Below are positions 1-64,000 of a stretch of 64,000 bases of DNA, one piece after another. How positions within the stretch are numbered: the first letter of the stretch is position 1; each line of letters begins with the position of its first letter. Location of the stretch: contig NZ_MDFM01000019.1 in NCBI RefSeq assembly GCF_002939985.1, positions 7,362 through 71,361 on the forward strand, read 5' to 3'. The position numbers were made by a program, and so were the translations under genes. Below the pieces are notes generated by a model. The model saw nothing but the letters and a program-made list of their open reading frames with translations. It was not told the DNA's origin and searched no databases. Origin of the DNA: Xanthomonas hortorum pv. cynarae. GTDB taxonomy: Bacteria > Pseudomonadota > Gammaproteobacteria > Xanthomonadales > Xanthomonadaceae.

Positions 1-102
1 CTATCCGCATTGTCCAACTACTCAAAGCCAACCAATCTTTCGAGTCGGCGCGTCGTCATAGATGCAGTCAAATGCTTAGGTCAAAAGTCAAGTTAGTCGA
101 GC

Positions 103-122
103 GTGCGGTGCCCTCACCGCAC
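103..122. repeat. Perfect 8-bp hairpin at the repeat edge
   Basis: GTGCGGTG and CACCGCAC pair perfectly around a CCCT loop. The hairpin sits at the outer edge of the long repeat copy, so it may be part of the element rather than a terminator. There is no T-run. Confidence 0.5.
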
Positions 123-396
123 CAGAGAGTTAGTCGGTTGCTTTCTTAAAAGCTTGTTGGTTGCTCGGCTTGCGTTGGAAAGCTGACCGAACTCACCGTT
201 ATCCGAACAACATGCATCGTGCATTGCTTGCACCATGCACACCGACACTCTCGAATGGTCCTTGCACGCCCGCCGTCGCGGGACCTTACGCGGCATGGAT
301 GCCGCGTAAGAGCCTACACGGACGTACTTGCGGCGTGTCCTGCGATGGTGGGCGGGCAAGGACCCTGCAGCCAGACAGCAGATCAGCCGCTCCACA
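113..396 (+). repeat. Xanthomonas palindromic intergenic repeat, subfamily A, copy 1 (interrupted)
   Basis: The core at 257-364 has inverted ends (GGTCCTTGC / GCAAGGACC), an internal perfect hairpin (CTTACGCGGCAT / ATGCCGCGTAAG) and a tail GGACGTACTTGCGGCGTGTC. The same element lies inverted at 40022-40224. Similarity continues outward: 365-396 matches the left flank of that copy, 234-256 matches its right flank, and 113-151 matches the stretch around 40186-40224. About 82 bp (152-233) is therefore extra in this copy. The rest of 1-463 holds no gene I can support. Confidence 0.8.
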
Positions 397-463
397 AGTG
401 ATCTGTCCGCACAGACTGATCACTTGCCCCAAAGGTGATACATCCGCACCCACCTATCACCCC

Positions 464-2064
<1,601 letters not shown>

Positions 2065-2176
2065 TCAGGGAATCTGAAAAGGATGTCGGGGGGAATGAGA
2101 TGGGTCGCCGGGAGCCTGTCGGGCGCTTGCGATCGAGGCGGATGAGCAGCCCGACCAGCCAAGACCCGACAAACGC

Positions 2177-2419
2177 TCAGCCTTCGTCGGGGGTCAGCGT
2201 CTTGAGCTGCAGCGCGTGGATCGCCCCGCCCATCAACTCGCCCAGGGTCGCGTAGACCATGCGGTGGCGCGCCAACGGTGCCTTGCCGGCGAATGCGGGG
2301 CTGATCACGGTCGCCTCGAAGTGCACGCCGTCGTCGCCGTGCACGTCGACGCGGGCTTCGGGCAAGCCGGATTCGATGAGTTTACGGATGGTTTCGGCGT
2401 CCAAAGGGCGTTTCCTCAT
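2177..2419 (-). CDS. ibaG: BolA-family protein, IbaG-like
   Basis: The 80-residue BolA-fold protein contains the family's core (VHFEATVISPAFAGK, then RHRMVYATLGELM), including the histidines used with monothiol glutaredoxins to hold a [2Fe-2S] cluster. I start it at the ATG at 2419, giving MRKRPLDAET, because BolA proteins begin close to this helix. An in-frame ATG at 2446 would add nine residues but would leave only 11 bp to the divergent kdsD start. Its position next to murA matches the E. coli ibaG-murA arrangement. Confidence 0.88.
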   Translation of the reverse strand: MRKRPLDAETIRKLIESGLPEARVDVHGDDGVHFEATVISPAFAGKAPLARHRMVYATLGELMGGAIHALQLKTLTPDEG

Positions 2420-2457
2420 AAAATGAGCGCACATTCTACTCTTCACCCGAGTCCCGC

Positions 2458-3459
2458 ATGGCCGTCTCGCACCTGCCCACCGCCACCGTCAGCGACGCCA
2501 GCCTGGTCGCCAGCGGCCAGCGCGTGCTCGAGATCGAGCGCAAGGCGCTGGCCGGCGTAGGCGCGCGGATCGGCAGCGAATTCGCCGCGGCCTGCCGGCT
2601 GGTACTGGCCTCGCGCGGGCGTGTGGTGGCCACCGGCATGGGCAAATCCGGGCATATCGCGCGCAAGATCGCCGCCACCCTGGCCTCCACCGGCACCCCG
2701 GCGTTCTTCGTGCATCCCGGCGAGGCCGGGCACGGCGACCTGGGCATGATCACCGAGGCCGACATCGTGCTGGCGCTGTCGTACTCGGGCGAATCCGACG
2801 AAGTGCGCATGCTGCTGCCGGTGCTCAAGCGCCAGGGCAACTCGATCATTGCCATGACCGGGCGGCCGGCCTCGTCGCTGGCCCAGGCCGCCGATGTGCA
2901 TCTGGATGTGAGCGTGTCCGCCGAAGCCTGCCCGCTGCATCTGGCGCCCACCTCCAGCACCACCGCCTCGCTGGCGATGGGCGATGCACTAGCCGTGGCG
3001 TTGCTCGATGCGCGCGGCTTCACCGCCGATGACTTTGCGCGCTCGCATCCGGCCGGCAGCCTGGGCCGGCGCCTGCTGCTGCATATCACCGATGTGATGC
3101 ACAGCGGCGATGACCTGCCGCGCGTGCGCGAGGACGCCAGCCTGAGCGAGGCACTGATGGAAATGAGCCGTAAGCGGCTGGGCATGACCGCGGTGGTGGA
3201 CAACGAGGGGCGGCTGATCGGTCTGTTCACCGACGGTGACCTGCGCCGCGCACTGGACAGCGACATCGACGTGCGCAGCGCCGGCATTGCGCAGGTGATG
3301 ACGCGCAACCCCCGCACCATCGGCGCCGACCAGCTGGCCGCCGAGGCGGCGCGGCTGATGGAGGATTACAAGATCAACGGTTTGATCGTGGTCGATGCGC
3401 AGCAGCGCGCGGTCGGCGCATTGAACATTCACGACCTGTTGCGCGCCAAGGTGGTTTAA
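2458..3459 (+). CDS. kdsD: D-arabinose 5-phosphate isomerase
   Basis: This 333-residue enzyme converts ribulose 5-phosphate to arabinose 5-phosphate, the precursor of Kdo in lipopolysaccharide. An N-terminal SIS sugar-isomerase domain (about 40-180, with GMGKSGHIARK and the SYSGESDE loop) is followed by two CBS repeats (about 205-330, beginning ITDVMHSGDDLP and ending NIHDLL). Its full length matches KdsD/KpsF. It opens the plus-strand LPS block and is followed by kdsC, the order seen in E. coli. Confidence 0.96.
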   Translation: MAVSHLPTATVSDASLVASGQRVLEIERKALAGVGARIGSEFAAACRLVLASRGRVVATGMGKSGHIARKIAATLASTGTPAFFVHPGEAGHGDLGMITEADIVLALSYSGESDEVRMLLPVLKRQGNSIIAMTGRPASSLAQAADVHLDVSVSAEACPLHLAPTSSTTASLAMGDALAVALLDARGFTADDFARSHPAGSLGRRLLLHITDVMHSGDDLPRVREDASLSEALMEMSRKRLGMTAVVDNEGRLIGLFTDGDLRRALDSDIDVRSAGIAQVMTRNPRTIGADQLAAEAARLMEDYKINGLIVVDAQQRAVGALNIHDLLRAKVV

Positions 3460-3507
3460 CAGGTTCAGTTTCAAACGTTGGAACCCCGTTCTCACCGATT
3501 CGTACCG

Positions 3508-4056
3508 ATGCCCTATTCCCCACTGCAGCACCTGCCCGCCGAGCTGATCGACCGCGCCGCGCGCGTTCGTCTGGCCTGTTTCGACGTCGACGGCACCCTG
3601 ACCGACGGCCGCCTGTATTACGACCACGCCGGTAACGAGAGCAAATCCTTCAACGTGCTCGACGGCCAGGGGCTCAAGCAGCTCGACCATGCCGGCATCC
3701 ATGTTGCGCTGATCACTGCGCGCGCCAGCCTGTCGGCGGAAAAACGCGGCCAGGATCTGGGCCTGCATGTGCAGATCGGGGTCAAGAACAAACGCCTGGC
3801 GGTGCTGGCCCTGTGCCAGGAGCACGGCCTGTCGCTAGACCAGGTGCTGTTCATGGGCGACGACCTGCCCGACCTGCCGGCCTTGCTGGCGGTCGGCCTG
3901 CCGGTGGCACCCGCCAACGCGCATCCGTGGATCGCCGAGCGCGTGCAGTGGCATACCCAGGCCCGTGGCGGCGAAGGTGCCGCGCGTGAAGTCTGCGATG
4001 TGGTGCTGGCTGCGCAAGGCCAGGTCGAGGGCATCATCGAAAGGTTCTCCGCATGA
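3508..4056 (+). CDS. kdsC: 3-deoxy-D-manno-octulosonate 8-phosphate phosphatase
   Basis: The HAD-superfamily phosphatase of 182 residues removes phosphate from Kdo-8-P. Motif I is DVDGTLTDG, with the nucleophile and acid/base aspartates; the later GDDLPDLP segment supplies the Mg2+ aspartates. I chose the ATG at 3508 (MPYSPLQHLP); an in-frame TTG at 3478 would add ten residues with no homology value. The stop overlaps the lptC ATG by 4 bp, indicating translational coupling into the export genes. Confidence 0.95.
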   Translation: MPYSPLQHLPAELIDRAARVRLACFDVDGTLTDGRLYYDHAGNESKSFNVLDGQGLKQLDHAGIHVALITARASLSAEKRGQDLGLHVQIGVKNKRLAVLALCQEHGLSLDQVLFMGDDLPDLPALLAVGLPVAPANAHPWIAERVQWHTQARGGEGAAREVCDVVLAAQGQVEGIIERFSA

Positions 4057-4628
4057 GCTGGAACTGGCGCACCACCCTGGGCGTGGTGCTGTTCGCCGCC
4101 GCCGTGATCTCCGGCTGGTCGGCCTGGCAACAGCGCGCCCGCCCGGTGGCGGCGGCGGTCGACGACTCGCGCGCCGATTACGTGTTGCGCGATTTCGAAC
4201 TGATTGCGCTGGACAAGCAAACCGGCAAGGAATCGATGACGCTGCGTGCGCCGGAAATGCACCGCAACCGCGCAGACCAGACCTCGGACATCACCACGCC
4301 GGTGTTTCTGCTGCCCGACAACGCCAACCAACCGTGGACGCTACGTTCCAAGACCGGCTGGATCAGCCCCAAGGGCGACGAACTACGCCTGCGTGGCGAT
4401 GTCTCCGGCGACAGCCCCACCACCGGCGCGACGCCGCCGACCACGTTCCACACCCAGAGCCTGGACGTGTTCCCGCAGCAGAACCTCGCCAAGACCGCCG
4501 CCCCGGTGAGCATGAGCCGGCCGGGTATCATGCAGAGCGGGGTCGGCTTCGAGGCCGACCTCAAATCACGCCAGTACAAGCTCCTTTCTCAGGTCAAGAC
4601 CCGCTATGAACCGAATGCTGCCCGCTAA
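4053..4628 (+). CDS. lptC: LPS export protein LptC
   Basis: The 191-residue bitopic inner-membrane protein has one N-terminal membrane anchor (about 7-22) and a periplasmic beta-jellyroll domain that takes LPS from LptBFG and passes it to LptA. The YVLRDFELIALD start of the jellyroll is typical. The gene overlaps kdsC by 4 bp and the next gene, lptA, by 23 bp. Identification rests on the fold pattern and on its invariant place between kdsC and lptA, since LptC sequences diverge strongly. Confidence 0.92.
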   Translation: MSWNWRTTLGVVLFAAAVISGWSAWQQRARPVAAAVDDSRADYVLRDFELIALDKQTGKESMTLRAPEMHRNRADQTSDITTPVFLLPDNANQPWTLRSKTGWISPKGDELRLRGDVSGDSPTTGATPPTTFHTQSLDVFPQQNLAKTAAPVSMSRPGIMQSGVGFEADLKSRQYKLLSQVKTRYEPNAAR

Positions 4629-5168
4629 ACTGGCGTTTGCCGCGCTGCTGCTGCCCGCCCTTGCGATGGCCAAGACCAGCGACCGCAATCAGCCGATGGC
4701 GATCGATTCCAACGCCAACGATTGCAACATGCTCGACGACAGCGGCAAGTGCCGCTTCAGCGGCAATGTGGTGATCACCCAGGGCACGCTGGAAATCCAC
4801 GCCGACACCGCCGATATCTTCCAGAAAAACGGCCAGACCGACCGTGTGGTGCTGGTCGGCAAGCAGGCCACGCTCAAGCAGCAGATGGACGACGGCGCGA
4901 TGATGAACGGCCAGGCCGACAACATCGAATACCAGGTCGCCAACGAAGTCATCGTGCTGACCGGCAATTACAAGGTCGACTCGCCCAAGGGCACCAACGC
5001 CGGCCAGCGCATGGTCTACAACACCAAGACCGGCAACATGCAGAGCGGCGGCGACGGCAGCCGCGTGCGCACCATCATCCAGCCGAAGAATGCGGCGCCT
5101 GCGGCGGCGACGCCTGCTCCGGCACCTGCGGCCAAGCCCGCCGCTGCCAAGCCGCAGGGGAAGAAGTA

Positions 5169-5169
<1 letters not shown>
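4606..5169 (+). CDS. lptA: LPS transport periplasmic protein LptA
   Basis: The 187-residue protein has a signal peptide (cleavage about 22, after LPALAMA) and the OstA/LptA jellyroll ([19 protein letters not shown], then the [10 protein letters not shown] region). It forms the periplasmic bridge for LPS. The C-terminal 25 residues are a low-complexity Ala/Pro/Lys tail ([16 protein letters not shown]), longer than in E. coli and probably unstructured. Its start lies inside lptC, and its stop shares a base with the lptB start, so the three genes are tightly coupled. Confidence 0.94.
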
Positions 5170-5888
<719 letters not shown>

Positions 5889-5928
5889 GTGCGTCGCCGC
5901 GACATCGATTTTCTCAGTCATTGCCTGC

Positions 5929-7368
5929 ATGAAAGCCCGGCTTCAGACATCGCTAGGACAACAGTTGGTCATGACGCCGCAATTGCGTCAGGCGATCAAG
6001 CTATTGCAGATGTCCACCACCGAGCTGGAACTGGAAATCGCCGAAGCGGTGGAGACCAATCCGCTGCTGGAGTGGGCCGACGAAGCCGCGCATGCGGCCA
6101 GCGAATCACCGATCGCATCATCGTCGGCCTCCTCCACCGACGACACCCCGCGCGAAGACCCGACGCCTGCAGAGCGCGACGACGACTGGTCGCAGGACGA
6201 ACTGCAGTGGACCGGCTCGGGCAGCGGCGGCAGCTTCGACGACGACGAGTCCGGCGATGCCGCCGAGCGGGTGGCCGAGTCGGAAACGCTGGCCGATCAC
6301 CTGCTGTGGCAGTTGCATTTATCTCCGCTGTCGCCACGCGACCGCCAGATCGGCGCGATGCTGATCGATGCGCTGGACGAAGACGGCTACCTGCGCGAAC
6401 CGCTATCGGCCATCCTCGAAACGCTGGCGCTCGGCGCGGCGGTGGACGAGGCCGAAGTGCTCACCGTGCTGCACCAGATCCAGCGCTTCGATCCGGTCGG
6501 CGTGGGTGCGCGCAATCTTGGCGAATGCCTGGCGCTGCAACTCGCCGTGCTCGACCCCGCCACGCCAGGACGCGAGTTGGCGTTGCAGATCGTCGCCGGC
6601 CCGCTGGAGCGTCTGCCGCGCAGCGGCGTGGCCGGGCTGGCCCACGAACTCAAGCGTTCCACCGTCGATGTCGACCAGGCAGTTCAGCTGGTGCGCTCGC
6701 TGGACCCGCGCCCGGGCAAGCAGATCGGCGACCTGTCGCAGGACACCTACGTGGTGCCGGACTGCGTGATCTGGCGCCAGCGCGGCGTGTGGCGGGCCTC
6801 GCTGGCCGGCCGCGCGCAGCCCAAGGTCACCATCCACCGCGGCTACGAGAACCTGATCCGCAGCTGTGGCGAATCCGATGCCGGCTATCTGCGTGGGCAG
6901 CTGCAGGAGGCGCGCTGGCTGCTCAAGAGCCTGGAAGCGCGCGGCGAAACCCTTCTACGGGTGGTGCGCTGCCTGCTGAAGCACCAGGCCGGGTTTCTGG
7001 AATTCGGCGCGCAGGCCTTGCGTCCACTGACCCTGCGCGAGATCGCCGGCGAGCTCGGCCTGCACGAATCGACCATTTCCCGCGCGATCGCCCGCAAATA
7101 CGTGCGCACCCCGCGCGGCACCATTGCGCTGCGCTCGTTCTTCGCCTCCGGCATCGACACCGACAGCGGCGGCGAGGCCTCCAGCACCGCCATCCAGGCG
7201 ATGATCCGGCGCCTGATCGATGCGGAAAACCCGCGCAAGCCGTTATCCGATGCCAAGTTGGCAGATCTGCTGAAAACTTCCGGCGTCCCTGTAGCGCGGC
7301 GCACCGTTGCGAAGTATCGTGAAGCCATGAACATTTCCGCCTCCCACGAACGCGTGCGCATCGCCTGA
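5929..7368 (+). CDS. rpoN: RNA polymerase sigma-54 factor
   Basis: The 479-residue sigma-54 has the N-terminal region I that contacts bacterial enhancer-binding proteins (QQLVMTPQLRQAIKLLQMS). An acidic region II follows (about 60-120, rich in Asp/Glu), then the core-binding domain, a helix-turn-helix (LHESTISRAIARKYV) and the C-terminal RpoN box ARRTVAKYRE (456-465) that reads the -24 element. Xanthomonads carry two rpoN genes; this one, in the LPS/PTS-Ntr context, is the copy usually called rpoN1, the other being in the flagellar cluster. That assignment is from context, not sequence. Confidence 0.96.
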   Translation: MKARLQTSLGQQLVMTPQLRQAIKLLQMSTTELELEIAEAVETNPLLEWADEAAHAASESPIASSSASSTDDTPREDPTPAERDDDWSQDELQWTGSGSGGSFDDDESGDAAERVAESETLADHLLWQLHLSPLSPRDRQIGAMLIDALDEDGYLREPLSAILETLALGAAVDEAEVLTVLHQIQRFDPVGVGARNLGECLALQLAVLDPATPGRELALQIVAGPLERLPRSGVAGLAHELKRSTVDVDQAVQLVRSLDPRPGKQIGDLSQDTYVVPDCVIWRQRGVWRASLAGRAQPKVTIHRGYENLIRSCGESDAGYLRGQLQEARWLLKSLEARGETLLRVVRCLLKHQAGFLEFGAQALRPLTLREIAGELGLHESTISRAIARKYVRTPRGTIALRSFFASGIDTDSGGEASSTAIQAMIRRLIDAENPRKPLSDAKLADLLKTSGVPVARRTVAKYREAMNISASHERVRIA

Positions 7369-7455
7369 CGTTGCAACCACCGCAACGCCGGCCTGTGCCG
7401 GGTTTGTCGGATCACCGGAAAGGTTCATTGGCCCACCGACCAATGGAGGTATCCG

Positions 7456-7773
7456 ATGCGTATCGAGACGTATGGCCACCAGCTTGAAGTGACCCCCGCC
7501 CTGCGGGAGTACGTGGCAAGCAAGCTGCAGCGACTGCAGCGCCATTTCGACCAGCACTGTGAAGTTCGAACGCAGCTGGCCGTTCGCAAGCCAGACCACC
7601 ATGTGGTCGCCACCGTCAACCTTCCCGGTCGCACCCTGCACGCAGATGCCAGCGGCTCCACCATGTATGCGGCCATCGACCTGTTGGTCGACAAGCTGGA
7701 CCGCCTGGTGCTCAAGCACAAAGAAAAGAAATGTAACCACCACGCACGCGAGGTGCGCGACAATCTCGCATGA
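7456..7773 (+). CDS. hpf: Ribosome hibernation-promoting factor, short form
   Basis: The 105-residue protein is the short HPF/YfiA type and binds the 30S decoding region to form inactive 100S ribosomes in stationary phase. The beta-alpha-beta-beta-beta-alpha pattern is visible: RIETYGHQLEVTPAL, the helix [13 protein letters not shown], and the second helix AIDLLVDKLDRLVLKHKEK. No long-form C-terminal dimerisation domain is present. A good GGAGGT lies 6 bp before the ATG, and just upstream CATTGG/CCAATG (7426-7445) can form a small hairpin abutting this site. It is placed after rpoN, as in E. coli. Confidence 0.95.
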   Translation: MRIETYGHQLEVTPALREYVASKLQRLQRHFDQHCEVRTQLAVRKPDHHVVATVNLPGRTLHADASGSTMYAAIDLLVDKLDRLVLKHKEKKCNHHAREVRDNLA

Positions 7774-7794
7774 CGCTTCTCGCTTGATGCCCTC

Positions 7795-8253
7795 ATGCCT
7801 TTAACCGATCTGATGGCGGCCGTGCGCACCGTGGTGTCGCCGGCCGCCGATCGCGACACTGTCCTGCATACCGCTGCCGATCTGCTGTCCTGTCGTCAGG
7901 CCGGCGCCGACGAGCTCTATGCCAACCTGTGCGAACGCGAAGCGCTGGGCAGCACCGCCATCGGCCACGGCATCGCCATTCCGCATGGGCGCTGCCCCAA
8001 CCTCACCGAGCCACGCGGCGCGCTGCTGCGACTGAACACGCCGGTGGCCTTCGGCGGCGATGAACCGGTGGATCTGATCTTCGCGATGGCAGTGCCTGCG
8101 CATTACACCCATCAACATCTGATGCTGCTGTCGGAACTGGCCGAGCGCTTCTCGGATGCGGAATTTCGCCTGCAATTGCGCGCCGCACCCAATGCGGACG
8201 CCTTGATGGCGCTGCTCATCGACGCGCCACCACCACAGGCCAGCGCCGCATGA
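7795..8253 (+). CDS. ptsN: PTS nitrogen regulatory EIIA
   Basis: The 152-residue EIIA-Ntr domain accepts phosphate from HPr/NPr on a histidine and acts as a regulator rather than a sugar transporter. The phospho-site is His64 in [10 protein letters not shown]. Normal family length. It follows hpf by 21 bp and overlaps hprK by 4 bp. Its co-location with rpoN and rapZ matches the conserved PTS-Ntr locus. The unusual point is the neighbouring hprK, which suggests that the phospho-relay here is also gated by serine phosphorylation of HPr. Confidence 0.95.
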
Positions 8254-9200
8254 ATACCAGCATCACCGCACGCGAACTGTTCGACCAGCAGCGCGACAAA
8301 CTGGCGCTGCGCTGGGTGGCCGGCCAGAAAGGCGAACACCGCGAGATCGAAGCCGGCAGCAACAATGCGCGGCGCCCGTCGCTGGCCGGTTATCTCAACG
8401 TGATCTACCCCAACAAGGTGCAGATCCTGGGCACCGAAGAGCTGGCCTGGCTGGACTCGCTGGATGCACGCCAGCGCTGGGAGACGATCGAGAAGATCAT
8501 CCAGGTGCAGCCGCTGGCGCTGGCGCTCAGCAAGAATCAGTCGTGCCCGGAAGACCTGCGCGCGGCCGCGGACGAATCCGGTACGCCGTTGTGGATCTCG
8601 CCCAAGCGCGGCCACGAACTGCTCAATCATCTGTCCTACCACCTGGCGCGCACGCTGGCACCACGGGTCACGCTGCATGGCGTGTTCATGGAGATCTATT
8701 CGATCGGCGTGCTGATCACCGGCGAGGCGGGATCGGGCAAGAGCGAGCTGGCGCTGGAACTGCTCAGCCGCGGCCACCGCCTGGTGGCCGATGACGCGCC
8801 GGAGTTCACCCAGATCGCCCCCGACGTGCTCGATGGCACCTGCCCCGAATTGCTGCAGGACCTGCTGGAAGTGCGCGGCCTGGGCGTGTTGAACGTGCGC
8901 GACATGTTCGGCGACACCGCGGTGAAGAAGAACAAGTACCTGCGCCTGATCGTGCACCTGACCCGCCCGATGACCGAGCCCACCCCGTCCGGTTACGAGC
9001 GCCTGACCGGCGATTCCGGCAGCCGCCATGTGCTGGATCTGGACGTACCGCTGATCACCCTGCCGGTGATGCCCGGCCGCAACCTGGCGGTGCTGACCGA
9101 GGCAGCGACGCGGCTGCATATCCTGCGCACCAAGGGCATCGACCCGGCGGCGATGTTCATCGCCCGCCATAGCAACCTGCTGGAGCGACGCACGCCATGA
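8250..9200 (+). CDS. hprK: HPr kinase/phosphorylase
   Basis: The 316-residue bifunctional enzyme phosphorylates or dephosphorylates HPr on Ser46. The C-terminal catalytic domain carries Walker A GEAGSGKS (158-165) and the HprK signature region near [17 protein letters not shown]. The N-terminal domain is present, so this is the full-length form rather than the short alphaproteobacterial one. Its substrate site exists in the HPr encoded 1.6 kb downstream (KSIMG, Ser46). The gene overlaps ptsN and rapZ by 4 bp each. Confidence 0.95.
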
Positions 9201-10069
9201 GTACCGCGCCCTCCACGTTGATGATCGTGAGCGGGCTGTCCGGCTCGGGCAAATCGGTCGCGTTGAAGACCTTCGAAGATCTCGATTACTACTGCTCGGA
9301 CAATCTGCCGGTGGAACTGCTGCCGGATTTCGTGCGCAGCCGGCTGCGTGGCAACCCGCTCGGCGATCAGCGACTGGCGGTAGGCATCGATGTGCGCAGC
9401 CGCAGCGATCTCACCCAATTGGCGCAATGGCGCCAGGCCGCGCAGGAATACGGCATCGAAGCACGGCTGCTGTTTTTCGAAGCCAGCGACGAGGCGTTGA
9501 TCAAGCGCTATGCCGATACCCGCCGCCGCCATCCGCTCAGCCACCTCGGCCTGGCATTGCCGGAAGCGATCACCCGCGAGCGTCAGTTGACCGAACCGCT
9601 GCGCGCGCAGGCCGATGCCATCATCGACACCAGCGCGCTCAACGTGCACCAGCTGCGTCGCCGCGTGGTCACCGAGTTCGCGCTCGGCACCAGCGACCGG
9701 CTCTCGCTGCTGTTCGAATCCTTCGCCTACAAACGCGGCGTGCCGGCCGAGGCCGACTTCGTATTCGATGCGCGCGTGTTGCCCAATCCGCATTGGGACC
9801 CGGAGCTGCGCCCGCTGACCGGCCGCGATGCCGGCGTGCGCGAGTATCTGGACAAGGAGCCCGATGTGGTGCGCTACAGCGCGCAGATCGTGGACCTGCT
9901 CGACACCTGGCTGCCACGGCTGCGCAACGACACCCGCAGCTACGTGACCATCGCCTTCGGCTGCACCGGCGGCAAGCACCGCTCGGTGTATCTGGCCGAG
10001 CGCATGGCGCGGCATGCACGCGAACAGGGCTGGCCGGAAGTGGCGACGTTTCATCGCGAGCAGGATTGA
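9197..10069 (+). CDS. rapZ: RNase adapter protein RapZ
   Basis: The 290-residue P-loop protein has Walker A GLSGSGKS near the N-terminus and the C-terminal signature with [15 protein letters not shown]. In enterobacteria RapZ senses glucosamine 6-phosphate and targets the GlmZ small RNA to RNase E. Whether xanthomonads have a GlmZ-like RNA is not shown here, so only the family is certain. Overlap with hprK indicates co-expression. The operon break appears to lie after this gene: 328 bp separate it from the next PTS gene. Confidence 0.93.
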
Positions 10070-10397
10070 AATCCCGGGAATCGAGAATGGGGATTCGGGA
10101 ATCGTCAAAGCGGTGCCTTGCAGTTGTGTGAGGTCTGTAACCAGGGCGTCGCTGCAACTTCGCAGCGCATGCTGGTGCTGCTGCCCAACAGATGCGGACT
10201 GCAGCGCTCGCTTGCGGTTCGACACGCATCACGACACACCCCACATCACATGTCATCACGACACCGGCAGCAGCGCGCTGCCTGCACGCGTCATAGTCAA
10301 CCTGTTGCAGCGCTCGCCTAAACGGCTATTCATCTCGCAACACATCGGTGCCGGCAAACGCTATCGCGCAGTCATGCCGACCTGTTAACGTTTCGGC
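10070..10397. other. Intergenic spacer between rapZ and the EIIA/HPr/EI genes
   Basis: No gene is supported. The first 40 bases contain a short repeat of the GGGAATC type, annotated separately. The rest has no clear hairpin or Shine-Dalgarno that I can support; the promoter of the downstream PTS genes is likely here. Confidence 0.5.
10074..10108. repeat. GGGAATC-type short repeat
   Basis: The stretch runs tcccgggaatcgagaatgg then ggattcgggaatcg, a string of GGAATC/GAATGG units directly after the rapZ stop. Related strings occur at 51080-51115 (inverted) and inside the 3' end of the ion-channel gene near 45628-45640. Such units are common between Xanthomonas genes. Confidence 0.55.
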
Positions 10398-10790
10398 ATG
10401 GCCTGTGGCATTCTCCTCATTACTCATCCCGGCATCGGCGCGGCGTTATTGAACGTGGCGACGGGGCTGTTGCGGCATTTGCCGCTGAAGACCGAAGCAT
10501 TCGATGTACCGCTCGATGCAGACCTGGACGCCTTGCTGCCCCAGGCGTCATCGGCGATGCGTCGGGTCGACAGTGGCGACGGCGTGCTGGTCATGACCGA
10601 CCTGTATGGCGCCAGCCCCAGCAATCTCGCCAACCGGTTGGCCAAGCTGGGCACGCCGGTTCGCCGGGTGTCCGCGCTGAGCCTGCCGATGCTGCTGCGG
10701 GTGATGAACTACCCCGAACAAGGTTTGCAGGAGCTGCCCGCCACCGCGGCGGCAGGCACCCGCAACGGAGCGATCATCGACGATGCTTGA
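10398..10790 (+). CDS. PTS mannose/fructose-family EIIA domain protein
   Basis: The 130-residue stand-alone EIIA-Man domain has its phospho-accepting histidine at His10 in ITHPGIG, and the VLVMTDLYGASPSN segment is typical of the family. No EIIB, EIIC or EIID partner is nearby, so it probably regulates rather than transports, like the EIIA-Man proteins of many proteobacterial PTS-Ntr systems. It overlaps ptsH by 8 bp. No clear ribosome binding site precedes the ATG. Confidence 0.9.
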   Translation: MACGILLITHPGIGAALLNVATGLLRHLPLKTEAFDVPLDADLDALLPQASSAMRRVDSGDGVLVMTDLYGASPSNLANRLAKLGTPVRRVSALSLPMLLRVMNYPEQGLQELPATAAAGTRNGAIIDDA

Positions 10791-11052
10791 ACGCGAACTC
10801 ATAGTTTCCAACCGACTCGGACTGCATGCGCGGGCAACCGCCAAGCTGGTGCAGACGCTGTCGTCCTATCGCAGCAACGCCACCCTGGCGGCCAAGGGCC
10901 GCGAGGTGAATGCCAAGAGCATCATGGGCGTGATGTTGCTGGCCGCCGGCCAAGGCACCAGCGTGGTGGTGCGCCTGGATGGCGAGGACGAAGCCGAGGC
11001 CTTGCAGGCGCTGGTGGACCTGTTCGAGCGTCGCTTCGACGAGGACAGCTGA
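10783..11052 (+). CDS. ptsH: Phosphocarrier protein HPr
   Basis: The 89-residue HPr has the EI phosphorylation site His15 (NRLGLHARA) and the HPr-kinase site Ser46 (AKSIMGVM). Having both, with hprK upstream, means that this HPr can be controlled by catabolite-type serine phosphorylation. It overlaps the EIIA-Man gene by 8 bp and is followed 58 bp later by the Enzyme I gene. Confidence 0.96.
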   Translation: MLERELIVSNRLGLHARATAKLVQTLSSYRSNATLAAKGREVNAKSIMGVMLLAAGQGTSVVVRLDGEDEAEALQALVDLFERRFDEDS

Positions 11053-11110
11053 GCATGCGCCACCTCGCTGCGGTGCATACGGACACCACGCGGCTGCGCC
11101 AAGGCCGCGC

Positions 11111-12841
11111 ATGAGTCTGCGCTTGCGCGGACACGGTGCCTCGCGCGGCAACGCACTCGGGCGCGCACGCGTGCGCCAGAGCCACATGCTGGAAATCGCC
11201 GAGCAGCGCGTGCCCGCCAACCAGGTGGAAACGCAGCTGCAGCGTCTGCATGTGGCCATCGAAGCGGCACGCACCGAAATGCAGCAACTGCGCGACCGCC
11301 TGCATGGCGCGCTGGCGCGCGAGGTCGGCGAATTCCTCGAGCTGCATGCATTGCTGCTCGACGACCCTGAGCTGCTGCAAGGTCTGGACGAGTTGATCCG
11401 CACCCATCGCTACAGCGCCGACTACGCCTTGCGCGTGCAGCGCGACCGGCTGGCGGCGGTGTTCGACGGCATGGAGGATGCCTACCTCAAAAGCCGCATG
11501 GACGATCTGGATCATGTGATCGGCCGCATCCACGCGTTCTTGCACAAGCGCGCGCCCGACCTCAAGGGCGTGGCCGGCGAGATTCTGGTCTGCGACAACG
11601 TGGCGCCGTCCGAACTGGCGCAGCTGCAATCGCAGGGCGTGGTCGGCATCGTCACCACCGCCGGCAACACGCTGTCGCATAGCGCGATCCTGGCGCGCAG
11701 CCTGCATTTGCCGTTGGTGGTGGGTGTGAGCGATGCGCTGCAGCGCATCGACGATGGCGATGTCTTGATCGTCGATGCCGGTTCGGGCCAGGTGATCGTC
11801 GATCCCAAACCCGAACATCTGCGCGACTACCGCGAGCGTCTGCGCGCGCTGGCCAAGGAACAGCGCGAGCTGGGCCGGCTGCGCTCCAAACCCACGCGCA
11901 CGCGCGACAACGTCGATATCACGCTGCTGGCCAATGCCGAATCGCTGGAAGACGTGGCCAAGGCGCATGCGCTCGGCGCCAGCGGCCTTGGCCTGTATCG
12001 CACCGAATTCCTGTTTCTGCAGCGCAACGAGCTGCCCGACGAAGAGGAACAGTTCCACACCTATCGCGACACCGTGCTGGGCATGAGCGGCCGCCCGGTC
12101 ACCATCCGCACGCTGGACCTGGGCGCCGACAAGGCCGACCGCACCGGCCTGACCCTGAGCGACGAAGACAACCCGGCGCTGGGCTTGCGCGGCGTGCGGC
12201 TGTCGCTGGCCCGCCCTGCGGTGGCGCAGGCGCAATTGCGCGCGATCCTGCGGGCCTCCGGCTACGGGCCGGTGCGCATTCTGGTGCCGATGGTCAGTGG
12301 CCGCGAGGAAATCCAGCTGCTGCGGCGACAGATCAAGAAGCTGGCCGTGCAACTGCGCGAACAAGGCCACGAGATCGCCGAGCACATTCCGCTGGGCGCG
12401 ATGATCGAAGTGCCGGCTGCGGCCCTGGCGCTGGACTGCTTTATCGACGATATCGATTTTTTGTCGATCGGCACCAACGATCTGGTGCAGTACCTGCTGG
12501 CGGTGGATCGCAACAACGAGGCCTTGGGCGAGTTGTATTCGCCATTGCATCCGGCGGTGCTGCGCCTGATCGCGCAGGTGATCGCCACCGGGCGCGCGTA
12601 TGGCAAACCGGTGGCGGTGTGCGGCGAGATTGCCGGCGACCCACGCTTCGTGCCGATGTTGCTGGCGTTGGGGCTCACCGAGTTCAGCCTGCATCCGGCC
12701 ACGTTGCTGGAAGTGCGCCGTGCAGTGCGCGACATCCACCTTGGCGAGTTGCGCGTGCAGGGCGAAAAATTGCTGCGCGCACGCGACCGCAAGGGCATCG
12801 AGAAGTGGTTGGCGACCGTTGCGCAGGGTTTGCTGCGCTGA
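11111..12841 (+). CDS. ptsI: PTS Enzyme I (PEP-protein phosphotransferase)
   Basis: The 576-residue protein has the canonical length of sugar-PTS Enzyme I and no N-terminal GAF domain, so it is not the EI-Ntr (PtsP) type. The phospho-histidine is His190 in AGNTLSHSA. The PEP-binding domain follows, with GLYRTEFLFL, RTLDLGADK and the C-terminal FLSIGTNDLVQY and GEIAGD. The ATG at 11111 is chosen because it gives the family length; the longer open frame to 10979 overlaps ptsH. It supplies phosphate to HPr and hence to both EIIA proteins here. Confidence 0.95.
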   Translation: MSLRLRGHGASRGNALGRARVRQSHMLEIAEQRVPANQVETQLQRLHVAIEAARTEMQQLRDRLHGALAREVGEFLELHALLLDDPELLQGLDELIRTHRYSADYALRVQRDRLAAVFDGMEDAYLKSRMDDLDHVIGRIHAFLHKRAPDLKGVAGEILVCDNVAPSELAQLQSQGVVGIVTTAGNTLSHSAILARSLHLPLVVGVSDALQRIDDGDVLIVDAGSGQVIVDPKPEHLRDYRERLRALAKEQRELGRLRSKPTRTRDNVDITLLANAESLEDVAKAHALGASGLGLYRTEFLFLQRNELPDEEEQFHTYRDTVLGMSGRPVTIRTLDLGADKADRTGLTLSDEDNPALGLRGVRLSLARPAVAQAQLRAILRASGYGPVRILVPMVSGREEIQLLRRQIKKLAVQLREQGHEIAEHIPLGAMIEVPAAALALDCFIDDIDFLSIGTNDLVQYLLAVDRNNEALGELYSPLHPAVLRLIAQVIATGRAYGKPVAVCGEIAGDPRFVPMLLALGLTEFSLHPATLLEVRRAVRDIHLGELRVQGEKLLRARDRKGIEKWLATVAQGLLR

Positions 12842-13132
12842 GAGCACCAGTAAACCTGCTGCGCTCACCGCCAGACGGGTACAGCCGATACTCGGCATCC
12901 TCATGTATCGCGGATAGACGTCGGCTCCGAGCGCGCCGTCCCTTCTCCAGCTGACGGCCGCTCGCCAGGTTTTTTCAGCCGCTCCGGCTTGGCGGCTGCA
13001 TCGCGCAGGCGATGTTCAAGCGCGTTGCGCGCGGCACTGTATGTTTCGTCACCATGCGCAAGCGATAATGCCGTGCTGACTCAGCACCGCGTCCTGCACT
13101 AGGGACGTGTCTACTTTTCAAGGGAGCTGCGC

Positions 13133-14494
13133 ATGGCCGAAGCCGTCCGCCACGACAAGACCGCGCGCCAGCTCCGATTGCTGTCCGACGCACTGGATAG
13201 CGGGCGCCTAGGGCCGGTGCGCCGGCTGGTTAACACGCTGGCACCGGCGGAGATCGGCAACCTGCTCGAATCGCTGCCCCCCGGCAAGCGCGAAGTGGTG
13301 TGGGGGCTGGTCGACCCGGAAGACGACGGCGAAGTGCTGCTGCATGTCGGCGACGAAGTGCGCGAAAGCCTGCTGGCCGACATGGACACCGACGAGATCG
13401 TGGCTGCGGTCGAAGACCTCGACATCGACGATCTGGCCAATCTGGTCGAAGACCTGCCCGACACCGTCATCGACGAAGTGCTCAAGTCGATGGATCGCGA
13501 AAACCGCGAGCGGCTCGAGCAGGTGCTGTCGTATCCGGAAGACACCGCCGGCCGTTTGATGAATCCGGACGTGGTGACGGTGCGCGCCGACGTCAATGTC
13601 GATGTGGTGCTGCGTTACTTGCGCCTGCGCGGCGAGCTGCCCGACCACACCGATCACCTGTACGTGGTGAGCCGTCGCCATCAATACCTGGGCCGCGTGT
13701 CGCTGGCCGCACTGGTGACGCATGAGGACAGCACGCCGGTCAATCGTCTGATCGACGACGAACAACCGGCGATCGATGTGGGCGATGGCTCCGACGAGGT
13801 CGCACGGCGCTTTTCGGATCACGACTGGATCTCTGCGCCGGTGGTGGACGACAACAACATCCTGCTCGGCCGCATCACCATCGATGACGTGGTCGACATC
13901 ATCCGCGAGCAGGCCGAGCACCAGGCCATGAGCGCGGCCGGCCTGGACGAAGACGAGGACATGTTCAGCCCGGCGCGGCGCGCGTTCCGCCGCCGCCTGA
14001 TCTGGCTGGGCATCAACCTGTGCACCGCGTTCCTGGCCTCCAGCGTGGTCAGCGAATTCGAAGGCACCATCGCCAAGCTGGTGGCGTTGGCGGCGCTGAT
14101 GCCGATCGTGGCCGGCATGGGCGGCAACGCCGGCACCCAGGTACTGGCGCTGATGGTGCGCGGCCTGGCGCTGGGCCAGATCGGCTCGTCCAACGTCATG
14201 ACCCTGCTCAAGAAGGAACTCACCGTGGCGCTGATCAACGGTGTGGTGCTGGGCGTCGGCCTGGGCCTGATCGTGCTGGTCTGGTTCCGTCAGCCGATGC
14301 TGTCGCTGGTGATCGGCACTGCGCTGACCTTGAACATGCTCACTGCAGCGTTCGGCGGTGTGCTGGTACCGGTGACGTTGAAACGCCTGGGCTTCGACCC
14401 GGCGCTGGCCGGCGGCGTGATTCTGACCACGCTGACCGATGTGATGGGCTTCTTGAGCTTCCTCGGCCTGGCCACACTGATTCTGCTGCCGTAG
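13133..14494 (+). CDS. mgtE: Magnesium transporter MgtE
   Basis: The 453-residue Mg2+ channel has the usual order: an N-terminal superhelical domain (about 15-130), a CBS pair (about 135-260, starting GRLMNPDVVTVRADV), a linker helix, then five membrane helices from about 285 to the end. The pore motif region (PIVAGMGGNAGTQ) is intact. AAGGGAG sits 7 bp before the ATG. It stands alone; the 291 bp upstream hold the promoter but no gene, and I saw no clear Mg2+ riboswitch there. Confidence 0.96.
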   Translation: MAEAVRHDKTARQLRLLSDALDSGRLGPVRRLVNTLAPAEIGNLLESLPPGKREVVWGLVDPEDDGEVLLHVGDEVRESLLADMDTDEIVAAVEDLDIDDLANLVEDLPDTVIDEVLKSMDRENRERLEQVLSYPEDTAGRLMNPDVVTVRADVNVDVVLRYLRLRGELPDHTDHLYVVSRRHQYLGRVSLAALVTHEDSTPVNRLIDDEQPAIDVGDGSDEVARRFSDHDWISAPVVDDNNILLGRITIDDVVDIIREQAEHQAMSAAGLDEDEDMFSPARRAFRRRLIWLGINLCTAFLASSVVSEFEGTIAKLVALAALMPIVAGMGGNAGTQVLALMVRGLALGQIGSSNVMTLLKKELTVALINGVVLGVGLGLIVLVWFRQPMLSLVIGTALTLNMLTAAFGGVLVPVTLKRLGFDPALAGGVILTTLTDVMGFLSFLGLATLILLP

Positions 14495-14611
14495 CGCGGG
14501 CTGTGCACGTTGGGATGAAACTGCAACACAAAATCGCCGCACCGCGACATGCCAGCGCACCTGCGTGCGGCGATACTGCAGGCATGTCATCGGTTCGGTC
14601 AGGAGTGCTGC

Positions 14612-15409
14612 GTGATTCGTCGCTGCCTTGTTCTTGTGGTCTTCGCGCTGGTGCTTGCCGGCTGTTCCAGCATGGGTGAGCGCCACCACGATGCACGCCG
14701 TGGCCACTTCGTCACCCGCACGCTGGAGATCGAAGGACGGCTGTACCGCTATCAGGTATTCGTGCCGGCCTCGAAGATGCCGCAACCGCTGCCCATCGTG
14801 CTGTTTCTGCATGGCTCGGGCGAGCGCGGCGACAACGGGCGCGATCAGGCCGAAGTGGGCGTTGGTCCTCACCTGAGCGAACACACGGCCGAGTTTCCCG
14901 CGTTGGTGGTGCTGCCGCAGGTGCCCGACGACGAAGAGTGGCTGGGCGTCAATGCACGCATGGCGATCGCTGCACTGGATGCGACCAGCGCCGAGTTCGC
15001 TGCCGACCCGCAGCGCACCTACCTCACCGGCATCTCGATGGGCGGCTACGGCGCCTGGGAAATCGGGCTGATGCAGCCGCAGCGTTTCGCGGCGATCGTG
15101 CCGATCTGCGGTGCGCTGAAGGCACCGCGCGACGAGCGCCGCACGCTGTACGTCAGCCTGGTGGCCAAGGAAGCCGACCCGTATACCGCCGCGGCCACCC
15201 AGCTCAGGCACGTGCCGATCTGGATGTTTCATGGCGCCAGGGACGATTCGGTACCGCCGCACGACGACCGTGCGCTGTATCGCGCCGCCAAAGGTATCGG
15301 CGCCAATGTGCGTTACAGCGAATATCCCGAGGGCAACCACAACACCTGGGACGCGACGTACGCGGATCCGGCGATGTGGGAATGGATGTTCAAGCAGCGC
15401 CTGCGTTGA
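14612..15409 (+). CDS. Lipoprotein alpha/beta-hydrolase (esterase D/phospholipase-like)
   Basis: The 265-residue protein starts best at GTG 14612, with AGGAG 6 bp upstream. That start gives a clean lipoprotein signal with lipobox LAGC and acylated Cys18. The hydrolase core shows the LFLHGSGERGDN oxyanion region, a nucleophile elbow GISMGGYG, a later aspartate (HGARDDSVP) and a histidine (EGNHNTWD). It most resembles predicted esterases of the PF00756/PF02230 type; the substrate is unknown. It is convergent with cydB, 34 bp away. Confidence 0.85.
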   Translation: MIRRCLVLVVFALVLAGCSSMGERHHDARRGHFVTRTLEIEGRLYRYQVFVPASKMPQPLPIVLFLHGSGERGDNGRDQAEVGVGPHLSEHTAEFPALVVLPQVPDDEEWLGVNARMAIAALDATSAEFAADPQRTYLTGISMGGYGAWEIGLMQPQRFAAIVPICGALKAPRDERRTLYVSLVAKEADPYTAAATQLRHVPIWMFHGARDDSVPPHDDRALYRAAKGIGANVRYSEYPEGNHNTWDATYADPAMWEWMFKQRLR

Positions 15410-15443
15410 CACATGACACAGCGCAACGCCGCCGCATCTCCCA

Positions 15444-16463
15444 TCAATGGTGATACCCGGTGTCCGCCGTGACCTTGCCGCGGAACACGCGATACGACCA
15501 CACCGTGTAGCCCAGGATCAGCGGCAGCAACACCACCAGGCCGACCAGTGCGAACATCTGCGAAGACGGCGGCGCAGCGGCCTGCCAGATCGTGTAAACC
15601 GGCGGCACCAGATACGGCCACATGCCCAGCACCAGGCCCGCAAAACCGAGCACGAACAAGCCCATCGCCAACAGAAACGGCGGCGTATCCGGCCGCCCCG
15701 CCTCGGTCGAACGCCAGAGCGCGAACCCCACGAGGGCGACCAGCACCGGCACCGGCATCAGCCACAGATAATGCGCGCCGCTGAACCAGCGCTCCATCAC
15801 ATGCGATTGCAGCGACGGCAGCCAGGCGCTGACCAGGCCGATCAAGATCAACACGCTGATGGTCAGCGGCCGGCTCAACTGACGCGCGAGCTGTTGCACA
15901 TGGCCTTCGGTCTTGAGGATCAGCCAGGTGCTGCCGAGCAAGGCATAGCCGAACACCAGCGCCGCACCGGTGAGCATCGCGAACGGACTGAACCAGCCCC
16001 AGATGCCGCCGACATAGCGGTCGTTCTCGATCGGCAAGCCCTGCACCAGCGCGCCCAGGATCACCCCTTGCGCAAAGGTGGTCAGGATCGAGCCGGCGGC
16101 AAAGGCATTGCTCCACAGCCGCCGCGAGCGCTGCGCCTTGAAACGGAACTCGAACGCCACCCCGCGGAACACCAGCGCCATCACCATCAACAACACCGGC
16201 AGATACAGCGCCGACAGGATCACCGCATACGCCTTGGGAAACGCAGCCAGCAGCCCTGCTCCGCCCAACACCAGCCAGGTTTCGTTGCCGTCCCAGATCG
16301 GCGCGGCGGTGTTCATCATCAGATCCAGTTGCGTCTCGTCCTTGCGAAACGGCGCCAGGATGCCGATGCCGAGCACGAAGCCATCCAGCACCACGTACAT
16401 CAGCACCCCGAAGCCGATCACCGCGAACCACGCCACCGGCAACACACTCGTCATGTCCATCAT
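15444..16463 (-). CDS. cydB: bd-type (CIO-like) quinol oxidase subunit II
   Basis: The 339-residue membrane protein has about eight or nine transmembrane helices and the N-terminal WFAVIGFGVLMYVVLDGFVLG signature, cut here by the length rule only in citation. The NETWLVLGG segment is typical of CydB/CioB. It is nearer the length of Pseudomonas CioB than E. coli CydB. Its ATG overlaps the cydA stop by 4 bp. I saw no cydX-like micro-ORF behind it. Confidence 0.94.
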   Translation of the reverse strand: MMDMTSVLPVAWFAVIGFGVLMYVVLDGFVLGIGILAPFRKDETQLDLMMNTAAPIWDGNETWLVLGGAGLLAAFPKAYAVILSALYLPVLLMVMALVFRGVAFEFRFKAQRSRRLWSNAFAAGSILTTFAQGVILGALVQGLPIENDRYVGGIWGWFSPFAMLTGAALVFGYALLGSTWLILKTEGHVQQLARQLSRPLTISVLILIGLVSAWLPSLQSHVMERWFSGAHYLWLMPVPVLVALVGFALWRSTEAGRPDTPPFLLAMGLFVLGFAGLVLGMWPYLVPPVYTIWQAAAPPSSQMFALVGLVVLLPLILGYTVWSYRVFRGKVTADTGYHH

Positions 16464-17857
16464 GCGGCTCCGTCGATCGGTTCATCGGCCGCTGACAGCG
16501 GCCGTGCAGGCGTGTGCTCGCCGTGGTCCAGCTGCGGCGCGTCGTGCGGGGTCGGCCCGATCTTGCCGATCTTGACCAGGTACCAGATGCCCCAGCCGAA
16601 CACGAACGCATAACCGGCCACGTACACCGTCAGCGAGATCGCGGTCATCAGCGTCGACTGCGGGCCCACCGCGTCGGCGGTACGCAACAGCCCATAGACC
16701 ACGTACGGCTGACGACCCATCTCGGTGACGAACCAGCCCGACACCAGCGCGATGAAGCCGCTCGGCAACATCCAGCGCCAGGTCGCCAGCAGCCAGCGCC
16801 ACTGCAGCAACTTGCCGCGCCACCACGCGAACGCCGACACCCAGGCCACCAGCAACATCAACGAGCCGACCCCCACCATGATGCGGAAGGCGAAGAACAC
16901 AGGCGTCACCGGCGGGCGATCGGCCGCCGGCACCGAGGTCAATGGCGCGATGCTGCCGTCCAGGCTGTGGGTCAGGAGCACACTGCCCAGGCGCGGAATC
17001 GCCACCTCGTAATCGTTATGCTCTGCCTGCGCATTGGGCAGCGCAAACAGCACCAGCGGGAAACCCTTGCCCTGCTCTTCGTCATGCCAATGCGCTTCGA
17101 TCGCCGCGATCTTCATCGGCTGGTGCTTGAGCGTGTTCAAGCCATGCATGTCGCCGACGAAGATCTGCAGCGGCACGGTGATGGCCGCGAAGGCCACCGC
17201 CAGCTTGAGCATGCGTAGGCCGGACTCACGATGCACGCCGCGGTGCAGATACCACGCACCGACCGCACCCACCACAAAGCAGGTGGTGATGAACGAGCCC
17301 AGCGCCATATGCGCAAGCCGGTACGGAAACGACGGGTTGAAAATGATCTGCAGCCAGTCCTGCGGATGCACAATGCCGTCGACCACCTCATACCCGGCCG
17401 GGGTCTGCAGCCAGCTGTTGGACGACAGGATCCAGAATGTGGAGAACAATGTACCCAGCGCCACCATGCAGGTAGCGAAGAAGTGCAGGCGTTCGGAGAT
17501 ACGCCCCCAGCCGAACATCATCACGCCCAGGAAACTGGCTTCCAGAAAGAACGCGGTGAGCACCTCGTAGCTCAGCAGCGGGCCGATCACGCTGCCGGCG
17601 ATGCGGCTCAGCTCCGGCCAGTTGGCGCCGAACTGGAAGGCCATCACGATACCGCTGACCACGCCCATGCCGAACGACACCGCGAAGATCTTCTGCCAGA
17701 AGAAATACAGCTCGCGCCACACCGGCAGGCGGGTGCGCAGCCAGCGCCATTCCAGAAAGGCCAGCAGGCTGGACAGCCCGATGGTGAATGCCGGAAACAG
17801 CACGTGGAATGCGATGACGAACCCGAACTGGATCCGCGATAACAGCAAGGCATCCAT
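16460..17857 (-). CDS. cydA: bd-type (CIO-like) quinol oxidase subunit I
   Basis: The 465-residue heme-bearing subunit starts at ATG 17857 with AGGAGG close upstream; an in-frame ATG ten codons earlier is less likely. It includes the conserved histidine in FHVLFPAF, the GRQPYVVYG motif and about nine helices. The periplasmic Q-loop is short compared with the E. coli long-loop type, so this belongs with the short-loop, often cyanide-insensitive oxidases (CioA). It reduces O2 with quinol electrons without proton pumping. Confidence 0.94.
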   Translation of the reverse strand: MDALLLSRIQFGFVIAFHVLFPAFTIGLSSLLAFLEWRWLRTRLPVWRELYFFWQKIFAVSFGMGVVSGIVMAFQFGANWPELSRIAGSVIGPLLSYEVLTAFFLEASFLGVMMFGWGRISERLHFFATCMVALGTLFSTFWILSSNSWLQTPAGYEVVDGIVHPQDWLQIIFNPSFPYRLAHMALGSFITTCFVVGAVGAWYLHRGVHRESGLRMLKLAVAFAAITVPLQIFVGDMHGLNTLKHQPMKIAAIEAHWHDEEQGKGFPLVLFALPNAQAEHNDYEVAIPRLGSVLLTHSLDGSIAPLTSVPAADRPPVTPVFFAFRIMVGVGSLMLLVAWVSAFAWWRGKLLQWRWLLATWRWMLPSGFIALVSGWFVTEMGRQPYVVYGLLRTADAVGPQSTLMTAISLTVYVAGYAFVFGWGIWYLVKIGKIGPTPHDAPQLDHGEHTPARPLSAADEPIDGAA

Positions 17858-18117
17858 GGAGAGCCCTCCTGGAAAGTGAGGAAGCATCTGCGCGCAGACG
17901 GCAGGTCAATCGCCACAAGACAGTGCGGTGTTCGATCGCGACGTCTGCGCTACGGAATCATCATAAGGACGGTCGTGCTCGTTCCCGATGCGACACGGCG
18001 TCGCATCTGCGGCAAATTGCCGCGCTTGCGCTGCAACGCGATGCTACGCCTGGCTTGCGATGCAGCACGGATTTCCTGGGCGCGAATGGGATCGCAGCGA
18101 GGCTGTTGCAGCAAGCC
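17858..18117. other. cydA upstream spacer
   Basis: The region upstream of cydA carries its promoter and ribosome binding site (AGGAGG at about 17866-17871, minus strand). I found no convincing FNR- or ArcA-like palindrome. It runs into the permease remnant at 18118. From 18201 to the dipeptidase stop there is also nothing recognisable. Confidence 0.4.
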
Positions 18118-18200
18118 GCCACGTCGCTGACCAGCGCACTGAGCGCAGTCGAGCCGACCGTCGACAGTAACCGCGCGCGGATGCCTGCCGACGACGCGGG
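18118..18200 (-). pseudogene. Remnant of an amino acid permease 3' end
   Basis: These 83 bases align without gaps to 19888-19970, the 3' end of the intact permease, with 68 matches (about 82%) at a constant offset of 1770. On the minus strand the frame still reads ASSAGIRARLLSTVGSTALS, against ASSADTRAQFLSMVGLTAVI in the live gene. The homology stops abruptly on both sides and the original stop codon is gone. It is a decayed piece of a second, related permease gene that once flanked the dipeptidase. Confidence 0.8.
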
Positions 18201-18299
18201 CAGCGCCGCCGCGTCCCCGACGGCCGTCACCGTAAGGCACGCAACACCGCAGACCTACTCTCTTACTTTCCCATCCGAATGCAGGTGTACTGGAAAACG

Positions 18300-19529
18300 C
18301 TACGGCCGCGCCCGCTCCCAGACCCGTAGGAAATTGCCGCTATACACATCGACGATGCGTTGGGTGGGCCAGCCGGCATCCATCATCGCCTGCGTGAGCC
18401 TGGGCAGATCCGCACCGCTGCGCATCCCGGTCGGCAAGCTGGAAATGCCGCCATCGAAATCGCTGCCGAAACTCAAGTGTTTCCACGGATCTTCGACAAT
18501 CCCCATGTCGGCGATCTGTTGGGCGAAGGCTTCGTAATAGCCGATGACAAACGCCAGATCGGCATCCATGTTCGGCTTGCCGTCCGCCAGATAGGAATGC
18601 TGCAAAAAGTAAGGCGCCAGAATGACACTGATGCAGCCGCCGGTCTGCACGATGGCGCGGATGGCCGCGTCGTCGAGCCCGCGGTCGAGATGGCGCGACG
18701 GCCGCGTCTGCGCACCACGGGTGATGCTGCGCGATGCGCCATGCGAGGCGAAGGCCGGCACGTTGCGGCGCGCGCAAATGTCGCACGCATCGAGTATTCC
18801 CTGGCTCGACGTATGCGAAAGATCCACCAGCAGTCCAACCTCGATACAGCGCTCCACGACCTCCCTGCCGAACGCCGACAGCCCCGCGCCCTCGATCCCG
18901 CGCCATGGATTGAGCGGCGCATAGCCGGACTGGGAGATGTCAGTATGGCTGAAATGATTGAGCGTCACATAGGCGGCCCCGGCCTTGGCAGCGATGCCCA
19001 GGCGCTCCAATCGCAGCGCCTGGGTGCGGATGCCGCGTGGACCAAGCATATGCGCGCCTTCCAGCGACAAGATGGCGCAGCAAAGACCCTCGGCCCGAAT
19101 CGCGCGTAGCTCAGCGGCGCTGCGTGCCAGCCGCATCCGACCGTTACTTGCCGCCACCACTGCCTCGACATAGCGCTGGTGATCCACCCAGTGCTTCCAA
19201 GGGTCGAGAAAAGGCGCGCCGATGAGGTTTTCCCATAACGCGTGGGCGCTGAAACAGGCGCCGCCATAACCGCCCGCGAGAAAGTCCGGACCACTCACGT
19301 GGTGCATCAGCGGTTGATTGCGACCTCTCGGCGAGGTTTTGAACATCAGCCAGATGATCAGCGAGCGCCGATGCGCTTTCCAGTCGCCTTTCCAGAAATC
19401 GTAGCCGGCCACGCGCGACAGATACAGGGAGTCCAGATGCGTGTCGACTGGATAGGCCAGCGCATGCACTGCATCCAGCGTGTGGGCGGCAGGCAAGGCA
19501 GCAGAATTCTCGGACGAAACGGCATTCAT
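18300..19529 (-). CDS. Peptidase M19 (membrane/renal dipeptidase family)
   Basis: The 409-residue zinc dipeptidase has the family's metal-site landmarks: a VDTHLDSLY segment with the HxD pair, SLEGAH with the bridging glutamate, LNHFSHTD, LVDLSHTS and the late GSDFDGG. No signal peptide is evident, so it is probably cytosolic, cleaving dipeptides (family members also accept D-residues). It sits between a remnant and an intact copy of an amino acid permease, suggesting a peptide/amino acid uptake and breakdown pair. The TTGATTAG inverted repeat upstream may control it. Confidence 0.9.
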   Translation of the reverse strand: MNAVSSENSAALPAAHTLDAVHALAYPVDTHLDSLYLSRVAGYDFWKGDWKAHRRSLIIWLMFKTSPRGRNQPLMHHVSGPDFLAGGYGGACFSAHALWENLIGAPFLDPWKHWVDHQRYVEAVVAASNGRMRLARSAAELRAIRAEGLCCAILSLEGAHMLGPRGIRTQALRLERLGIAAKAGAAYVTLNHFSHTDISQSGYAPLNPWRGIEGAGLSAFGREVVERCIEVGLLVDLSHTSSQGILDACDICARRNVPAFASHGASRSITRGAQTRPSRHLDRGLDDAAIRAIVQTGGCISVILAPYFLQHSYLADGKPNMDADLAFVIGYYEAFAQQIADMGIVEDPWKHLSFGSDFDGGISSLPTGMRSGADLPRLTQAMMDAGWPTQRIVDVYSGNFLRVWERARP

Positions 19530-19598
19530 GCACGAACCCCGGCAATGACTCCTGAAACAATCAAAGAATAAAAGCGGCCATCAAAACTACTAGCGGTT

Positions 19599-19615
19599 AC
19601 GTTTTGTTAGCCACT
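19599..19615. repeat. 17-base word shared with 40416-40432
   Basis: ACGTTTTGTTAGCCACT occurs here and directly after the soxR stop codon. The preceding CTAGCGGTTAC (19590-19600) recurs at 63184-63194. It may be the end of a dispersed repeat. Confidence 0.35.
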
Positions 19616-19640
19616 TTAAAACGATGCATTTTTATCGTTA

Positions 19641-19670
19641 TTGATTAGTAATTAGATATTCTCTAATCAA
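19641..19670. promoter_or_regulatory. Candidate operator: 8-bp inverted repeat
   Basis: TTGATTAG at 19641-19648 and CTAATCAA at 19663-19670 are a perfect inverted repeat separated by 14 bases. The site lies 112-141 bp upstream of the dipeptidase ATG in AT-rich DNA. The shape suits a dimeric regulator; the regulator is unknown. Confidence 0.35.
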
Positions 19671-19862
19671 CGTAATGCAACGGACAGCAGCGACCAAAGG
19701 ACAGTAACTGAACTGGATCAGCAGATCCAGAAGATCGCCTGTCTGACAGCAAGCAAACCGCAAGATTGCTAGCGTGTTTCTCGTTTCGACGGTGTGCACG
19801 AGCGCACTGCCGCCTGTTTACGCTGCTGCATGATCATGCGCTCCGCACGTGGACCCGGATGG

Positions 19863-21251
19863 TCACGTCCGGCCACGGACGCGTCGCGCCACTTCGCTGA
19901 CCACCGCAATGACCGCAGTCAAACCGACCATCGACAGGAACTGCGCGCGGGTGTCTGCGGACGAGGCCAGCAGCACGAAGATCACCGCCAGGATCGCCAG
20001 CGCCAGCAGGGTCAGAAACGGATACCCGCGCATACGGAATGGCAATGTGATGCCGGCGCGGTCGGCGCGTGCGCGCAGGATCAGCTGCGACAGCAACGAG
20101 ATCGTCCACACCAGCAGGCAGGTGGCACCGACGATATTGAGCAGCATCGGCAACACCTTGTTGGGATACAGCAACTCCAGCGCCGCCGCCGCGAAGCCGA
20201 ACAACACGCTGGCGATCACCGCCACCAGCGGCACTTGCTCGCCGCTGGTCCTGCCGAGCAGGCGCGGCGCTTCGCCGCGTTGTGCCAGCGAAAAGATCAT
20301 CCGCGAGGCACCATATAGATTGGCGTTGAGCGCCGACAACAAGGCCACCACCGCGACCAGGGTAATGGCGGTGGCCGCGCCGGGGATGCGCGCCACCTCC
20401 AGCACCGCAGCGAACGGCGAGCTGAGCGCTGCGCTGGTCCACGGCACCACTGCCACGATCACGCTGATCGAGCCGATGTAGAACACCAGGATGCGCCAGG
20501 CCACGGTGCGAATGGTGCGTGCCAGGCTGCGGCCCGGATCGGCGGTTTCCGCGGCGGCCACCGCCACGATCTCGGTGCCACCGAAGGCGAACACCACCAC
20601 CAGCAACGCCGAGCCGACGCCCACCAGACCCTTCGGCGCGAATCCGCCGTGCTGGGTGAAGTTGGATAGCCCCGGCGACACCACACCCGGCAACCACCCC
20701 GCCAGCAAGGCCACGCCGATCAGCAGGAACACCACGATCGCAACAACCTTGAGGATGGCGAACCAGAATTCGAACTCGCCGAAGTTGCGCACGCCCAGCA
20801 GATTGATCGCCGTAAAAGTGGCCATGAACACCACCGCCAGCAGCGGCACCGGCAACGCCGGCCACACCGAGGCGAGCAAGCCTGCCGCACCGACCGCTTC
20901 GGCCGCGATCACCACCACGATCTGCAGCCACCACAACCAGCCCACTGTCGCACCGGCGGTCGGCCCCATCGCATCGGCCGCATACACCGAAAACGCGCCA
21001 CTAGTCGGCTTGGACGCGGCCATTTCGCCCAGCGCATTCATCACGATGATCACCAGGGCTCCGGCGATTAAATACGACACCAGTACCGCCGGCCCCGCCG
21101 CGTGGATGCCCACGCCCGAGCCCAGAAACAGCCCGGCACCGATCGCCGTACCCAGGCCCATCATCATCAATTGCCGCGGTTTCAGCGCATGGCGCAACGC
21201 GGGCGCGGCGGACGGAGCGTTCTCAGCAACGGGATCGGTCGGAAGCGGCAT
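19863..21251 (-). CDS. Amino acid permease, APC superfamily (AAT family)
   Basis: The 462-residue carrier has 12 predicted membrane helices. The N-terminal GLGTAIGAGLFLGSG is the classic AAT-family substrate and Na+/H+ site motif, followed by NALGEMAASKPTSGAFSVYA. It resembles GabP/ProY/AroP-type importers; the exact amino acid cannot be told. The 3' end has a decayed paralogous copy at 18118-18200. Transcription runs toward the dipeptidase gene on the same strand, but 333 bp lie between them, so the two are probably expressed separately. Confidence 0.92.
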   Translation of the reverse strand: MPLPTDPVAENAPSAAPALRHALKPRQLMMMGLGTAIGAGLFLGSGVGIHAAGPAVLVSYLIAGALVIIVMNALGEMAASKPTSGAFSVYAADAMGPTAGATVGWLWWLQIVVVIAAEAVGAAGLLASVWPALPVPLLAVVFMATFTAINLLGVRNFGEFEFWFAILKVVAIVVFLLIGVALLAGWLPGVVSPGLSNFTQHGGFAPKGLVGVGSALLVVVFAFGGTEIVAVAAAETADPGRSLARTIRTVAWRILVFYIGSISVIVAVVPWTSAALSSPFAAVLEVARIPGAATAITLVAVVALLSALNANLYGASRMIFSLAQRGEAPRLLGRTSGEQVPLVAVIASVLFGFAAAALELLYPNKVLPMLLNIVGATCLLVWTISLLSQLILRARADRAGITLPFRMRGYPFLTLLALAILAVIFVLLASSADTRAQFLSMVGLTAVIAVVSEVARRVRGRT

Positions 21252-21473
21252 GGACGGGCTTGAAGAGATGGAATCGCGACACGATACCGCGTCGCGGCGC
21301 CTGCCGCGCCTCTTGACGCGGGCCTGGCGAAAGAGTGGACAAGCCAGGCAATCGCGCCTTGCCTCATCGTATCAGCAGGTCGTTCGCACTGGCCTCCAAG
21401 TGCGTGACACGCTCCAGACCTGCTTCACTGCACGCAGCTGGTGGGCAAATCCGCCGCACGCTGCATGCCGCAT

Positions 21474-21506
21474 ACAAAGATCCCCGGGCAAGCCGGGGAT
21501 CTTTGT
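21474..21506 (-). terminator. Rho-independent terminator behind the pectate lyase gene
   Basis: ACAAAGATCCCCGG and CCGGGGATCTTTGT form a perfect 14-bp stem around a 5-base loop, ending in TTTGT on the minus strand. It begins 22 bp after the pectate lyase stop. Confidence 0.85.
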
Positions 21507-21528
21507 CACTGCAACGTCTTGTGGCCGA

Positions 21529-22590
21529 TCATTCCGCCAGGTTCTTGCCGGCACCCGCAGTGGCGATCACCTTGGCCTTGACCTGCGCGGCCGGGGTGAT
21601 GCTGTAGGTGTAGCCCAGCGGTTCCGGGAACACCTTGGTGGTGATCCAGTTGGTGGCGTTGGCGTAGGGCTTGCTGCCATCCGGCGTGCCCCAGGTGATG
21701 CCGCTGCCGACGTAGTTGTTGATCAGGTCCCAGTAGCCGATCTCGCTGCTGTCGCGCGAGGTCACCGGGTTCTTGATGTTCTCGAAGTAGTTGGATTCGA
21801 TCTTCGCCACGCCGCCCATGCGCACGTTGATGCCGGAGGTGGTGACGTTGTTGAAGTAGTTGTTGTAGATATGGCTCAGCCCGCGCCGCTGCAGCGGCAC
21901 GCGCGACTCGACATTCTCGAAGCGGTTGTGGTGATAGGTGGTGCGCGCGGCCGAGTTCTTGGTGTCGCTGTCGCTGAATCCATTGAGCGCGACCTTTTGA
22001 TAGTTGTAGACGTGGTTGTAGGACACGGTGACGTGGTGCACGCCCTTCTTCATGTCGATGCCGCCATCGAAGGAGGCATCGCCGGCACCGGAGCACTTGG
22101 TCAACGAGGCGAACACGGTGTTGTGATCGACCCAGATTTTGGACGGCGAGCCGCTGGAATTGCCTTCCAACGAAATCGAATCCGCATCTTCGCCGCCTTG
22201 CAGCAAGCCGATGGTCATGTTCTGGATGATGATGTTGTTGGCGTTGCCCACTACCCACACACCGAAGTTGGCCGCCGAGCCATTCGCGCCCTTGATGGTG
22301 ACATCGCTCTTGTTCTTGATCTGCACGGTCTTGGCCGGCAACTTCCACTGCGCGCAGACGTCCTTGATGGTGCTGAAGTCGAACTTGCCGGTGTAATTGA
22401 GCACCAGCCCGCCACTGCAGGAATAGCTGTCAATGGCGGCCTGCATCGCTTCGAAGGTGGCGACGTTGACCGGGGTCTTGTTGCCGCCGCCAGTGGTGGC
22501 GGCACCGTACCCGACCGGGCCGGCGATGGCACTCGCGGCGCAAGCGGACAGTGCAAGCGCGAGTGCGCCATTGAGTGTCTTGATGATCAT
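21529..22590 (-). CDS. Secreted pectate lyase, polysaccharide lyase family 1
   Basis: The 353-residue protein starts at ATG 22590, behind a GGGAGAGG ribosome site. A signal peptide follows (about 1-23, ending SACAASAIAG). The parallel beta-helix lyase domain shows the PL1 marks: IWVDHNTVF, Ca2+-site aspartates around DASFDGGIDMKKG, and the catalytic arginine in ESRVPLQRRG. It cleaves pectate by beta-elimination outside the cell after type II secretion and would help macerate plant tissue. The longer upstream frame is not coding. Length and motifs fit a full, active enzyme. Confidence 0.95.
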   Translation of the reverse strand: MIIKTLNGALALALSACAASAIAGPVGYGAATTGGGNKTPVNVATFEAMQAAIDSYSCSGGLVLNYTGKFDFSTIKDVCAQWKLPAKTVQIKNKSDVTIKGANGSAANFGVWVVGNANNIIIQNMTIGLLQGGEDADSISLEGNSSGSPSKIWVDHNTVFASLTKCSGAGDASFDGGIDMKKGVHHVTVSYNHVYNYQKVALNGFSDSDTKNSAARTTYHHNRFENVESRVPLQRRGLSHIYNNYFNNVTTSGINVRMGGVAKIESNYFENIKNPVTSRDSSEIGYWDLINNYVGSGITWGTPDGSKPYANATNWITTKVFPEPLGYTYSITPAAQVKAKVIATAGAGKNLAE

Positions 22591-23199
22591 GCAGCCTCTC
22601 CCAAATGAAATCGAAAAGCGATGCGTGGCGTCGGCGCGATTGCATCGACGGTGGCAAAGCGGTGCGTGGGGGCCGCATTCTTCGCGCGGTTTAAAACATA
22701 AAACAATTATCCATCTCTGAAACTTTGACGCAGCACGGTGTTCTCCTCGCAGGACATGCAAAAGAGACAGCGAGAGACACGCAGGACAGGACACTGCGGT
22801 GATGTGCGCGATGTTTTTTCTATGTATGCAAACGCATGCCGATGCTGTGGTTGCTCACACGCGTGTTCACTTGCGCGTGGTAATGGCAAATGCGTTTTTC
22901 AAGCATGCACGCGGATAACAAGGTGCTGTGCGTGGGAAGCAGCACACGACCGCGCTGTCGAAGTTGTCGGCAAAATTGTCGGCGATATCGACGCGCAGCA
23001 GCAAAAGCGCTACCGCATTGTCATGCGTGCAGATTGGGCGCTATGACGCGCCGCCTTGCTGGTGATGGTGCGTGATAAGGCATGCGAAGCGAAAGCAACG
23101 CAGCTAACGCGCAGTCGGCACCCGAAACGCTAGGGAGTGCCATGCCGAGCACGCTCAAGCTCGCATCCAGGCCCTCACACGCACACACACGCCATCAAC
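22591..23199. other. Upstream region of the pectate lyase gene
   Basis: This 609-bp gap holds no supported gene. It carries the pectate lyase promoter and, near its right end, a short CA-rich run (23174-23193). A TGTGG-N4-TCACA palindrome at 22846-22859 resembles a Clp/CRP site but has the wrong spacing. No PIP box (TTCGB-N15-TTCGB) in the right orientation was seen. Confidence 0.4.
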
Positions 23200-24141
23200 T
23201 CACACAGCGCGGTTGGCCAACACCGACGCGTGCACCAGTTGCTCGCCGGGCCATGGGGTGTGATCGTCGAGGAAGTTGCCGACCAGCCGCATGCAGGCTG
23301 CGCGCTCTTCCACGTGCGGCATATGACTGGAATTGGCGAACACATGCCACTGGGCGTCCGGGATCAGGCGTGCGTAAGGCTCGACGGTTTCCGGCGTGGC
23401 CTCATCGTATTTGCCGGACAGCACCAGCGCAGGCGCTGTGATGCGATGCAGGCGTTCGATGATGCTCCAGTTGCGCAGGCTGCCCACCACATGGAATTCG
23501 GTCGGGCCGTTCATGGCGTGATAGACGGTGGGGTCGGCATCGATGGCGGCGAAGGTGCGCGCCACTTCCGCAGGCCATGGCAGCAGGCGACACACATGCT
23601 GCGCATAGAACGCCTGGCTTGCAGCGAGGTAGGCTGGGTGATCCAGCGTGCCGGCGGCTTCGTGCTCGTCCAGTGCCGCCTGGATGTCCTCAGGCAGGCG
23701 CGCACGCAAGCGCAACGCGGCAGCGCGCCACAAGCCCATCGATGCCGGCGAGTTGGCGATCACCAACGCACGCAGACCGGCCGGCCGGCGCACCGCATGT
23801 TCGGCTGCCAGCATCCCGCCCCAGGATTGCCCCAGCAACGCGTACTGCGACAGTCCAAGCTGGGTGATCAGGGTGTGCAGCTCATCCAGAAACAGCCCCA
23901 CCGTCCAGAAGCCGGGGTCGGCATTGGGAAGATGGGTGGACTTGCCGTTGCCGAGTTGGTCGTAATGGATGACCGCGCGGCCATTGGCAGCCAGGTCCGT
24001 GAAGCTGTCCACATAGTCGTGGGTGCAGCCGGGGCCGCCGTGCAGGACGATCAGCGGGCAGGCGTCACTGCGCAGATCGCCGGTGATGCGGTACCAGGTA
24101 CGGTACCCACGGAATTCGACGTAACCCTCAGTGGACTGCAT
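23200..24141 (-). CDS. pip: Proline iminopeptidase (peptidase S33)
   Basis: The 313-residue alpha/beta-hydrolase removes N-terminal proline from peptides. The family shows HGGPG (34-38, oxyanion), the nucleophile elbow GQSWGG with Ser106, a late aspartate (SGKYDEATP) and the histidine in [10 protein letters not shown]. No signal peptide is visible, although some homologues act in the periplasm. In plant-associated bacteria pip stands next to an OryR-type LuxR solo that controls it. Here that regulator is directly upstream, with a lux-box-like palindrome 62 bp before the ATG. Confidence 0.93.
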
Positions 24142-24202
24142 GACCTGCGCCTGCCTACGGCAATAGTGAGCGCTCAGCCTAGCGACCCGGCCCGCGCGCG
24201 CT

Positions 24203-24222
24203 AACTGGTAAAACTCTCAGGT
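24203..24222 (-). promoter_or_regulatory. lux-box-like operator upstream of pip
   Basis: The 20-bp imperfect palindrome reads ACCTG-N10-CAGTT on the minus strand, close to the ACCTG-N10-CAGGT consensus of lux boxes. It lies 62-81 bp upstream of the pip ATG, where activation by the neighbouring LuxR solo would be expected. Confidence 0.6.
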
Positions 24223-24290
24223 TCGCAGCAGTTTCAGATGCGCGGTTGCGCGCGCCATGGTGTGTGAACCAGGCGACGCATCCAGCCCGC

Positions 24291-24309
24291 CGATCGCACG
24301 CTGCGATCG
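24291..24309 (-). terminator. Hairpin behind the LuxR solo gene
   Basis: CGATCGCA and TGCGATCG pair around a CGC loop, 18 bp past the regulator's stop codon. There is no T-run, so termination strength is uncertain. Confidence 0.4.
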
Positions 24310-24326
24310 ATAGCCGCAGGCTTGGT

Positions 24327-25091
24327 TTACGGCTCCAGCAATCGATAATGCATCCCGCGCACCACTGCCTCGACGCGATTGCGCGCACCCAGTTTGCGTG
24401 CGGCCGAGTTCAGATGCAGATTCACCGTGGCGGTAGAGCGATTGAGCGCGGCCGCGATGCTTTTGGCGGTCAGCCCTTTGGCCGAGTACTGCAGGCACTC
24501 GCGCTCGCGGCGGGTCAATGCGATGTGGTGACAGCGGCGTTCCTGCGGATCCAGCAGTTCCTGCGCGCGGGCCTGAAACGCGTGTGCCAGTAACAAGAAT
24601 GGCGACAGCTGCGCTTCGGCCAGCCGTGGTGCCTCGGCCGCAGCCGCATCGACCGCGCCACTGAAGGTCGCGAATGCACCGCCAGGCAAATGCAGGGGCA
24701 CGGTGACACCGGTTCCCATGCCGCTATCGCACAGATAACGCGTCACCTGCCGATGCTGGCCGCCGACATATTCCACACCTTCCTGATCGCCGTCGGTACG
24801 GTACGACCACACGAACGGCGTCATGCGCCGCGTCGCACGCTGCTGAACAGGGTCATGTTGGTAGTAACCGTGCTCGCACCAGACGTGCCGCATGTCGCCC
24901 GGCGCGTTGCGCTGCATGAACACCGATGGCGTGATCAGCGCGCCCTCCATACTCAACGGGACCGGCGCGTAGTCGTAGACCAGCGACTGGAATCCAAACG
25001 CACAGACGTCGCGAAACACTCGATCCAGGCAGGCATTGAGCGTATGCAGCGCCTGCAAATCTCGGCCCAGGCTGGCCAGCGTGTCGAACAT
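24327..25091 (-). CDS. oryR: OryR/XccR-type LuxR solo transcription regulator
   Basis: The 254-residue regulator has an N-terminal autoinducer-binding domain (about 15-170) and a C-terminal LuxR helix-turn-helix (about 190-243, LTRRERECLQYSAKGLTAKSI). Counting back from the invariant DP pair (80-81), the two ligand-pocket aromatic positions are Met67 and Trp71. These are the substitutions (W57M, Y61W in TraR numbering) that mark the plant-associated subfamily answering plant compounds rather than acyl-homoserine lactones. No LuxI gene is present in the window. A GAAGGA site precedes the ATG. It is flanked by pip and an APC permease. Confidence 0.93.
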   Translation of the reverse strand: MFDTLASLGRDLQALHTLNACLDRVFRDVCAFGFQSLVYDYAPVPLSMEGALITPSVFMQRNAPGDMRHVWCEHGYYQHDPVQQRATRRMTPFVWSYRTDGDQEGVEYVGGQHRQVTRYLCDSGMGTGVTVPLHLPGGAFATFSGAVDAAAAEAPRLAEAQLSPFLLLAHAFQARAQELLDPQERRCHHIALTRRERECLQYSAKGLTAKSIAAALNRSTATVNLHLNSAARKLGARNRVEAVVRGMHYRLLEP

Positions 25092-25285
25092 GGTGGGTCC
25101 TTCGATGACAGCAGGTGCCGCTGGACGACATCCAGCATGGAAAACCTAGCACTTTTACCAATGGATGGGCTTGCCGGCCACATTATCGTCACAATGCCGG
25201 TCAGCTAGCTGCAACGCAGCATTCATGGACAAGCGCCCCACCGCGCCTGTCGTGCGACCCGGCCTTCCTTTGAGCGGATACCTGC

Positions 25286-26671
25286 ATGACCGACACACCA
25301 CGCCGCGACGACGCGGCCACGCTGGAACGCTTTGGCTACACCCAGGAGCTCAAGCGACAGCTCACGCTCAAGGATCTGCTGATCTACGGGCTGGTGTTCA
25401 TGGTACCGACCGCGCCGTTTTCCATCTTCGGTGGCGTATTCGATATCAGCGCCGGGATGGTGCCGCTGACCTACCTGGTCGGCTTCGTGGCGATGCTGTT
25501 CACCGCCTTGAGCTACCAGCAGATGTCGCAGGCGTTTCCGGTGGCCGGTTCGGTGTATGCGTACGTGGGGCGCGGATTGAGCAGCGGCATGGGGTTTCTG
25601 GCCGGCTGGGCGATCCTGCTCGACTATCTGTTGGTACCGACGCTGCTGTACGTGGTTGGCGCCAATGCGATGCACAACGTGTTGCCGGCGGTGCCGCAGC
25701 CGGCGTGGATCGCGTTTTTCGTGGTGCTCAATACAGTGGTCAATCTGCGCGGTATCGAAACCACTGCGCGGGCCAATCGTTTCTTTCTGTATGCGCAGTT
25801 GCTGGTGCTGGCGGTGTTTGTGGTGCTGGCGAGCCTGGCGATCCAGCGCGGCGTCAACGGTGCGCACTGGAACCTTCGTCCGTTCTACAACCCGCAGGCG
25901 TTTTCGCCGCAGCTGATCTTCAGCGCGTTGTCGGTGGCGGTGGTGTCGTTTCTGGGCTTCGATGCGATCTCCACGCTGTCGGAAGAAACCCGTGGCGGCA
26001 ACCGGGTGGTCGGGCGCGCCACCTTGATGGCGCTGCTGATGGTGGCCGGCCTGTTGGTGCTGCAGACCTGGCTGGCCGCATTGCTGCAGCCGAACCTGCA
26101 GCGCTACCCCAGTGCGCAGGCCTCCAACGATGCGTTCTTCGAGATCGGCCGGCTCATTGCCGGGCCGTGGCTGCAGATCGTCATCGCGCTCACGGTGGCG
26201 ATCAGCGCCGCGATTGCCAATTCGCTGGTTGCGCAGGCGGCCACCTCGCGCCTGTTGTTCGCCATGGCACGCGACCGTCAGCTGCCGGGGTTCTTGCGCT
26301 ACATCCATCCGCGTACCGGCGTGCCTCAGCGCGCCATCCTGCTGGTGGCGGGTTTGAGCATGGTGTTGGGCGAAGTGTTTGTCGGCCAGATCGCGTTGCT
26401 GTCCTCGTTGTGCAACGTCGGCGCGCTCACCGCCTTCATCCTGTTGCACGTTGCGGTGCTGTGGCACTTCCGTGGGCACGACCGCAGCCTGCTATTGCAT
26501 GGTGCGACGCCGTTGATCGGCATCGTGATCCTTGGCTACGTGTTGATCAATGCCGACCGGCACGCTCAACTCGGCGGCACCGCGTGGATGGCGGTGGGGC
26601 TGTTGGTATTGGCATTCCTGAAAGTCAGCGGTCGTTCCACCGAGTTTCGCGCCAGCGACGCGTTGCAGTAA
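25286..26671 (+). CDS. APC-superfamily amino acid/polyamine permease
   Basis: The 461-residue carrier has about 12 helices. It starts with a short soluble arm, then LTLKDLLIYGLVFMVPTAPF, a helix I resembling the putrescine/amino acid importers of the PuuP type. SFLGFDAISTLSEET in the middle is the typical APC helix VI region. It is divergent from the LuxR solo (194 bp apart), and such a permease is a recurrent member of the pip/LuxR-solo neighbourhood. The substrate is unknown, but uptake of the plant-derived signal or of proline products is a reasonable guess. Confidence 0.88.
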   Translation: MTDTPRRDDAATLERFGYTQELKRQLTLKDLLIYGLVFMVPTAPFSIFGGVFDISAGMVPLTYLVGFVAMLFTALSYQQMSQAFPVAGSVYAYVGRGLSSGMGFLAGWAILLDYLLVPTLLYVVGANAMHNVLPAVPQPAWIAFFVVLNTVVNLRGIETTARANRFFLYAQLLVLAVFVVLASLAIQRGVNGAHWNLRPFYNPQAFSPQLIFSALSVAVVSFLGFDAISTLSEETRGGNRVVGRATLMALLMVAGLLVLQTWLAALLQPNLQRYPSAQASNDAFFEIGRLIAGPWLQIVIALTVAISAAIANSLVAQAATSRLLFAMARDRQLPGFLRYIHPRTGVPQRAILLVAGLSMVLGEVFVGQIALLSSLCNVGALTAFILLHVAVLWHFRGHDRSLLLHGATPLIGIVILGYVLINADRHAQLGGTAWMAVGLLVLAFLKVSGRSTEFRASDALQ

Positions 26672-27015
26672 TCGCTGCTGCGCAGGGAGTCCGCCGCATG
26701 CGGGACTTACGGCGCTATTGCAGGCGATCGCACCGTGCACCGATTGCCCACCTTGGCGGTCGCTGGTCGACCTGTTTTGTTGCCGCCATTCTGGCACTTG
26801 TCCGCTTTCATCCACTGACAACGCACACGCTTCGTGGCCACGCGTGCCGACAGGTGCAAATGTGTCTGTATGTTTATTGATCTTTGATCTCTGAACGAGA
26901 TTTTCAGCACATATTCACCTCTGAACATTCGCTAGCCTCGTTCGGCGCCAACGCTGGCGCTCGGTTGTTGTGGCCCCCGCCGCAGCTCACCGGTCCATGA
27001 CGACAAGGACTACCC
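26672..27015. other. Promoter region of the secreted protease
   Basis: No gene is supported here. The last 130 bases are comparatively AT-rich (around 26865-26930) and should hold the protease promoter; AAGGA precedes the ATG. A GCGCCA/TGGCGC palindrome at about 26945-26960 is short. No PIP box was found. Confidence 0.4.
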
Positions 27016-28413
27016 ATGAATCGCAAGAATGCGTTGTACCTGGCGCTGTTTTCCGCCCTTTCCGGCTCCGCACTGGCAGCGCCGCCGACCGAGATGGACG
27101 CAGCGCCGGTGAGCACTGCGCCGCAAGCGGCCAAACTTGGCGCGGCAACATTGCAATCGGCAAGTCTGCGTGGCGGCATCCTGCCCACGCGCGTGGTGCA
27201 ACTCACTGCGCCCACCAGCACCGAGATCGGTCGCGTGCGTGAGCGCCGCATTGCACAGGTCAAACATGGGCAGCCGTTGCAGATCGGTTTTTCGCGCGCA
27301 GTTGCCAAGCCTTTGGTGAATCTGCGCACGCTCGATTGGCAGATGGCCAATGATGGATCGCGCGTTGCAACCCTGAAGGTCAGCTCTGCACAGGCGGCCT
27401 CCCTGCGTGCATCGTTGACCTTGCGTGGTGCCGGCGCAACCCCGGGCGATCCGTCCAAGGTGACGCTGCGCTTTGCCGGCGACGACGGCCGCGTGTTCAA
27501 GCAATCCGGTGCAAGCTTCGCTGCCGGCGGCAACGACATCGGTTGGTCGCCGACTGTGAGCGGCGAGAATCTGTTGGTCGAACTCTCGCTGCCGGCCGGC
27601 CAGTACCCGGAGAACTTCAGCCTGAGCATTCCGCAGCTCTCGCATCTGGATATCAGCCCCACCGCCAGCGCGCGCGACATGATGACTATTGCCATTGGCG
27701 AGAGCGATTCCTGCCAGAACGATATCGTCTGCCGCGCAAATCCCACCGCCGGCTTCACCAGTGCGGCCAAAGCAGTGGCACGCATGGTGTTCACCACCAG
27801 CCAGGGTTCGTTCCTGTGCACCGGCACCTTGCTCAACAACACCAACTCGCCCAAGCGCAATCTGTTCTGGACTGCGGCGCATTGCATCAGCACGCAGACC
27901 GTTGCCAACTCGCTGCAGACCTACTGGTTCTACGATGCGGCCAGCTGCAACGGCAATACCGCCAGTTCGCAGGCAACCACGCTGACCGGCGGTGCGTTCC
28001 TGCGTCACGCCAACACCACACGTGACACCGCGTTGCTGGAGCTGAAGACCGCACCGCCGAGCGGCGCGTTCTACGCCGCCTGGAACAGCGCGGCGATCGG
28101 TGCGACCGGCACTGCCATTGTCGGCATCCATCACCCGTCCGGCGACGTCAAGAAGTACTCGCTGGGCAGCGTCAACGGGCTGAATACCTCCATCGACGGC
28201 AAGAGCCCGCTGTACCGCGTGGTCTGGAACGATGGCGTGACCGAAGGCGGCTCGTCCGGCTCGGGCCTGTTCACCGTCGCCAGCGGTGGTGCGTACCAGC
28301 TGCGCGGCGGCCTGTATGGCGGCTACTCGTTCTGCAGCGCGCAGACCGATCCGGACTACTACTCGCGCTTCTCGGACGTGTATTCCAGCATCTCCACCTA
28401 CTTCGGCCCGTAA
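27016..28413 (+). CDS. Secreted trypsin-like serine protease (lysyl endopeptidase-like)
   Basis: The 465-residue preproenzyme has a signal peptide (about 1-22, ALSGSALAA) and an unusually long N-terminal region of about 220 residues that resembles the propeptide of Lysobacter/Achromobacter lysyl endopeptidases. The S1 catalytic domain follows, with His289 (TAAHC), Asp337 (DTALLEL) and Ser414 (EGGSSGSG). Paired cysteines (for example in GESDSCQNDIVC and YSFCSAQ) suggest disulfides. It is likely a type II secretion substrate acting on host protein. The exact cleavage preference cannot be read from the sequence. Confidence 0.9.
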   Translation: MNRKNALYLALFSALSGSALAAPPTEMDAAPVSTAPQAAKLGAATLQSASLRGGILPTRVVQLTAPTSTEIGRVRERRIAQVKHGQPLQIGFSRAVAKPLVNLRTLDWQMANDGSRVATLKVSSAQAASLRASLTLRGAGATPGDPSKVTLRFAGDDGRVFKQSGASFAAGGNDIGWSPTVSGENLLVELSLPAGQYPENFSLSIPQLSHLDISPTASARDMMTIAIGESDSCQNDIVCRANPTAGFTSAAKAVARMVFTTSQGSFLCTGTLLNNTNSPKRNLFWTAAHCISTQTVANSLQTYWFYDAASCNGNTASSQATTLTGGAFLRHANTTRDTALLELKTAPPSGAFYAAWNSAAIGATGTAIVGIHHPSGDVKKYSLGSVNGLNTSIDGKSPLYRVVWNDGVTEGGSSGSGLFTVASGGAYQLRGGLYGGYSFCSAQTDPDYYSRFSDVYSSISTYFGP

Positions 28414-28422
28414 GCGGTTGAT

Positions 28423-28456
28423 GCACGTGGCAGGCGGTGTCTCGCCTGCCACGTGC
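28423..28456 (+). terminator. Strong hairpin behind the protease gene
   Basis: GCACGTGGCAGGCG and CGCCTGCCACGTGC form a perfect 14-bp stem with a 6-base loop, 10 bp after the stop codon. There is no T-run, so it may stabilise the 3' end rather than terminate on its own. Confidence 0.65.
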
Positions 28457-28540
28457 AGCTGCGCTTGGCGGGTGTGCAGCACTTCATCTGCATCGGCTTG
28501 ATAAGGCAGACTTGGCAGCTCGTCCTTCACCTGGATCGGC

Positions 28541-28945
28541 ATGCCCGTTCAACGCAATCGCTCTCTCATCGCCGCACTTGCACTGGCGACCTTGTCGCTG
28601 CAGGTCACCGCCAGCGCAGCCGGCAAGCCCGCCAATCGCGAAGAGGTCAAGGCATACGCGCTGCAGCTGTGCCTGGACAACAACTACGAGCGCAGCGGCA
28701 AATATGCTTCCGATCAGCTGCGCGATCGCTCGTATCTGCTGACGACCTATGCGCTGGACAATGCCAAGGCCGGCGCCACCGACCGCCTGCATCGCTATGT
28801 CGCCGAGCAGACGGAGGACTTTTATCGCGCCGAAGTGCCGATGAAGGACGAAGCGCGGCGAGGCCCGTTCAACAGGATCTTTGCGCAATGCATGGGCTTC
28901 TATCGTTCGCCTGCACTGAGCGAGTTCATTGCGCAAACACTCTGA
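28541..28945 (+). CDS. Small secreted protein, possible Tai4-type T6SS immunity protein
   Basis: The 134-residue protein has a signal peptide (about 1-27, cleaved near ASAAG) and a mainly alpha-helical mature part with two cysteines (LQLCLDNNY at about 45 and FAQCMGFY at about 117) that could form a disulfide. The CL-x-Y opening and the late CMGFYRSPALSEF element resemble the Tai4 family of periplasmic amidase-immunity proteins. No Tae4 effector gene lies beside it, so it would be an orphan. The family assignment is by eye and moderate at best; the existence of the gene is better supported. Confidence 0.6.
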   Translation: MPVQRNRSLIAALALATLSLQVTASAAGKPANREEVKAYALQLCLDNNYERSGKYASDQLRDRSYLLTTYALDNAKAGATDRLHRYVAEQTEDFYRAEVPMKDEARRGPFNRIFAQCMGFYRSPALSEFIAQTL

Positions 28946-29033
28946 CTTGTCTTGCGTCGTCGCACGCCTGACGGGCTCGCGCTAGTCTGATACAGCCCCA
29001 GCACACTTACTCGATACGTCGACAGGAGCCGCA

Positions 29034-30041
29034 ATGCCCGCACCTTCTACACGCCGTTCCCGTCGCGAGGTGCTGCGCATCGCGCTGGCTGCGGGCACGC
29101 TGAGCATGGCAAACCAGCTCGGTGCTGCAATCCGCGGCGGGCAGAAGGATGCAGATTCGTCATCGGATCCGCTCTCGCCAGCGCCGTTCCCGGCCAACGG
29201 CAGCGTGCTGGTCCTGCTCGGCACCAAGGGCGGCCCGACGCCCTCACCGCTGCGCGCGGCAGCCGCCAATGCGTTGGTCATCGACGGGCAGCCCTACCTG
29301 ATCGATTGCGGCAACGGGGTTGCGCAGCAACTGGCCAAAGCCGGCATCCGCCTGCCTACGTTGCGCGATATCTTTCTCACCCATCACCACTCCGATCACA
29401 ACGCCGACCTGCTCAACGTGGTGTGGCTGGCATGGGCAAGCGGGCTGCAGACGCCGGTGCATCTCTACGGACCGCCCGGTATCGCAAGGATGGTGGATGC
29501 GTTTGTCGAGATGAATGCCATCGACATCGATGCGCGCATTCGTGAGGAAGGCCGCCCACCGTTCAAGCAGCTGATCAAGGTGCACGAGTTCGACCAACCC
29601 GGCACGGTGCTGCAGAACGACCAGGTCACCGTCACCGCTACACTGGTGGATCACTACACGCTCAAACCTGCATTTGCGTACCGCTTCGCCGCGCGCGACC
29701 GCACGGTGGTGTTCTCCGGCGACACGCGCTATCTGCCCGCGTTGGCCGAGTTCGCAAAAGACGCCGACATCCTGGTGCACGAGGTGATGTATTTGCCCGC
29801 GCTGGAAAAGATGCTCAAGACCAACGATAACGCGCCGACCTTGCTCGACCATCTGCTCAAGAGCCATTCCACCAGCGAGGAGGTGGGCAAGATCGCTGCA
29901 GCGGCCAACGCAAAGATGCTCCTGCTCAATCACTTCGTCCCCGGTGGCGACCCGGCGATCACCGATGCGATGTGGAGCGAAGGCGCGCGCAAACACTACG
30001 CCGGGCCGATCGTGGTCGGCAAGGATTTGGTGCGGTTGTAG
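29034..30041 (+). CDS. Tat-exported metallo-beta-lactamase-fold hydrolase
   Basis: The 335-residue protein starts with a twin-arginine signal (SRREVLRIALAAG), implying export in folded form. The hydrolase domain has the zinc motif THHHSDHN (HxHxDH), a late VFSGDTRYL with the bridging aspartate and a final LLNHFVP histidine. It resembles RNase Z/arylsulfatase-type members of the superfamily, but with a Tat signal it is not an RNA enzyme; the substrate is unknown. AGGAG lies 7 bp before the ATG. It is convergent with the halogenase gene, 31 bp apart. Confidence 0.88.
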   Translation: MPAPSTRRSRREVLRIALAAGTLSMANQLGAAIRGGQKDADSSSDPLSPAPFPANGSVLVLLGTKGGPTPSPLRAAAANALVIDGQPYLIDCGNGVAQQLAKAGIRLPTLRDIFLTHHHSDHNADLLNVVWLAWASGLQTPVHLYGPPGIARMVDAFVEMNAIDIDARIREEGRPPFKQLIKVHEFDQPGTVLQNDQVTVTATLVDHYTLKPAFAYRFAARDRTVVFSGDTRYLPALAEFAKDADILVHEVMYLPALEKMLKTNDNAPTLLDHLLKSHSTSEEVGKIAAAANAKMLLLNHFVPGGDPAITDAMWSEGARKHYAGPIVVGKDLVRL

Positions 30042-30072
30042 CTGGCCAGATGGGCACTACGCCACCACCGGG

Positions 30073-31575
30073 CTACGCAGCCCCCCACGCGCTTGCGCCA
30101 GCTTTGCAGTACGCATCGATAAACGCCTGCTGCGATGGCATCTGTTCCACAGCGCGCTGGATCGGCTGCGCGATGCCGTCCAGCAGGCGATGCAGATCGC
30201 GATCGGACACTGCGCGCGCCAGCGGGTGATGCTGCGCAGGGATGAGGCCCTGCCCCATCAATACATGCGTCCAGGAGTCGACGCGAAACAATTCATCGGC
30301 GCCTTGCCAGGCATGCGCACGTTCGCGCCAGGCGCGTAGGCGCAAGGCGAGCGATTCGGGCAGTTCCATCTCACGGCATTGGCGCCATAGCGGTTCGTCG
30401 CGCTGGGTGGCGTGGTAATGCAGGATGATGAAGTCGCGCACGTGTTCCATTTCGGCGCGGCTGATGTCGTTGAACAGTTGCACCTGCGAGGGTGCGATGC
30501 CGTCTGCGGGGAACAAGGTGATCAGGCGCACCACCGCGGCGATGGTGAGATGGATGCTGGTGGATTCCAGCGGTTCGATAAAGCCGCTGGCCAGACCTAG
30601 CGACACCACATTCTTGTTCCAGGCCTTGCGCCGGCGGCCGGTGCGGAACGGCACCAGCCAGGGATCCTTGAGCGCAGGCGCGGCCGCATCGCGCAGCAGC
30701 TTGGCGTGGGCTTCGTCATCGGAGAGATGGCGGCTTGAAAACACCAGGCCGTTGCCGACACGATGCTGCAGCGGAATATGCCAGCGCCAGCCGGCCTGGT
30801 GCGCGATGGCGCGGGTGTATGGCACCGGCGGACCGGCGGCTTCTGTCTGCACCGCCACCGCGCGGTCGCACGGCAACCAGTGGCTCCAGTCTTCGTAACC
30901 GGTGTGCAACGCCTGCTCGATCAGCAAGCCACGAAAACCGCTGCAATCGATGAACAGATCGCCATCGAGGACCTGCCCGTCTTCCAGCACCAGCGTGGCG
31001 ACGTCCCCGCTGTCCGGTTGCAGGGTCACTTGCTGGATCTTGCCTTCGATGCGCTTGACGCCAAACGCTTCGCTGCGTGCGCGCAGAAACTTGGCATACA
31101 ACGCCGCGTCGAGGTGGTAGGCGTAATTGACCGCAGGCTCGCGCAACAGTGCGAAGCGATCCACGCGCGAGGCCACGGTTTCCAGACAGTAATCGCCGAA
31201 CGTGCCAGGCATGCCACGCCGCTGACTTTCCAGCCATAGATGGTGAAAGGCGCACACCAGCGTGCTTTGCCCGGTGATACCGAACGGATGGATATAGCGC
31301 TCGCCCTGGCGACGCCAATGCTCGAAGAAGATCGACAATTTGAAGGTGCCGGCCACTGCGCGCAGAAACTCCTGCTCGTCGATCTGCAGGAAACGATGAA
31401 AGGTGCGGATCGGCGGCACCGTGGACTCGCCCACGCCCACGGTGCCGATCTGCTCGGACTCGACCAGGGTGATCTCGAGCAGCTCGCGGAACTGGTGCGA
31501 CAGCGCGCAGGCAGCGATCCAGCCGGCAGTGCCGCCACCGACGATAACGACCTTGCGAATCGGGGCCTGGGTCAC
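30073..31575 (-). CDS. Flavin-dependent tryptophan halogenase-family protein
   Basis: The 500-residue FAD enzyme has the nucleotide site GGGTAG (13-18), the halogenase lysine at Lys79 (AGTFKLSIFF, exactly the PrnA position), the GWRWHIP motif (262-268) and the catalytic glutamate region EPLESTS (Glu337). All elements for halogenating an indole or similar ring are present. A separate flavin reductase would be needed and is not adjacent. In xanthomonads such genes sit in TonB-receptor loci with SapC and a cupin, exactly as here. The natural substrate is unknown. It follows the cupin gene by 40 bp. Confidence 0.93.
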   Translation of the reverse strand: MTQAPIRKVVIVGGGTAGWIAACALSHQFRELLEITLVESEQIGTVGVGESTVPPIRTFHRFLQIDEQEFLRAVAGTFKLSIFFEHWRRQGERYIHPFGITGQSTLVCAFHHLWLESQRRGMPGTFGDYCLETVASRVDRFALLREPAVNYAYHLDAALYAKFLRARSEAFGVKRIEGKIQQVTLQPDSGDVATLVLEDGQVLDGDLFIDCSGFRGLLIEQALHTGYEDWSHWLPCDRAVAVQTEAAGPPVPYTRAIAHQAGWRWHIPLQHRVGNGLVFSSRHLSDDEAHAKLLRDAAAPALKDPWLVPFRTGRRRKAWNKNVVSLGLASGFIEPLESTSIHLTIAAVVRLITLFPADGIAPSQVQLFNDISRAEMEHVRDFIILHYHATQRDEPLWRQCREMELPESLALRLRAWRERAHAWQGADELFRVDSWTHVLMGQGLIPAQHHPLARAVSDRDLHRLLDGIAQPIQRAVEQMPSQQAFIDAYCKAGASAWGAA

Positions 31576-31615
31576 TGCGCACTCCTGTGGGATGCATTTA
31601 GGGCGGTATGGACCA

Positions 31616-32644
31616 TCAGCGGTTGAGCTTGCCGATCAGCATCGCGCGCAGCTGTCGCGCGAGGATCGGGTCGATCGGGCCCAACACGTGTCGCGCCTGT
31701 TCGGGCAGGTGTTCGCCAGCACGCTCGGCGGGACCGAAGACGTAGTAATCGAACAAGGCGCGCCAGGCGTCTTTTTCGGACGCGGGCCGGTCGCGAATCG
31801 CCCATAGCGCGTGATACAGCGCAGGCATCGGCGCCGGCAACTGCGCGGGTGCGCTGCTCCACCAGTAGTTGACCAGCACATTGAACGGCTGCAGCGATTG
31901 CACGTGATGCCACCACATGCTGGGAATGAACAACGCATCGCCGGGTTCCAGCACGGTGGTACGCGCATGCGCCAGCGCAGCGGCAAATCGCGGATAACGC
32001 TGCAGATCCGGGTTGGCGATATCCACCATGCTCACCACCTGCCCGCCCGGCGTGGGATCCAGCGGACCGGGATACAGGTTGGCCACCTGCTCCGGCGGAA
32101 ACAGCGTAAAGCGGCGCTGCCCCACTGCGCAGCACGCCAGGTTGTTGGGCGCATCGTAATGACACGAAGCGATGACGCGATTGCCGATCCAGATGCTGGG
32201 CTGTACGGCGATGCCGCCGGCGGCGAAATCAAGATCGTTGCTTGCACGCAGGCCGGGCAGGTGGTCGTCGACCGGCAACGACGCCAGATAGTACGTGGGC
32301 GGCTGCGGGTCATCGCGATGCGCGGCGATGGCCTCCAGCAAGGAGCTCAGCGTGCCACGCTGCACATCGAAATTCAGCGCACTGCAGTCGTCGGTGTAAA
32401 ACGGCCGGCTGGCGATTTCCGGGCCGCCATGGGAATACTGCAAGGCATGTCCGCTGTCGTGCGCGCGCAGCACCGCCATCGCCTCGTGAGGGCTGCGCAG
32501 CCCGGCCTGCACCAGCGACCAGTCGCGTGCGATGCCACGCACTACCACTGGTTCGGCGGCGGCGCAGAGCGCAGAAAGCGGCAGCGCGTCAGGTCGGCAG
32601 TCTGTACGCTCTGCGATGGGCGCGATTGCGGCAATTGAAGACAT
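31616..32644 (-). CDS. Cupin/JmjC-like 2-oxoglutarate oxygenase-family protein
   Basis: The 342-residue protein has a cupin_8/JmjC core: an iron-site HxD in ASCHYDAPNN, a second histidine in MWWHHVQSL, and the GDALFIPSMWWH turn typical of the family. It would use Fe(II) and 2-oxoglutarate to hydroxylate a protein or small molecule. The start is uncertain: ATG at 32677 overlaps sapC by 8 bp, ATG at 32665 follows its stop, and 32644 is chosen to match where homology begins. It lies between sapC and the halogenase gene in one transcription unit. Confidence 0.85.
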   Translation of the reverse strand: MSSIAAIAPIAERTDCRPDALPLSALCAAAEPVVVRGIARDWSLVQAGLRSPHEAMAVLRAHDSGHALQYSHGGPEIASRPFYTDDCSALNFDVQRGTLSSLLEAIAAHRDDPQPPTYYLASLPVDDHLPGLRASNDLDFAAGGIAVQPSIWIGNRVIASCHYDAPNNLACCAVGQRRFTLFPPEQVANLYPGPLDPTPGGQVVSMVDIANPDLQRYPRFAAALAHARTTVLEPGDALFIPSMWWHHVQSLQPFNVLVNYWWSSAPAQLPAPMPALYHALWAIRDRPASEKDAWRALFDYYVFGPAERAGEHLPEQARHVLGPIDPILARQLRAMLIGKLNR

Positions 32645-32669
32645 GATGGAGGCGCTCACAGCCATGCGC

Positions 32670-33431
32670 TCAGGCATACGCTTCAGCAGCGGGCGCGGCC
32701 TGCGTGTGTTGCAGGCGACGTTGCTTCTCTGCCATCAGCCGACGCACGTTATGTAGCGATGCCAGCATCAAGAATGCGCCTTCCAGATAACCGGCCTGAT
32801 GCAGTTGATGCAGCGCCTGCGCATCGAGCGCGGCAAGCCGCTCGCGGTCGATCGCGAACAGACCTTGCAGATGAGTGGCGTGGTTGGCATCCAGCGTCAC
32901 GTCCAGCTGCACCGGCTGGATCAGGCCCAGCGCATCGAAGGCGGCCGCCATCGCCTGGCCCGCGTCCACGCCGTCGCGAATGCCACGCAGCACACTGATG
33001 ATGTGCTCCAGATACGGGCTATGACCTCCCTGCGGCAGAAACACCGCCTCGCCTTCGTCGCGGCTGACCCGCGGGTGCTCCAGGTCGACATGGATCACCG
33101 GCTCCTGCACCAGGGCACCGTCGATGCGTTGCTCCTGGAAACCGATCAGAAACGGCCCCTTGGCGACGATGCCCGGCAGGTAACTGGCAGTCCAGCGCCC
33201 GTCCTGCAGAAACAGATTCTCGTCCTGTGCAAAGCCCAGCAGCGCCACCGCCTGGTAGCCGCCGGTGGCAGGATCCTTGCGAAAAAACAGCGGGTATTCG
33301 CGTTGCAGCTCGGCGAATTCGGTGACGAAGGCCGGCACCAGGCCGAGCGCGTCGCCGAACTCGGCGCCAAAGCGCAGGATGACGCGGATGTCGTGATGCG
33401 CCACGTTGTTGAGCACTGCGTATCGCGTCAT
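32670..33431 (-). CDS. SapC-like protein
   Basis: The 253-residue protein belongs to the SapC family, named after a Campylobacter S-layer locus. It has no signal peptide or membrane helix and contains typical stretches such as LNNVAHHDIRVI, EYPLFFRKDP and GHSPYLEHI. I start at ATG 33431, with GGAG 8-9 bp upstream; the longer open frame to 33833 is not coding. The biochemical role of the family is not established. Its constant pairing with tryptophan halogenase, cupin and TonB receptor genes suggests one pathway. Confidence 0.87.
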   Translation of the reverse strand: MTRYAVLNNVAHHDIRVILRFGAEFGDALGLVPAFVTEFAELQREYPLFFRKDPATGGYQAVALLGFAQDENLFLQDGRWTASYLPGIVAKGPFLIGFQEQRIDGALVQEPVIHVDLEHPRVSRDEGEAVFLPQGGHSPYLEHIISVLRGIRDGVDAGQAMAAAFDALGLIQPVQLDVTLDANHATHLQGLFAIDRERLAALDAQALHQLHQAGYLEGAFLMLASLHNVRRLMAEKQRRLQHTQAAPAAEAYA

Positions 33432-33879
33432 CTGAAGCTCCAGCAGTGATCCGCGATGGACGACCGCATTGCGGGGATATGAATCGATCATGCGGCGACA
33501 TGCGATGCCTGCTGGTGTCGAGCATTGCCAAAAAGCAGAGAGCCAGCAAGCGGCACAGCAGCATTGGTGGCAGGCCTGCACAACCGGCGTCGCGGCGATG
33601 CCCCGGCCACCATTGTGCTGGCGGCAGTTGCGTGTCGGCGATCGCAGCGGATGCGCCTGGGCATCCAGCCCCGCAGTGCAGTCGCGGCCGCCAGCCGGAT
33701 CAGTGGCCGCGCAGGCATCACGACTTAACTCTCTGCGCGGAGCGGCCAACCAACTCCAATGCGCTGCCGTCGGAGCGCACGAACGGTGCGCTCTGAGCAG
33801 CATGCGCACGGGCATTCCCACCCCGCCGCACACCGCACAACGCGCACCTGAGGTGCGCGCAGCGGCTTGTCAGTCGCTC
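33432..33879. other. Spacer between the TonB receptor and sapC genes
   Basis: This 448-bp gap on the cluster's minus strand has no supported gene. It holds the hairpin behind the receptor gene (33841-33859) and presumably a promoter for sapC, so the receptor and the sapC-cupin-halogenase genes can be expressed at different levels. Confidence 0.45.
33841..33859 (-). terminator. Hairpin behind the TonB receptor gene
   Basis: CGCGCACCT and AGGTGCGCG are a near-perfect palindrome 21 bp past the receptor stop codon. It lacks a T-run. It probably marks the end of the receptor transcript or attenuates read-through. Confidence 0.45.
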
Positions 33880-36800
33880 TCAAAACGCGTAACGCACACC
33901 CAGCGTGTAACGCGGTTGCTGGTCGATCAGGCGGATCATCTGCTTGTCAGAACGCCCATGCCAACGCACGTCTTCACCGGTCAGGTTGATCGCCTCAAAG
34001 CCCACCGACAGCTGCTTGCTGAAGCTGTAGCTCACGCTCAGGTCCCACTGCTGGTAGGCCTCGACGTAGTAAGGATTGCGGTTGGCGCCATCCTGGTTTG
34101 CCGCGATCAGATACTCGTCGCGCCAGTTCCAGGCCAGACGTGCGCTCCAACCGTACTTTTCGTACATCAGCATGGCGTTGGCGGTGTCGCTCAAACCGAG
34201 CAGTGCGAACTGGTCGCGATCGATCACAGTGTTGTCGAAGCCCACATCGCCTTCGACGATGGTGTAGTTGGCGTAGATACCGAAGCCAGTGGTGTCGAAG
34301 AAGTACTGCCCGCCCAGTTCCCAACCATGGATGTTGGCCTTGTTCTGGTTGACCGGCCGCGACACATCGAACTGATACAGCGGGTCGGAGGCATTGCCAA
34401 CGATGTCGTAGGCATTCTCCAGGGCCAGGCTCTGCGCGGAACTGCCGTTATAGGCGGCCAATCCACCGGTGGCCGCGGCGTTGCGCAACAACGCCATCGC
34501 CGCGAACAGCGAGGTGTCGTTGGCCGAGCAGGCGCCCGCAACGTCGTTGCCGGAGGCGCCAACCTGCGCAGCGCAGGCACCGCTCTGCAGGAAGGCCAGG
34601 GCCGATTGCGCATCCGGCCCCGAGGTGGGATCGGTCAGCCCATACAGCGATTCGCGCGACACCGTGTTGCCGATGAAGTTGCTGACGCGCTTGTTCCAGA
34701 ATGTGGCAGACACATAGCTGGCGTCGGCGAAATACCATTCCAGCGCCAGATCCAGGTTGTCCGATTCCAACGGATCCAGCGTCGGGCTCTGCGAGCTGCC
34801 GGAGGCACGGGTGGAGGGGTTGATCAGGATCGAACCGCTCGGTGTATTCGGCGTCGGGCCGGCGATCAGATTGTTGTAGGGCGCACGCGCAATGGTCTGG
34901 CCAAACGAAGCGCGTCCTTTCAGCTGATCGGTGATGTCGATGCTGAAGTCGAGATTGGGCAGGATGTAGTTGTAGCTGGTCTTTTCGCTGAAGGGCTGCA
35001 GCTCGGTGGAGCGCAACAGCTGGAAGTCGTTGTTGGCCTGCCAGAGCAACGCAGTGGGCGTGGCCACCTGCGAGGTGGATTCCACATCGGTGCGCTCGTA
35101 ACGCAAGCCCAGCCGTGTGTTGGTGGTCATGCCGGAGATATCGCCCTTCAGTTCAAGCTGCACGTAGGCGGCGCGGGTCTTCTCTTCCACTTGATTGTCG
35201 GCGCTGTAGTTCGGGTTGTAACGGGTGGTGGCGCCGTACTGGCTGCCACCCCACAGGGCCAGCTGATCGGCATCGCCGCGCCAGGCATTGGGCGCCGCAC
35301 CGTTGGCGTTGAAATCCTTGAACATGCCGGTGATGCTCACCGGCCGCAGCAACGCCTGCATACCGGGCTCGTTGCCGGCATTGGCCACACTCCAGTCGCC
35401 AAGCGTGGAGTTGGTGTCGCTGGTGAGCCGGTTCATGGTGGTGTTGGCGCTGCTCACGCCGAACTGAAAGCGGCCGTCGTCGAAGTCGAAGGTGCCATCC
35501 ATGCGCCCTTCCTTGATCTCGGTCACCTGCGATTGATAGTAGATGCGCAGCACCTGCGAGCCGAGCTCGGCGGGGGTGAAGTCCGGATTGACCACGCCGT
35601 TGGTGCCAGCCAGGGAATCGGCAGCGGTGGGATACCAGGTGCGTGCGCCGATCGGCAAGGAATTGTTGAACGACAACTCCTGCCCCCATTGACCGCCGCA
35701 GGACGGGCCGTTGACGCAGTTGTTGGTGCCGGCGAAGCTGAAGTAGGTGGCACTGCCGCCGGTGACCGGGTCGTTGGGCATGCTCTTGGTTTTCGAGTTA
35801 TGCGCATCGAACGACAACTGAAAGCGGTCGCTCACCTGCCAATCGGCATTGAAGCCGAGCGAGCCGAGCGTGTACTTCTGCTCGTTGCGCTGCTGCTCCA
35901 TGCCGAAGTCCTTGGCACCGTTGGGCACATCGCGCAGATAGATCGGCGTTGCCACCGCCTGGCCGGTATCGAAGGTCAGATCGGTAAAGCTGTTGGCGCG
36001 TTGCAACCAGATGCCCTGCTCGCCGCGTTCTTCGCGGATCTCGTTGGACGAATAGGTGTAATCCAGGGTCAAGGTCAGGCTGTCGCTGGGTGCGAACTGC
36101 ACCACTGCCTGGCCGTTGGTGCGCTCGCGCTGGAAGTCGGCGAATGCATAACGCAGGTCGTTGGGCATGCCGTACAACTGGCCGATCGCCGGTGCGTTGG
36201 TCACCACCGCATCCGGGCGCAGCGCCGGGTCGGTCCCGGTCCAGCGCTGGATGTTCCAGGTGTTTTCGGTGGCCTGCACCGAGCCGCCATGGCGCTTCTG
36301 GTAACTGCCGCTCAAGCCGATCCCGAAGGTCTTGTCGGGATTGGTATAGCTGAAAATACCCGACACTTCCGGGGTGAGCGAATCGCCGAACGGCTGCGAA
36401 CGGTCGGACACCATCTTGGCGCCGGCATTGGCCACCACACCCTCATGATTGAACGGCTTGTCGGTCTGGATATTGATGGTGGCGCCGATACCGCCGCTGG
36501 GCGCGGTGGCGCGGCTGGTCTTGTAGACCTCGATCCCGGTGATGGCTTCGGAGGCGAGCTGGGCGAAGTTGAAGGCGCGCGTACCCACATCCACGCCGCC
36601 GATCGGTGTCTGGCCGGGTGCACCGAATGCGTCGGCACCGGGAATCAGCCGGCCGTTGAGCGTGACCGTATTGAACTGCGGGCCGAAGCCGCGCGCGGTG
36701 ACCTGCGCGCCTTCGCCATCGCGACGTTCGATCGAGATACCGGTGATGCGTTGCAACGACTCGGCCAGGTTGGTGTCGGGAAATTTGCCGATGTCTTCGG

Positions 36801-37038
36801 CACTGATCGCATCCACCACACCGGCGGCATCGCGCTTGATGCCCATCGATTGATCCAGGCTGCTGCGAATGCCGGTGACGTTGACCGCATCGAGCGTGGT
36901 GGTGGTTTGCGCGCTGGATTGCGGCGGCGGCACTGGCGGCGCGGGAACGTCCTGCGCAAAGGCCGGATTGATGACCAACAGGCCACCGACGAAGGTAAAC
37001 ATGGCCTTGGAATTGAAATTGCTCAACGTACGACGCAT
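33880..37038 (-). CDS. TonB-dependent outer membrane receptor
   Basis: The 1052-residue receptor starts at ATG 37038 (GAGGAT upstream). It has a signal peptide (about 1-28, ending NPAFA), a Pro/Gln-rich linker, a TonB-box-like LDAVNVTG, the plug domain (about 55-190, with ARGFGPQFNTVTLNG) and a large beta-barrel ending in LGVRYAF with the terminal aromatic residue. It belongs to the large Xanthomonas/Caulobacter group of TonB receptors, many of which take up plant carbohydrates. Its linkage to sapC, cupin and halogenase suggests uptake or handling of the same compound. Confidence 0.95.
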   Translation of the reverse strand: MRRTLSNFNSKAMFTFVGGLLVINPAFAQDVPAPPVPPPQSSAQTTTTLDAVNVTGIRSSLDQSMGIKRDAAGVVDAISAEDIGKFPDTNLAESLQRITGISIERRDGEGAQVTARGFGPQFNTVTLNGRLIPGADAFGAPGQTPIGGVDVGTRAFNFAQLASEAITGIEVYKTSRATAPSGGIGATINIQTDKPFNHEGVVANAGAKMVSDRSQPFGDSLTPEVSGIFSYTNPDKTFGIGLSGSYQKRHGGSVQATENTWNIQRWTGTDPALRPDAVVTNAPAIGQLYGMPNDLRYAFADFQRERTNGQAVVQFAPSDSLTLTLDYTYSSNEIREERGEQGIWLQRANSFTDLTFDTGQAVATPIYLRDVPNGAKDFGMEQQRNEQKYTLGSLGFNADWQVSDRFQLSFDAHNSKTKSMPNDPVTGGSATYFSFAGTNNCVNGPSCGGQWGQELSFNNSLPIGARTWYPTAADSLAGTNGVVNPDFTPAELGSQVLRIYYQSQVTEIKEGRMDGTFDFDDGRFQFGVSSANTTMNRLTSDTNSTLGDWSVANAGNEPGMQALLRPVSITGMFKDFNANGAAPNAWRGDADQLALWGGSQYGATTRYNPNYSADNQVEEKTRAAYVQLELKGDISGMTTNTRLGLRYERTDVESTSQVATPTALLWQANNDFQLLRSTELQPFSEKTSYNYILPNLDFSIDITDQLKGRASFGQTIARAPYNNLIAGPTPNTPSGSILINPSTRASGSSQSPTLDPLESDNLDLALEWYFADASYVSATFWNKRVSNFIGNTVSRESLYGLTDPTSGPDAQSALAFLQSGACAAQVGASGNDVAGACSANDTSLFAAMALLRNAAATGGLAAYNGSSAQSLALENAYDIVGNASDPLYQFDVSRPVNQNKANIHGWELGGQYFFDTTGFGIYANYTIVEGDVGFDNTVIDRDQFALLGLSDTANAMLMYEKYGWSARLAWNWRDEYLIAANQDGANRNPYYVEAYQQWDLSVSYSFSKQLSVGFEAINLTGEDVRWHGRSDKQMIRLIDQQPRYTLGVRYAF

Positions 37039-37833
37039 CGATCTATCCTCGGGTCTGGAGTCCAACACCCACGGCCGTAGTCGCAGAATGCGACGCGGCG
37101 ACTGTCTGGCCACGCGCCTTGCACGGCACGCGACATACCTTCCGTTGCAGAACGTCATCTGATCCACCGCATCGAACCAACGGCGGATCCCCCTGATGCC
37201 AACCGTGCGCGTGCCACGTCCATGACGGACGCAGCCTGCGACGATCTGTACAGCACGTGCGACTGCCTTCCCTACCCTTGGATATATTGCCGCCGCAGCC
37301 CCTGTGCGCCACGGCGTTCAATCGGCTGCTACCGCTCCATCAAGCGTGATAGCGCTACCACGCGGCGCAGACTAGTCATGCGTGTCGGTGCTTGTCACCC
37401 TGCGTTGCAACAAACATGCGGTGACACATCCAGACACTCAACAACACGCGCGCTTGAGCCCGTACGGCATACGCAGACCTGCCGTGGCTGTAAGCGTTAT
37501 CAGCAGCGACTGCAGTGATTGCGCTCTGGTATTGGCGCTTCACGCCGGGGCGATGATCGCCACAACGCCGCTGTCAGAAGTTGCGCAAATTGTTATTGCG
37601 ATCGCACTACGCAAGCGCGGCACAACGGCACTGTTGACGCTGCAAGGCGACACCATCGCGCAACCATGCGAGCACATCCGCTACAGCAATGCGCGGCTTC
37701 GATGGACATGCAAGCAGATACAAAAAACGGCGCAATCGCTGAAATCGATTGCGCCGTTTTTCGGTACGCATCTGTCGTGTGCTGCACATCGCTCATCCGC
37801 GCCATTGCAGCGCGGACGATTGCATCGGCGCCG
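37039..37833. other. Large intergenic region between the receptor and M1 peptidase genes
   Basis: This 795-bp region has no supported gene. Its left end should carry the receptor promoter; its right end holds the M1 peptidase terminator at 37722-37761. The middle (37370-37700) is less GC-rich than the coding DNA, but I saw no repeat, RNA gene or palindrome in it that I can defend. Confidence 0.45.
37722..37761 (-). terminator. Rho-independent terminator, bidirectional shape
   Basis: AAAAACGGCGCAATCG and CGATTGCGCCGTTTTT form a 16-bp stem with a 7-base loop and T-runs on both strands. It lies 73 bp past the M1 peptidase stop and would end that transcript. Confidence 0.9.
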
Positions 37834-39840
37834 CTAGCCGATCACGTCCAGCTGGTTGTCGCCCCGCTGTGCATCGGGCAACACGTGATCCGGATCCAGT
37901 CGCACATGCAGCACTTTCTGCGTGGTCGGCAGCGTCAGCGTGGGTGCGGTGTTCTGCAGCCAGGTTTCCACCGGCACGCGACGATCGAGGTGGCTGCCGT
38001 CGGCCAGATCCACGCGCACGGTGGCCGGCATCACCAGTTTCTGGCTGCTGCGCAGCGTGAGTTGCACGCCCTTGGCAGGATCGTGATCGACGTAATGCGC
38101 CGCGCTGATGCCCATATCCAGCTGCCAGTTGTTGAGATACCAACCGCGCCACCACCAGGCCAGATCTTCGCCGCTTTCGCTTTCCATCAACCGGAAGAAA
38201 TCCGATGGCGTGGGATGTTTGTAGGCCCAGGTGGCGATGTATTTGCGAAAGGCCGGATCGAAGCGTTCCGGCCCCAGGATCTGCTCGCGCAACAGCACCA
38301 ACCCCAACGCGCCCTTGAAATAGGTCAAGGAATGGCGGTAGGTCTCGCTGGTGGAATCGGCGTTGTCCATCAGCGTCGGCGCGCTGGTGTCGGCCAGCAA
38401 CGGCAGGATTTCGTCGACCGGGTTGCCACCCTTGGGCGCATATTCCGAATCGCGCTTGGGCGCGTATTCGCCCTTGTTGAAGGCATCCGATGCGTACACG
38501 TCGATAAAGGTATTGAAGCCTTCGTCCATGAAGGCGTGGCGGCGCTCGTTGGAACCGACGATCATCGGGAACCAGGTGTGGCCGATCTCGTGTGCGGTAA
38601 TCCAGAACAACTCTTTGCCGCTGTCTTCGAAACCATCGAAAACGATGCCCGGATACTCCATGCCCGCGCCATAACCGCCCAGATTGATCGCGGCCGGCCA
38701 CGGATACGGGTACCACTGCGAGAAATGTTCGATCGCGCCTTTGACGTATTCGGTGGAGCGGTTCCACTTGTCCGCGCCCATACCTTCCACTGGATAGACC
38801 GACATCGCCAGCGATTGTTTGCCGCCCGGCAACTTGATGCGTGCAGCATCCCAGACGAATGCAGGCGATGCAGCAAACGCCACGTCACGGGTGTTGTCCA
38901 TATGGAAGCGCCAGGTCTGGGTGCCCTTGCCCGTCGGCTTGGCCGCACGTGCAGTCACCTCGGCAGGCGTGCGGATCAGCACCGTGCGATCGCTGCCGCG
39001 GGCCTGCTCCAAACGTTGCTGCTCGGTGCGGCTGAGCACCTCGGCCGGATTGGTCAGCGCGCCAGAGCCGGCGACCAGAAAGCCTTCCGGCACGGTCACC
39101 GCGTAGTCGAAGTTGCCGTATTCCAGATAGAACTCCGAGCCCAGATACGGCTGCGTGTCCCAGCCGCGCAGATCGTCATACACCGCCATGCGCGGATACC
39201 ACTGCGCAATCTCGTAGATCTCGCCCTGCTTGCTGGCACTGAACGCGGTACGCCCGCCCCAGGTACCGGGAATCGTGTAGCGGTAGCGGATATGCACGGT
39301 CAGCGCCTTGCCCTGCCCGGCCAGCGGCTGCGGCAGGTCCACGCGCAGACGGGTGTCGTCGACGACGAAGTGGGCCGGCTGGCGGCGCCCGCCATCGTCG
39401 ATCTCGATGCTGGCGATCTGCATGCCGTCGGTGAACTGGGTGCGGCGCGATGGCCGGCTGGCGGCAGCGCGTGCATCGGCGCGGTAGATGTTCTGGTCCA
39501 GCTGCAGCCACAGCACGTCCAGCGTGTCCGGGCTGCGGTTGGTGTAGCGGATCGCCGCCTCGCCGGTGAGCGTGTGGGTCGCCGGGTCGATGCTGGCCTT
39601 CAGGTCGTAATCCGCACGGTTCTGCCAGAACAGCGGGCCGGGCACGCCGCTGCCGCTGCGGTAGGCGTTGGGTGCATCGGGCAGTTGCAGCGGCGCGAAC
39701 AAGGCCAGCGGATCGAAAGGGCTGGCCGGTGCGGGTGCTGCGGTTGCGGAACTGGCTGGTGCGGGAGCGGCAAGTGCGGGCGCGGCAACGCACGCCAGTG
39801 ACAGTGCAACGGTAAGCGATCGGCGCACGGTGGGGGTCAT
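37834..39840 (-). CDS. Secreted M1-family metallopeptidase
   Basis: The 668-residue zinc peptidase starts at ATG 39840 with a signal peptide (about 1-25) and an Ala/Pro-rich linker. The catalytic domain has GAGMEYPG in place of the usual GAMEN exopeptidase loop, HEIGH (His417, Glu418, His421) and the third ligand Glu440 in NERRHAFMDEGF. It probably trims peptides in the periplasm or outside the cell. The altered GxMEx motif may change its N-terminal preference. It stands alone, with its own terminator. Confidence 0.92.
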   Translation of the reverse strand: MTPTVRRSLTVALSLACVAAPALAAPAPASSATAAPAPASPFDPLALFAPLQLPDAPNAYRSGSGVPGPLFWQNRADYDLKASIDPATHTLTGEAAIRYTNRSPDTLDVLWLQLDQNIYRADARAAASRPSRRTQFTDGMQIASIEIDDGGRRQPAHFVVDDTRLRVDLPQPLAGQGKALTVHIRYRYTIPGTWGGRTAFSASKQGEIYEIAQWYPRMAVYDDLRGWDTQPYLGSEFYLEYGNFDYAVTVPEGFLVAGSGALTNPAEVLSRTEQQRLEQARGSDRTVLIRTPAEVTARAAKPTGKGTQTWRFHMDNTRDVAFAASPAFVWDAARIKLPGGKQSLAMSVYPVEGMGADKWNRSTEYVKGAIEHFSQWYPYPWPAAINLGGYGAGMEYPGIVFDGFEDSGKELFWITAHEIGHTWFPMIVGSNERRHAFMDEGFNTFIDVYASDAFNKGEYAPKRDSEYAPKGGNPVDEILPLLADTSAPTLMDNADSTSETYRHSLTYFKGALGLVLLREQILGPERFDPAFRKYIATWAYKHPTPSDFFRLMESESGEDLAWWWRGWYLNNWQLDMGISAAHYVDHDPAKGVQLTLRSSQKLVMPATVRVDLADGSHLDRRVPVETWLQNTAPTLTLPTTQKVLHVRLDPDHVLPDAQRGDNQLDVIG

Positions 39841-40021
39841 GCGAAATCCTGCGGCGTGGGGGACTCCCATCCTACGGCGCGCCTCGCCGCGCGCGGGAAT
39901 GCCATTGGTCCCGGATGGCGCTACACGATTCCGCGGCAGCAGCGCTCCGCTCGACGATCTGCGCGACGGCCATGCCGGTGATGCTGAGAGCGGCTACCAA
40001 AACTAACCCACGCCTGACTAC

Positions 40022-40224
40022 CGCAGAGCGGCTGGTCTGTTGATTGGCTGCGGGGCCCTTGGCCGCCCACCATCGCGGGACACGCCGCAAGTACGTCCGT
40101 GTAGGCTCTTACGCGGCATCCATGCCGCGTAAGGTCCCGCGACGGTGGGCGGGCAAGGACCAGTCGGGATGGTCGGTATGCATGGCTTTGAGTAAAGCAG
40201 CCGGCAAACTCTCTGGTGCGGTGT
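40022..40224 (-). repeat. Palindromic intergenic repeat, subfamily A, copy 2
   Basis: This is the inverted counterpart of the element at 113-396. It carries the same GGACACGCCGCAAGTACGTC tail, the hairpin CTTACGCGGCAT/ATGCCGCGTAAG (40108-40133) and the outer arm GGGCAAGGACC (to 40161). Flanking homology extends to the AAACTCTCTGGTGCGG sequence at about 40206-40221. It lacks the 82 bp present in copy 1. It lies 182 bp or more from the M1 peptidase start, in a 593-bp gap with no gene. Confidence 0.8.
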
Positions 40225-40234
40225 CCTCGCCGAT

Positions 40235-40301
40235 TGCGGGACCGTGTGGCGGCATGGATACCGCCACCGAGCCCCCAGGGACGGGTTCACGGCGTGTCCC
40301 G
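40235..40301 (+). repeat. Palindromic intergenic repeat, subfamily B, copy 1
   Basis: The element has the same plan as subfamily A with other sequence: GCGGGACCGTGTGGCGGCAT, a loop over GGATACCGCCAC, then GGGACGGGTTCACGGCGTGTC. It points opposite to the subfamily A copy just to its left. The same B sequence, inverted, is at 52771-52840. Confidence 0.75.
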
Positions 40302-40415
40302 CGAGCGGCGAGTGCGCCGCGCCCTCGATCCACGCAGCGTTTGACCTGGACTTCTGACGCCATCCACCAAGACGCGGCCGACAACACCAGACTCACCGCC
40401 AGGCGCCCGCTCGCG

Positions 40416-40432
40416 ACGTTTTGTTAGCCACT
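40416..40432. repeat. 17-base word shared with 19599-19615
   Basis: ACGTTTTGTTAGCCACT ends one base before the soxR stop codon and is AT-richer than its surroundings. An identical word lies upstream of the dipeptidase gene. Confidence 0.35.
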
Positions 40433-40433
40433 C

Positions 40434-40880
40434 TTATTCCGCAATCAAGCTGCCCAGTCGCAAAGCCCCCTCACCGTCGTGGCCCAGGGTGTCGCCCGGA
40501 TTGCTCAGCCGGCAGCGGCGCAGCGACAGACACCCGCAGCCGATGCAGTCGGTGAGCTGGTCGCGCAGCGCCTGTAGTTCGCTAATGCGCGCATCCAGTT
40601 GCCCGCGCCAGCGCGCCGACATGCGCGCCCACTCCGCACGTGTTGGGGTGCGCTGCTCCGGCAACACCGAGAACGCCTCCAGCACCTGCTGCAAGGGCAC
40701 GCCAAGCCGCTGCGCCACGCGGATCACCGCAATCCGCCGCAACACATCGCGCGCATAACGGCGTTGGTTGCCTGCGGTACGCAGGCTGCAGATCAAGCCC
40801 TTGCGCTCGTAGAAATGCAATGCCGACACCGCCACGCCACTGCGCTTGGCCACTTCGCCCACGGACAACTCACGCTGCAT
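40434..40880 (-). CDS. soxR: Redox-sensing transcription activator SoxR
   Basis: The 148-residue MerR-family regulator has the N-terminal winged helix ([21 protein letters not shown]), a dimerisation helix, and the [2Fe-2S] motif C-x2-C-x-C-x5-C (Cys112, Cys115, Cys117, Cys123). Oxidation of the cluster by redox-cycling compounds or superoxide activates it. Outside enterics, SoxR usually switches on efflux pumps and oxygenases rather than soxS, and here an MFS pump is divergent with a perfect SoxR box between. Confidence 0.95.
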
Positions 40881-40888
40881 TGCCTTGA

Positions 40889-40906
40889 CCTCAACCTTGG
40901 TTGAGG
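40889..40906 (+). promoter_or_regulatory. Perfect SoxR box
   Basis: CCTCAA-CCTTGG-TTGAGG is a perfect 18-bp palindrome matching the CCTCAA-N6-TTGAGG SoxR operator. It overlaps a TTGACC hexamer (40885-40890). A weak -10-like GATGCT (40910-40915) lies 19 bp from it, the stretched spacing that MerR-family activators correct. Confidence 0.9.
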
Positions 40907-40980
40907 CAGGATGCTGCGCGGCCATGACCGGTGCAAGTACCGATGTCATGGCTGTGCTCACGCTCGTTCCTGGATCTTCG

Positions 40981-42363
40981 ATGCCCACCGACATGCCTAC
41001 CGCAATCACCACGCCCGCCACGCCCCTGGGCGCCACGCAACCCACTTCCATTCTCGCCGCGCCGTATCGCGCCGCAACGCTGGGCATGGTCGCGCTGGTA
41101 TCGCTCAATGCCTTCGAGTCGCTGGCGGTTGCCGCCGCCATGCCGACAGTGGCGCGCGAATTGAACGGGCTGCCGCTGTACGCGCTGGCCTTCGGCGGCA
41201 CCTTGGCGACCAGCGTGGTCGGCATGACCGCCGCCGGGCGCTGGAGCGACCGGCGCGGCCCGGGCGGCGCGCTGGGTGTGGGACTGCTGTGCTTTGTGAT
41301 CGGGCTGTTGATCGCCGGGTTGGCGCCAAGCATGCCGCTACTCATCGCAGGCCGCTTGCTGCAAGGCCTGGGCGCCGGCGCGTATTCGGTGGCGCTGTAC
41401 GTCATCGTCGGGCGCCTGTATCCGGAAGCGTTGCGGCCGCGCGTGTTTGCCGCGTTTTCGGCCGGCTGGGTGGTGCCCTCGTTGATCGGGCCCGGCATCA
41501 GCGGGTTGATCGTGCAGCACGTCGGTTGGCGCTGGGTGTTTCTGTCGGTGCCGTTGCTGGCGATTCCGGCCGGGCTGATGTTGTGGCCGGCCATCCGCGG
41601 GCGCGCGTGGTCGGGCGAACCGTCCGCCGACTCCAACGCCGCGTTCGGCTGGGCGATCGGTGCGGCATTGGGCGTGCTCGGCGTGTATCTGGGCGGGCAG
41701 CTGCACGGCGTGCTGGCGTTGCTGGCGATGACGCCAGCGCTATTGCTCACGCTGTTCTGCGCCTGGCACCTGTTGCCGGGCGGCACGCTGCGGCTGGCGC
41801 GTGGCCTGCCCAGCGTAATCGCGCTGCGCGGCATTGCGGCGGCGGCCTTCTTCGGGTTCGAAGCGTTTCTGCCGTTGCTGCTGTCGCGCGAGCGTGGCCT
41901 CTCGCCGCTGCTGGCCGGCGTGGCGCTCAGCGTGGGTGCGCTGGGGTGGTTCAGCGGCTCGTGGTACCAGGGCCATAGCCGCGCCGGTTGGTCGCGCGCA
42001 CGCCTGCTCAAGACCGGTGCGTTGTTGATGTCGCTGGGCATCGTGATCAGCGCGGGCGCGGTGTGGCCGCTCATTCCGGTGCCGGTGGCGATTGCCGGCT
42101 GGGCGCTGGCAGGCCTAGGCATGGGTCTGCTGTATCCGAGTCTGTCGGTGTTGACGTTGTCGTTGTCGCCACCGGCGCAACAAGGCGCGCACAGTTCGGC
42201 GCTGCAGTTGAGCGAAGCGATTGCGGTGGCCGGCATGCTGGCGCTGGCCGGCGCGTTGTTCGCCGCGCTGCTGGCTTCCGCGACGTTGGCCGCGTACCTG
42301 AGCGTGTTCGCGTTGGCGTGGCTGCTGGCGGTGGCGAGCTTTTTCGTGGCGCGGCGGGTGTGA
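40981..42363 (+). CDS. MFS efflux transporter, probable SoxR target
   Basis: The 460-residue major facilitator carries 12 predicted helices. The loop 2-3 signature appears as [11 protein letters not shown], and motif C-like glycine/proline-rich [14 protein letters not shown] follows, typical of drug:H+ antiporters. The start is uncertain: ATG 40981 gives the family-like N-terminus, while ATGs at 40948 and 40924 lie upstream, the last almost at the expected transcription start. The SoxR box directly upstream predicts induction by redox-active toxic compounds. Confidence 0.88.
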
Positions 42364-42737
42364 TGGTGTGCAACCGGCTTTGCCGATCCTGCCGGGATCG
42401 TTCAAATCTCGATTGGAAACCATCGCCGCGAGCGGCTGGTCATTTTTTCACCACCCATCTTGACAGCGTTGCAGGCCGGGGCCTGCGCTCACTTGTCCAC
42501 AACCTTGTGCAACTTCCATCCACAGGGGGTGTGGAAAACCTGCGCTGCTCGGCCTGCACTGAAGGGCTTGCGCGCAACCAAGGCGTATGTAAGGCGATGA
42601 AGAGCGTTCTCTGCGCTGTGCAGGGCGGAACCATTGCGCAGAGCGCAGCCACGTAACCGGCGAACCTCACCAACGGCCACCGCTGAGGCAATCGCAACAC
42701 CGCCACCTTGCGGTGGCGATGCGCACTCACTACTGCA
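42364..42737. other. Spacer between convergent MFS and amidoligase genes
   Basis: No gene is supported in this 374-bp gap. CGCCACC and GGTGGCG pair at 42701-42718 around a TTGC loop, 20 bp past the stop of the minus-strand operon, and may terminate it, though no T-run follows. Confidence 0.4.
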
Positions 42738-43904
42738 TCAATCCACGATCACGTGCGGTACGAAGCGCGAGGTGTCGCGGGTGATCGGGCCATCGTCGTC
42801 GCGCATGCCCAGCCCGGCGGGGCGATCGGCCACGACCCAACTGCCCACCAGCGCATGCCGCCCGTCGAACACCGGCAACGGATGGTACGCCTGCAGAATC
42901 GCCGGCCCGTCCACATACGGCCCATCGGTCTGCGCGGCATCGCCCTGTGCGGTGACCAGAGAGATATTGGCACCCTCGCGCGAGAGCAGCGGCTTGCGCA
43001 CCCAGCCTGCCGTCGGCGCTTCGCCGGCTTGCGCAAAGCGTGCAGGCAGCAGGTTGGGATGGCCTTGATGGCGCTCCCACAGCAGCGGCAGGATGCCCTT
43101 GTTGCTCAGCACCGATTTCCACGCCGGCTCGATCAGGCGCACACGGTTGGCAATCAATGCCGGTCCGAAGCGCTCTTCCATCATGAATTCCAGCGGGTAG
43201 AGCTTGAACAGCGCATGGATTACCCGGTCCTGCTCATCGGTGAACCAGCCATCGGCGCTCAGGCCGATATCTTCGATGGCCACTTCCTCGGTGCTGATGC
43301 CCACCTGGTGCGCGCAATCGCGCAGATACCGCACCGTGGCGCGATCCTCCAGCGAATCGCGTACCGCTGAAAAATGCATCTGCGGCCCGATCGCACCCTC
43401 CACCGCCAGCGCGCCCAGGGTTTCGCACAGCAGGTCCTGGATCAGGTTGTACTGGTCGGTGCCCTTGGGCAACGCACCGGCGGCGATCTGTTGCTCCAGC
43501 CACAACCACTGGAAATACGCCGATTCGTACAGCGAGGTCGGCGTGTCGTAATTGAGTTCGTACAGCTTGGCCGGGCCGTCGCCGGCATAGGCCAGATCCA
43601 TGCGTCCATACAGATGAGGGTCGCGGTCTTTCCACGAATTGGCGATCCAGTCCCAGTAGAACGGCGGGATCGCCAGCTGCGTCATCAGTTGTTCCGAGCC
43701 CACCACCTCGTCCACCAACTGCATCGCCATATCGTGCAGGTCCTGGGTGGGCGCCTCGATGTCGTCCTCGATCTGGCGCAGCGAGAACGCGTAATACGCG
43801 CTTTCGTCCCAATACGGTTCGCCGTCGATGGTGTGGAAATGGAAGCCGAGCGACTCGGCCTGTTCGCGCCAATCGGCACGTTCTGCAATTGCGATCCGTT
43901 GCAT
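42738..43904 (-). CDS. Glutathionylspermidine synthase-like ATP-grasp amidoligase (YjfC/YgiC type)
   Basis: The 388-residue protein equals the C-terminal ATP-grasp synthetase part of glutathionylspermidine synthase, with no amidase domain. Recognisable pieces are the ELNYDTPTSLYESAYFQW segment, IEPAWKSVLSNKGILPLLWE and the late GWVRKPLLSREGANI. It would ligate an amine or peptide to a carboxylate with ATP; in E. coli the YjfC/YgiC paralogues do not make glutathionylspermidine, so the product is unknown. It is the last gene of the yjf-like operon, one base after the DUF1190 stop codon. Confidence 0.92.
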   Translation of the reverse strand: MQRIAIAERADWREQAESLGFHFHTIDGEPYWDESAYYAFSLRQIEDDIEAPTQDLHDMAMQLVDEVVGSEQLMTQLAIPPFYWDWIANSWKDRDPHLYGRMDLAYAGDGPAKLYELNYDTPTSLYESAYFQWLWLEQQIAAGALPKGTDQYNLIQDLLCETLGALAVEGAIGPQMHFSAVRDSLEDRATVRYLRDCAHQVGISTEEVAIEDIGLSADGWFTDEQDRVIHALFKLYPLEFMMEERFGPALIANRVRLIEPAWKSVLSNKGILPLLWERHQGHPNLLPARFAQAGEAPTAGWVRKPLLSREGANISLVTAQGDAAQTDGPYVDGPAILQAYHPLPVFDGRHALVGSWVVADRPAGLGMRDDDGPITRDTSRFVPHVIVD

Positions 43905-43905
43905 G

Positions 43906-44484
43906 TCAGCCGCCGTATCCGGAACTGCGCCCGCCGCTGCCGAACGAACTGCGCGCCGCCGCACTGGAGCCGAAACCCGAGCGCGACACTGTGATCGCAC
44001 GCGACGGCATGTCGATGGCGCCGCTGCGCCCGCGCACGGTGCCGATACGGTTGCTGGCCAGATCGCCATTGGGTTTGTAGTAACCGCCGCTGCGGTAATC
44101 GCGATACAGCGGCATCGCGCCGCCGTAGCGGTAGCCGCCGCCACCGCTCATGTTGCCCAGCGCATAGCCCAGCAGAAACCCGCCCATCGGCGGAATCCAG
44201 CTGTGCTGGCCCTGGGTCTGCCCCGGCACCTCGGTGCAGCTGCCGAACTGCGCATCGCACTCGTAGCGCGAATTGAAGCGCGGCGCAGCCTGCTGATGCT
44301 TGGCCACCGCCTCGTCGTAGGCCTTGAGGCATTGCTGGATGTCGGTCTGTTCCTGCTTGATCTGGTAGCAGTCGGAGGCCGACTGCAGCACCACACCTGT
44401 CTCTGGTTCAGAACCACAACCGGTGACGAGGGCGGCCGGCAAGGCGGCCATCAAGGTGAGCTTGAGATTGCGTGAGCGCTTCAT
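43906..44484 (-). CDS. DUF1190 lipoprotein (YjfM/YgiB type)
   Basis: The 192-residue protein has a lipoprotein signal (lipobox LVTGC, Cys at 23), a cysteine-containing globular part (SASDCYQIK, QQCLKAY, YECDAQFGSC) and a Gly/Ser/Arg-rich C-terminal tail (GGGGYRYGG, SSFGSGGRSSGYGG). In E. coli this family always sits before the YjfC/YgiC amidoligase, as here. The Gly/Ser tail looks like a substrate or surface tail for modification, but that is inference. Confidence 0.88.
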   Translation of the reverse strand: MKRSRNLKLTLMAALPAALVTGCGSEPETGVVLQSASDCYQIKQEQTDIQQCLKAYDEAVAKHQQAAPRFNSRYECDAQFGSCTEVPGQTQGQHSWIPPMGGFLLGYALGNMSGGGGYRYGGAMPLYRDYRSGGYYKPNGDLASNRIGTVRGRSGAIDMPSRAITVSRSGFGSSAAARSSFGSGGRSSGYGG

Positions 44485-44496
44485 GCCTGTACTCCG

Positions 44497-44901
44497 TTAC
44501 GGCGTGATCGCCGCAGCATTGATCAGCCCGACCGCGATCGACACGCCGGCCGAAAAGATGCCCGCCGCAGCGACGTTGTCGGTGATCTGCCGCGAGATGC
44601 GCCCGGCCACCACGTTGGCCAGCAGATACGCCACGATCTGAATCCCGCAGGCGACCGCGCCCCAGATCAGCGCATCGACCAGGCTCACCGAATGAGTGAT
44701 GGCCGAATGCAGCGGCAATGCCACACCGATGAAGTTGCCGGCCAGCGCGGTGGCCGCAGCCACGTTGCCCTGCCGCAGCAAGGTGAAGTCCTTGTGCGGG
44801 GTGACCAGGGTCACCAGCACCACCGCGACGATCAACACGCCCAGACCGGTGCCGAAATAGGAGAGAAACGCGAGAAAACTCTGCAGGTTGATCGGGTTCA
44901 T
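44497..44901 (-). CDS. DUF350 membrane protein (YjfL type)
   Basis: The 134-residue protein has four predicted membrane helices in two similar halves (the DUF350 repeat), beginning MNPINLQSFLAFLSYFGTGL. It is 12 bp upstream of the DUF1190 gene and 37 bp downstream of the DUF2491 gene. DUF350 proteins recur with amidoligase and PspA genes. Their activity is unknown. The ATG at 44901 is chosen; the longer frame to 45066 overlaps the previous gene. Confidence 0.88.
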   Translation of the reverse strand: MNPINLQSFLAFLSYFGTGLGVLIVAVVLVTLVTPHKDFTLLRQGNVAAATALAGNFIGVALPLHSAITHSVSLVDALIWGAVACGIQIVAYLLANVVAGRISRQITDNVAAAGIFSAGVSIAVGLINAAAITP

Positions 44902-44938
44902 GACAGGACCAAGGTAAGTGGAAGACGAGCGCGCACGC

Positions 44939-45610
44939 TCAGGTGATATCCAGATCGGCGACGGTGACATCGATGCCGACCGCGTAGGTGACGCAGAATT
45001 CGTTGGGGCCGGAATCCTCGCCGGTGACCAGCAGAAATTCCTCACGCTGCAGCTCCGGCACATCACGGCTGTAGAGCATGGCGTAATGGGTCAGATCGCC
45101 ATCTCGACGCGGCGGCTGATAGCGGTACAGCACTTCGTCGTAGGCGATCGGCGGGATCCGCGCGGCATCGTCGGTGGACTGGGTGGCGCGCTCCCAACGT
45201 TTGCCGGCGTAGTCGATCTGCGCCGCACCCAGATGCGGATGCTGCATCACGAACTCCTGAAACGCCTGCTTGCTGGGCGGATTGACCGTCTCGCAATACA
45301 CGAACGCCTTCATCGCCTCCAGATCGCCGCCCACGGTGGTGACCTGCAAGAACGCATCGTCGTCCAGATAGAACCGATGCAGGGAATAGCCATCGCCCAG
45401 ATTGACGTGGCCATAGCACGGGATGCCTTGATGGCCGCCCGGCAGCTCGGCGGTCATGGCCTCCGGCGCCATGCGATACAGGGTGGTGTCGATCTCTACC
45501 TGCCCCCCCACACGCAAGCCCAACGGCAGCGTGTGGCCGATCGCGCCGGTGCCGGACGTGGGCGCCGCGGGCGGTTGTGGTTGACCGAACAACTTGCTGA
45601 AAAAACTCAT
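44939..45610 (-). CDS. DUF2491 protein (YjfK type)
   Basis: The 223-residue soluble protein starts MSFFSKLFGQPQ at 45610, with AAGGTG 10 bp upstream; an ATG two codons earlier is possible. It has a short Pro/Ala-rich N-terminus, then an alpha/beta domain with a strongly conserved middle (GDGYSLHRFYLDDDAFLQV). No catalytic motif is evident. It overlaps the start area of the upstream channel gene by a few bases, confirming one operon. Confidence 0.87.
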   Translation of the reverse strand: MSFFSKLFGQPQPPAAPTSGTGAIGHTLPLGLRVGGQVEIDTTLYRMAPEAMTAELPGGHQGIPCYGHVNLGDGYSLHRFYLDDDAFLQVTTVGGDLEAMKAFVYCETVNPPSKQAFQEFVMQHPHLGAAQIDYAGKRWERATQSTDDAARIPPIAYDEVLYRYQPPRRDGDLTHYAMLYSRDVPELQREEFLLVTGEDSGPNEFCVTYAVGIDVTVADLDIT

Positions 45611-45612
45611 CG

Positions 45613-46695
45613 TCATGCACCTTGTGGCGATGGGGAATGGGGAACGGCGGCAGTGCGCAGGGCGTGCCATGCGATGGCGTGCGCAGGCACGCGCTGCTCG
45701 GCCAGGTAATACAGCATGGCACCGGCCGCCACAGCGGTGTGTGCGGGCGGGTTCAACCGCAACGCACCATCTGGCGCGCGCAGGCCCAGCAACAAGGCGC
45801 CGCGCTGGCTGAAGTCGGCCGCCACGACGCGGTAATCCAGCGGGCCTGCATCGGCCGGAACCGCAAGACTGAACTGGGTGGGGCCATCGTCCACAGACAG
45901 CAGCTCGGCAGTGATCGCCGCGCTGCCGGGATCTTGCGCAGCGCGCGCCAGGATCTCGGCGGTCATCGGGCGGGTGCATTCGATGGCCGGATAGTGGCAA
46001 TTGACCAGCCGCGCGGCGCTGCCCGAATCGAAGTGCGCCACGATGTGCGCACGCGGCGCATGCGCCATCAGCGCGAACACCGCCGCCAGGGTCTGATCGT
46101 CGGATGGCGGATTGACGATCACCCGCGCCGCGCCCGCGATGCCCGCACGCAGATACACGTCCGTGTGCGTATACGACTCGGCGGCGATAAAGCGCATGTG
46201 GTCGGGCATCGGGTTCTCGGCCACGCCCTCGGCGATCAGCACCACGCCTTCGTCATCCGTGGCGGTGTCCGAGAGCAACAGCTCCAGCAAACGCGCGGAG
46301 GCGGCGCCCTGCCAGCCGATCAGAATGGTGTGCCCGTGCAGATCGGCGTAAGCCATCTTGCCCATGTGGTGGCGCCTCCAGAAAGTGATGAGCACACCGC
46401 TGGTCTTGGCCAGCACCGTGGCGAACAGCGCCACCGCGCCTGGCATCAACACGAACGCGGCGATATAGCGCCCGGCCACCGAGCCCGGCGACAGGTCGCC
46501 ATAGCCGATGGTGGTGGCGGTGGTCATGTAGTAGTACGGAAATGCATCCAGGCCGACGAGCTTGTGCTCGCCAGCCATCAACAACAACGCCCAACTCACG
46601 CCCATATGCGCCAGCAGCGCCAGCGCCACCACGCCCCAGCTGACGCGGCGCACATGGCGCCGCAATACCTGGAACAACCGTCCGACGATGATCAT
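45613..46695 (-). CDS. Two-helix K+ channel with C-terminal TrkA-N/RCK-like domains
   Basis: The 360-residue protein has an N-terminal pore module: two membrane helices around the selectivity filter TTATTIGYGD (62-67 for TIGYGD), followed by a nucleotide-binding RCK-like domain (about 112-250, HTILIGWQGAASA) and a C-terminal TrkA-C-like part. It is not part of the E. coli yjf operon and is inserted here between pspA and the DUF2491 gene. The final residues (VPHSPSPQGA) are encoded by a GGGAATGG-type repeat, so the C-terminus may have been altered by it. Confidence 0.9.
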   Translation of the reverse strand: MIIVGRLFQVLRRHVRRVSWGVVALALLAHMGVSWALLLMAGEHKLVGLDAFPYYYMTTATTIGYGDLSPGSVAGRYIAAFVLMPGAVALFATVLAKTSGVLITFWRRHHMGKMAYADLHGHTILIGWQGAASARLLELLLSDTATDDEGVVLIAEGVAENPMPDHMRFIAAESYTHTDVYLRAGIAGAARVIVNPPSDDQTLAAVFALMAHAPRAHIVAHFDSGSAARLVNCHYPAIECTRPMTAEILARAAQDPGSAAITAELLSVDDGPTQFSLAVPADAGPLDYRVVAADFSQRGALLLGLRAPDGALRLNPPAHTAVAAGAMLYYLAEQRVPAHAIAWHALRTAAVPHSPSPQGA

Positions 46696-46720
46696 GGCGC
46701 GTCCTGTGCCGTGCGGTGGA

Positions 46721-47491
46721 TCAGCTGTCGCTGCGCGGAACCTGCTGTACGTCGCGCACCTGGCCGATCAGCGGCGCGGTGCCGCTCGCGCTGTCGTGGC
46801 CGAGTTGGGCCGGCTTCTTGAAGCGTGCCAGCACTGCGGCAGCGTTGGACTCGCCTTCCATCAGGCCAGCCGCGGCCAGACGCCGATTAAGATCGCCATC
46901 GCCGCTGGACGATTCGAGCTCTTCGGCCGATTCGATGCGTGCAGAAGTCTCGGCCTGACGCGCCTTGATGCGCTCCAGCGATTCCAGCGCCGAGCCCATC
47001 TTGCTGCTGGCACCGGAATGCCGCGCGGCAATCGCCGCCTGCGCCTTTTGCACCGCGTCGGTGGCCTTGACCGTATCGATCTGCTGGCGCATGCCGCGCA
47101 GCTGGTTTTCGGTCTTCTGGATGGTGGCCTTGAGCGTCACCACCGACTGGTCCAGCGCCGTCTTGGAGGCCTTGTCGCCGGCGTCTTCGCTTTCCAGCGC
47201 GGCGAGCTTTGTCGCCACATCGTGGGCCAGCGATTCATCTCCCTTGGCCAGCGCACCTTCGATGTAGCGCGTGTATTCGGCCATCTTGCCGGCACGCGCG
47301 TCGATCTTCTGCTGGGCCAGCTTGCTCTGTGCCATCAGCTTGGTGAGCTCTTCGCGCGAACGCGTGAGCTGGGCACCGGCATCGCGCATTTCCTGGTCCA
47401 GGATGCGCAGCGCATTGGCGTCGACCGCCTTCTGGCCGGTTTCGTGTGCAGTGCCACGCAGCAGCGTGATCAACTTTGAAAAGATACTCAT
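46721..47491 (-). CDS. PspA/IM30-family protein (YjfJ type)
   Basis: The 256-residue protein is almost wholly alpha-helical coiled coil, as in PspA, starting MSIFSKLITLLRG with an amphipathic membrane-touching helix. It should assemble on the inner membrane under stress. No PspF/PspBC genes are near, so it is the YjfJ-type paralogue tied to the amidoligase operon and not the classic phage-shock locus. Confidence 0.92.
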   Translation of the reverse strand: MSIFSKLITLLRGTAHETGQKAVDANALRILDQEMRDAGAQLTRSREELTKLMAQSKLAQQKIDARAGKMAEYTRYIEGALAKGDESLAHDVATKLAALESEDAGDKASKTALDQSVVTLKATIQKTENQLRGMRQQIDTVKATDAVQKAQAAIAARHSGASSKMGSALESLERIKARQAETSARIESAEELESSSGDGDLNRRLAAAGLMEGESNAAAVLARFKKPAQLGHDSASGTAPLIGQVRDVQQVPRSDS

Positions 47492-47503
47492 GACAACACG
47501 CCT

Positions 47504-47920
47504 TTAGGAAAAGTACGGCTTGAGAGATTCGGCGGCATCCAGCGTATTGGCCGCCAGGGTCTGGATTTCCTCGTCGATCTGGTCGAGCGTGGACGACGCC
47601 GACAGCTCGCCAAAGACCACGTAGCTATCCTTGCCGTCGACCTGCACCAGGCCCAGGTTGGATAAAGGATTAAGCGGATTGAGCCGCAGGCAGGCGTCGT
47701 TGAAGGCGGCGCGGTCGCTGACCTGGTCGGCATTGGCCAGCAGCGTGGAAACGAACACCTGCGAGCCGGAGGCGGCAACCTGGATCTGCATGTCGCCGTG
47801 GTCGGCCAGGGTGAGGTTGATGGCCGGTTCCAGCCCGTCGATCAGCTCGACCTCGATCGGCTGGTCGCGGTAGCGCTCGGCCAGCAGGCCGTGCAATTCG
47901 ACAGTGGTGTACTGCGTCAT
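47504..47920 (-). CDS. DUF2170 protein (YjfI type)
   Basis: The 138-residue soluble protein starts MTQYTTVELHG at 47920 with AGGAC upstream and is the first gene of the seven-gene operon, 12 bp before pspA. Conserved pieces include VSTLLANADQV and LRLNPLNPLSNLGL. Its role is unknown; in E. coli it precedes yjfJ in the same order. The 126 bp upstream to the acetyltransferase stop should hold the operon promoter. Confidence 0.87.
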   Translation of the reverse strand: MTQYTTVELHGLLAERYRDQPIEVELIDGLEPAINLTLADHGDMQIQVAASGSQVFVSTLLANADQVSDRAAFNDACLRLNPLNPLSNLGLVQVDGKDSYVVFGELSASSTLDQIDEEIQTLAANTLDAAESLKPYFS

Positions 47921-48046
47921 ACGATGTCCTGTCCTTTGGTCATGCAGCGGTGGTCGAGCAGCTGCGGTGATGCAGCAATGCTCGTGCAATGGGCGGACAT
48001 ACTACAGACTGTCCGCAACCGGCAGAAAGGGCCGGAAGTCAGCTGG

Positions 48047-48517
48047 TCAGGCCAGCTGCAGGCGGAAGCAGACCACCCGTTCAGTTGGCTCGAAGCCGCA
48101 CGCCGCATGTGCCGCCTGGGCGCCGCTGTCTTCCAGCCGCGCATCGGAAGCCAGCTCCGCGCAGCCCTGATCACGCGTCCACGCGACCGCCGCCGCCACC
48201 AGGGCACGACCGAGCCCGCGGCCGCGCCAGGCCGGAATCACATACCACCCTTCCAGAAAGCCCACCGGCGTGCTTTCGGTGCCATTGACGTACTCGTGGC
48301 GCACCGACACCTCGGCAAACCCCAGCGCCGTATCCACGTCGTCCACCACCAGCAGGTGGCCGGCATCTGATTGCGCCAGCACGGCCTGCAGTTCGGCGAC
48401 GCTGTCGTCGGCAACGCCATCATCGGCATCGGGCCACAAGGCCAGGCGCAAGGCCAGCAAGGCCCGCGCATCGGCACCGACCGCCGCGCGCACCCGCCAC
48501 CCGGCTGGCGCACTCAC
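48047..48517 (-). CDS. GNAT acetyltransferase, AAC(6')-Iz-like
   Basis: The 156-residue acetyltransferase starts at a GTG that overlaps the pdxH stop by 4 bp. It contains the acetyl-CoA loop RGRGLGRAL and a series of stretches typical of aminoglycoside 6'-N-acetyltransferases ([40 protein letters not shown]). It closely recalls the chromosomal AAC(6')-Iz of Stenotrophomonas. The native substrate may be something else, and resistance is not proven by sequence. Coupling to pdxH is presumably a transcriptional accident or a coenzyme-related link. Confidence 0.88.
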
Positions 48518-49113
48518 GGATACAGCATCCGCTTGCTCCAGCGGCTGGCCGCATCGGCTTCGTAGCGCCAGCGCTCGTGCAGGCGGAAGTTGGCGCCGTA
48601 CCAGAACTCGAACGCCTGCGGCACCACCCGGAACCCGCCCCAGCCATCCGGGCGCGGCACCTCGCGGCCCTCGAACGTGGCCTCGACCTTGGCGATGGCC
48701 GCGTCGAACTCCTCGCGCGAGCCCAGCGTCTGCGATTGCAGCGAGGCCCAGGCGCCGATCTGGCTCATGCGCGGGCGCGAGGCGAAGTAGGCATCGGATT
48801 CGTCCGCACTCACCAACTGCGCGCCACCTTCGATGCGCACCTGGATGCCGGCCTCGCGCAGGCTGCGCCACAGAAACAGCAATGCCGCCTGCGGATGGGT
48901 CTGCAAATCGCGGCCCTTTGCGCTGTCCAGATGGGTGTAGAACACGAAGCCGCGCGCATCGAAGGCCTTGAGCAACACGGTGCGCGCGCTCGGCCGGCCA
49001 TCCACGTTGGCGGTGGCCACGGTCATCGCGCTGGCTTCCAGTTCAGCGCTGTTCTGCGCCTCGGCATACAACGCGGTGAAGGTGGCAAGGGCTTCTGCGT
49101 ACAGATCGGTCAT
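48514..49113 (-). CDS. pdxH: Pyridoxamine 5'-phosphate oxidase
   Basis: The 199-residue FMN enzyme makes pyridoxal 5'-phosphate from pyridoxine or pyridoxamine phosphate. Hallmarks are [18 protein letters not shown], the [17 protein letters not shown] segment, and the C-terminal [17 protein letters not shown] followed by the RLHER phosphate site. The length is usual for the family. It is divergent from aroK across a 206-bp spacer that holds both promoters. Confidence 0.96.
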
Positions 49114-49319
49114 GACGGTGCGTGGGCAGCAAGATTGGCGCCTATTGTGGGCGCATCGCGTGTGCTTCGCCTATGTCCGCACTGTCGCAGCCATCGGTCT
49201 GCCTGCGGCGGCGACAGGTGTCGATGCCGAGGCACGCAGTCGCAAGTCACACCGCACGAATGGTTTCAGGCCGCGTCAATCGGCCCGGCGCGGGGGCGTG
49301 AATGCTACGATCCCTGCGC

Positions 49320-49862
49320 ATGAACCCCGCTCCCAATCTCGTGATGGTCGGCCCGATGGGCGCCGGAAAAAGCTGCATCGGCCGTCGTCTGGCCGAGCGC
49401 TTCGGGCTGGAGTTCGTCGATGTGGATCAGGCCATCGTCGAGCAGGCGGGCAAGAGCATCCCGGCCATTTTCGAACAGCACGGCGAAGCGCGGTTTCGCC
49501 AGCACGAAGTCGAGACCTTGCAGGCGCTGCTGCAGCAGGACAACAAATTGATTTCCACCGGCGGCGGCGCGGTGCTGGATCCGCTCAACCGCCAGCGCAT
49601 CCGCGAGCGCGGCTTTGTTGTCTATCTGCATGTGAGCGTGCCGGCGCAGCTCACCCGGCTGGCGCGCGATCGCAATCGCCCGCTATTGCAACGCGCCGAC
49701 CGCGAGCAGGTGCTGCACGCGATGGCCGCGCACCGCACCCCGCTGTACCAGGAGGTCGCCGACCTCAGCCTGGAAACCGATCTTTTTTCCCCCGCCGAGG
49801 CCACCGCGCAGCTAGTGCTGCGTCTGGCCGCGCAATGGCGCATGTCGAGTACCCCTGCATGA
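49320..49862 (+). CDS. aroK: Shikimate kinase
   Basis: The 180-residue P-loop kinase phosphorylates shikimate in aromatic amino acid synthesis. Walker A is GPMGAGKS, the DVD motif is in FVDVDQAI, and the shikimate-binding STGGGAV and RNRPLL segments follow. I start at ATG 49320 (MNPAPNLVM); an ATG six codons earlier exists. The stop overlaps aroB by 4 bp, so kinase and dehydroquinate synthase are co-translated. Confidence 0.96.
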
Positions 49863-50971
49863 CACTTCCCCGTTCCTCGCGCAGCGTCGATGTCGACGGT
49901 GCGCAGCCCTACACCATCACCATTGCACCCGGCCTGCTGGCCGATGGCGCGCGCCTGGCCAGCCATGTGCGCGGCCGCCACGTGCTGCTGCTCAGCGACT
50001 CGCAGGTGGCCCCGCATTACGCGGCCGCGGTGCGCACTGCACTGTTGCAGGCGCGCCCGGACCTGCAGCTCGGCGAGCTGGTGATCGCCGCCGGCGAAGC
50101 CTCCAAGACGCTGGATAACTTCGGCGCTGCGATCGCCGCGCTGGCTGAGTTGGGCGCCACCCGCGACGCCTGCGTGTTCGCACTCGGCGGCGGCGTGGTT
50201 GGCGACCTGGCCGGCTTCGCAGCGGCCTGCTGGATGCGCGGGGTGGACTGCGTGCAACTGCCCACCAGCCTGCTGGCGATGGTGGATTCGTCGGTCGGCG
50301 GCAAGACTGCGGTGGATATCCCGCAGGGCAAGAACCTGGTCGGCGCGTTTCATCCGCCACTCGCGGTGATCGCCGACACAGACACCCTGCGCACCCTGCC
50401 ACCGCGCGAGCTACGTGCGGGTCTGGCCGAGGTGATCAAGTACGGCGCCATCCGCGACCCGTTGTTCTTCCAGTGGCTGCATGCCGAACGCCGCGCACTG
50501 CTGGACAGCGACGCCGCAGCGCTGGCCCAGGCCATTGCGCGCAGCTGCGAGCACAAGGCCGAGATCGTGGCGCGCGATCCGCTGGAAAAAGGCGAGCGCG
50601 CCCTGCTCAACCTGGGCCACACCTTCGGCCACGCGATCGAGACCGAACAAGGCTACGGCGCGCCCGGCAACGACAACCTCAACCATGGCGAAGCCGTGGC
50701 GGTGGGCATGGTGCTGGCCGCACGGCTGTCGGCCGCGCTGGGCATGAGCACTGCGCAGGACACCGAGGCGCTGCGCGCCCTGCTGCACGACTTCGACCTG
50801 CCCACCGAGATCCCGGCCGGCCTGTCGCCGGAAGCGCTGCTGGGGCGCATGCGTCTGGACAAGAAGAACATCGCCGGCCGCCTGCGCCTGGTGTTGTGGC
50901 GCGGCATCGGCAAGGCCGAGGTGGTGCCGGATGTCGACGAGGCCGCGGTGCTGGAGATTCTGGCGAGCTGA
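49859..50971 (+). CDS. aroB: 3-dehydroquinate synthase
   Basis: The 370-residue enzyme carries out the second step of the shikimate pathway using NAD+ and a divalent metal. [13 protein letters not shown] is the NAD loop; the metal ligands lie in [18 protein letters not shown] and [10 protein letters not shown]. The full family length is present. It is coupled to aroK as in most gammaproteobacteria. The 179 bp downstream contain a GAATCCC-type repeat. Confidence 0.96.
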
Positions 50972-51079
50972 GGTGCACGCGGTTGGCCGGCTGCGGCAGC
51001 AAGCGCGATCCAACATCCCGGAAAACGCAGCGTCGCTCGTACCCACGCTGTCAGGTCGGGCACGCTGCAGACTGCCTTA

Positions 51080-51115
51080 TCCAATCCCGAATCCCTACGC
51101 CCTAATCCCTGCCTC
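51080..51115. repeat. GGGAATC-type short repeat (inverted)
   Basis: The string TCCAATCCCGAATCCCTACG, followed by CCTAATCCCTG, is the complement of the GGGATTCGGGAATC units behind rapZ. It sits in the spacer between aroB and the WGR gene. Confidence 0.5.
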
Positions 51116-51150
51116 CCAGCCTTCAGCACCGCCCGGCTACAATCGGCGCC

Positions 51151-51402
51151 ATGCGCATCCACTTGCAACACGATCCCGGCGGCAATGCGCCGCTGCGTTA
51201 TGTCCAGCTGACCCTGCAACCGGATCTGTTCGGTGGCTGGGAGCTGCTGCGCGAGAGCGGCGAGATCGGTGGACGCTCGCAGCTGCGACGCGACCAATAC
51301 CTGCTGCAGGATGAGGCGGACCGGGCCTTCGACAAGGCACGCGACACCCACCTCAAACGCGGCTTCCAACTCATCACCGGCGGCGCCGACGCGCCGCGCT
51401 GA
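51151..51402 (+). CDS. WGR-domain protein
   Basis: The 83-residue protein is little more than one WGR domain: RYVQLTLQPDLFGGWELLRESGEIGG is its beginning, with W and G of the motif as GGWELL, and a terminal helix DRAFDKARDTHLKRGF. In eukaryotic PARPs this domain binds DNA; stand-alone bacterial versions have no known role. It precedes hemE by 9 bp, so the two genes are likely co-transcribed. Confidence 0.85.
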   Translation: MRIHLQHDPGGNAPLRYVQLTLQPDLFGGWELLRESGEIGGRSQLRRDQYLLQDEADRAFDKARDTHLKRGFQLITGGADAPR

Positions 51403-51411
51403 GGAACACCC

Positions 51412-52476
51412 ATGCTCAAGAACGATCGCCTGTTGCGTGCACTGAACCGTCAGCCCGTCGACCGCACCCCCGTGTGGCTGATGCGCCAGGCCGGCCGGTA
51501 TCTGCCCGAATACCGCGCCACCCGCGCGCGCGCCGGCAGCTTTTTAGGCATGGCCAAGAACCCCGAGATCGCCTGCGAAGTGACGCTGCAGCCGCTGCAA
51601 CGCTTCCCGCTGGACGCGGCGATTCTGTTTTCCGACATCCTGACCATCCCCGATGCGATGGGCCTGGAGCTGTACTTCGTCGAAGGCGAAGGCCCCAAGT
51701 TCCGCCATCCGGTGCGCGATGCCGCAGCAATCCATCGGCTGGGCGTGCCGGACATGGAAACCGATCTGCGTTACGTGATGGATGCGGTGCGTTTGATCCG
51801 TCGCGAGCTGGATGGTGCGGTGCCGCTGATCGGTTTCTCCGGCAGCCCGTGGACGCTGGCCTGCTACATGATCGAAGGCGGCGGCAGCAAGGAATACGCG
51901 CGCATCAAGGCGATGGCCTTCAACGCGCCGGAGGTGCTGCATCACCTGCTCAGCACCGTCACCGATGCCGTGATCGCCTATCTGTCCGCACAACGCGCGG
52001 CCGGTGCGCAGGCGCTGCAGGTGTTCGACACCTGGGGCGGCGTGTTGTCGCCGGCGATGTACCGCGAGTTCTCGCTGCCCTACCTCACCCGCATCGCACG
52101 TGAGCTGGAGCGTGGCGACGGTGCCGAGCGCACCCCGCTGGTGTTGTTCGGCAAGGGCAACGGCGCCTACGTGAGCGAACTGGCCGCCAGCGGCGCCGAA
52201 GCGGTGGGCGTGGACTGGACCATCTCGCTGGCCGACGCCGCACAGCGCGCCGGCGGCCGCGTCGCCCTGCAGGGCAACCTGGACCCGGCCACCCTGTACG
52301 GCTCGCCCGAGGCGATCCGCGCCGAAGTCGGCAAGACCCTGGACAGCTACGCCCAAGGCAACGGCGGCTCGCGCGAAGGCCACGTCTTCAACCTCGGCCA
52401 CGGCATGTCGCCGGACATGAATCCCGAACATGTTGGGGTGTTGGTGGAAGCGGTGCAAACGCTGAGCAAGCGCTGA
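51412..52476 (+). CDS. hemE: Uroporphyrinogen decarboxylase
   Basis: The 354-residue enzyme converts uroporphyrinogen III to coproporphyrinogen III in heme synthesis. [16 protein letters not shown] is the substrate-binding signature; the catalytic aspartate region is [13 protein letters not shown], and [12 protein letters not shown] follows. The C-terminal [16 protein letters not shown] is intact. It ends at a clear hairpin. Confidence 0.97.
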
Positions 52477-52486
52477 TCCAGGCGCA

Positions 52487-52515
52487 ATCGACAGCGCGCG
52501 AGTAGCGCTGTCGAT
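52487..52515 (+). terminator. Hairpin terminator behind hemE
   Basis: ATCGACAGCGC and GCGCTGTCGAT form a perfect 11-bp stem with a 7-base loop, 10 bp after the hemE stop. A T-run is absent. Confidence 0.65.
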
Positions 52516-52585
52516 GGCTCGCTCAGAAGCCGATCAGTCAACCAGACGCCGCTCTCTTTCCTACAGCCACCGGCAACAACCGGTG

Positions 52586-52692
52586 GTGCTTGCATGCGTA
52601 CCGGCGTGGGACCTTATGCGGCATGGGATGCTGCAGAAGAGCCTACAGAGATGTACTTGCGGCGTGTCCCACGCCGGCACGCGTGCAAGCAC
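52586..52692 (+). repeat. Palindromic intergenic repeat, subfamily A, copy 3 (diverged)
   Basis: The left arm (52586-52612) and right arm (52666-52692) are inverted copies of 27 bp with two mismatches, and the centre keeps the GCATGGGATGCTGC and GTACTTGCGGCGTGTCCC blocks of the element. The arms differ in sequence from copies 1 and 2 while the core is shared. A separate hairpin CCACCGG/CCGGTGG lies immediately left (52567-52586). No gene lies in 52477-52959. Confidence 0.75.
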
Positions 52693-52770
52693 CCTTAGTA
52701 ACCGAGCATTTCGCACAAAACCGGCAGACTTCATGTGCGCGGTCGATCGGAGCGCGGTGCCGTATCCGGT

Positions 52771-52840
52771 GTCGGGACACGCCGTGAATCCGTCCGTGGA
52801 GGCTCGGTGGCGGCATCCATGCCGCCACACGGTCCTGCAA
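52771..52840 (-). repeat. Palindromic intergenic repeat, subfamily B, copy 2
   Basis: GGGACACGCCGTGAATCCGT leads into a GGTGGCGGCAT/ATGCCGCCAC hairpin and GGTCCTGC. It is the inverted, better conserved partner of 40235-40301 and points opposite to the subfamily A copy to its left, as in the 40-kb pair. Confidence 0.75.
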
Positions 52841-52959
52841 GCGGTAAGGCCATCGCGCCTGCCAACATTGTCGTGGACTGACGGGAACCACAAAGCCGGC
52901 CGCACCCGCCTTACAGTGAACGTGGTCGGTTCTGTCAGCGACACTAAACGCAGACCCGC

Positions 52960-54390
52960 TTACTCGAAACTGCCCACCGAATCGTGCGCCAGATTGTCGA
53001 AACGGGTGTATTCGCCGAAGAATTTGAGCTTGCACGAGCCGGTAGGACCACCGCGGTGCTTGCCGATGATGATCTCGGCCAGGCCCTTGTCCGGCGAGTT
53101 TTCCTTGTTGTAGTAATCGTCGCGGTAGATGAACACGATCATGTCGGCGTCCTGCTCGATTGCGCCGGATTCGCGCAAGTCGGCCATCACCGGGCGCTTG
53201 TCGGTACGCGTTTCCAGCGAGCGATTGAGCTGCGACAACGCAATCACCGGCACGTTGAGTTCCTTGGCCAGTCCCTTCAGACCACGCGAAATCTCCGAAA
53301 TTTCGGTCGCGCGGTTTTCGCTGTTGCCCGGCACCGACATCAGCTGCAGATAGTCGATGACGATCAGGCCCAGATCGTGTTCGCGCTTGAGCCGGCGGCA
53401 CTTGGAGCGCAGCACTTCCGGCGACACGCCCGGCGTGTCGTCGATGAAGATCTTGGTTTCCTTCAGCATCTTGATCGCACCGGTCACGCGCGCCCAATCC
53501 TCGTCTTCCAGCGCACCGGTACGCAGGCGTTGCGCGTTGATGCGGCCATTGGAGGAGATCAAGCGCATCGCCAACTGCGAGGCCGACATTTCCATCGAAA
53601 ACACCGCAACGCCCTTCTTGGACTTGATCGCAGCGTATTCGGCAATGTTCAGCGCCAGCGTGGTCTTGCCCATCGCCGGACGCGCGGCCAGGATGATCAG
53701 ATCGGTCGGCTGCAGCCCGGCGGTCATCGCATCGAAATCGGTGTAACCGGTCGGCAGGCCGGTGATGTTGCCGCCGTTTTCGAAACGGTTACGCAGCTCT
53801 TCGAAGGCGTCCTTCAACGCGCCCGGCATCGCCACGAAGTCGGTACGCCCGCGCGCGCCGGCTTCGGCGATCTTGAACACCGCTTTTTCCGCCGATGCCA
53901 GCAGCTCCACACTCTCGCGGCCTTCCGGCTGGAAGCCATCGTTGACGATGGTGGTGCCGACCTCGATCAACTGCCGCAGCACCGCCTTGTCGCGCACGAT
54001 TTCGGCATAGGCGGCGATGTTGGCCGCCGACGGCGTGGTGCTGGCCAGCTCGATCAGATAGGCGCCATCGGCCACCTGCTCCAGCTTGCCTTGCGACTCG
54101 AACCATTCGCCCAGCGTCACCGCATCGAACGGGCGGTCTTTCTCGTTCAATTCGCGAATCGCGCGGTAGATCAGCCGGTGGTCGCGGCGGTAGAAATCGT
54201 TGTCGGTGAGCTGGTCGTTGACCCGGTCGAACGCCTCCGGCGCCAGCATCAACCCGCCAAGCACAGCCTGCTCGGCCTCGACCGAATGCGGCGGCACACG
54301 CAGCTGGTCCAGCCGCGGCTCGGGACGATCGTAATCGTCGTCGTCGCGATCACGATTGCGTTTGGAACGGAAACCAGGACGAGCGGACAT
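52960..54390 (-). CDS. dnaB: Replicative DNA helicase
   Basis: The 476-residue hexameric helicase has an N-terminal primase-interaction domain (about 25-130), a linker helix region, and the RecA-like C-terminal domain with Walker A ARPAMGKTTLA, Walker B LIVIDYLQLM and the DLRESGAIEQDAD motif 4 region. No intein is present. I use ATG 54390; a TTG two codons upstream with AGGT nearby is possible. The N-terminus carries a charged Asp/Arg stretch (RNRDRDDDDYDRP). It is transcribed away from the FMN reductase region. Confidence 0.96.
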   Translation of the reverse strand: MSARPGFRSKRNRDRDDDDYDRPEPRLDQLRVPPHSVEAEQAVLGGLMLAPEAFDRVNDQLTDNDFYRRDHRLIYRAIRELNEKDRPFDAVTLGEWFESQGKLEQVADGAYLIELASTTPSAANIAAYAEIVRDKAVLRQLIEVGTTIVNDGFQPEGRESVELLASAEKAVFKIAEAGARGRTDFVAMPGALKDAFEELRNRFENGGNITGLPTGYTDFDAMTAGLQPTDLIILAARPAMGKTTLALNIAEYAAIKSKKGVAVFSMEMSASQLAMRLISSNGRINAQRLRTGALEDEDWARVTGAIKMLKETKIFIDDTPGVSPEVLRSKCRRLKREHDLGLIVIDYLQLMSVPGNSENRATEISEISRGLKGLAKELNVPVIALSQLNRSLETRTDKRPVMADLRESGAIEQDADMIVFIYRDDYYNKENSPDKGLAEIIIGKHRGGPTGSCKLKFFGEYTRFDNLAHDSVGSFE

Positions 54391-54609
54391 GGACAAACAG
54401 ACCTGACGCTAGGGAGACGAGGGCAGGAAGCATAGTCATCGATGGCGTCGACGACCATGCACAACTCTGTGGATAACCGGTGCACAGCCGGTGCATCACG
54501 TTCTACGCGCCGGCTGTCGCAGCAGCCGCGACCCTTGCCCGGCCTGCGCTTTGGCCGCGTGAGCGGCCCGCCCGGCGCAGTGCGTTAGGCGGACCACATC
54601 ACCTGCGAC

Positions 54610-55164
54610 TCAGCGCTTGAGCTGCGCGATCAAGCCCAGGAACGAGTCGATAAAGCCCTGCAGAAACGCGCGACTGTCGGCATTGGCAATCTGATCGTCG
54701 GCACCGAACAAACCTTCCTTGTACTGCAGGAACACTTCCGGCTGGCCGAGCACATGCATGTTCAGATACGACAGCACATTACGCAGATGCTGCTGCGCGG
54801 TCGCCGTACCGATCGCTCCGACCGAGATGCCGACCACCGCCGCCGGCTTGCCGGAAAACGCGCTATCGCCATACGGCCGCGAGCCGGTGTCGATGGCATT
54901 CTTGAGCACGCCGGGGATCGAGCGGTTGTATTCGGGGGTCACGAACAACACCGCGTCGGCGGCACGCACCTGCTGCTTGAAACGGGTGCCCTGAGCCGGG
55001 AAATCCGCATCGTTGTCCTGGTTGTACAGCGGAATATCGCCGATCTCCAGATACTCGAACACCGCCTTGTCGCCGGCCAGGTGCTCCAGCGCGCGCGCCA
55101 ACTGGCGGTTGTAGGACGCTGCGCGCAGGCTGCCGACCAGGACGGCGATGGTGATCTTGCTCAT
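54610..55164 (-). CDS. NADPH-dependent FMN reductase (flavodoxin-like)
   Basis: The 184-residue flavoprotein has the phosphate-binding loop GSLRAASYNRQLA and the LFVTPEYNRSIPGVLKNAID segment that marks NADPH-dependent FMN reductases/quinone reductases of the ChrR/YieF type. It probably reduces quinones or flavins in the cytosol. Downstream of it on the same strand is a 213-bp spacer before dnaB. It could serve flavin-dependent enzymes such as the halogenase, but nothing in the sequence links them. Confidence 0.9.
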   Translation of the reverse strand: MSKITIAVLVGSLRAASYNRQLARALEHLAGDKAVFEYLEIGDIPLYNQDNDADFPAQGTRFKQQVRAADAVLFVTPEYNRSIPGVLKNAIDTGSRPYGDSAFSGKPAAVVGISVGAIGTATAQQHLRNVLSYLNMHVLGQPEVFLQYKEGLFGADDQIANADSRAFLQGFIDSFLGLIAQLKR

Positions 55165-55422
55165 GGGGGACGCTCCGTGGAAACAGGGCCCCACCCTACC
55201 CAGCGCGATGCTCAGAGCCGGTGAAGTGCCGCCCGGCACCGGGCGATCAACCGCAGCTGCACGCACACGGCGGCGTCTCAATCTGCAAGGCGTTAACGCC
55301 CCTACCCGGCCTGATGTCCGAGCGGCAGCTTCAAGCGTCAGAAACAACTCGGCAACGGCAGCGCGGTCTCGCACACCGCGCAACGATTGGTCGCCGCGCG
55401 CAAGATCAACACGTGACCAAGA

Positions 55423-57363
55423 TCAGCGCGTCATCGCCGCCCGCTGCGCACGCCAGTGCGCCTGCCAGGCCTGGAACATCAGCACCGTCCATAGATGCGT
55501 ATGCCATTTGCGCTCGCCGCGGTTGAAGTCGCGCCACAGCCCGGCCACGGTGTCGGCAGCAAACACACCTTCGCGCTCCAGCGTGCCGTGCGCCAGCAGA
55601 TCGTCGGCCCAGCCGTTCAGATCGCCGCGCAGCCACGCGCTGACAGGCGCGCCAAAGCCGCGCTTGCCGCGGTAGACCATCGGGTCGGGCAGGTAGCGGC
55701 ACAGCACGCGCTTGAGCAGGTACTTGCTGACCCCGTCGCGGTACTTCAACGACAGCGGCAGCGACCAGGCGAACTCGGCCACGCGCCAGTCCAGCAACGG
55801 CGCGCGCGCTTCCAGGCCCACCGCCATGGTGGTGCGGTCCACCTTGCACAGCAGATCGTCGGGCAGATAGGCGGCGAAGTCGGCCAGCATCATCGCGTCG
55901 GCCGGGGTGCCGGAGCCATGCAGCGGGTCGGCCAGGCTGTAGAAACTGTCGGGTTCGGTCGCGCCCAGCACCACCGCGGCCGGGTCGCGCCAACGCGAAA
56001 TGCGATTGCGATAAATATCCCCGATGCCGCGTGCGCCGGCTTCGGCTACCAGCGCGGCCAGACCACCGGTGCGCGAGGATTCGCCATTGCGACGCGCCGC
56101 CAACGCCATCAGCTTTCGCAGCGGGCCCGGCACCAACCCGTGCATCCGCCAATTGCGCAGCGCACGCTGGTAGCGGCCGTAGCCGAAGAACAATTCGTCG
56201 CCGCCGTCACCGGACAGCGCCACCGTCACCCCGCCACGCGCCAGTCGTGCGACCAGCGCGGTGGGCACCTGCGAGGCATCGGCAAACGGCTCGTCGAACA
56301 TGTCCGGCAAGCTCGGCACCACCGCCAGTGCGTCGGCACCGCTGACGTAGAGCTCGGTGTGGTCGGTGTGCAGATGCGTGGCCACTTCGCGCGCCAGCGG
56401 CGCCTCGTCGTGATGCGAGCCTTCGAATCCGATGCTGAAGGTGTGCACCGGCTGGCTGCTCTGCGCCTGCATCATCGCGGTGACGATCGACGAATCGGTG
56501 CCGCCGGACAGGAACACACCCACCGGCACATCCGCCACCATGCGCAGCGCCACCGCATCGCGCAGCACCGCATCGAGTTGTTCTTCGGCCTGCGCGTCGC
56601 TGCCGGTGAACGGCGCAGCCAGGGCGCGCTGCATCGCCTCGCGCGCGTTCCAGAACGGTTGCTGCGCCTGATCGGGGCGATGCGCTGCCGCGCCAGCCGC
56701 CACCGCCTGCGCATCCAGCCGCAGCACCCGGCCTGGCATCAGCTTGAAGGTGCGCTCATGGATGCAGGCCGGCGCCGGGATGTAACCCAGCCGCAGCAGC
56801 AAGGTCAGCGCATCGCGGTCCACGCCGTTGTCGAAATCCGGGTGCTGCCACAACGCCTTGAGCTCGGAACCGAACACCAGCGTGTCGCCGGCCCAGCCGT
56901 AGTACAGCGGCTTCTTGCCGACGCGGTCGCGCGCCAGCGACAGGCAGGTATCGCGTTCGTCCCACAGCGCGAGTGCGAACATGCCGTTGCAGCGGGTCAG
57001 GGTGTCGTCCAGGCCCCACTCCACCACCGCAGCCAACAGCACTTCGGTATCGGAGTGGCCACGGAAACGATGCCCGAGCGCCGACAAGGCCGCGCGCAGC
57101 TGGGCGAAGTTGTAGATCTCGCCGTTGTAGGCCAGCACATAACGGCCGTCGGCCGAGCGCATCGGCTGATGGCCGAGCGGCGACAGATCCAGAATGCTCA
57201 GCCGCTGATGCGCCAGCGCCACGCCCGCCTGCGCATCGCACCAGGTGCCGGCATCGTCGGGGCCGCGATGGCGCAAGGCCGCGCCCATCGGCCGCACCAG
57301 CGCGTCGAGTTGTTCGCCATGCAGGCGCGGCGACGCCAGCAGCAGTCCTGCCAATCCGCACAT
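55423..57363 (-). CDS. asnB: Asparagine synthetase (glutamine-hydrolysing)
   Basis: The 646-residue two-domain enzyme has an N-terminal glutaminase starting MCGLAGLL (nucleophile Cys2) with RLSILDLSPLGHQP and YNGEIYN, and a C-terminal synthetase with the PP-loop LSGGTDSS. It is longer than E. coli AsnB (554), like the AsnB forms found in polysaccharide or exosortase loci, so a role in glycan modification is an alternative to free asparagine synthesis. A GST gene lies 40 bp upstream on the same strand. Confidence 0.92.
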   Translation of the reverse strand: MCGLAGLLLASPRLHGEQLDALVRPMGAALRHRGPDDAGTWCDAQAGVALAHQRLSILDLSPLGHQPMRSADGRYVLAYNGEIYNFAQLRAALSALGHRFRGHSDTEVLLAAVVEWGLDDTLTRCNGMFALALWDERDTCLSLARDRVGKKPLYYGWAGDTLVFGSELKALWQHPDFDNGVDRDALTLLLRLGYIPAPACIHERTFKLMPGRVLRLDAQAVAAGAAAHRPDQAQQPFWNAREAMQRALAAPFTGSDAQAEEQLDAVLRDAVALRMVADVPVGVFLSGGTDSSIVTAMMQAQSSQPVHTFSIGFEGSHHDEAPLAREVATHLHTDHTELYVSGADALAVVPSLPDMFDEPFADASQVPTALVARLARGGVTVALSGDGGDELFFGYGRYQRALRNWRMHGLVPGPLRKLMALAARRNGESSRTGGLAALVAEAGARGIGDIYRNRISRWRDPAAVVLGATEPDSFYSLADPLHGSGTPADAMMLADFAAYLPDDLLCKVDRTTMAVGLEARAPLLDWRVAEFAWSLPLSLKYRDGVSKYLLKRVLCRYLPDPMVYRGKRGFGAPVSAWLRGDLNGWADDLLAHGTLEREGVFAADTVAGLWRDFNRGERKWHTHLWTVLMFQAWQAHWRAQRAAMTR

Positions 57364-57403
57364 CGTCAGCGCTCCTGCAGGCGGCGCGTGAGGCGCATGC
57401 CGC

Positions 57404-58048
57404 TCATGCGCTCACCGAGGTGAACGCAGGCGCCGGCATCGCGATGAAACCAGGCAAGGCCTGCACGCGCTGCAGCCATGCGCCGATCGCCGGCCAGCGT
57501 TCCAGATCGAAGCCGCCGTCTTCGGCGCAATGGGTGTACGCGAACAGCGCGATGTCGGCGATGCCGTACTCGCCGCCGGTAAACCAGGCGTGTTGCTGCA
57601 AATGCTGCTCCATCACCGCCAGCGCCTGCTCGCCACGTGCGCGCAACTGCGGCAGTTCGGCGCGACGCGACGCATCGCGCGGCGTCCACAGACTGATGAA
57701 TCGCGCCACCGCCACGTACGGCTCATGGCTGTACTGCTCGAAGAACATCCAGCTCAATGCCTGCGCGCGTTGCCACGCATCGGTGGGCAGGTAGGGCGTG
57801 CCTTCGGCCAGCCAGAACAGGATCGCGTTGGACTCGGTCAGCACGCGGCCGTCGTCGCGTTCCACCATCGGCACCTTGCCGTTGGGATTTTTGGCCAGAT
57901 ACTCCGGCGTGCGGGTTTCGCCCGCGGCGCTGTCGACCTCGACCCAGTGATAGCGGCTGCCCAGTTGCTCCAGCAACAGCCGCACCTTGTAGCAGTTGCC
58001 GGAACTGGACATGCCATGGACGGTCAACGGGGGACGCACGGTCGACAT
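57404..58048 (-). CDS. Glutathione S-transferase
   Basis: The 214-residue protein has the thioredoxin-like domain (about 1-80) with an early catalytic Ser candidate (GMSSSGNCYKVRLLLEQLG), the cis-Pro KVPMVERDD and the glutathione ESNAI motif, then the helical domain. It starts at ATG 58048. The spacing suggests co-transcription with asnB. The substrate is unknown. Confidence 0.9.
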   Translation of the reverse strand: MSTVRPPLTVHGMSSSGNCYKVRLLLEQLGSRYHWVEVDSAAGETRTPEYLAKNPNGKVPMVERDDGRVLTESNAILFWLAEGTPYLPTDAWQRAQALSWMFFEQYSHEPYVAVARFISLWTPRDASRRAELPQLRARGEQALAVMEQHLQQHAWFTGGEYGIADIALFAYTHCAEDGGFDLERWPAIGAWLQRVQALPGFIAMPAPAFTSVSA

Positions 58049-58314
58049 CAAGCTGGCTCCGCGGCAATAATGAGGGGGCTGGCAGTGTCACAGCCCGGCG
58101 CATCTTTGCAAAGCCCTGCCGGATTGCGCGACACAGCCGCACAACGGTTACCTGGACCAATGCATCTACTGGCAGGCGCGCCAGCGCTGACGAGTACGCA
58201 ACGCAGACCATGCCGACACGTCCGCAGTGTGACCAGGGCATCCGATTGCCGCATGCCGAAGCCGCAGACGGCTCGGCACACCGCCGTCGCCACCACGGGA
58301 GCAGGCGCAACGTG

Positions 58315-60930
58315 TCAGTACATCGCCACCAGGGCCACCGGTACACCCAGCACCGCGATCAATACGCCCAGCACCGACAGCGTCAACGCCAGCGCGCCGA
58401 ATGCGCGTGCGCGCCCGCAGCCGGCCACACCCGCCACCGCCTGGGTCGCGGACACCGACCACCACAGCACGCCCAGCATCAGCAACAGCGCGCACATCGC
58501 CAGCTGCGCCACGCCGGCCGGATCGCTTGCACCGGTGTGCAGCAACGCCACATTGCCGGCGAGTGCGACCAACGCCGCCAGCAGGCAGACCAGCCACGGC
58601 AAGGCGCAGCCCAGCACGGCCGGTAACAACCGCCCGACCTGCGCCACGCACCCCATCCAGCGCAGCACCTGCCTGAGCAACACGCAGCTCAGCACAGCGA
58701 TCGCCACCACCGCCACGACACCCAGCGCCTTGGCCCACCACGGCAAGGCATGCAGCCCCATCCAGGCCGACAACAGCGTGGCCAGCGCAAACACGCTCCA
58801 GGCGCTCCAGCGCAAACCGGCCTGCTGGGGCATGCGCTGCGCGGTGGCGTATGGATCGAACACCATCCCGCCCAGGCCACCTCCGCGCCACCACACCAGG
58901 CACGCCAGCAGCAACACGATCAACACCAGCAGCCCTGCCGCCGGGTAGCTCAGCGCACTCCAGTCGGCCTCAGGCCTGCGCCGCTGCGGCTTGAAATCGT
59001 GATTGAAGTACAGCAGGTCGCGCGCACGCTCCATGTCGGCCCCTGCACGCGCCACGCCATCGGCGGGAATGCGGTCGGTGAACCGCTGCCACTCGCCCAC
59101 GATGACGATGCGCCCATCGTGCATGGAGACCGTGCGCGAGAACCGGAACCACGGGTTGGCGACGATCTGCTCTTCCGGTTTCACCCGTATCACCGGATCG
59201 GTCTGCACCCGTACTGTCTGCCGCGCCAGTTGCGGCCCGCCCAGCGCCAATGGCCGCTTGCGCGCCTGTTTCGGCAAGGCATCCATCCACTCGCCGAGTT
59301 GAAACAGCGGGAAGCCGACCTCGTCGCCCTCCTCTGCCGGCCATTCCAGGCGATAGGTTTCGTGCGTGCGCACATCGAGCGCATCGGCATCGTCGATGCT
59401 GGGCACCCCGACCTGCGTCAGCGCGGTGTAGTACTTCTGCATGAATTCCAGATAGTGCTCACCAACCGTTTCTGCGCCATGGTCTTCGAAGCTGGCAGAC
59501 ACGCGATCGCCGCGGCCTTGGCGATAACGCGTGTCCACGGTAAAGCTCACCACGCGCTGCGGTTTGTGCAGTGAGATCACCACCTCCTCGTTCACTTCGA
59601 TCTGCGGCAGCGTCGGCATCGGCGATGGCACTGCGACCAATCCGCTCTGCCCGGCCAGCACCGGCAACCCGCGCACGAACGGCAATGGCCGGCGCTGGGC
59701 CAGCGCGCCGTCTTCGCGATCGCGCGTGGCATCCACCCAGACCTCGCCCTGCGGCAGATGCGCGCGCACCACCACATGATCGAACGCGTAAGGACTGGGC
59801 AGCCGTGCATCCAGGCCATGACCCTGGTCGCTGTTGACCAGCACCGGTTCGGCGCGAATGCCTGCCAGTTGCAGCAGCGCGATCAACAGCGTCGCCTTGT
59901 CCTTGCAGTCGCCATAGCGATTGCGCAGCGTCACTTCCGGTGCGTGCGGGGCATGCGAGTTCTCGCCCATGTCCAGGCCGACGTAGCGGATCTCGCCCTG
60001 CACGAACGCCACCGCACGCAACAACGCACCCTGCGGGTCGTCGCTGCGCAGTTGCAGACTGCGCACCATGCTGGCGGCAACCTGCGCATCCTTGAACGCG
60101 CGCGGATACAGCTGCGCCGCCCATGCCGCCACCGCTTCCCAATTGCCGGCGGTGGAGAGTTCGATCAAGCCGTAGGCATCGACATCGTCCGGCGCGTCTT
60201 TTTCTTCCTGCACGGCGGCGATATTGCGTGCGGCGATCTCCAACGTGCTCACATCACCGGCGCGGCTGACGTTACGGCTGAAGCCCGGCGCGCTCACCCG
60301 CCACTGCAACGGCATGGCGGCGGGATACCGCACGCGCACGCGGCGCTCGCCCAGCGCCACGCCATAGCGCGCCTCGAACACGTCGTAATAGCCCTTTCCG
60401 AACACCGGATTGCTGCCGGTGGTGGTCACGGCATAGTCGACGCGGTCGCCGACGCGCAGGTCCGGCAAGGTGATCGACAGCGTCAGCGCGCCATCGATCA
60501 AGCCTTGTTCCAGCCCGCTCTCGCGACGCAACTTGGCGTAGTGCGCGCGGCTGCGCATGTCGATGCGCTTGCCGTCGCGCCAGACATCCAGGCTATTGAG
60601 TTCCAGGCGCTGGTATTGCGGCTGGTAATCGATGGAAATCTGCCCGGCTTCGTCCAGGCTTTTGGCGCGCTGCACGCTATAGCTGAGCCGGCGATACGCC
60701 TGCGGCGCGGCGCCGGTCAGATCGATCTGATCGGACACCAGCTCATAGCGCATACCGTTGGCGCCAGGCACCTTGTCGGGCACTGCATCGGCCACCACCC
60801 AGGCCGGCGGCGGCGCCATGTTTGGCGCCTCGTTGGCCTGCACCGGCGCGACCATCGCGATTGCAGCGATCACACACAGCATCCAGAACACGCCTCGCAG
60901 GCGCCGCCTCACATCCTTGCTGATCAACAT
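58315..60930 (-). CDS. DUF3857/transglutaminase-like membrane protein
   Basis: The 871-residue protein starts at ATG 60930 with AAGGAG just upstream; an ATG seven codons earlier overlaps gcdH. It has a signal/anchor (about 10-33), the periplasmic DUF3857 domain (about 60-230) and a transglutaminase-like core with the Cys-His-Asp set (RYGDCKDKATLL, AFDHVVV, WVDATRD). A cluster of C-terminal membrane helices follows (from about residue 665 on, six or seven of them). The family probably processes or cross-links peptides in the periplasm; no function is proven. Confidence 0.85.
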   Translation of the reverse strand: MLISKDVRRRLRGVFWMLCVIAAIAMVAPVQANEAPNMAPPPAWVVADAVPDKVPGANGMRYELVSDQIDLTGAAPQAYRRLSYSVQRAKSLDEAGQISIDYQPQYQRLELNSLDVWRDGKRIDMRSRAHYAKLRRESGLEQGLIDGALTLSITLPDLRVGDRVDYAVTTTGSNPVFGKGYYDVFEARYGVALGERRVRVRYPAAMPLQWRVSAPGFSRNVSRAGDVSTLEIAARNIAAVQEEKDAPDDVDAYGLIELSTAGNWEAVAAWAAQLYPRAFKDAQVAASMVRSLQLRSDDPQGALLRAVAFVQGEIRYVGLDMGENSHAPHAPEVTLRNRYGDCKDKATLLIALLQLAGIRAEPVLVNSDQGHGLDARLPSPYAFDHVVVRAHLPQGEVWVDATRDREDGALAQRRPLPFVRGLPVLAGQSGLVAVPSPMPTLPQIEVNEEVVISLHKPQRVVSFTVDTRYRQGRGDRVSASFEDHGAETVGEHYLEFMQKYYTALTQVGVPSIDDADALDVRTHETYRLEWPAEEGDEVGFPLFQLGEWMDALPKQARKRPLALGGPQLARQTVRVQTDPVIRVKPEEQIVANPWFRFSRTVSMHDGRIVIVGEWQRFTDRIPADGVARAGADMERARDLLYFNHDFKPQRRRPEADWSALSYPAAGLLVLIVLLLACLVWWRGGGLGGMVFDPYATAQRMPQQAGLRWSAWSVFALATLLSAWMGLHALPWWAKALGVVAVVAIAVLSCVLLRQVLRWMGCVAQVGRLLPAVLGCALPWLVCLLAALVALAGNVALLHTGASDPAGVAQLAMCALLLMLGVLWWSVSATQAVAGVAGCGRARAFGALALTLSVLGVLIAVLGVPVALVAMY

Positions 60931-60940
60931 CCACTCCTTG

Positions 60941-62104
60941 TCAGAACGCATTGAGTCCGGTCAGCGCACGCCCCACCACCAACTGATGCACGGTTTCGGT
61001 GCCCTCGTAGGTGATCACCGATTCCAGGTTCAGCGCATGCCGGATCGCCACATGCTCGGTGGTGATGCCGGCCGCACCCAGCAGATCGCGGCACTCGCGT
61101 GCCACGTCCAGCGCCATGCGGCAATTATTCCATTTTGCCAGCGAGATCTGTTCCGGCCGCAGCGTACCGGCTTCTTTCAGCCGCCCCAGCTGCAGCGCCA
61201 GCAATTGTGCGGTGGAAATCCGCCGGGCCATGTCGGCCAGTTTGATCTGCGCGCTTTGCGTGGCCGCCAGCGGCCGGCCGAACAGAATGCGCTGCCCGCT
61301 ATAAGCCAGCGCCTCGCGCAGGCAGGCCACCGCCGCACCGATCGCCCCCCAGGCGATGCCGTAGCGCGCCTGATTGAGGCAACCCAGCGGCGCCTTCAAA
61401 CCGGCCGCGTTCGGCAGCCGCATCTGCTCCGGCACGAACACGTTGTCCAGGAACAGGCCCGAGGTCACCGACGCGCGCAGGCTCATCTTGTGGGCGATGT
61501 CCTGCGCACTGAAACCGGCGCTACTGGTCTCGACCAGAAAGCCGCACACGCCATCGTCGGTATGCGCCCAGATAATCGCAAGGCCAGCGATGCTGCCGTT
61601 GGTGATCCACATCTTGGACCCGTTCAAGCGCCAGCCATCGCCCTCGCGCACCGCACGGGTGGTCATCGCCGCCGGGTCCGAGCCGCCCTGCGCTTCGCTC
61701 AATCCGAAGCAGCCGATCAAACGGCCCGCCGCCATCTCCGGCAACCAGCGTTGCCGCTGTTCGTCGCTGCCGTAGGCATGGATCGGATACATGCACAGCG
61801 ACGATTGCACGCTGACGAAACTGCGCAGGCCGCTGTCGCCGCGCTCCAGTTCCTGGCAGATCAGCCCGTAGGCCACCGCACCCAGACCGGCGCCACCATC
61901 GCGCACTGGCAGGCTGGCGCCCAGCAATCCCAGCTCTGCCAGTTCCGGCACCCATTCGCTGGGGAAGCGTCCCGCATCGAAGGCATCGCCGATCGCCGGC
62001 AACACCCGTGTGTCGGTGAAGCGGGCCACCGCGTCCTGCACCGCACGCTCCTCATCGGTCAGCAGCGCGCGTACATCGAACAGATCATCAGGGCGCACCG
62101 GCAT
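60941..62104 (-). CDS. gcdH: Glutaryl-CoA dehydrogenase
   Basis: The 387-residue acyl-CoA dehydrogenase oxidises and decarboxylates glutaryl-CoA to crotonyl-CoA in lysine/tryptophan breakdown. The catalytic glutamate lies in ITYEGTETVHQL; FAD/substrate segments CFGLSEAQGGSDPAAM and WITNGSIAG are intact. ATG 62104 gives the usual length; ATGs at 62164 and 62191 would add 20-29 residues. The next gene begins about 10 bp after its stop. Confidence 0.92.
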   Translation of the reverse strand: MPVRPDDLFDVRALLTDEERAVQDAVARFTDTRVLPAIGDAFDAGRFPSEWVPELAELGLLGASLPVRDGGAGLGAVAYGLICQELERGDSGLRSFVSVQSSLCMYPIHAYGSDEQRQRWLPEMAAGRLIGCFGLSEAQGGSDPAAMTTRAVREGDGWRLNGSKMWITNGSIAGLAIIWAHTDDGVCGFLVETSSAGFSAQDIAHKMSLRASVTSGLFLDNVFVPEQMRLPNAAGLKAPLGCLNQARYGIAWGAIGAAVACLREALAYSGQRILFGRPLAATQSAQIKLADMARRISTAQLLALQLGRLKEAGTLRPEQISLAKWNNCRMALDVARECRDLLGAAGITTEHVAIRHALNLESVITYEGTETVHQLVVGRALTGLNAF

Positions 62105-62220
62105 GCTGGCTTCCACCACAGGAGAAGCGGCGATTATCTGCCAGTTGCCGGCCGAACATTGCATCTCCTTACTCAGCGCGTCCGCCTGCATGCGCTGGTC
62201 GCAGGCAGTACCTGAAAACG

Positions 62221-62247
62221 AAAAGAGCCGGCAATGCCGGCTCTTTT
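62221..62247 (-). terminator. Rho-independent terminator
   Basis: AAAAGAGCCGGC and GCCGGCTCTTTT form a perfect 12-bp stem with a 3-base loop and a T-run on either strand. It lies 42 bp past the stop of the glycine-zipper gene and ends its transcript. Confidence 0.9.
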
Positions 62248-62288
62248 CTTGCTATCGCAGCGATCCTGGGCGGATGACTGCCAGCGAT

Positions 62289-63080
62289 TTACTGCCGCGT
62301 GCTGCCCGCATCCACACGAACGCCCCTGTCGCCGGCCGTCGAAGCGGTCTGGGTCACCAGCTGACCGTCGACCACCGGCAGACGATCGCTGGCCGGCTTG
62401 TCGTTCATGCGCACTGTCTTCTCGAAACCGTCGTAGCGGTAGGTCACGTCGTAGGCCACCACGTTGTCGGCATCGCCCAGCGAGATGCGCTCGCCCGGCT
62501 TGCTGTCCATGCGCATGGTGCCGGTGGTGCCATCGGCGTTGCGGTAGGTCACGTCATAGCCGACCACACGCGAGGACTGCGAGTTGGCGTTTTCGGTATG
62601 GCACTGGCGCTCGGTGCGGTCCACCACGCGGCCGCCGACATGGTTGCGGTCCACACGATTGCCGACCATGCCGCCACCGACTGCACCGGCCACCGTGGCC
62701 AGCTTGCGGCCATTGCCGCCGCCGACCTGGTTACCCAGCAGGCCGCCGATCACCGCGCCGGCGACGGTGCCGCCGACATTGCCATCACGCTCGGGCAGGC
62801 GTTCCTGCACCACCACGTCGCGGCAGACTTCGCGCGGCGAGGAGCTGGTGGTGGTTTCGCGGATGGCGGCGCTGTTGACGACCTGCGCGTACTGCGGCTC
62901 GCGCTCGGTGATCGGGGCGACCTTGACCACGTCGGCGTACTCCAGACCACGCGGTGCCGGCTCGCCGTTGGCGACGAAATCGCCGGACGACGGGCGATTG
63001 TTCATGAAGGCGGCCGTGGCCACGCCTCCGACCAGCAACGCACCAGCAGCGACCAGTATAGTTGTCGTATTGCTCTTCAT
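62289..63080 (-). CDS. Glycine-zipper 2TM-domain protein
   Basis: The 263-residue protein has a signal anchor (about 8-27) and a central glycine-zipper region with GGTVAGAVIGGLLGNQVGGG and TVAGAVGGGMVGNRV (about 103-145), typical of Rickettsia 17-kDa-antigen-like outer-membrane lipoproteins. After it come two similar repeat blocks (YDVTYRNADGTTGTMRMDSKPG and YDVTYRYDGFEKTVRMNDKP, cited here in pieces). The function is probably envelope-related but not established. Confidence 0.85.
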   Translation of the reverse strand: MKSNTTTILVAAGALLVGGVATAAFMNNRPSSGDFVANGEPAPRGLEYADVVKVAPITEREPQYAQVVNSAAIRETTTSSSPREVCRDVVVQERLPERDGNVGGTVAGAVIGGLLGNQVGGGNGRKLATVAGAVGGGMVGNRVDRNHVGGRVVDRTERQCHTENANSQSSRVVGYDVTYRNADGTTGTMRMDSKPGERISLGDADNVVAYDVTYRYDGFEKTVRMNDKPASDRLPVVDGQLVTQTASTAGDRGVRVDAGSTRQ

Positions 63081-63225
63081 GATCCAGCTCCGTGCGGACA
63101 CGCCGCGTTGTTGACGGCGTGATTCCAGCACGTGAACCCTGAACGAAAACGCCCTCGCTCATGAATGCCGTCGTTAAGTTCAGCTAGCGGTTACTTCATG
63201 CACTTCTAACAGCCGGAGCATTCGC

Positions 63226-63441
63226 ATGCGAAATCCCCTGACCTCGCGCGCCCTGGACTGGGCCAGCAAGCTGCGCTACCCCACCTTGTTCAAGCTGGCG
63301 GCGGCGCTGTTTTTGGTGGACCTGGTGATCCCGGACCCGATCCCGTTCCTGGACGAACTGCTGTTCGGCCTGACCACGCTGCTGCTGGCCAACTGGAAAA
63401 CGCGCAAGGCGCCGCTGCCCGCCCCAGTCCGCCGCGATTGA
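63226..63441 (+). CDS. Small membrane protein (DUF6116-like)
   Basis: The 71-residue protein has one or two hydrophobic helices (about 20-55: LFKLAAALFLVDLV, ELLFGLTTLLLANW) and a short basic tail. It resembles the DUF6116 family common in Lysobacterales. No function is known. Its stop overlaps the next gene's ATG (TGATG), implying translational coupling to the TatD-family nuclease. Confidence 0.8.
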   Translation: MRNPLTSRALDWASKLRYPTLFKLAAALFLVDLVIPDPIPFLDELLFGLTTLLLANWKTRKAPLPAPVRRD

Positions 63442-64000
63442 TGCAGCTGGTCGATAGCCACTGCCATCTGGATGCCGGCGAGTTCGACCACGATCGCGCC
63501 GCCGTGATCGCACGCGCGCAGGCCGCCGGTGTCGGGCAGCAGGTGATCCCGGCGATCACCGCCGCCAGTTGGCCGGAACTGCGCACCGTCTGCACCCAGG
63601 CACCGGGGCTGCACCCCGCCTATGGGCTGCATCCGATCTTTCTGGATCAGCATCGTCCCGAGCATCTGGAGCTGCTGGCCGAGTGGATCGAGCGCGAGCG
63701 CCCCTGCGCCATCGGCGAGTGCGGGCTGGATTTCTATCTGGACGGCCTGGATGCGCAGCTGCAGCGCGATTACTTCGAAGGCCAATTGCAGTTGGCCAAG
63801 CGCTTCGACCTGCCGCTGATCGTGCATGCGCGCCGCGCCACCGAAGAAGTCATCGCCCGCATCAAGGCGGTCGGCGGCTTGCGCGGCGTGGTGCACAGCT
63901 TTGCCGGCAGCCCCGAACAGGCGCAGCAGCTGTGGAAGCTGGATTTCATGATCGGCCTGGGCGGCCCGGTGACCTACCCGCGCGCCAACCGCCTGCGCGG
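63441..64000 (+). CDS. TatD-family metal-dependent hydrolase (truncated by window end)
   Basis: 186 codons are visible before the window edge. The amidohydrolase-type barrel shows the metal motif VDSHCHLD near the start, GECGLDFY, LIVHARRA and the HSFAG segment. It resembles the YjjV/YcfH members, metal-dependent DNases or deoxyribonucleases of the TatD family. It starts at an ATG overlapping the preceding small gene's stop. The 3' part lies outside. Confidence 0.92.
   Translation, partial: MQLVDSHCHLDAGEFDHDRAAVIARAQAAGVGQQVIPAITAASWPELRTVCTQAPGLHPAYGLHPIFLDQHRPEHLELLAEWIERERPCAIGECGLDFYLDGLDAQLQRDYFEGQLQLAKRFDLPLIVHARRATEEVIARIKAVGGLRGVVHSFAGSPEQAQQLWKLDFMIGLGGPVTYPRANRLR

What the first reader, a model, noticed from the sequence alone, without database searches (positions are those of the whole stretch)
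42738..47920. yjf-like amidoligase operon with a K+-channel gene inserted
Seven minus-strand genes match E. coli yjfI-yjfJ-yjfK-yjfL-yjfM-yjfC in order (DUF2170, PspA, DUF2491, DUF350, DUF1190 lipoprotein, ATP-grasp amidoligase), but a TIGYGD channel with an RCK-like domain sits after pspA. Gaps are 1-37 bp. A membrane-stress protein, an ion channel, a small membrane repeat protein and a peptide-forming ligase together suggest an envelope-stress or modification system with unknown product. The DUF1190 protein's Gly/Ser-rich tail could be the ligase target (inference).
Basis: partly seen in the sequence, partly recalled or inferred. Interest (0 to 1): 0.8.

Follow-up and report, generated by a model that had tools for sequence, protein, structure and literature searches.

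The report
Ligase paired with tail-bearing lipoprotein
This is a Xanthomonas-type copy of an already described stress operon, and comparing many genomes suggests what its puzzling enzyme may act on: the end of a neighbouring envelope protein, which carries a short signature almost wherever the enzyme was found.

Summary
In detail: seven intact minus-strand genes (yjfI-pspA-K+ channel-DUF2491-DUF350-DUF1190 lipoprotein-ATP-grasp ligase), gaps 1-37 bp; E. coli has the same order without the channel. The operon type is not new: Ravi et al. 2024 describe this gene set, channel included. The channel is not an insertion: 28 of 35 genomes of the genus have it whole, four keep remnants in place, and X. 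maliensis has a scar. DUF1190 proteins at ligase loci end in a GFG motif, a Ser/Gly/Arg tail and a last pair GG, GS or SS (78 of 79; the exception looks frameshifted; shuffled tails average 26 of 78). All 39 standalone ligases of a 249-genome sample have such a gene (GFG 36, GYG 1, GGF 2) within about 3 kb, even where its body is not recognisable as DUF1190; 8 of 8 GspSA-type loci lack the strict motif; 6 of 6 DUF1190-like genes away from a ligase lack the tail. Most likely the ligase recognises the tail and joins a polyamine to its end. That chemistry is inferred, and topology is a real difficulty (cytosolic enzyme, exported protein). The other genes are optional layers around this pair.

The parts
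47504..47920 (-). yjfI, DUF2170 (CesT/Tir-like chaperone domain according to Ravi 2024), 138 aa; first gene of the operon
   Evidence: Pfam PF09938 E 2.3e-44
46721..47491 (-). pspA/yjfJ, PspA/IM30 family, 256 aa
   Evidence: Pfam PF04012 E 2.7e-40
45613..46695 (-). K+ channel, 2TM pore with TIGYGD filter and RCK-like domain, MthK-like, 360 aa; ancestral in the genus but expendable
   Evidence: Pfam PF07885 E 2.5e-10; MthK 3rbz E 7.9e-13 over residues 8-329; alignment A4 of 14; full length in 28 of 35 genomes of the genus
44939..45610 (-). DUF2491 (yjfK), 223 aa (225 if the ATG at 45616 is used); beta-rich predicted fold, no clear structural match
44497..44901 (-). DUF350 (yjfL), small membrane protein, 134 aa
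   Evidence: Pfam PF03994 E 1.7e-35
43906..44484 (-). DUF1190 lipoprotein (yjfM), 192 aa: lipobox Cys23, four further Cys invariant in the alignment, mildly hydrophobic middle segment, conserved C-terminal tail
   Evidence: Pfam PF06693 E 2.9e-32; alignment A2 of 51
43909..43983 (-). C-terminal tail of the DUF1190 protein: R168-S-GFG (R168, G170, F171, G172 invariant in A2), then a Ser/Gly/Arg-rich stretch ending Gly-Gly; proposed ligase recognition and acceptor site
42738..43904 (-). ATP-grasp ligase of the YgiC/YjfC family (GSP_synth, no amidase domain), 388 aa; proposed to join a polyamine to the DUF1190 C-terminus
   Evidence: Pfam PF03738 E 1.4e-149; PDB 7uk8 YgiC E 2.4e-127 and 7uk6 YjfC E 1.3e-124; R101, D103, E116, N118, K304, R368 identical in four GspSA-type proteins

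Best explanation
The core of the operon is a two-gene system: an exported envelope protein (here a DUF1190 lipoprotein) with a dedicated C-terminal tail (R-x-GFG, then a flexible Ser/Gly/Arg stretch ending in Gly-Gly) and an ATP-grasp ligase of the glutathionylspermidine-synthetase family that recognises this tail. The ligase most likely activates the terminal carboxylate with ATP and couples it to a polyamine (the genome has speD-like and speE-like genes), as GspS does with the Gly end of glutathione (recalled), before the protein leaves the cytosol. This would give a lipoprotein with a cationic tip, able to bind phosphates of membrane lipids or LPS. DUF350, then yjfI-pspA-DUF2491, then the channel are optional layers, presumably linking the modification to membrane repair and ion balance under envelope stress. 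Shown here: gene set, tail signature, its tie to standalone ligases largely independent of the protein body, loss pattern of the channel. Inferred: tail as substrate, the amine, timing before export, purpose.
For: (1) In 80 named ligase loci a DUF1190 gene is present in 79; 78 of 79 end in GG (60), GS (9) or SS (9); the other (L110, a MAG) has a DUF1190 frame that runs past the ligase start and looks frameshifted. The six other operon families in the same loci end in GG 0 of 256 times, in GS once, in SS never. Shuffling each tail after GFG gives on average 5.8 GG and 26 [GS][GS] ends of 78 (maximum 14 and 44 in 2000 shuffles) against 60 and 78. R168, G170, F171 and G172 are among the nine residues invariant in 51 aligned DUF1190 proteins. 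(2) The strict motif [GSA]GFG-x(3,30)-[GS][GS]-end occurs in 102 of 16,061 mechanical ORFs from 120 loci: 90 are DUF1190 and 12 are other ORFs at the ligase loci. (3) In the 249-genome sample I count 39 standalone ligases; 25 have a tailed DUF1190 and the 14 without a Pfam-detectable DUF1190 all have another gene with such a tail within about 2.3 kb, 12 of 14 ending [GS][GS]. Eight such proteins scanned (seven of the 14, plus L124) have no Pfam match over cut-off. (4) 0 of 8 GspSA-type loci (621-656 aa frames) have the strict motif. 6 of 6 DUF1190-like genes not near a ligase lack a GFG tail. (5) 61 of 63 DUF1190-bearing genomes carry a GSP_synth gene against 44 of 249 genomes overall. (6) The ligase keeps R101, D103, E116, N118, K304 and R368 of GspSA (roles recalled), and RefSeq names its E. 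coli relatives peptide--spermidine ligases. (7) AdoMet_dc and Spermine_synth genes are in the genome.
Against: No biochemical evidence; correlation only. Topology: 74 of 79 DUF1190 proteins have a lipobox and the small tail proteins have one N-terminal hydrophobic stretch by eye, so the tail should end up outside the cytosol while the ligase needs ATP inside; modification would have to precede export. C-termini are not uniform (GS, SS, and single cases GT, AS, GE), and GYG, GGFT and GGFK replace GFG in a few. With a relaxed motif (G[FYW]G or GGF) 116 ORFs match, of which seven look like chance, one of them an unassigned ORF in a GspSA-type locus, L162. In G012 two more DUF1190-like ORFs sit beside the ligase without a tail. 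The tail could be a docking or inhibitory element. DUF1190-like genes away from ligases are weak homologues (E 1e-18 to 1e-4), so their lack of a tail may mark another subfamily.
Confidence: 0.57

Rival explanations
1. The tail is a docking or regulatory element: the ligase binds it for localisation or control, while its true acceptor is a small peptide or metabolite.
For: Tail and ligase co-occur without proof of catalysis; the topology problem eases if only an interaction is needed; the last residues vary (GG, GS, SS, single GT, AS, GE).
Against: The compositional anomaly lies at the very last two residues, where a carboxylate acceptor would be; a docking motif alone would not need a particular C-terminal pair.
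Confidence: 0.2
2. The tail serves export, sorting or envelope binding of the lipoprotein and is not seen by the ligase; the association reflects operon inheritance.
For: The protein is a lipoprotein with a flexible, basic, Ser/Gly-rich end; YgiB was found in tolA-mutant vesicles (PMC7973035, one passage seen).
Against: Of the seven families the ligase is the only one at all tail loci (34 of 80 loci have just DUF1190 and ligase; other neighbours were not analysed); the tail persists where Pfam does not recognise the body and where DUF1190 is on the opposite strand (7 loci: L106, L114-L116, L119, L129, L130).
Confidence: 0.17
3. One reading: a K+ channel gene was inserted into a yjf operon to make a new envelope-stress module.
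For: E. coli lacks the channel, and 18 of 37 pspA-bearing loci lack it.
Against: The channel follows pspA and precedes DUF2491 in 18 of 19 loci that have it (in L114 it is on the opposite strand with DUF2491); 28 of 35 genomes of the genus have it whole and four keep remnants beside an intact DUF1190 gene; X. maliensis has a 462-bp stretch with the channel's upstream context and a weak C-terminal remnant; Ravi 2024 lists a potassium channel as part of the operon.
Confidence: 0.05

Closest known systems
CesT/Tir-PspA operon with ATP-grasp ligase, third group of Ravi et al. 2024 (PMC11237479; example AMJ95269.1)
   Same: All seven families, channel included
   Different: They call DUF1190 a metal-chelating lipoprotein; the passages I saw do not mention its C-terminal tail or a ligase substrate; I did not read the whole text or its supplements
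E. coli yjfIJKLMC
   Same: Same order for six genes; YjfM ends SRGGYG...HWGG
   Different: No channel; yjfIJKL is proposed as a heat-tolerance operon after laboratory evolution (PMC12492005, passages seen)
E. coli ygiB-ygiC
   Same: Minimal pair: DUF1190 ending TRGGFG...SMGG plus ligase
   Different: No DUF350, PspA, DUF2491 or channel beside it; downstream of tolC
GspSA, bifunctional glutathionylspermidine synthetase/amidase
   Same: Same ATP-grasp synthetase domain; six compared site residues identical
   Different: Longer (with amidase), uses glutathione (recalled); 8 of 8 GspSA-type loci have no strict-motif tail gene
MthK (Ca2+-gated K+ channel)
   Same: 2TM pore plus RCK aligned over residues 8-329
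   Different: Weak similarity (51.5 bits); ligand unknown
P. aeruginosa bac operon (BacA = DUF2170, BacB = PspA; PMC10948618, passages seen)
   Same: Same first two genes
   Different: Other partners; its authors propose a sigma54 promoter, which I could not support for this operon

Membership tests
Ravi 2024 group 3 operon | DUF2170 (CesT/Tir) - PspA dyad | tested here: met
   adjacent genes, gap 12 bp
Ravi 2024 group 3 operon | ATP-grasp ligase, K+ channel, DUF350, DUF1190 and DUF2491 in the same gene run | tested here: met
Ravi 2024 group 3 operon | Co-transcription | not testable with these tools
   gaps of 1-37 bp suggest it; no RNA data
YgiC/YjfC peptide-spermidine ligases | GSP_synth domain without amidase, close to 7uk8/7uk6 | tested here: met
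   388 aa, GSP_synth covers residues 12-386
YgiC/YjfC peptide-spermidine ligases | ATP/Mg and arginine residues of the GspS site | tested here: met
   R101, D103, E116, N118, K304, R368 identical in four GspSA-type proteins; K263 is Thr there; roles recalled
YgiC/YjfC peptide-spermidine ligases | Spermidine ligation to a peptide | not testable with these tools
   needs an enzyme assay; the paper is known to me by title only
MthK-type 2TM-RCK K+ channel | K+ selectivity filter TxGYGD | tested here: met
   TIGYGD; G64-Y65-G66-D67 invariant in 14
MthK-type 2TM-RCK K+ channel | RCK domain | tested here: met
   MthK alignment to residue 329; but Pfam TrkA_N only 16.5 bits, below its 23.8 cut-off
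MthK-type 2TM-RCK K+ channel | Gating ligand | not testable with these tools
   electrophysiology needed
Classical sigma54-driven psp system | -24/-12 promoter before the first gene | tested here: inconclusive
   TTGCACG-N4-TTGCT 53 bp before yjfI, with TG instead of the -24 GG; same score in 2 of 5 named Xanthomonas loci; 2 of 37 loci at p<=0.05 (consensus recalled)
DUF1190 | Pfam PF06693 over its gathering score | tested here: met
   112.6 bits against 22

The most novel reading that the evidence does not exclude
A previously unrecognised protein modification: envelope proteins that share little but a C-terminal RGGFG...[GS][GS] tail are capped by a polyamine at their terminal carboxylate by a dedicated ATP-grasp ligase, a two-gene modification system spread through Pseudomonadota (YgiBC, YjfMC and, in other lineages, small tail proteins with no recognised family). 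The tail behaves like a portable modification tag.
Probability: 0.45. Interest if true: 0.82.

Novelty: new variant of a known kind. Interest (0 to 1): 0.6.

Why it matters
The YgiC/YjfC enzymes have structures and an assigned activity but, as far as I could search, no named natural substrate. A conserved tail that travels with the ligase on otherwise dissimilar envelope proteins turns that open question into a simple test in E. coli K-12. If right, it adds a C-terminal polyamine cap to the known protein modifications and ties polyamines to envelope proteins and PspA membrane-stress operons. It also corrects the view of the channel: an ancestral, expendable layer, not an insertion.

Tried and rejected
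Sigma54 promoter: near-consensus before yjfI, but only two of five named Xanthomonas loci share the score, the -24 GG reads TG, and 2 of 37 loci reach p<=0.05; not claimed. Sigma70 and terminator scans gave chance levels.

Tail in the cytosol through a second membrane helix: the conserved middle segment of DUF1190 is only mildly hydrophobic (best 17-residue Kyte-Doolittle mean after residue 45 about 0.2-1.5), and the small tail proteins show no second segment by eye; not supported.

DUF1190 structure: not obtained.

'Metal-chelating lipoprotein' (Ravi 2024): the Cys residues are invariant in A2 but I have no test of metal binding; disulfides are equally possible. Not adopted.

Motif near-misses: 18 of 119 ligase loci lacked the strict motif: the 8 GspSA-type loci, and ten standalone: L088 RRGFG, L098 RRNGFG, L177 RQGFG, L169 and L178 RGGYG, L148 and L149 RGGFT/RGGFK, L151 ends AS, L152 ends GE, L110 apparent frameshift. 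A relaxed motif finds 116 of 16,061 ORFs, 14 beyond the strict ones: seven are these ligase-side tails and seven look like chance. Tails examined: 29 DUF1190 matches (after read minus-strand loci in the wrong orientation and was discarded), 79, 20, 30 of the 34 matches of the genus. The new loci L183-L202 were fetched but not examined for tails, apart from genomes re-fetched. Of 18 ligase-linked loci all have a GFG motif and 17 end [GS][GS] (L204 ends GT).

Literature: 9 of 10 searches used. Searches with YjfI-YjfC names, PspA/DUF350/ATP-grasp/channel, YgiC, YgiB, DUF1190, YjfM, spermidine ligase, spermidinylation, C-terminal spermidine, amidoligases with lipoprotein, and the DUF set gave, in listings (capped at 30 or 40 of 60 and 118 papers) and in the passages I opened, no paper that names the tail or a natural substrate. 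The works most likely to discuss it, Pederick et al. 2023 and a 2009 amidoligase survey that I recall as Iyer et al., are not held, so priority is unsettled.
Full report
Observation. The seven genes are as described. They start with ATG, have no internal stops and are separated by 12, 25, 2, 37, 12 and 1 bp. Pfam assigns DUF2170, PspA_IM30, Ion_trans_2, DUF2491, DUF350, DUF1190 and GSP_synth. E. coli K-12 has yjfI-J-K-L-M-C in this order with no channel. The channel aligns with MthK through pore and RCK parts. The window's genome has one GSP_synth and one DUF1190 gene and genes matching AdoMet decarboxylase and spermidine synthase. I take the source as Xanthomonas because named Xanthomonas loci are 89-96% identical in the ligase; the genome itself is unnamed.

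What was already known. Ravi et al. 2024 (PMC11237479; passages seen) describe a third group of CesT/Tir-PspA operons containing an ATP-grasp peptide ligase related to glutathionylspermidine synthetase, a potassium channel, DUF350, DUF1190 and DUF2491. The window holds a member of this group. RefSeq names YjfC and YgiC peptide--spermidine ligases, following Pederick et al. 2023, which I know only as a title in reference lists. The closest solved structures are YgiC and YjfC (7uk8, 7uk6).

Distribution. HMM annotation within 8 kb gives strict nesting: 34 loci with DUF1190 and ligase only, 8 adding DUF350, 18 with six families without the channel, 19 with all seven, 1 with ligase only (L124, which has a differently bodied tail gene). 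The channel was never found without the other six. In seven alphaproteobacterial loci DUF1190 is on the opposite strand from the ligase.

The channel. It is not an insertion. Of 35 genomes of the window's genus, 28 have it full length, one is cut by a contig end (G407), four show remnants or a broken copy beside an intact DUF1190 gene (G406, G416, G417, G426), one has no hit at the locus (G421) and one incomplete genome lacks both genes (G425). X. maliensis (L065, perhaps the same genome as G421) has a 462-bp stretch between pspA and DUF2491 that keeps the sequence preceding the channel start and a weak C-terminal remnant (40 residues, 37.5%, E 0.93). Over the ligase tree the channel label needs nine changes among pspA-bearing loci, eight of them forced by well supported branches, so it comes and goes easily.

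The tail. DUF1190 proteins of these loci are lipoproteins (lipobox in 74 of 79). In 51 aligned sequences four further Cys, one Pro and R168, G170, F171, G172 are invariant. After GFG come 8-30 residues (35 in the frameshifted-looking L110) rich in Ser, Gly, Arg and Ala. The last two residues are GG in 60, GS in 9 and SS in 9 of 79; the six other families of the operon have GG 0 of 256, GS once, SS never. Shuffles of the same tails give on average 5.8 GG and 26 [GS][GS] of 78, so the end itself is selected. In 30 of 34 matches of the genus examined all end GG. Loci are related, so these are not independent events.

Tests of the tie to the ligase. A strict tail motif occurs in 102 of 16,061 mechanical ORFs of 120 loci, all at standalone ligase loci; a relaxed motif adds 14, seven ligase-side tails and seven chance-like ORFs, one in a GspSA-type locus. 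In the unnamed 249-genome sample I count 39 standalone ligases, 8 GspSA-type proteins (621-656 aa) and 2 fragments. All 39 standalone ligases have a tail gene near: 25 by DUF1190 (all ending GG, GS or SS) and 14 by other or barely detectable bodies, 12 of which end so; the motif is GFG in 36, GYG in one, GGFT/GGFK in two. The tail gene neighbours the ligase in most; in G111 and G119 it lies about 2.3-2.6 kb away. None of the 8 GspSA-type loci has the strict motif. With the tail removed, a DUF1190 body HMM gives E from 3e-8 to 0.36 in a tiny database of 15 such proteins, so some are remote DUF1190 relatives and others are not recognisable; Pfam sees none over cut-off in the eight scanned. Conversely, six DUF1190-like genes away from any ligase (G087, G187 three times, G369, G382:C22) lack the GFG tail; they are weak homologues, and the one in G087 still ends GS. 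Two weak DUF1190-like ORFs beside the ligase of G012 also lack it, although that locus has its tailed DUF1190. Of 63 DUF1190-positive genomes 61 have a GSP_synth gene.

Mechanism. GspS activates the Gly carboxylate of glutathione and couples it to spermidine (recalled). The window ligase keeps the corresponding site residues and differs at T121-P122-T123, K263, S308, E310, G354 and W356, where a larger acceptor could be accommodated (inference). A conserved GFG anchor at variable distance from a small, free C-terminus is what one would expect of an enzyme that grips the anchor and feeds a flexible end into the active site (inference). The main difficulty is that the tail protein is exported; the C-terminus is the last part to leave, so modification before export is possible but unshown. 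A polyamine-capped basic tip could bind anionic lipid or LPS phosphates; PspA, DUF350 and the channel would be the membrane-protection side (inference).

What did not help. Sigma54 site, promoter and terminator scans, DUF2491 fold search. A DUF1190 model could not be made. Whole-proteome uniqueness of the tail could not be tested.

Verdict. Operon: a further member of a described group, channel ancestral and expendable. Added value: a testable substrate assignment for an orphan ligase family. Interest 0.6.

Noticed in passing
L071 (JAHREJ010000011.1): A record titled Bacillus subtilis SK7B5 carries a Stenotrophomonas-like ligase locus, which groups inside Stenotrophomonas in the tree: likely contamination or mislabelling.
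   Followed up: partly
L096, L104, L105, L108: In these Pseudomonas loci about 0.3-0.9 kb lies between pspA and the channel, room for another gene in some; in L108 the channel appears as two ORFs.
   Followed up: no
L155:6535-7005: A second tail-like ORF follows the DUF1190 gene in another frame, perhaps a duplicated tail.
   Followed up: no
L157:6669-8000: Two more weak DUF1190-like ORFs without the tail follow the ligase.
   Followed up: no
L124, L140-L144, L153: Small tail proteins of these genomes carry an FGKR stretch before their single hydrophobic segment (by eye); meaning unknown.
   Followed up: no
window 40434-42363: An MFS-type transporter ORF on the plus strand and a SoxR/MerR-like ORF on the minus strand lie beside the operon (names by eye).
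   Followed up: no
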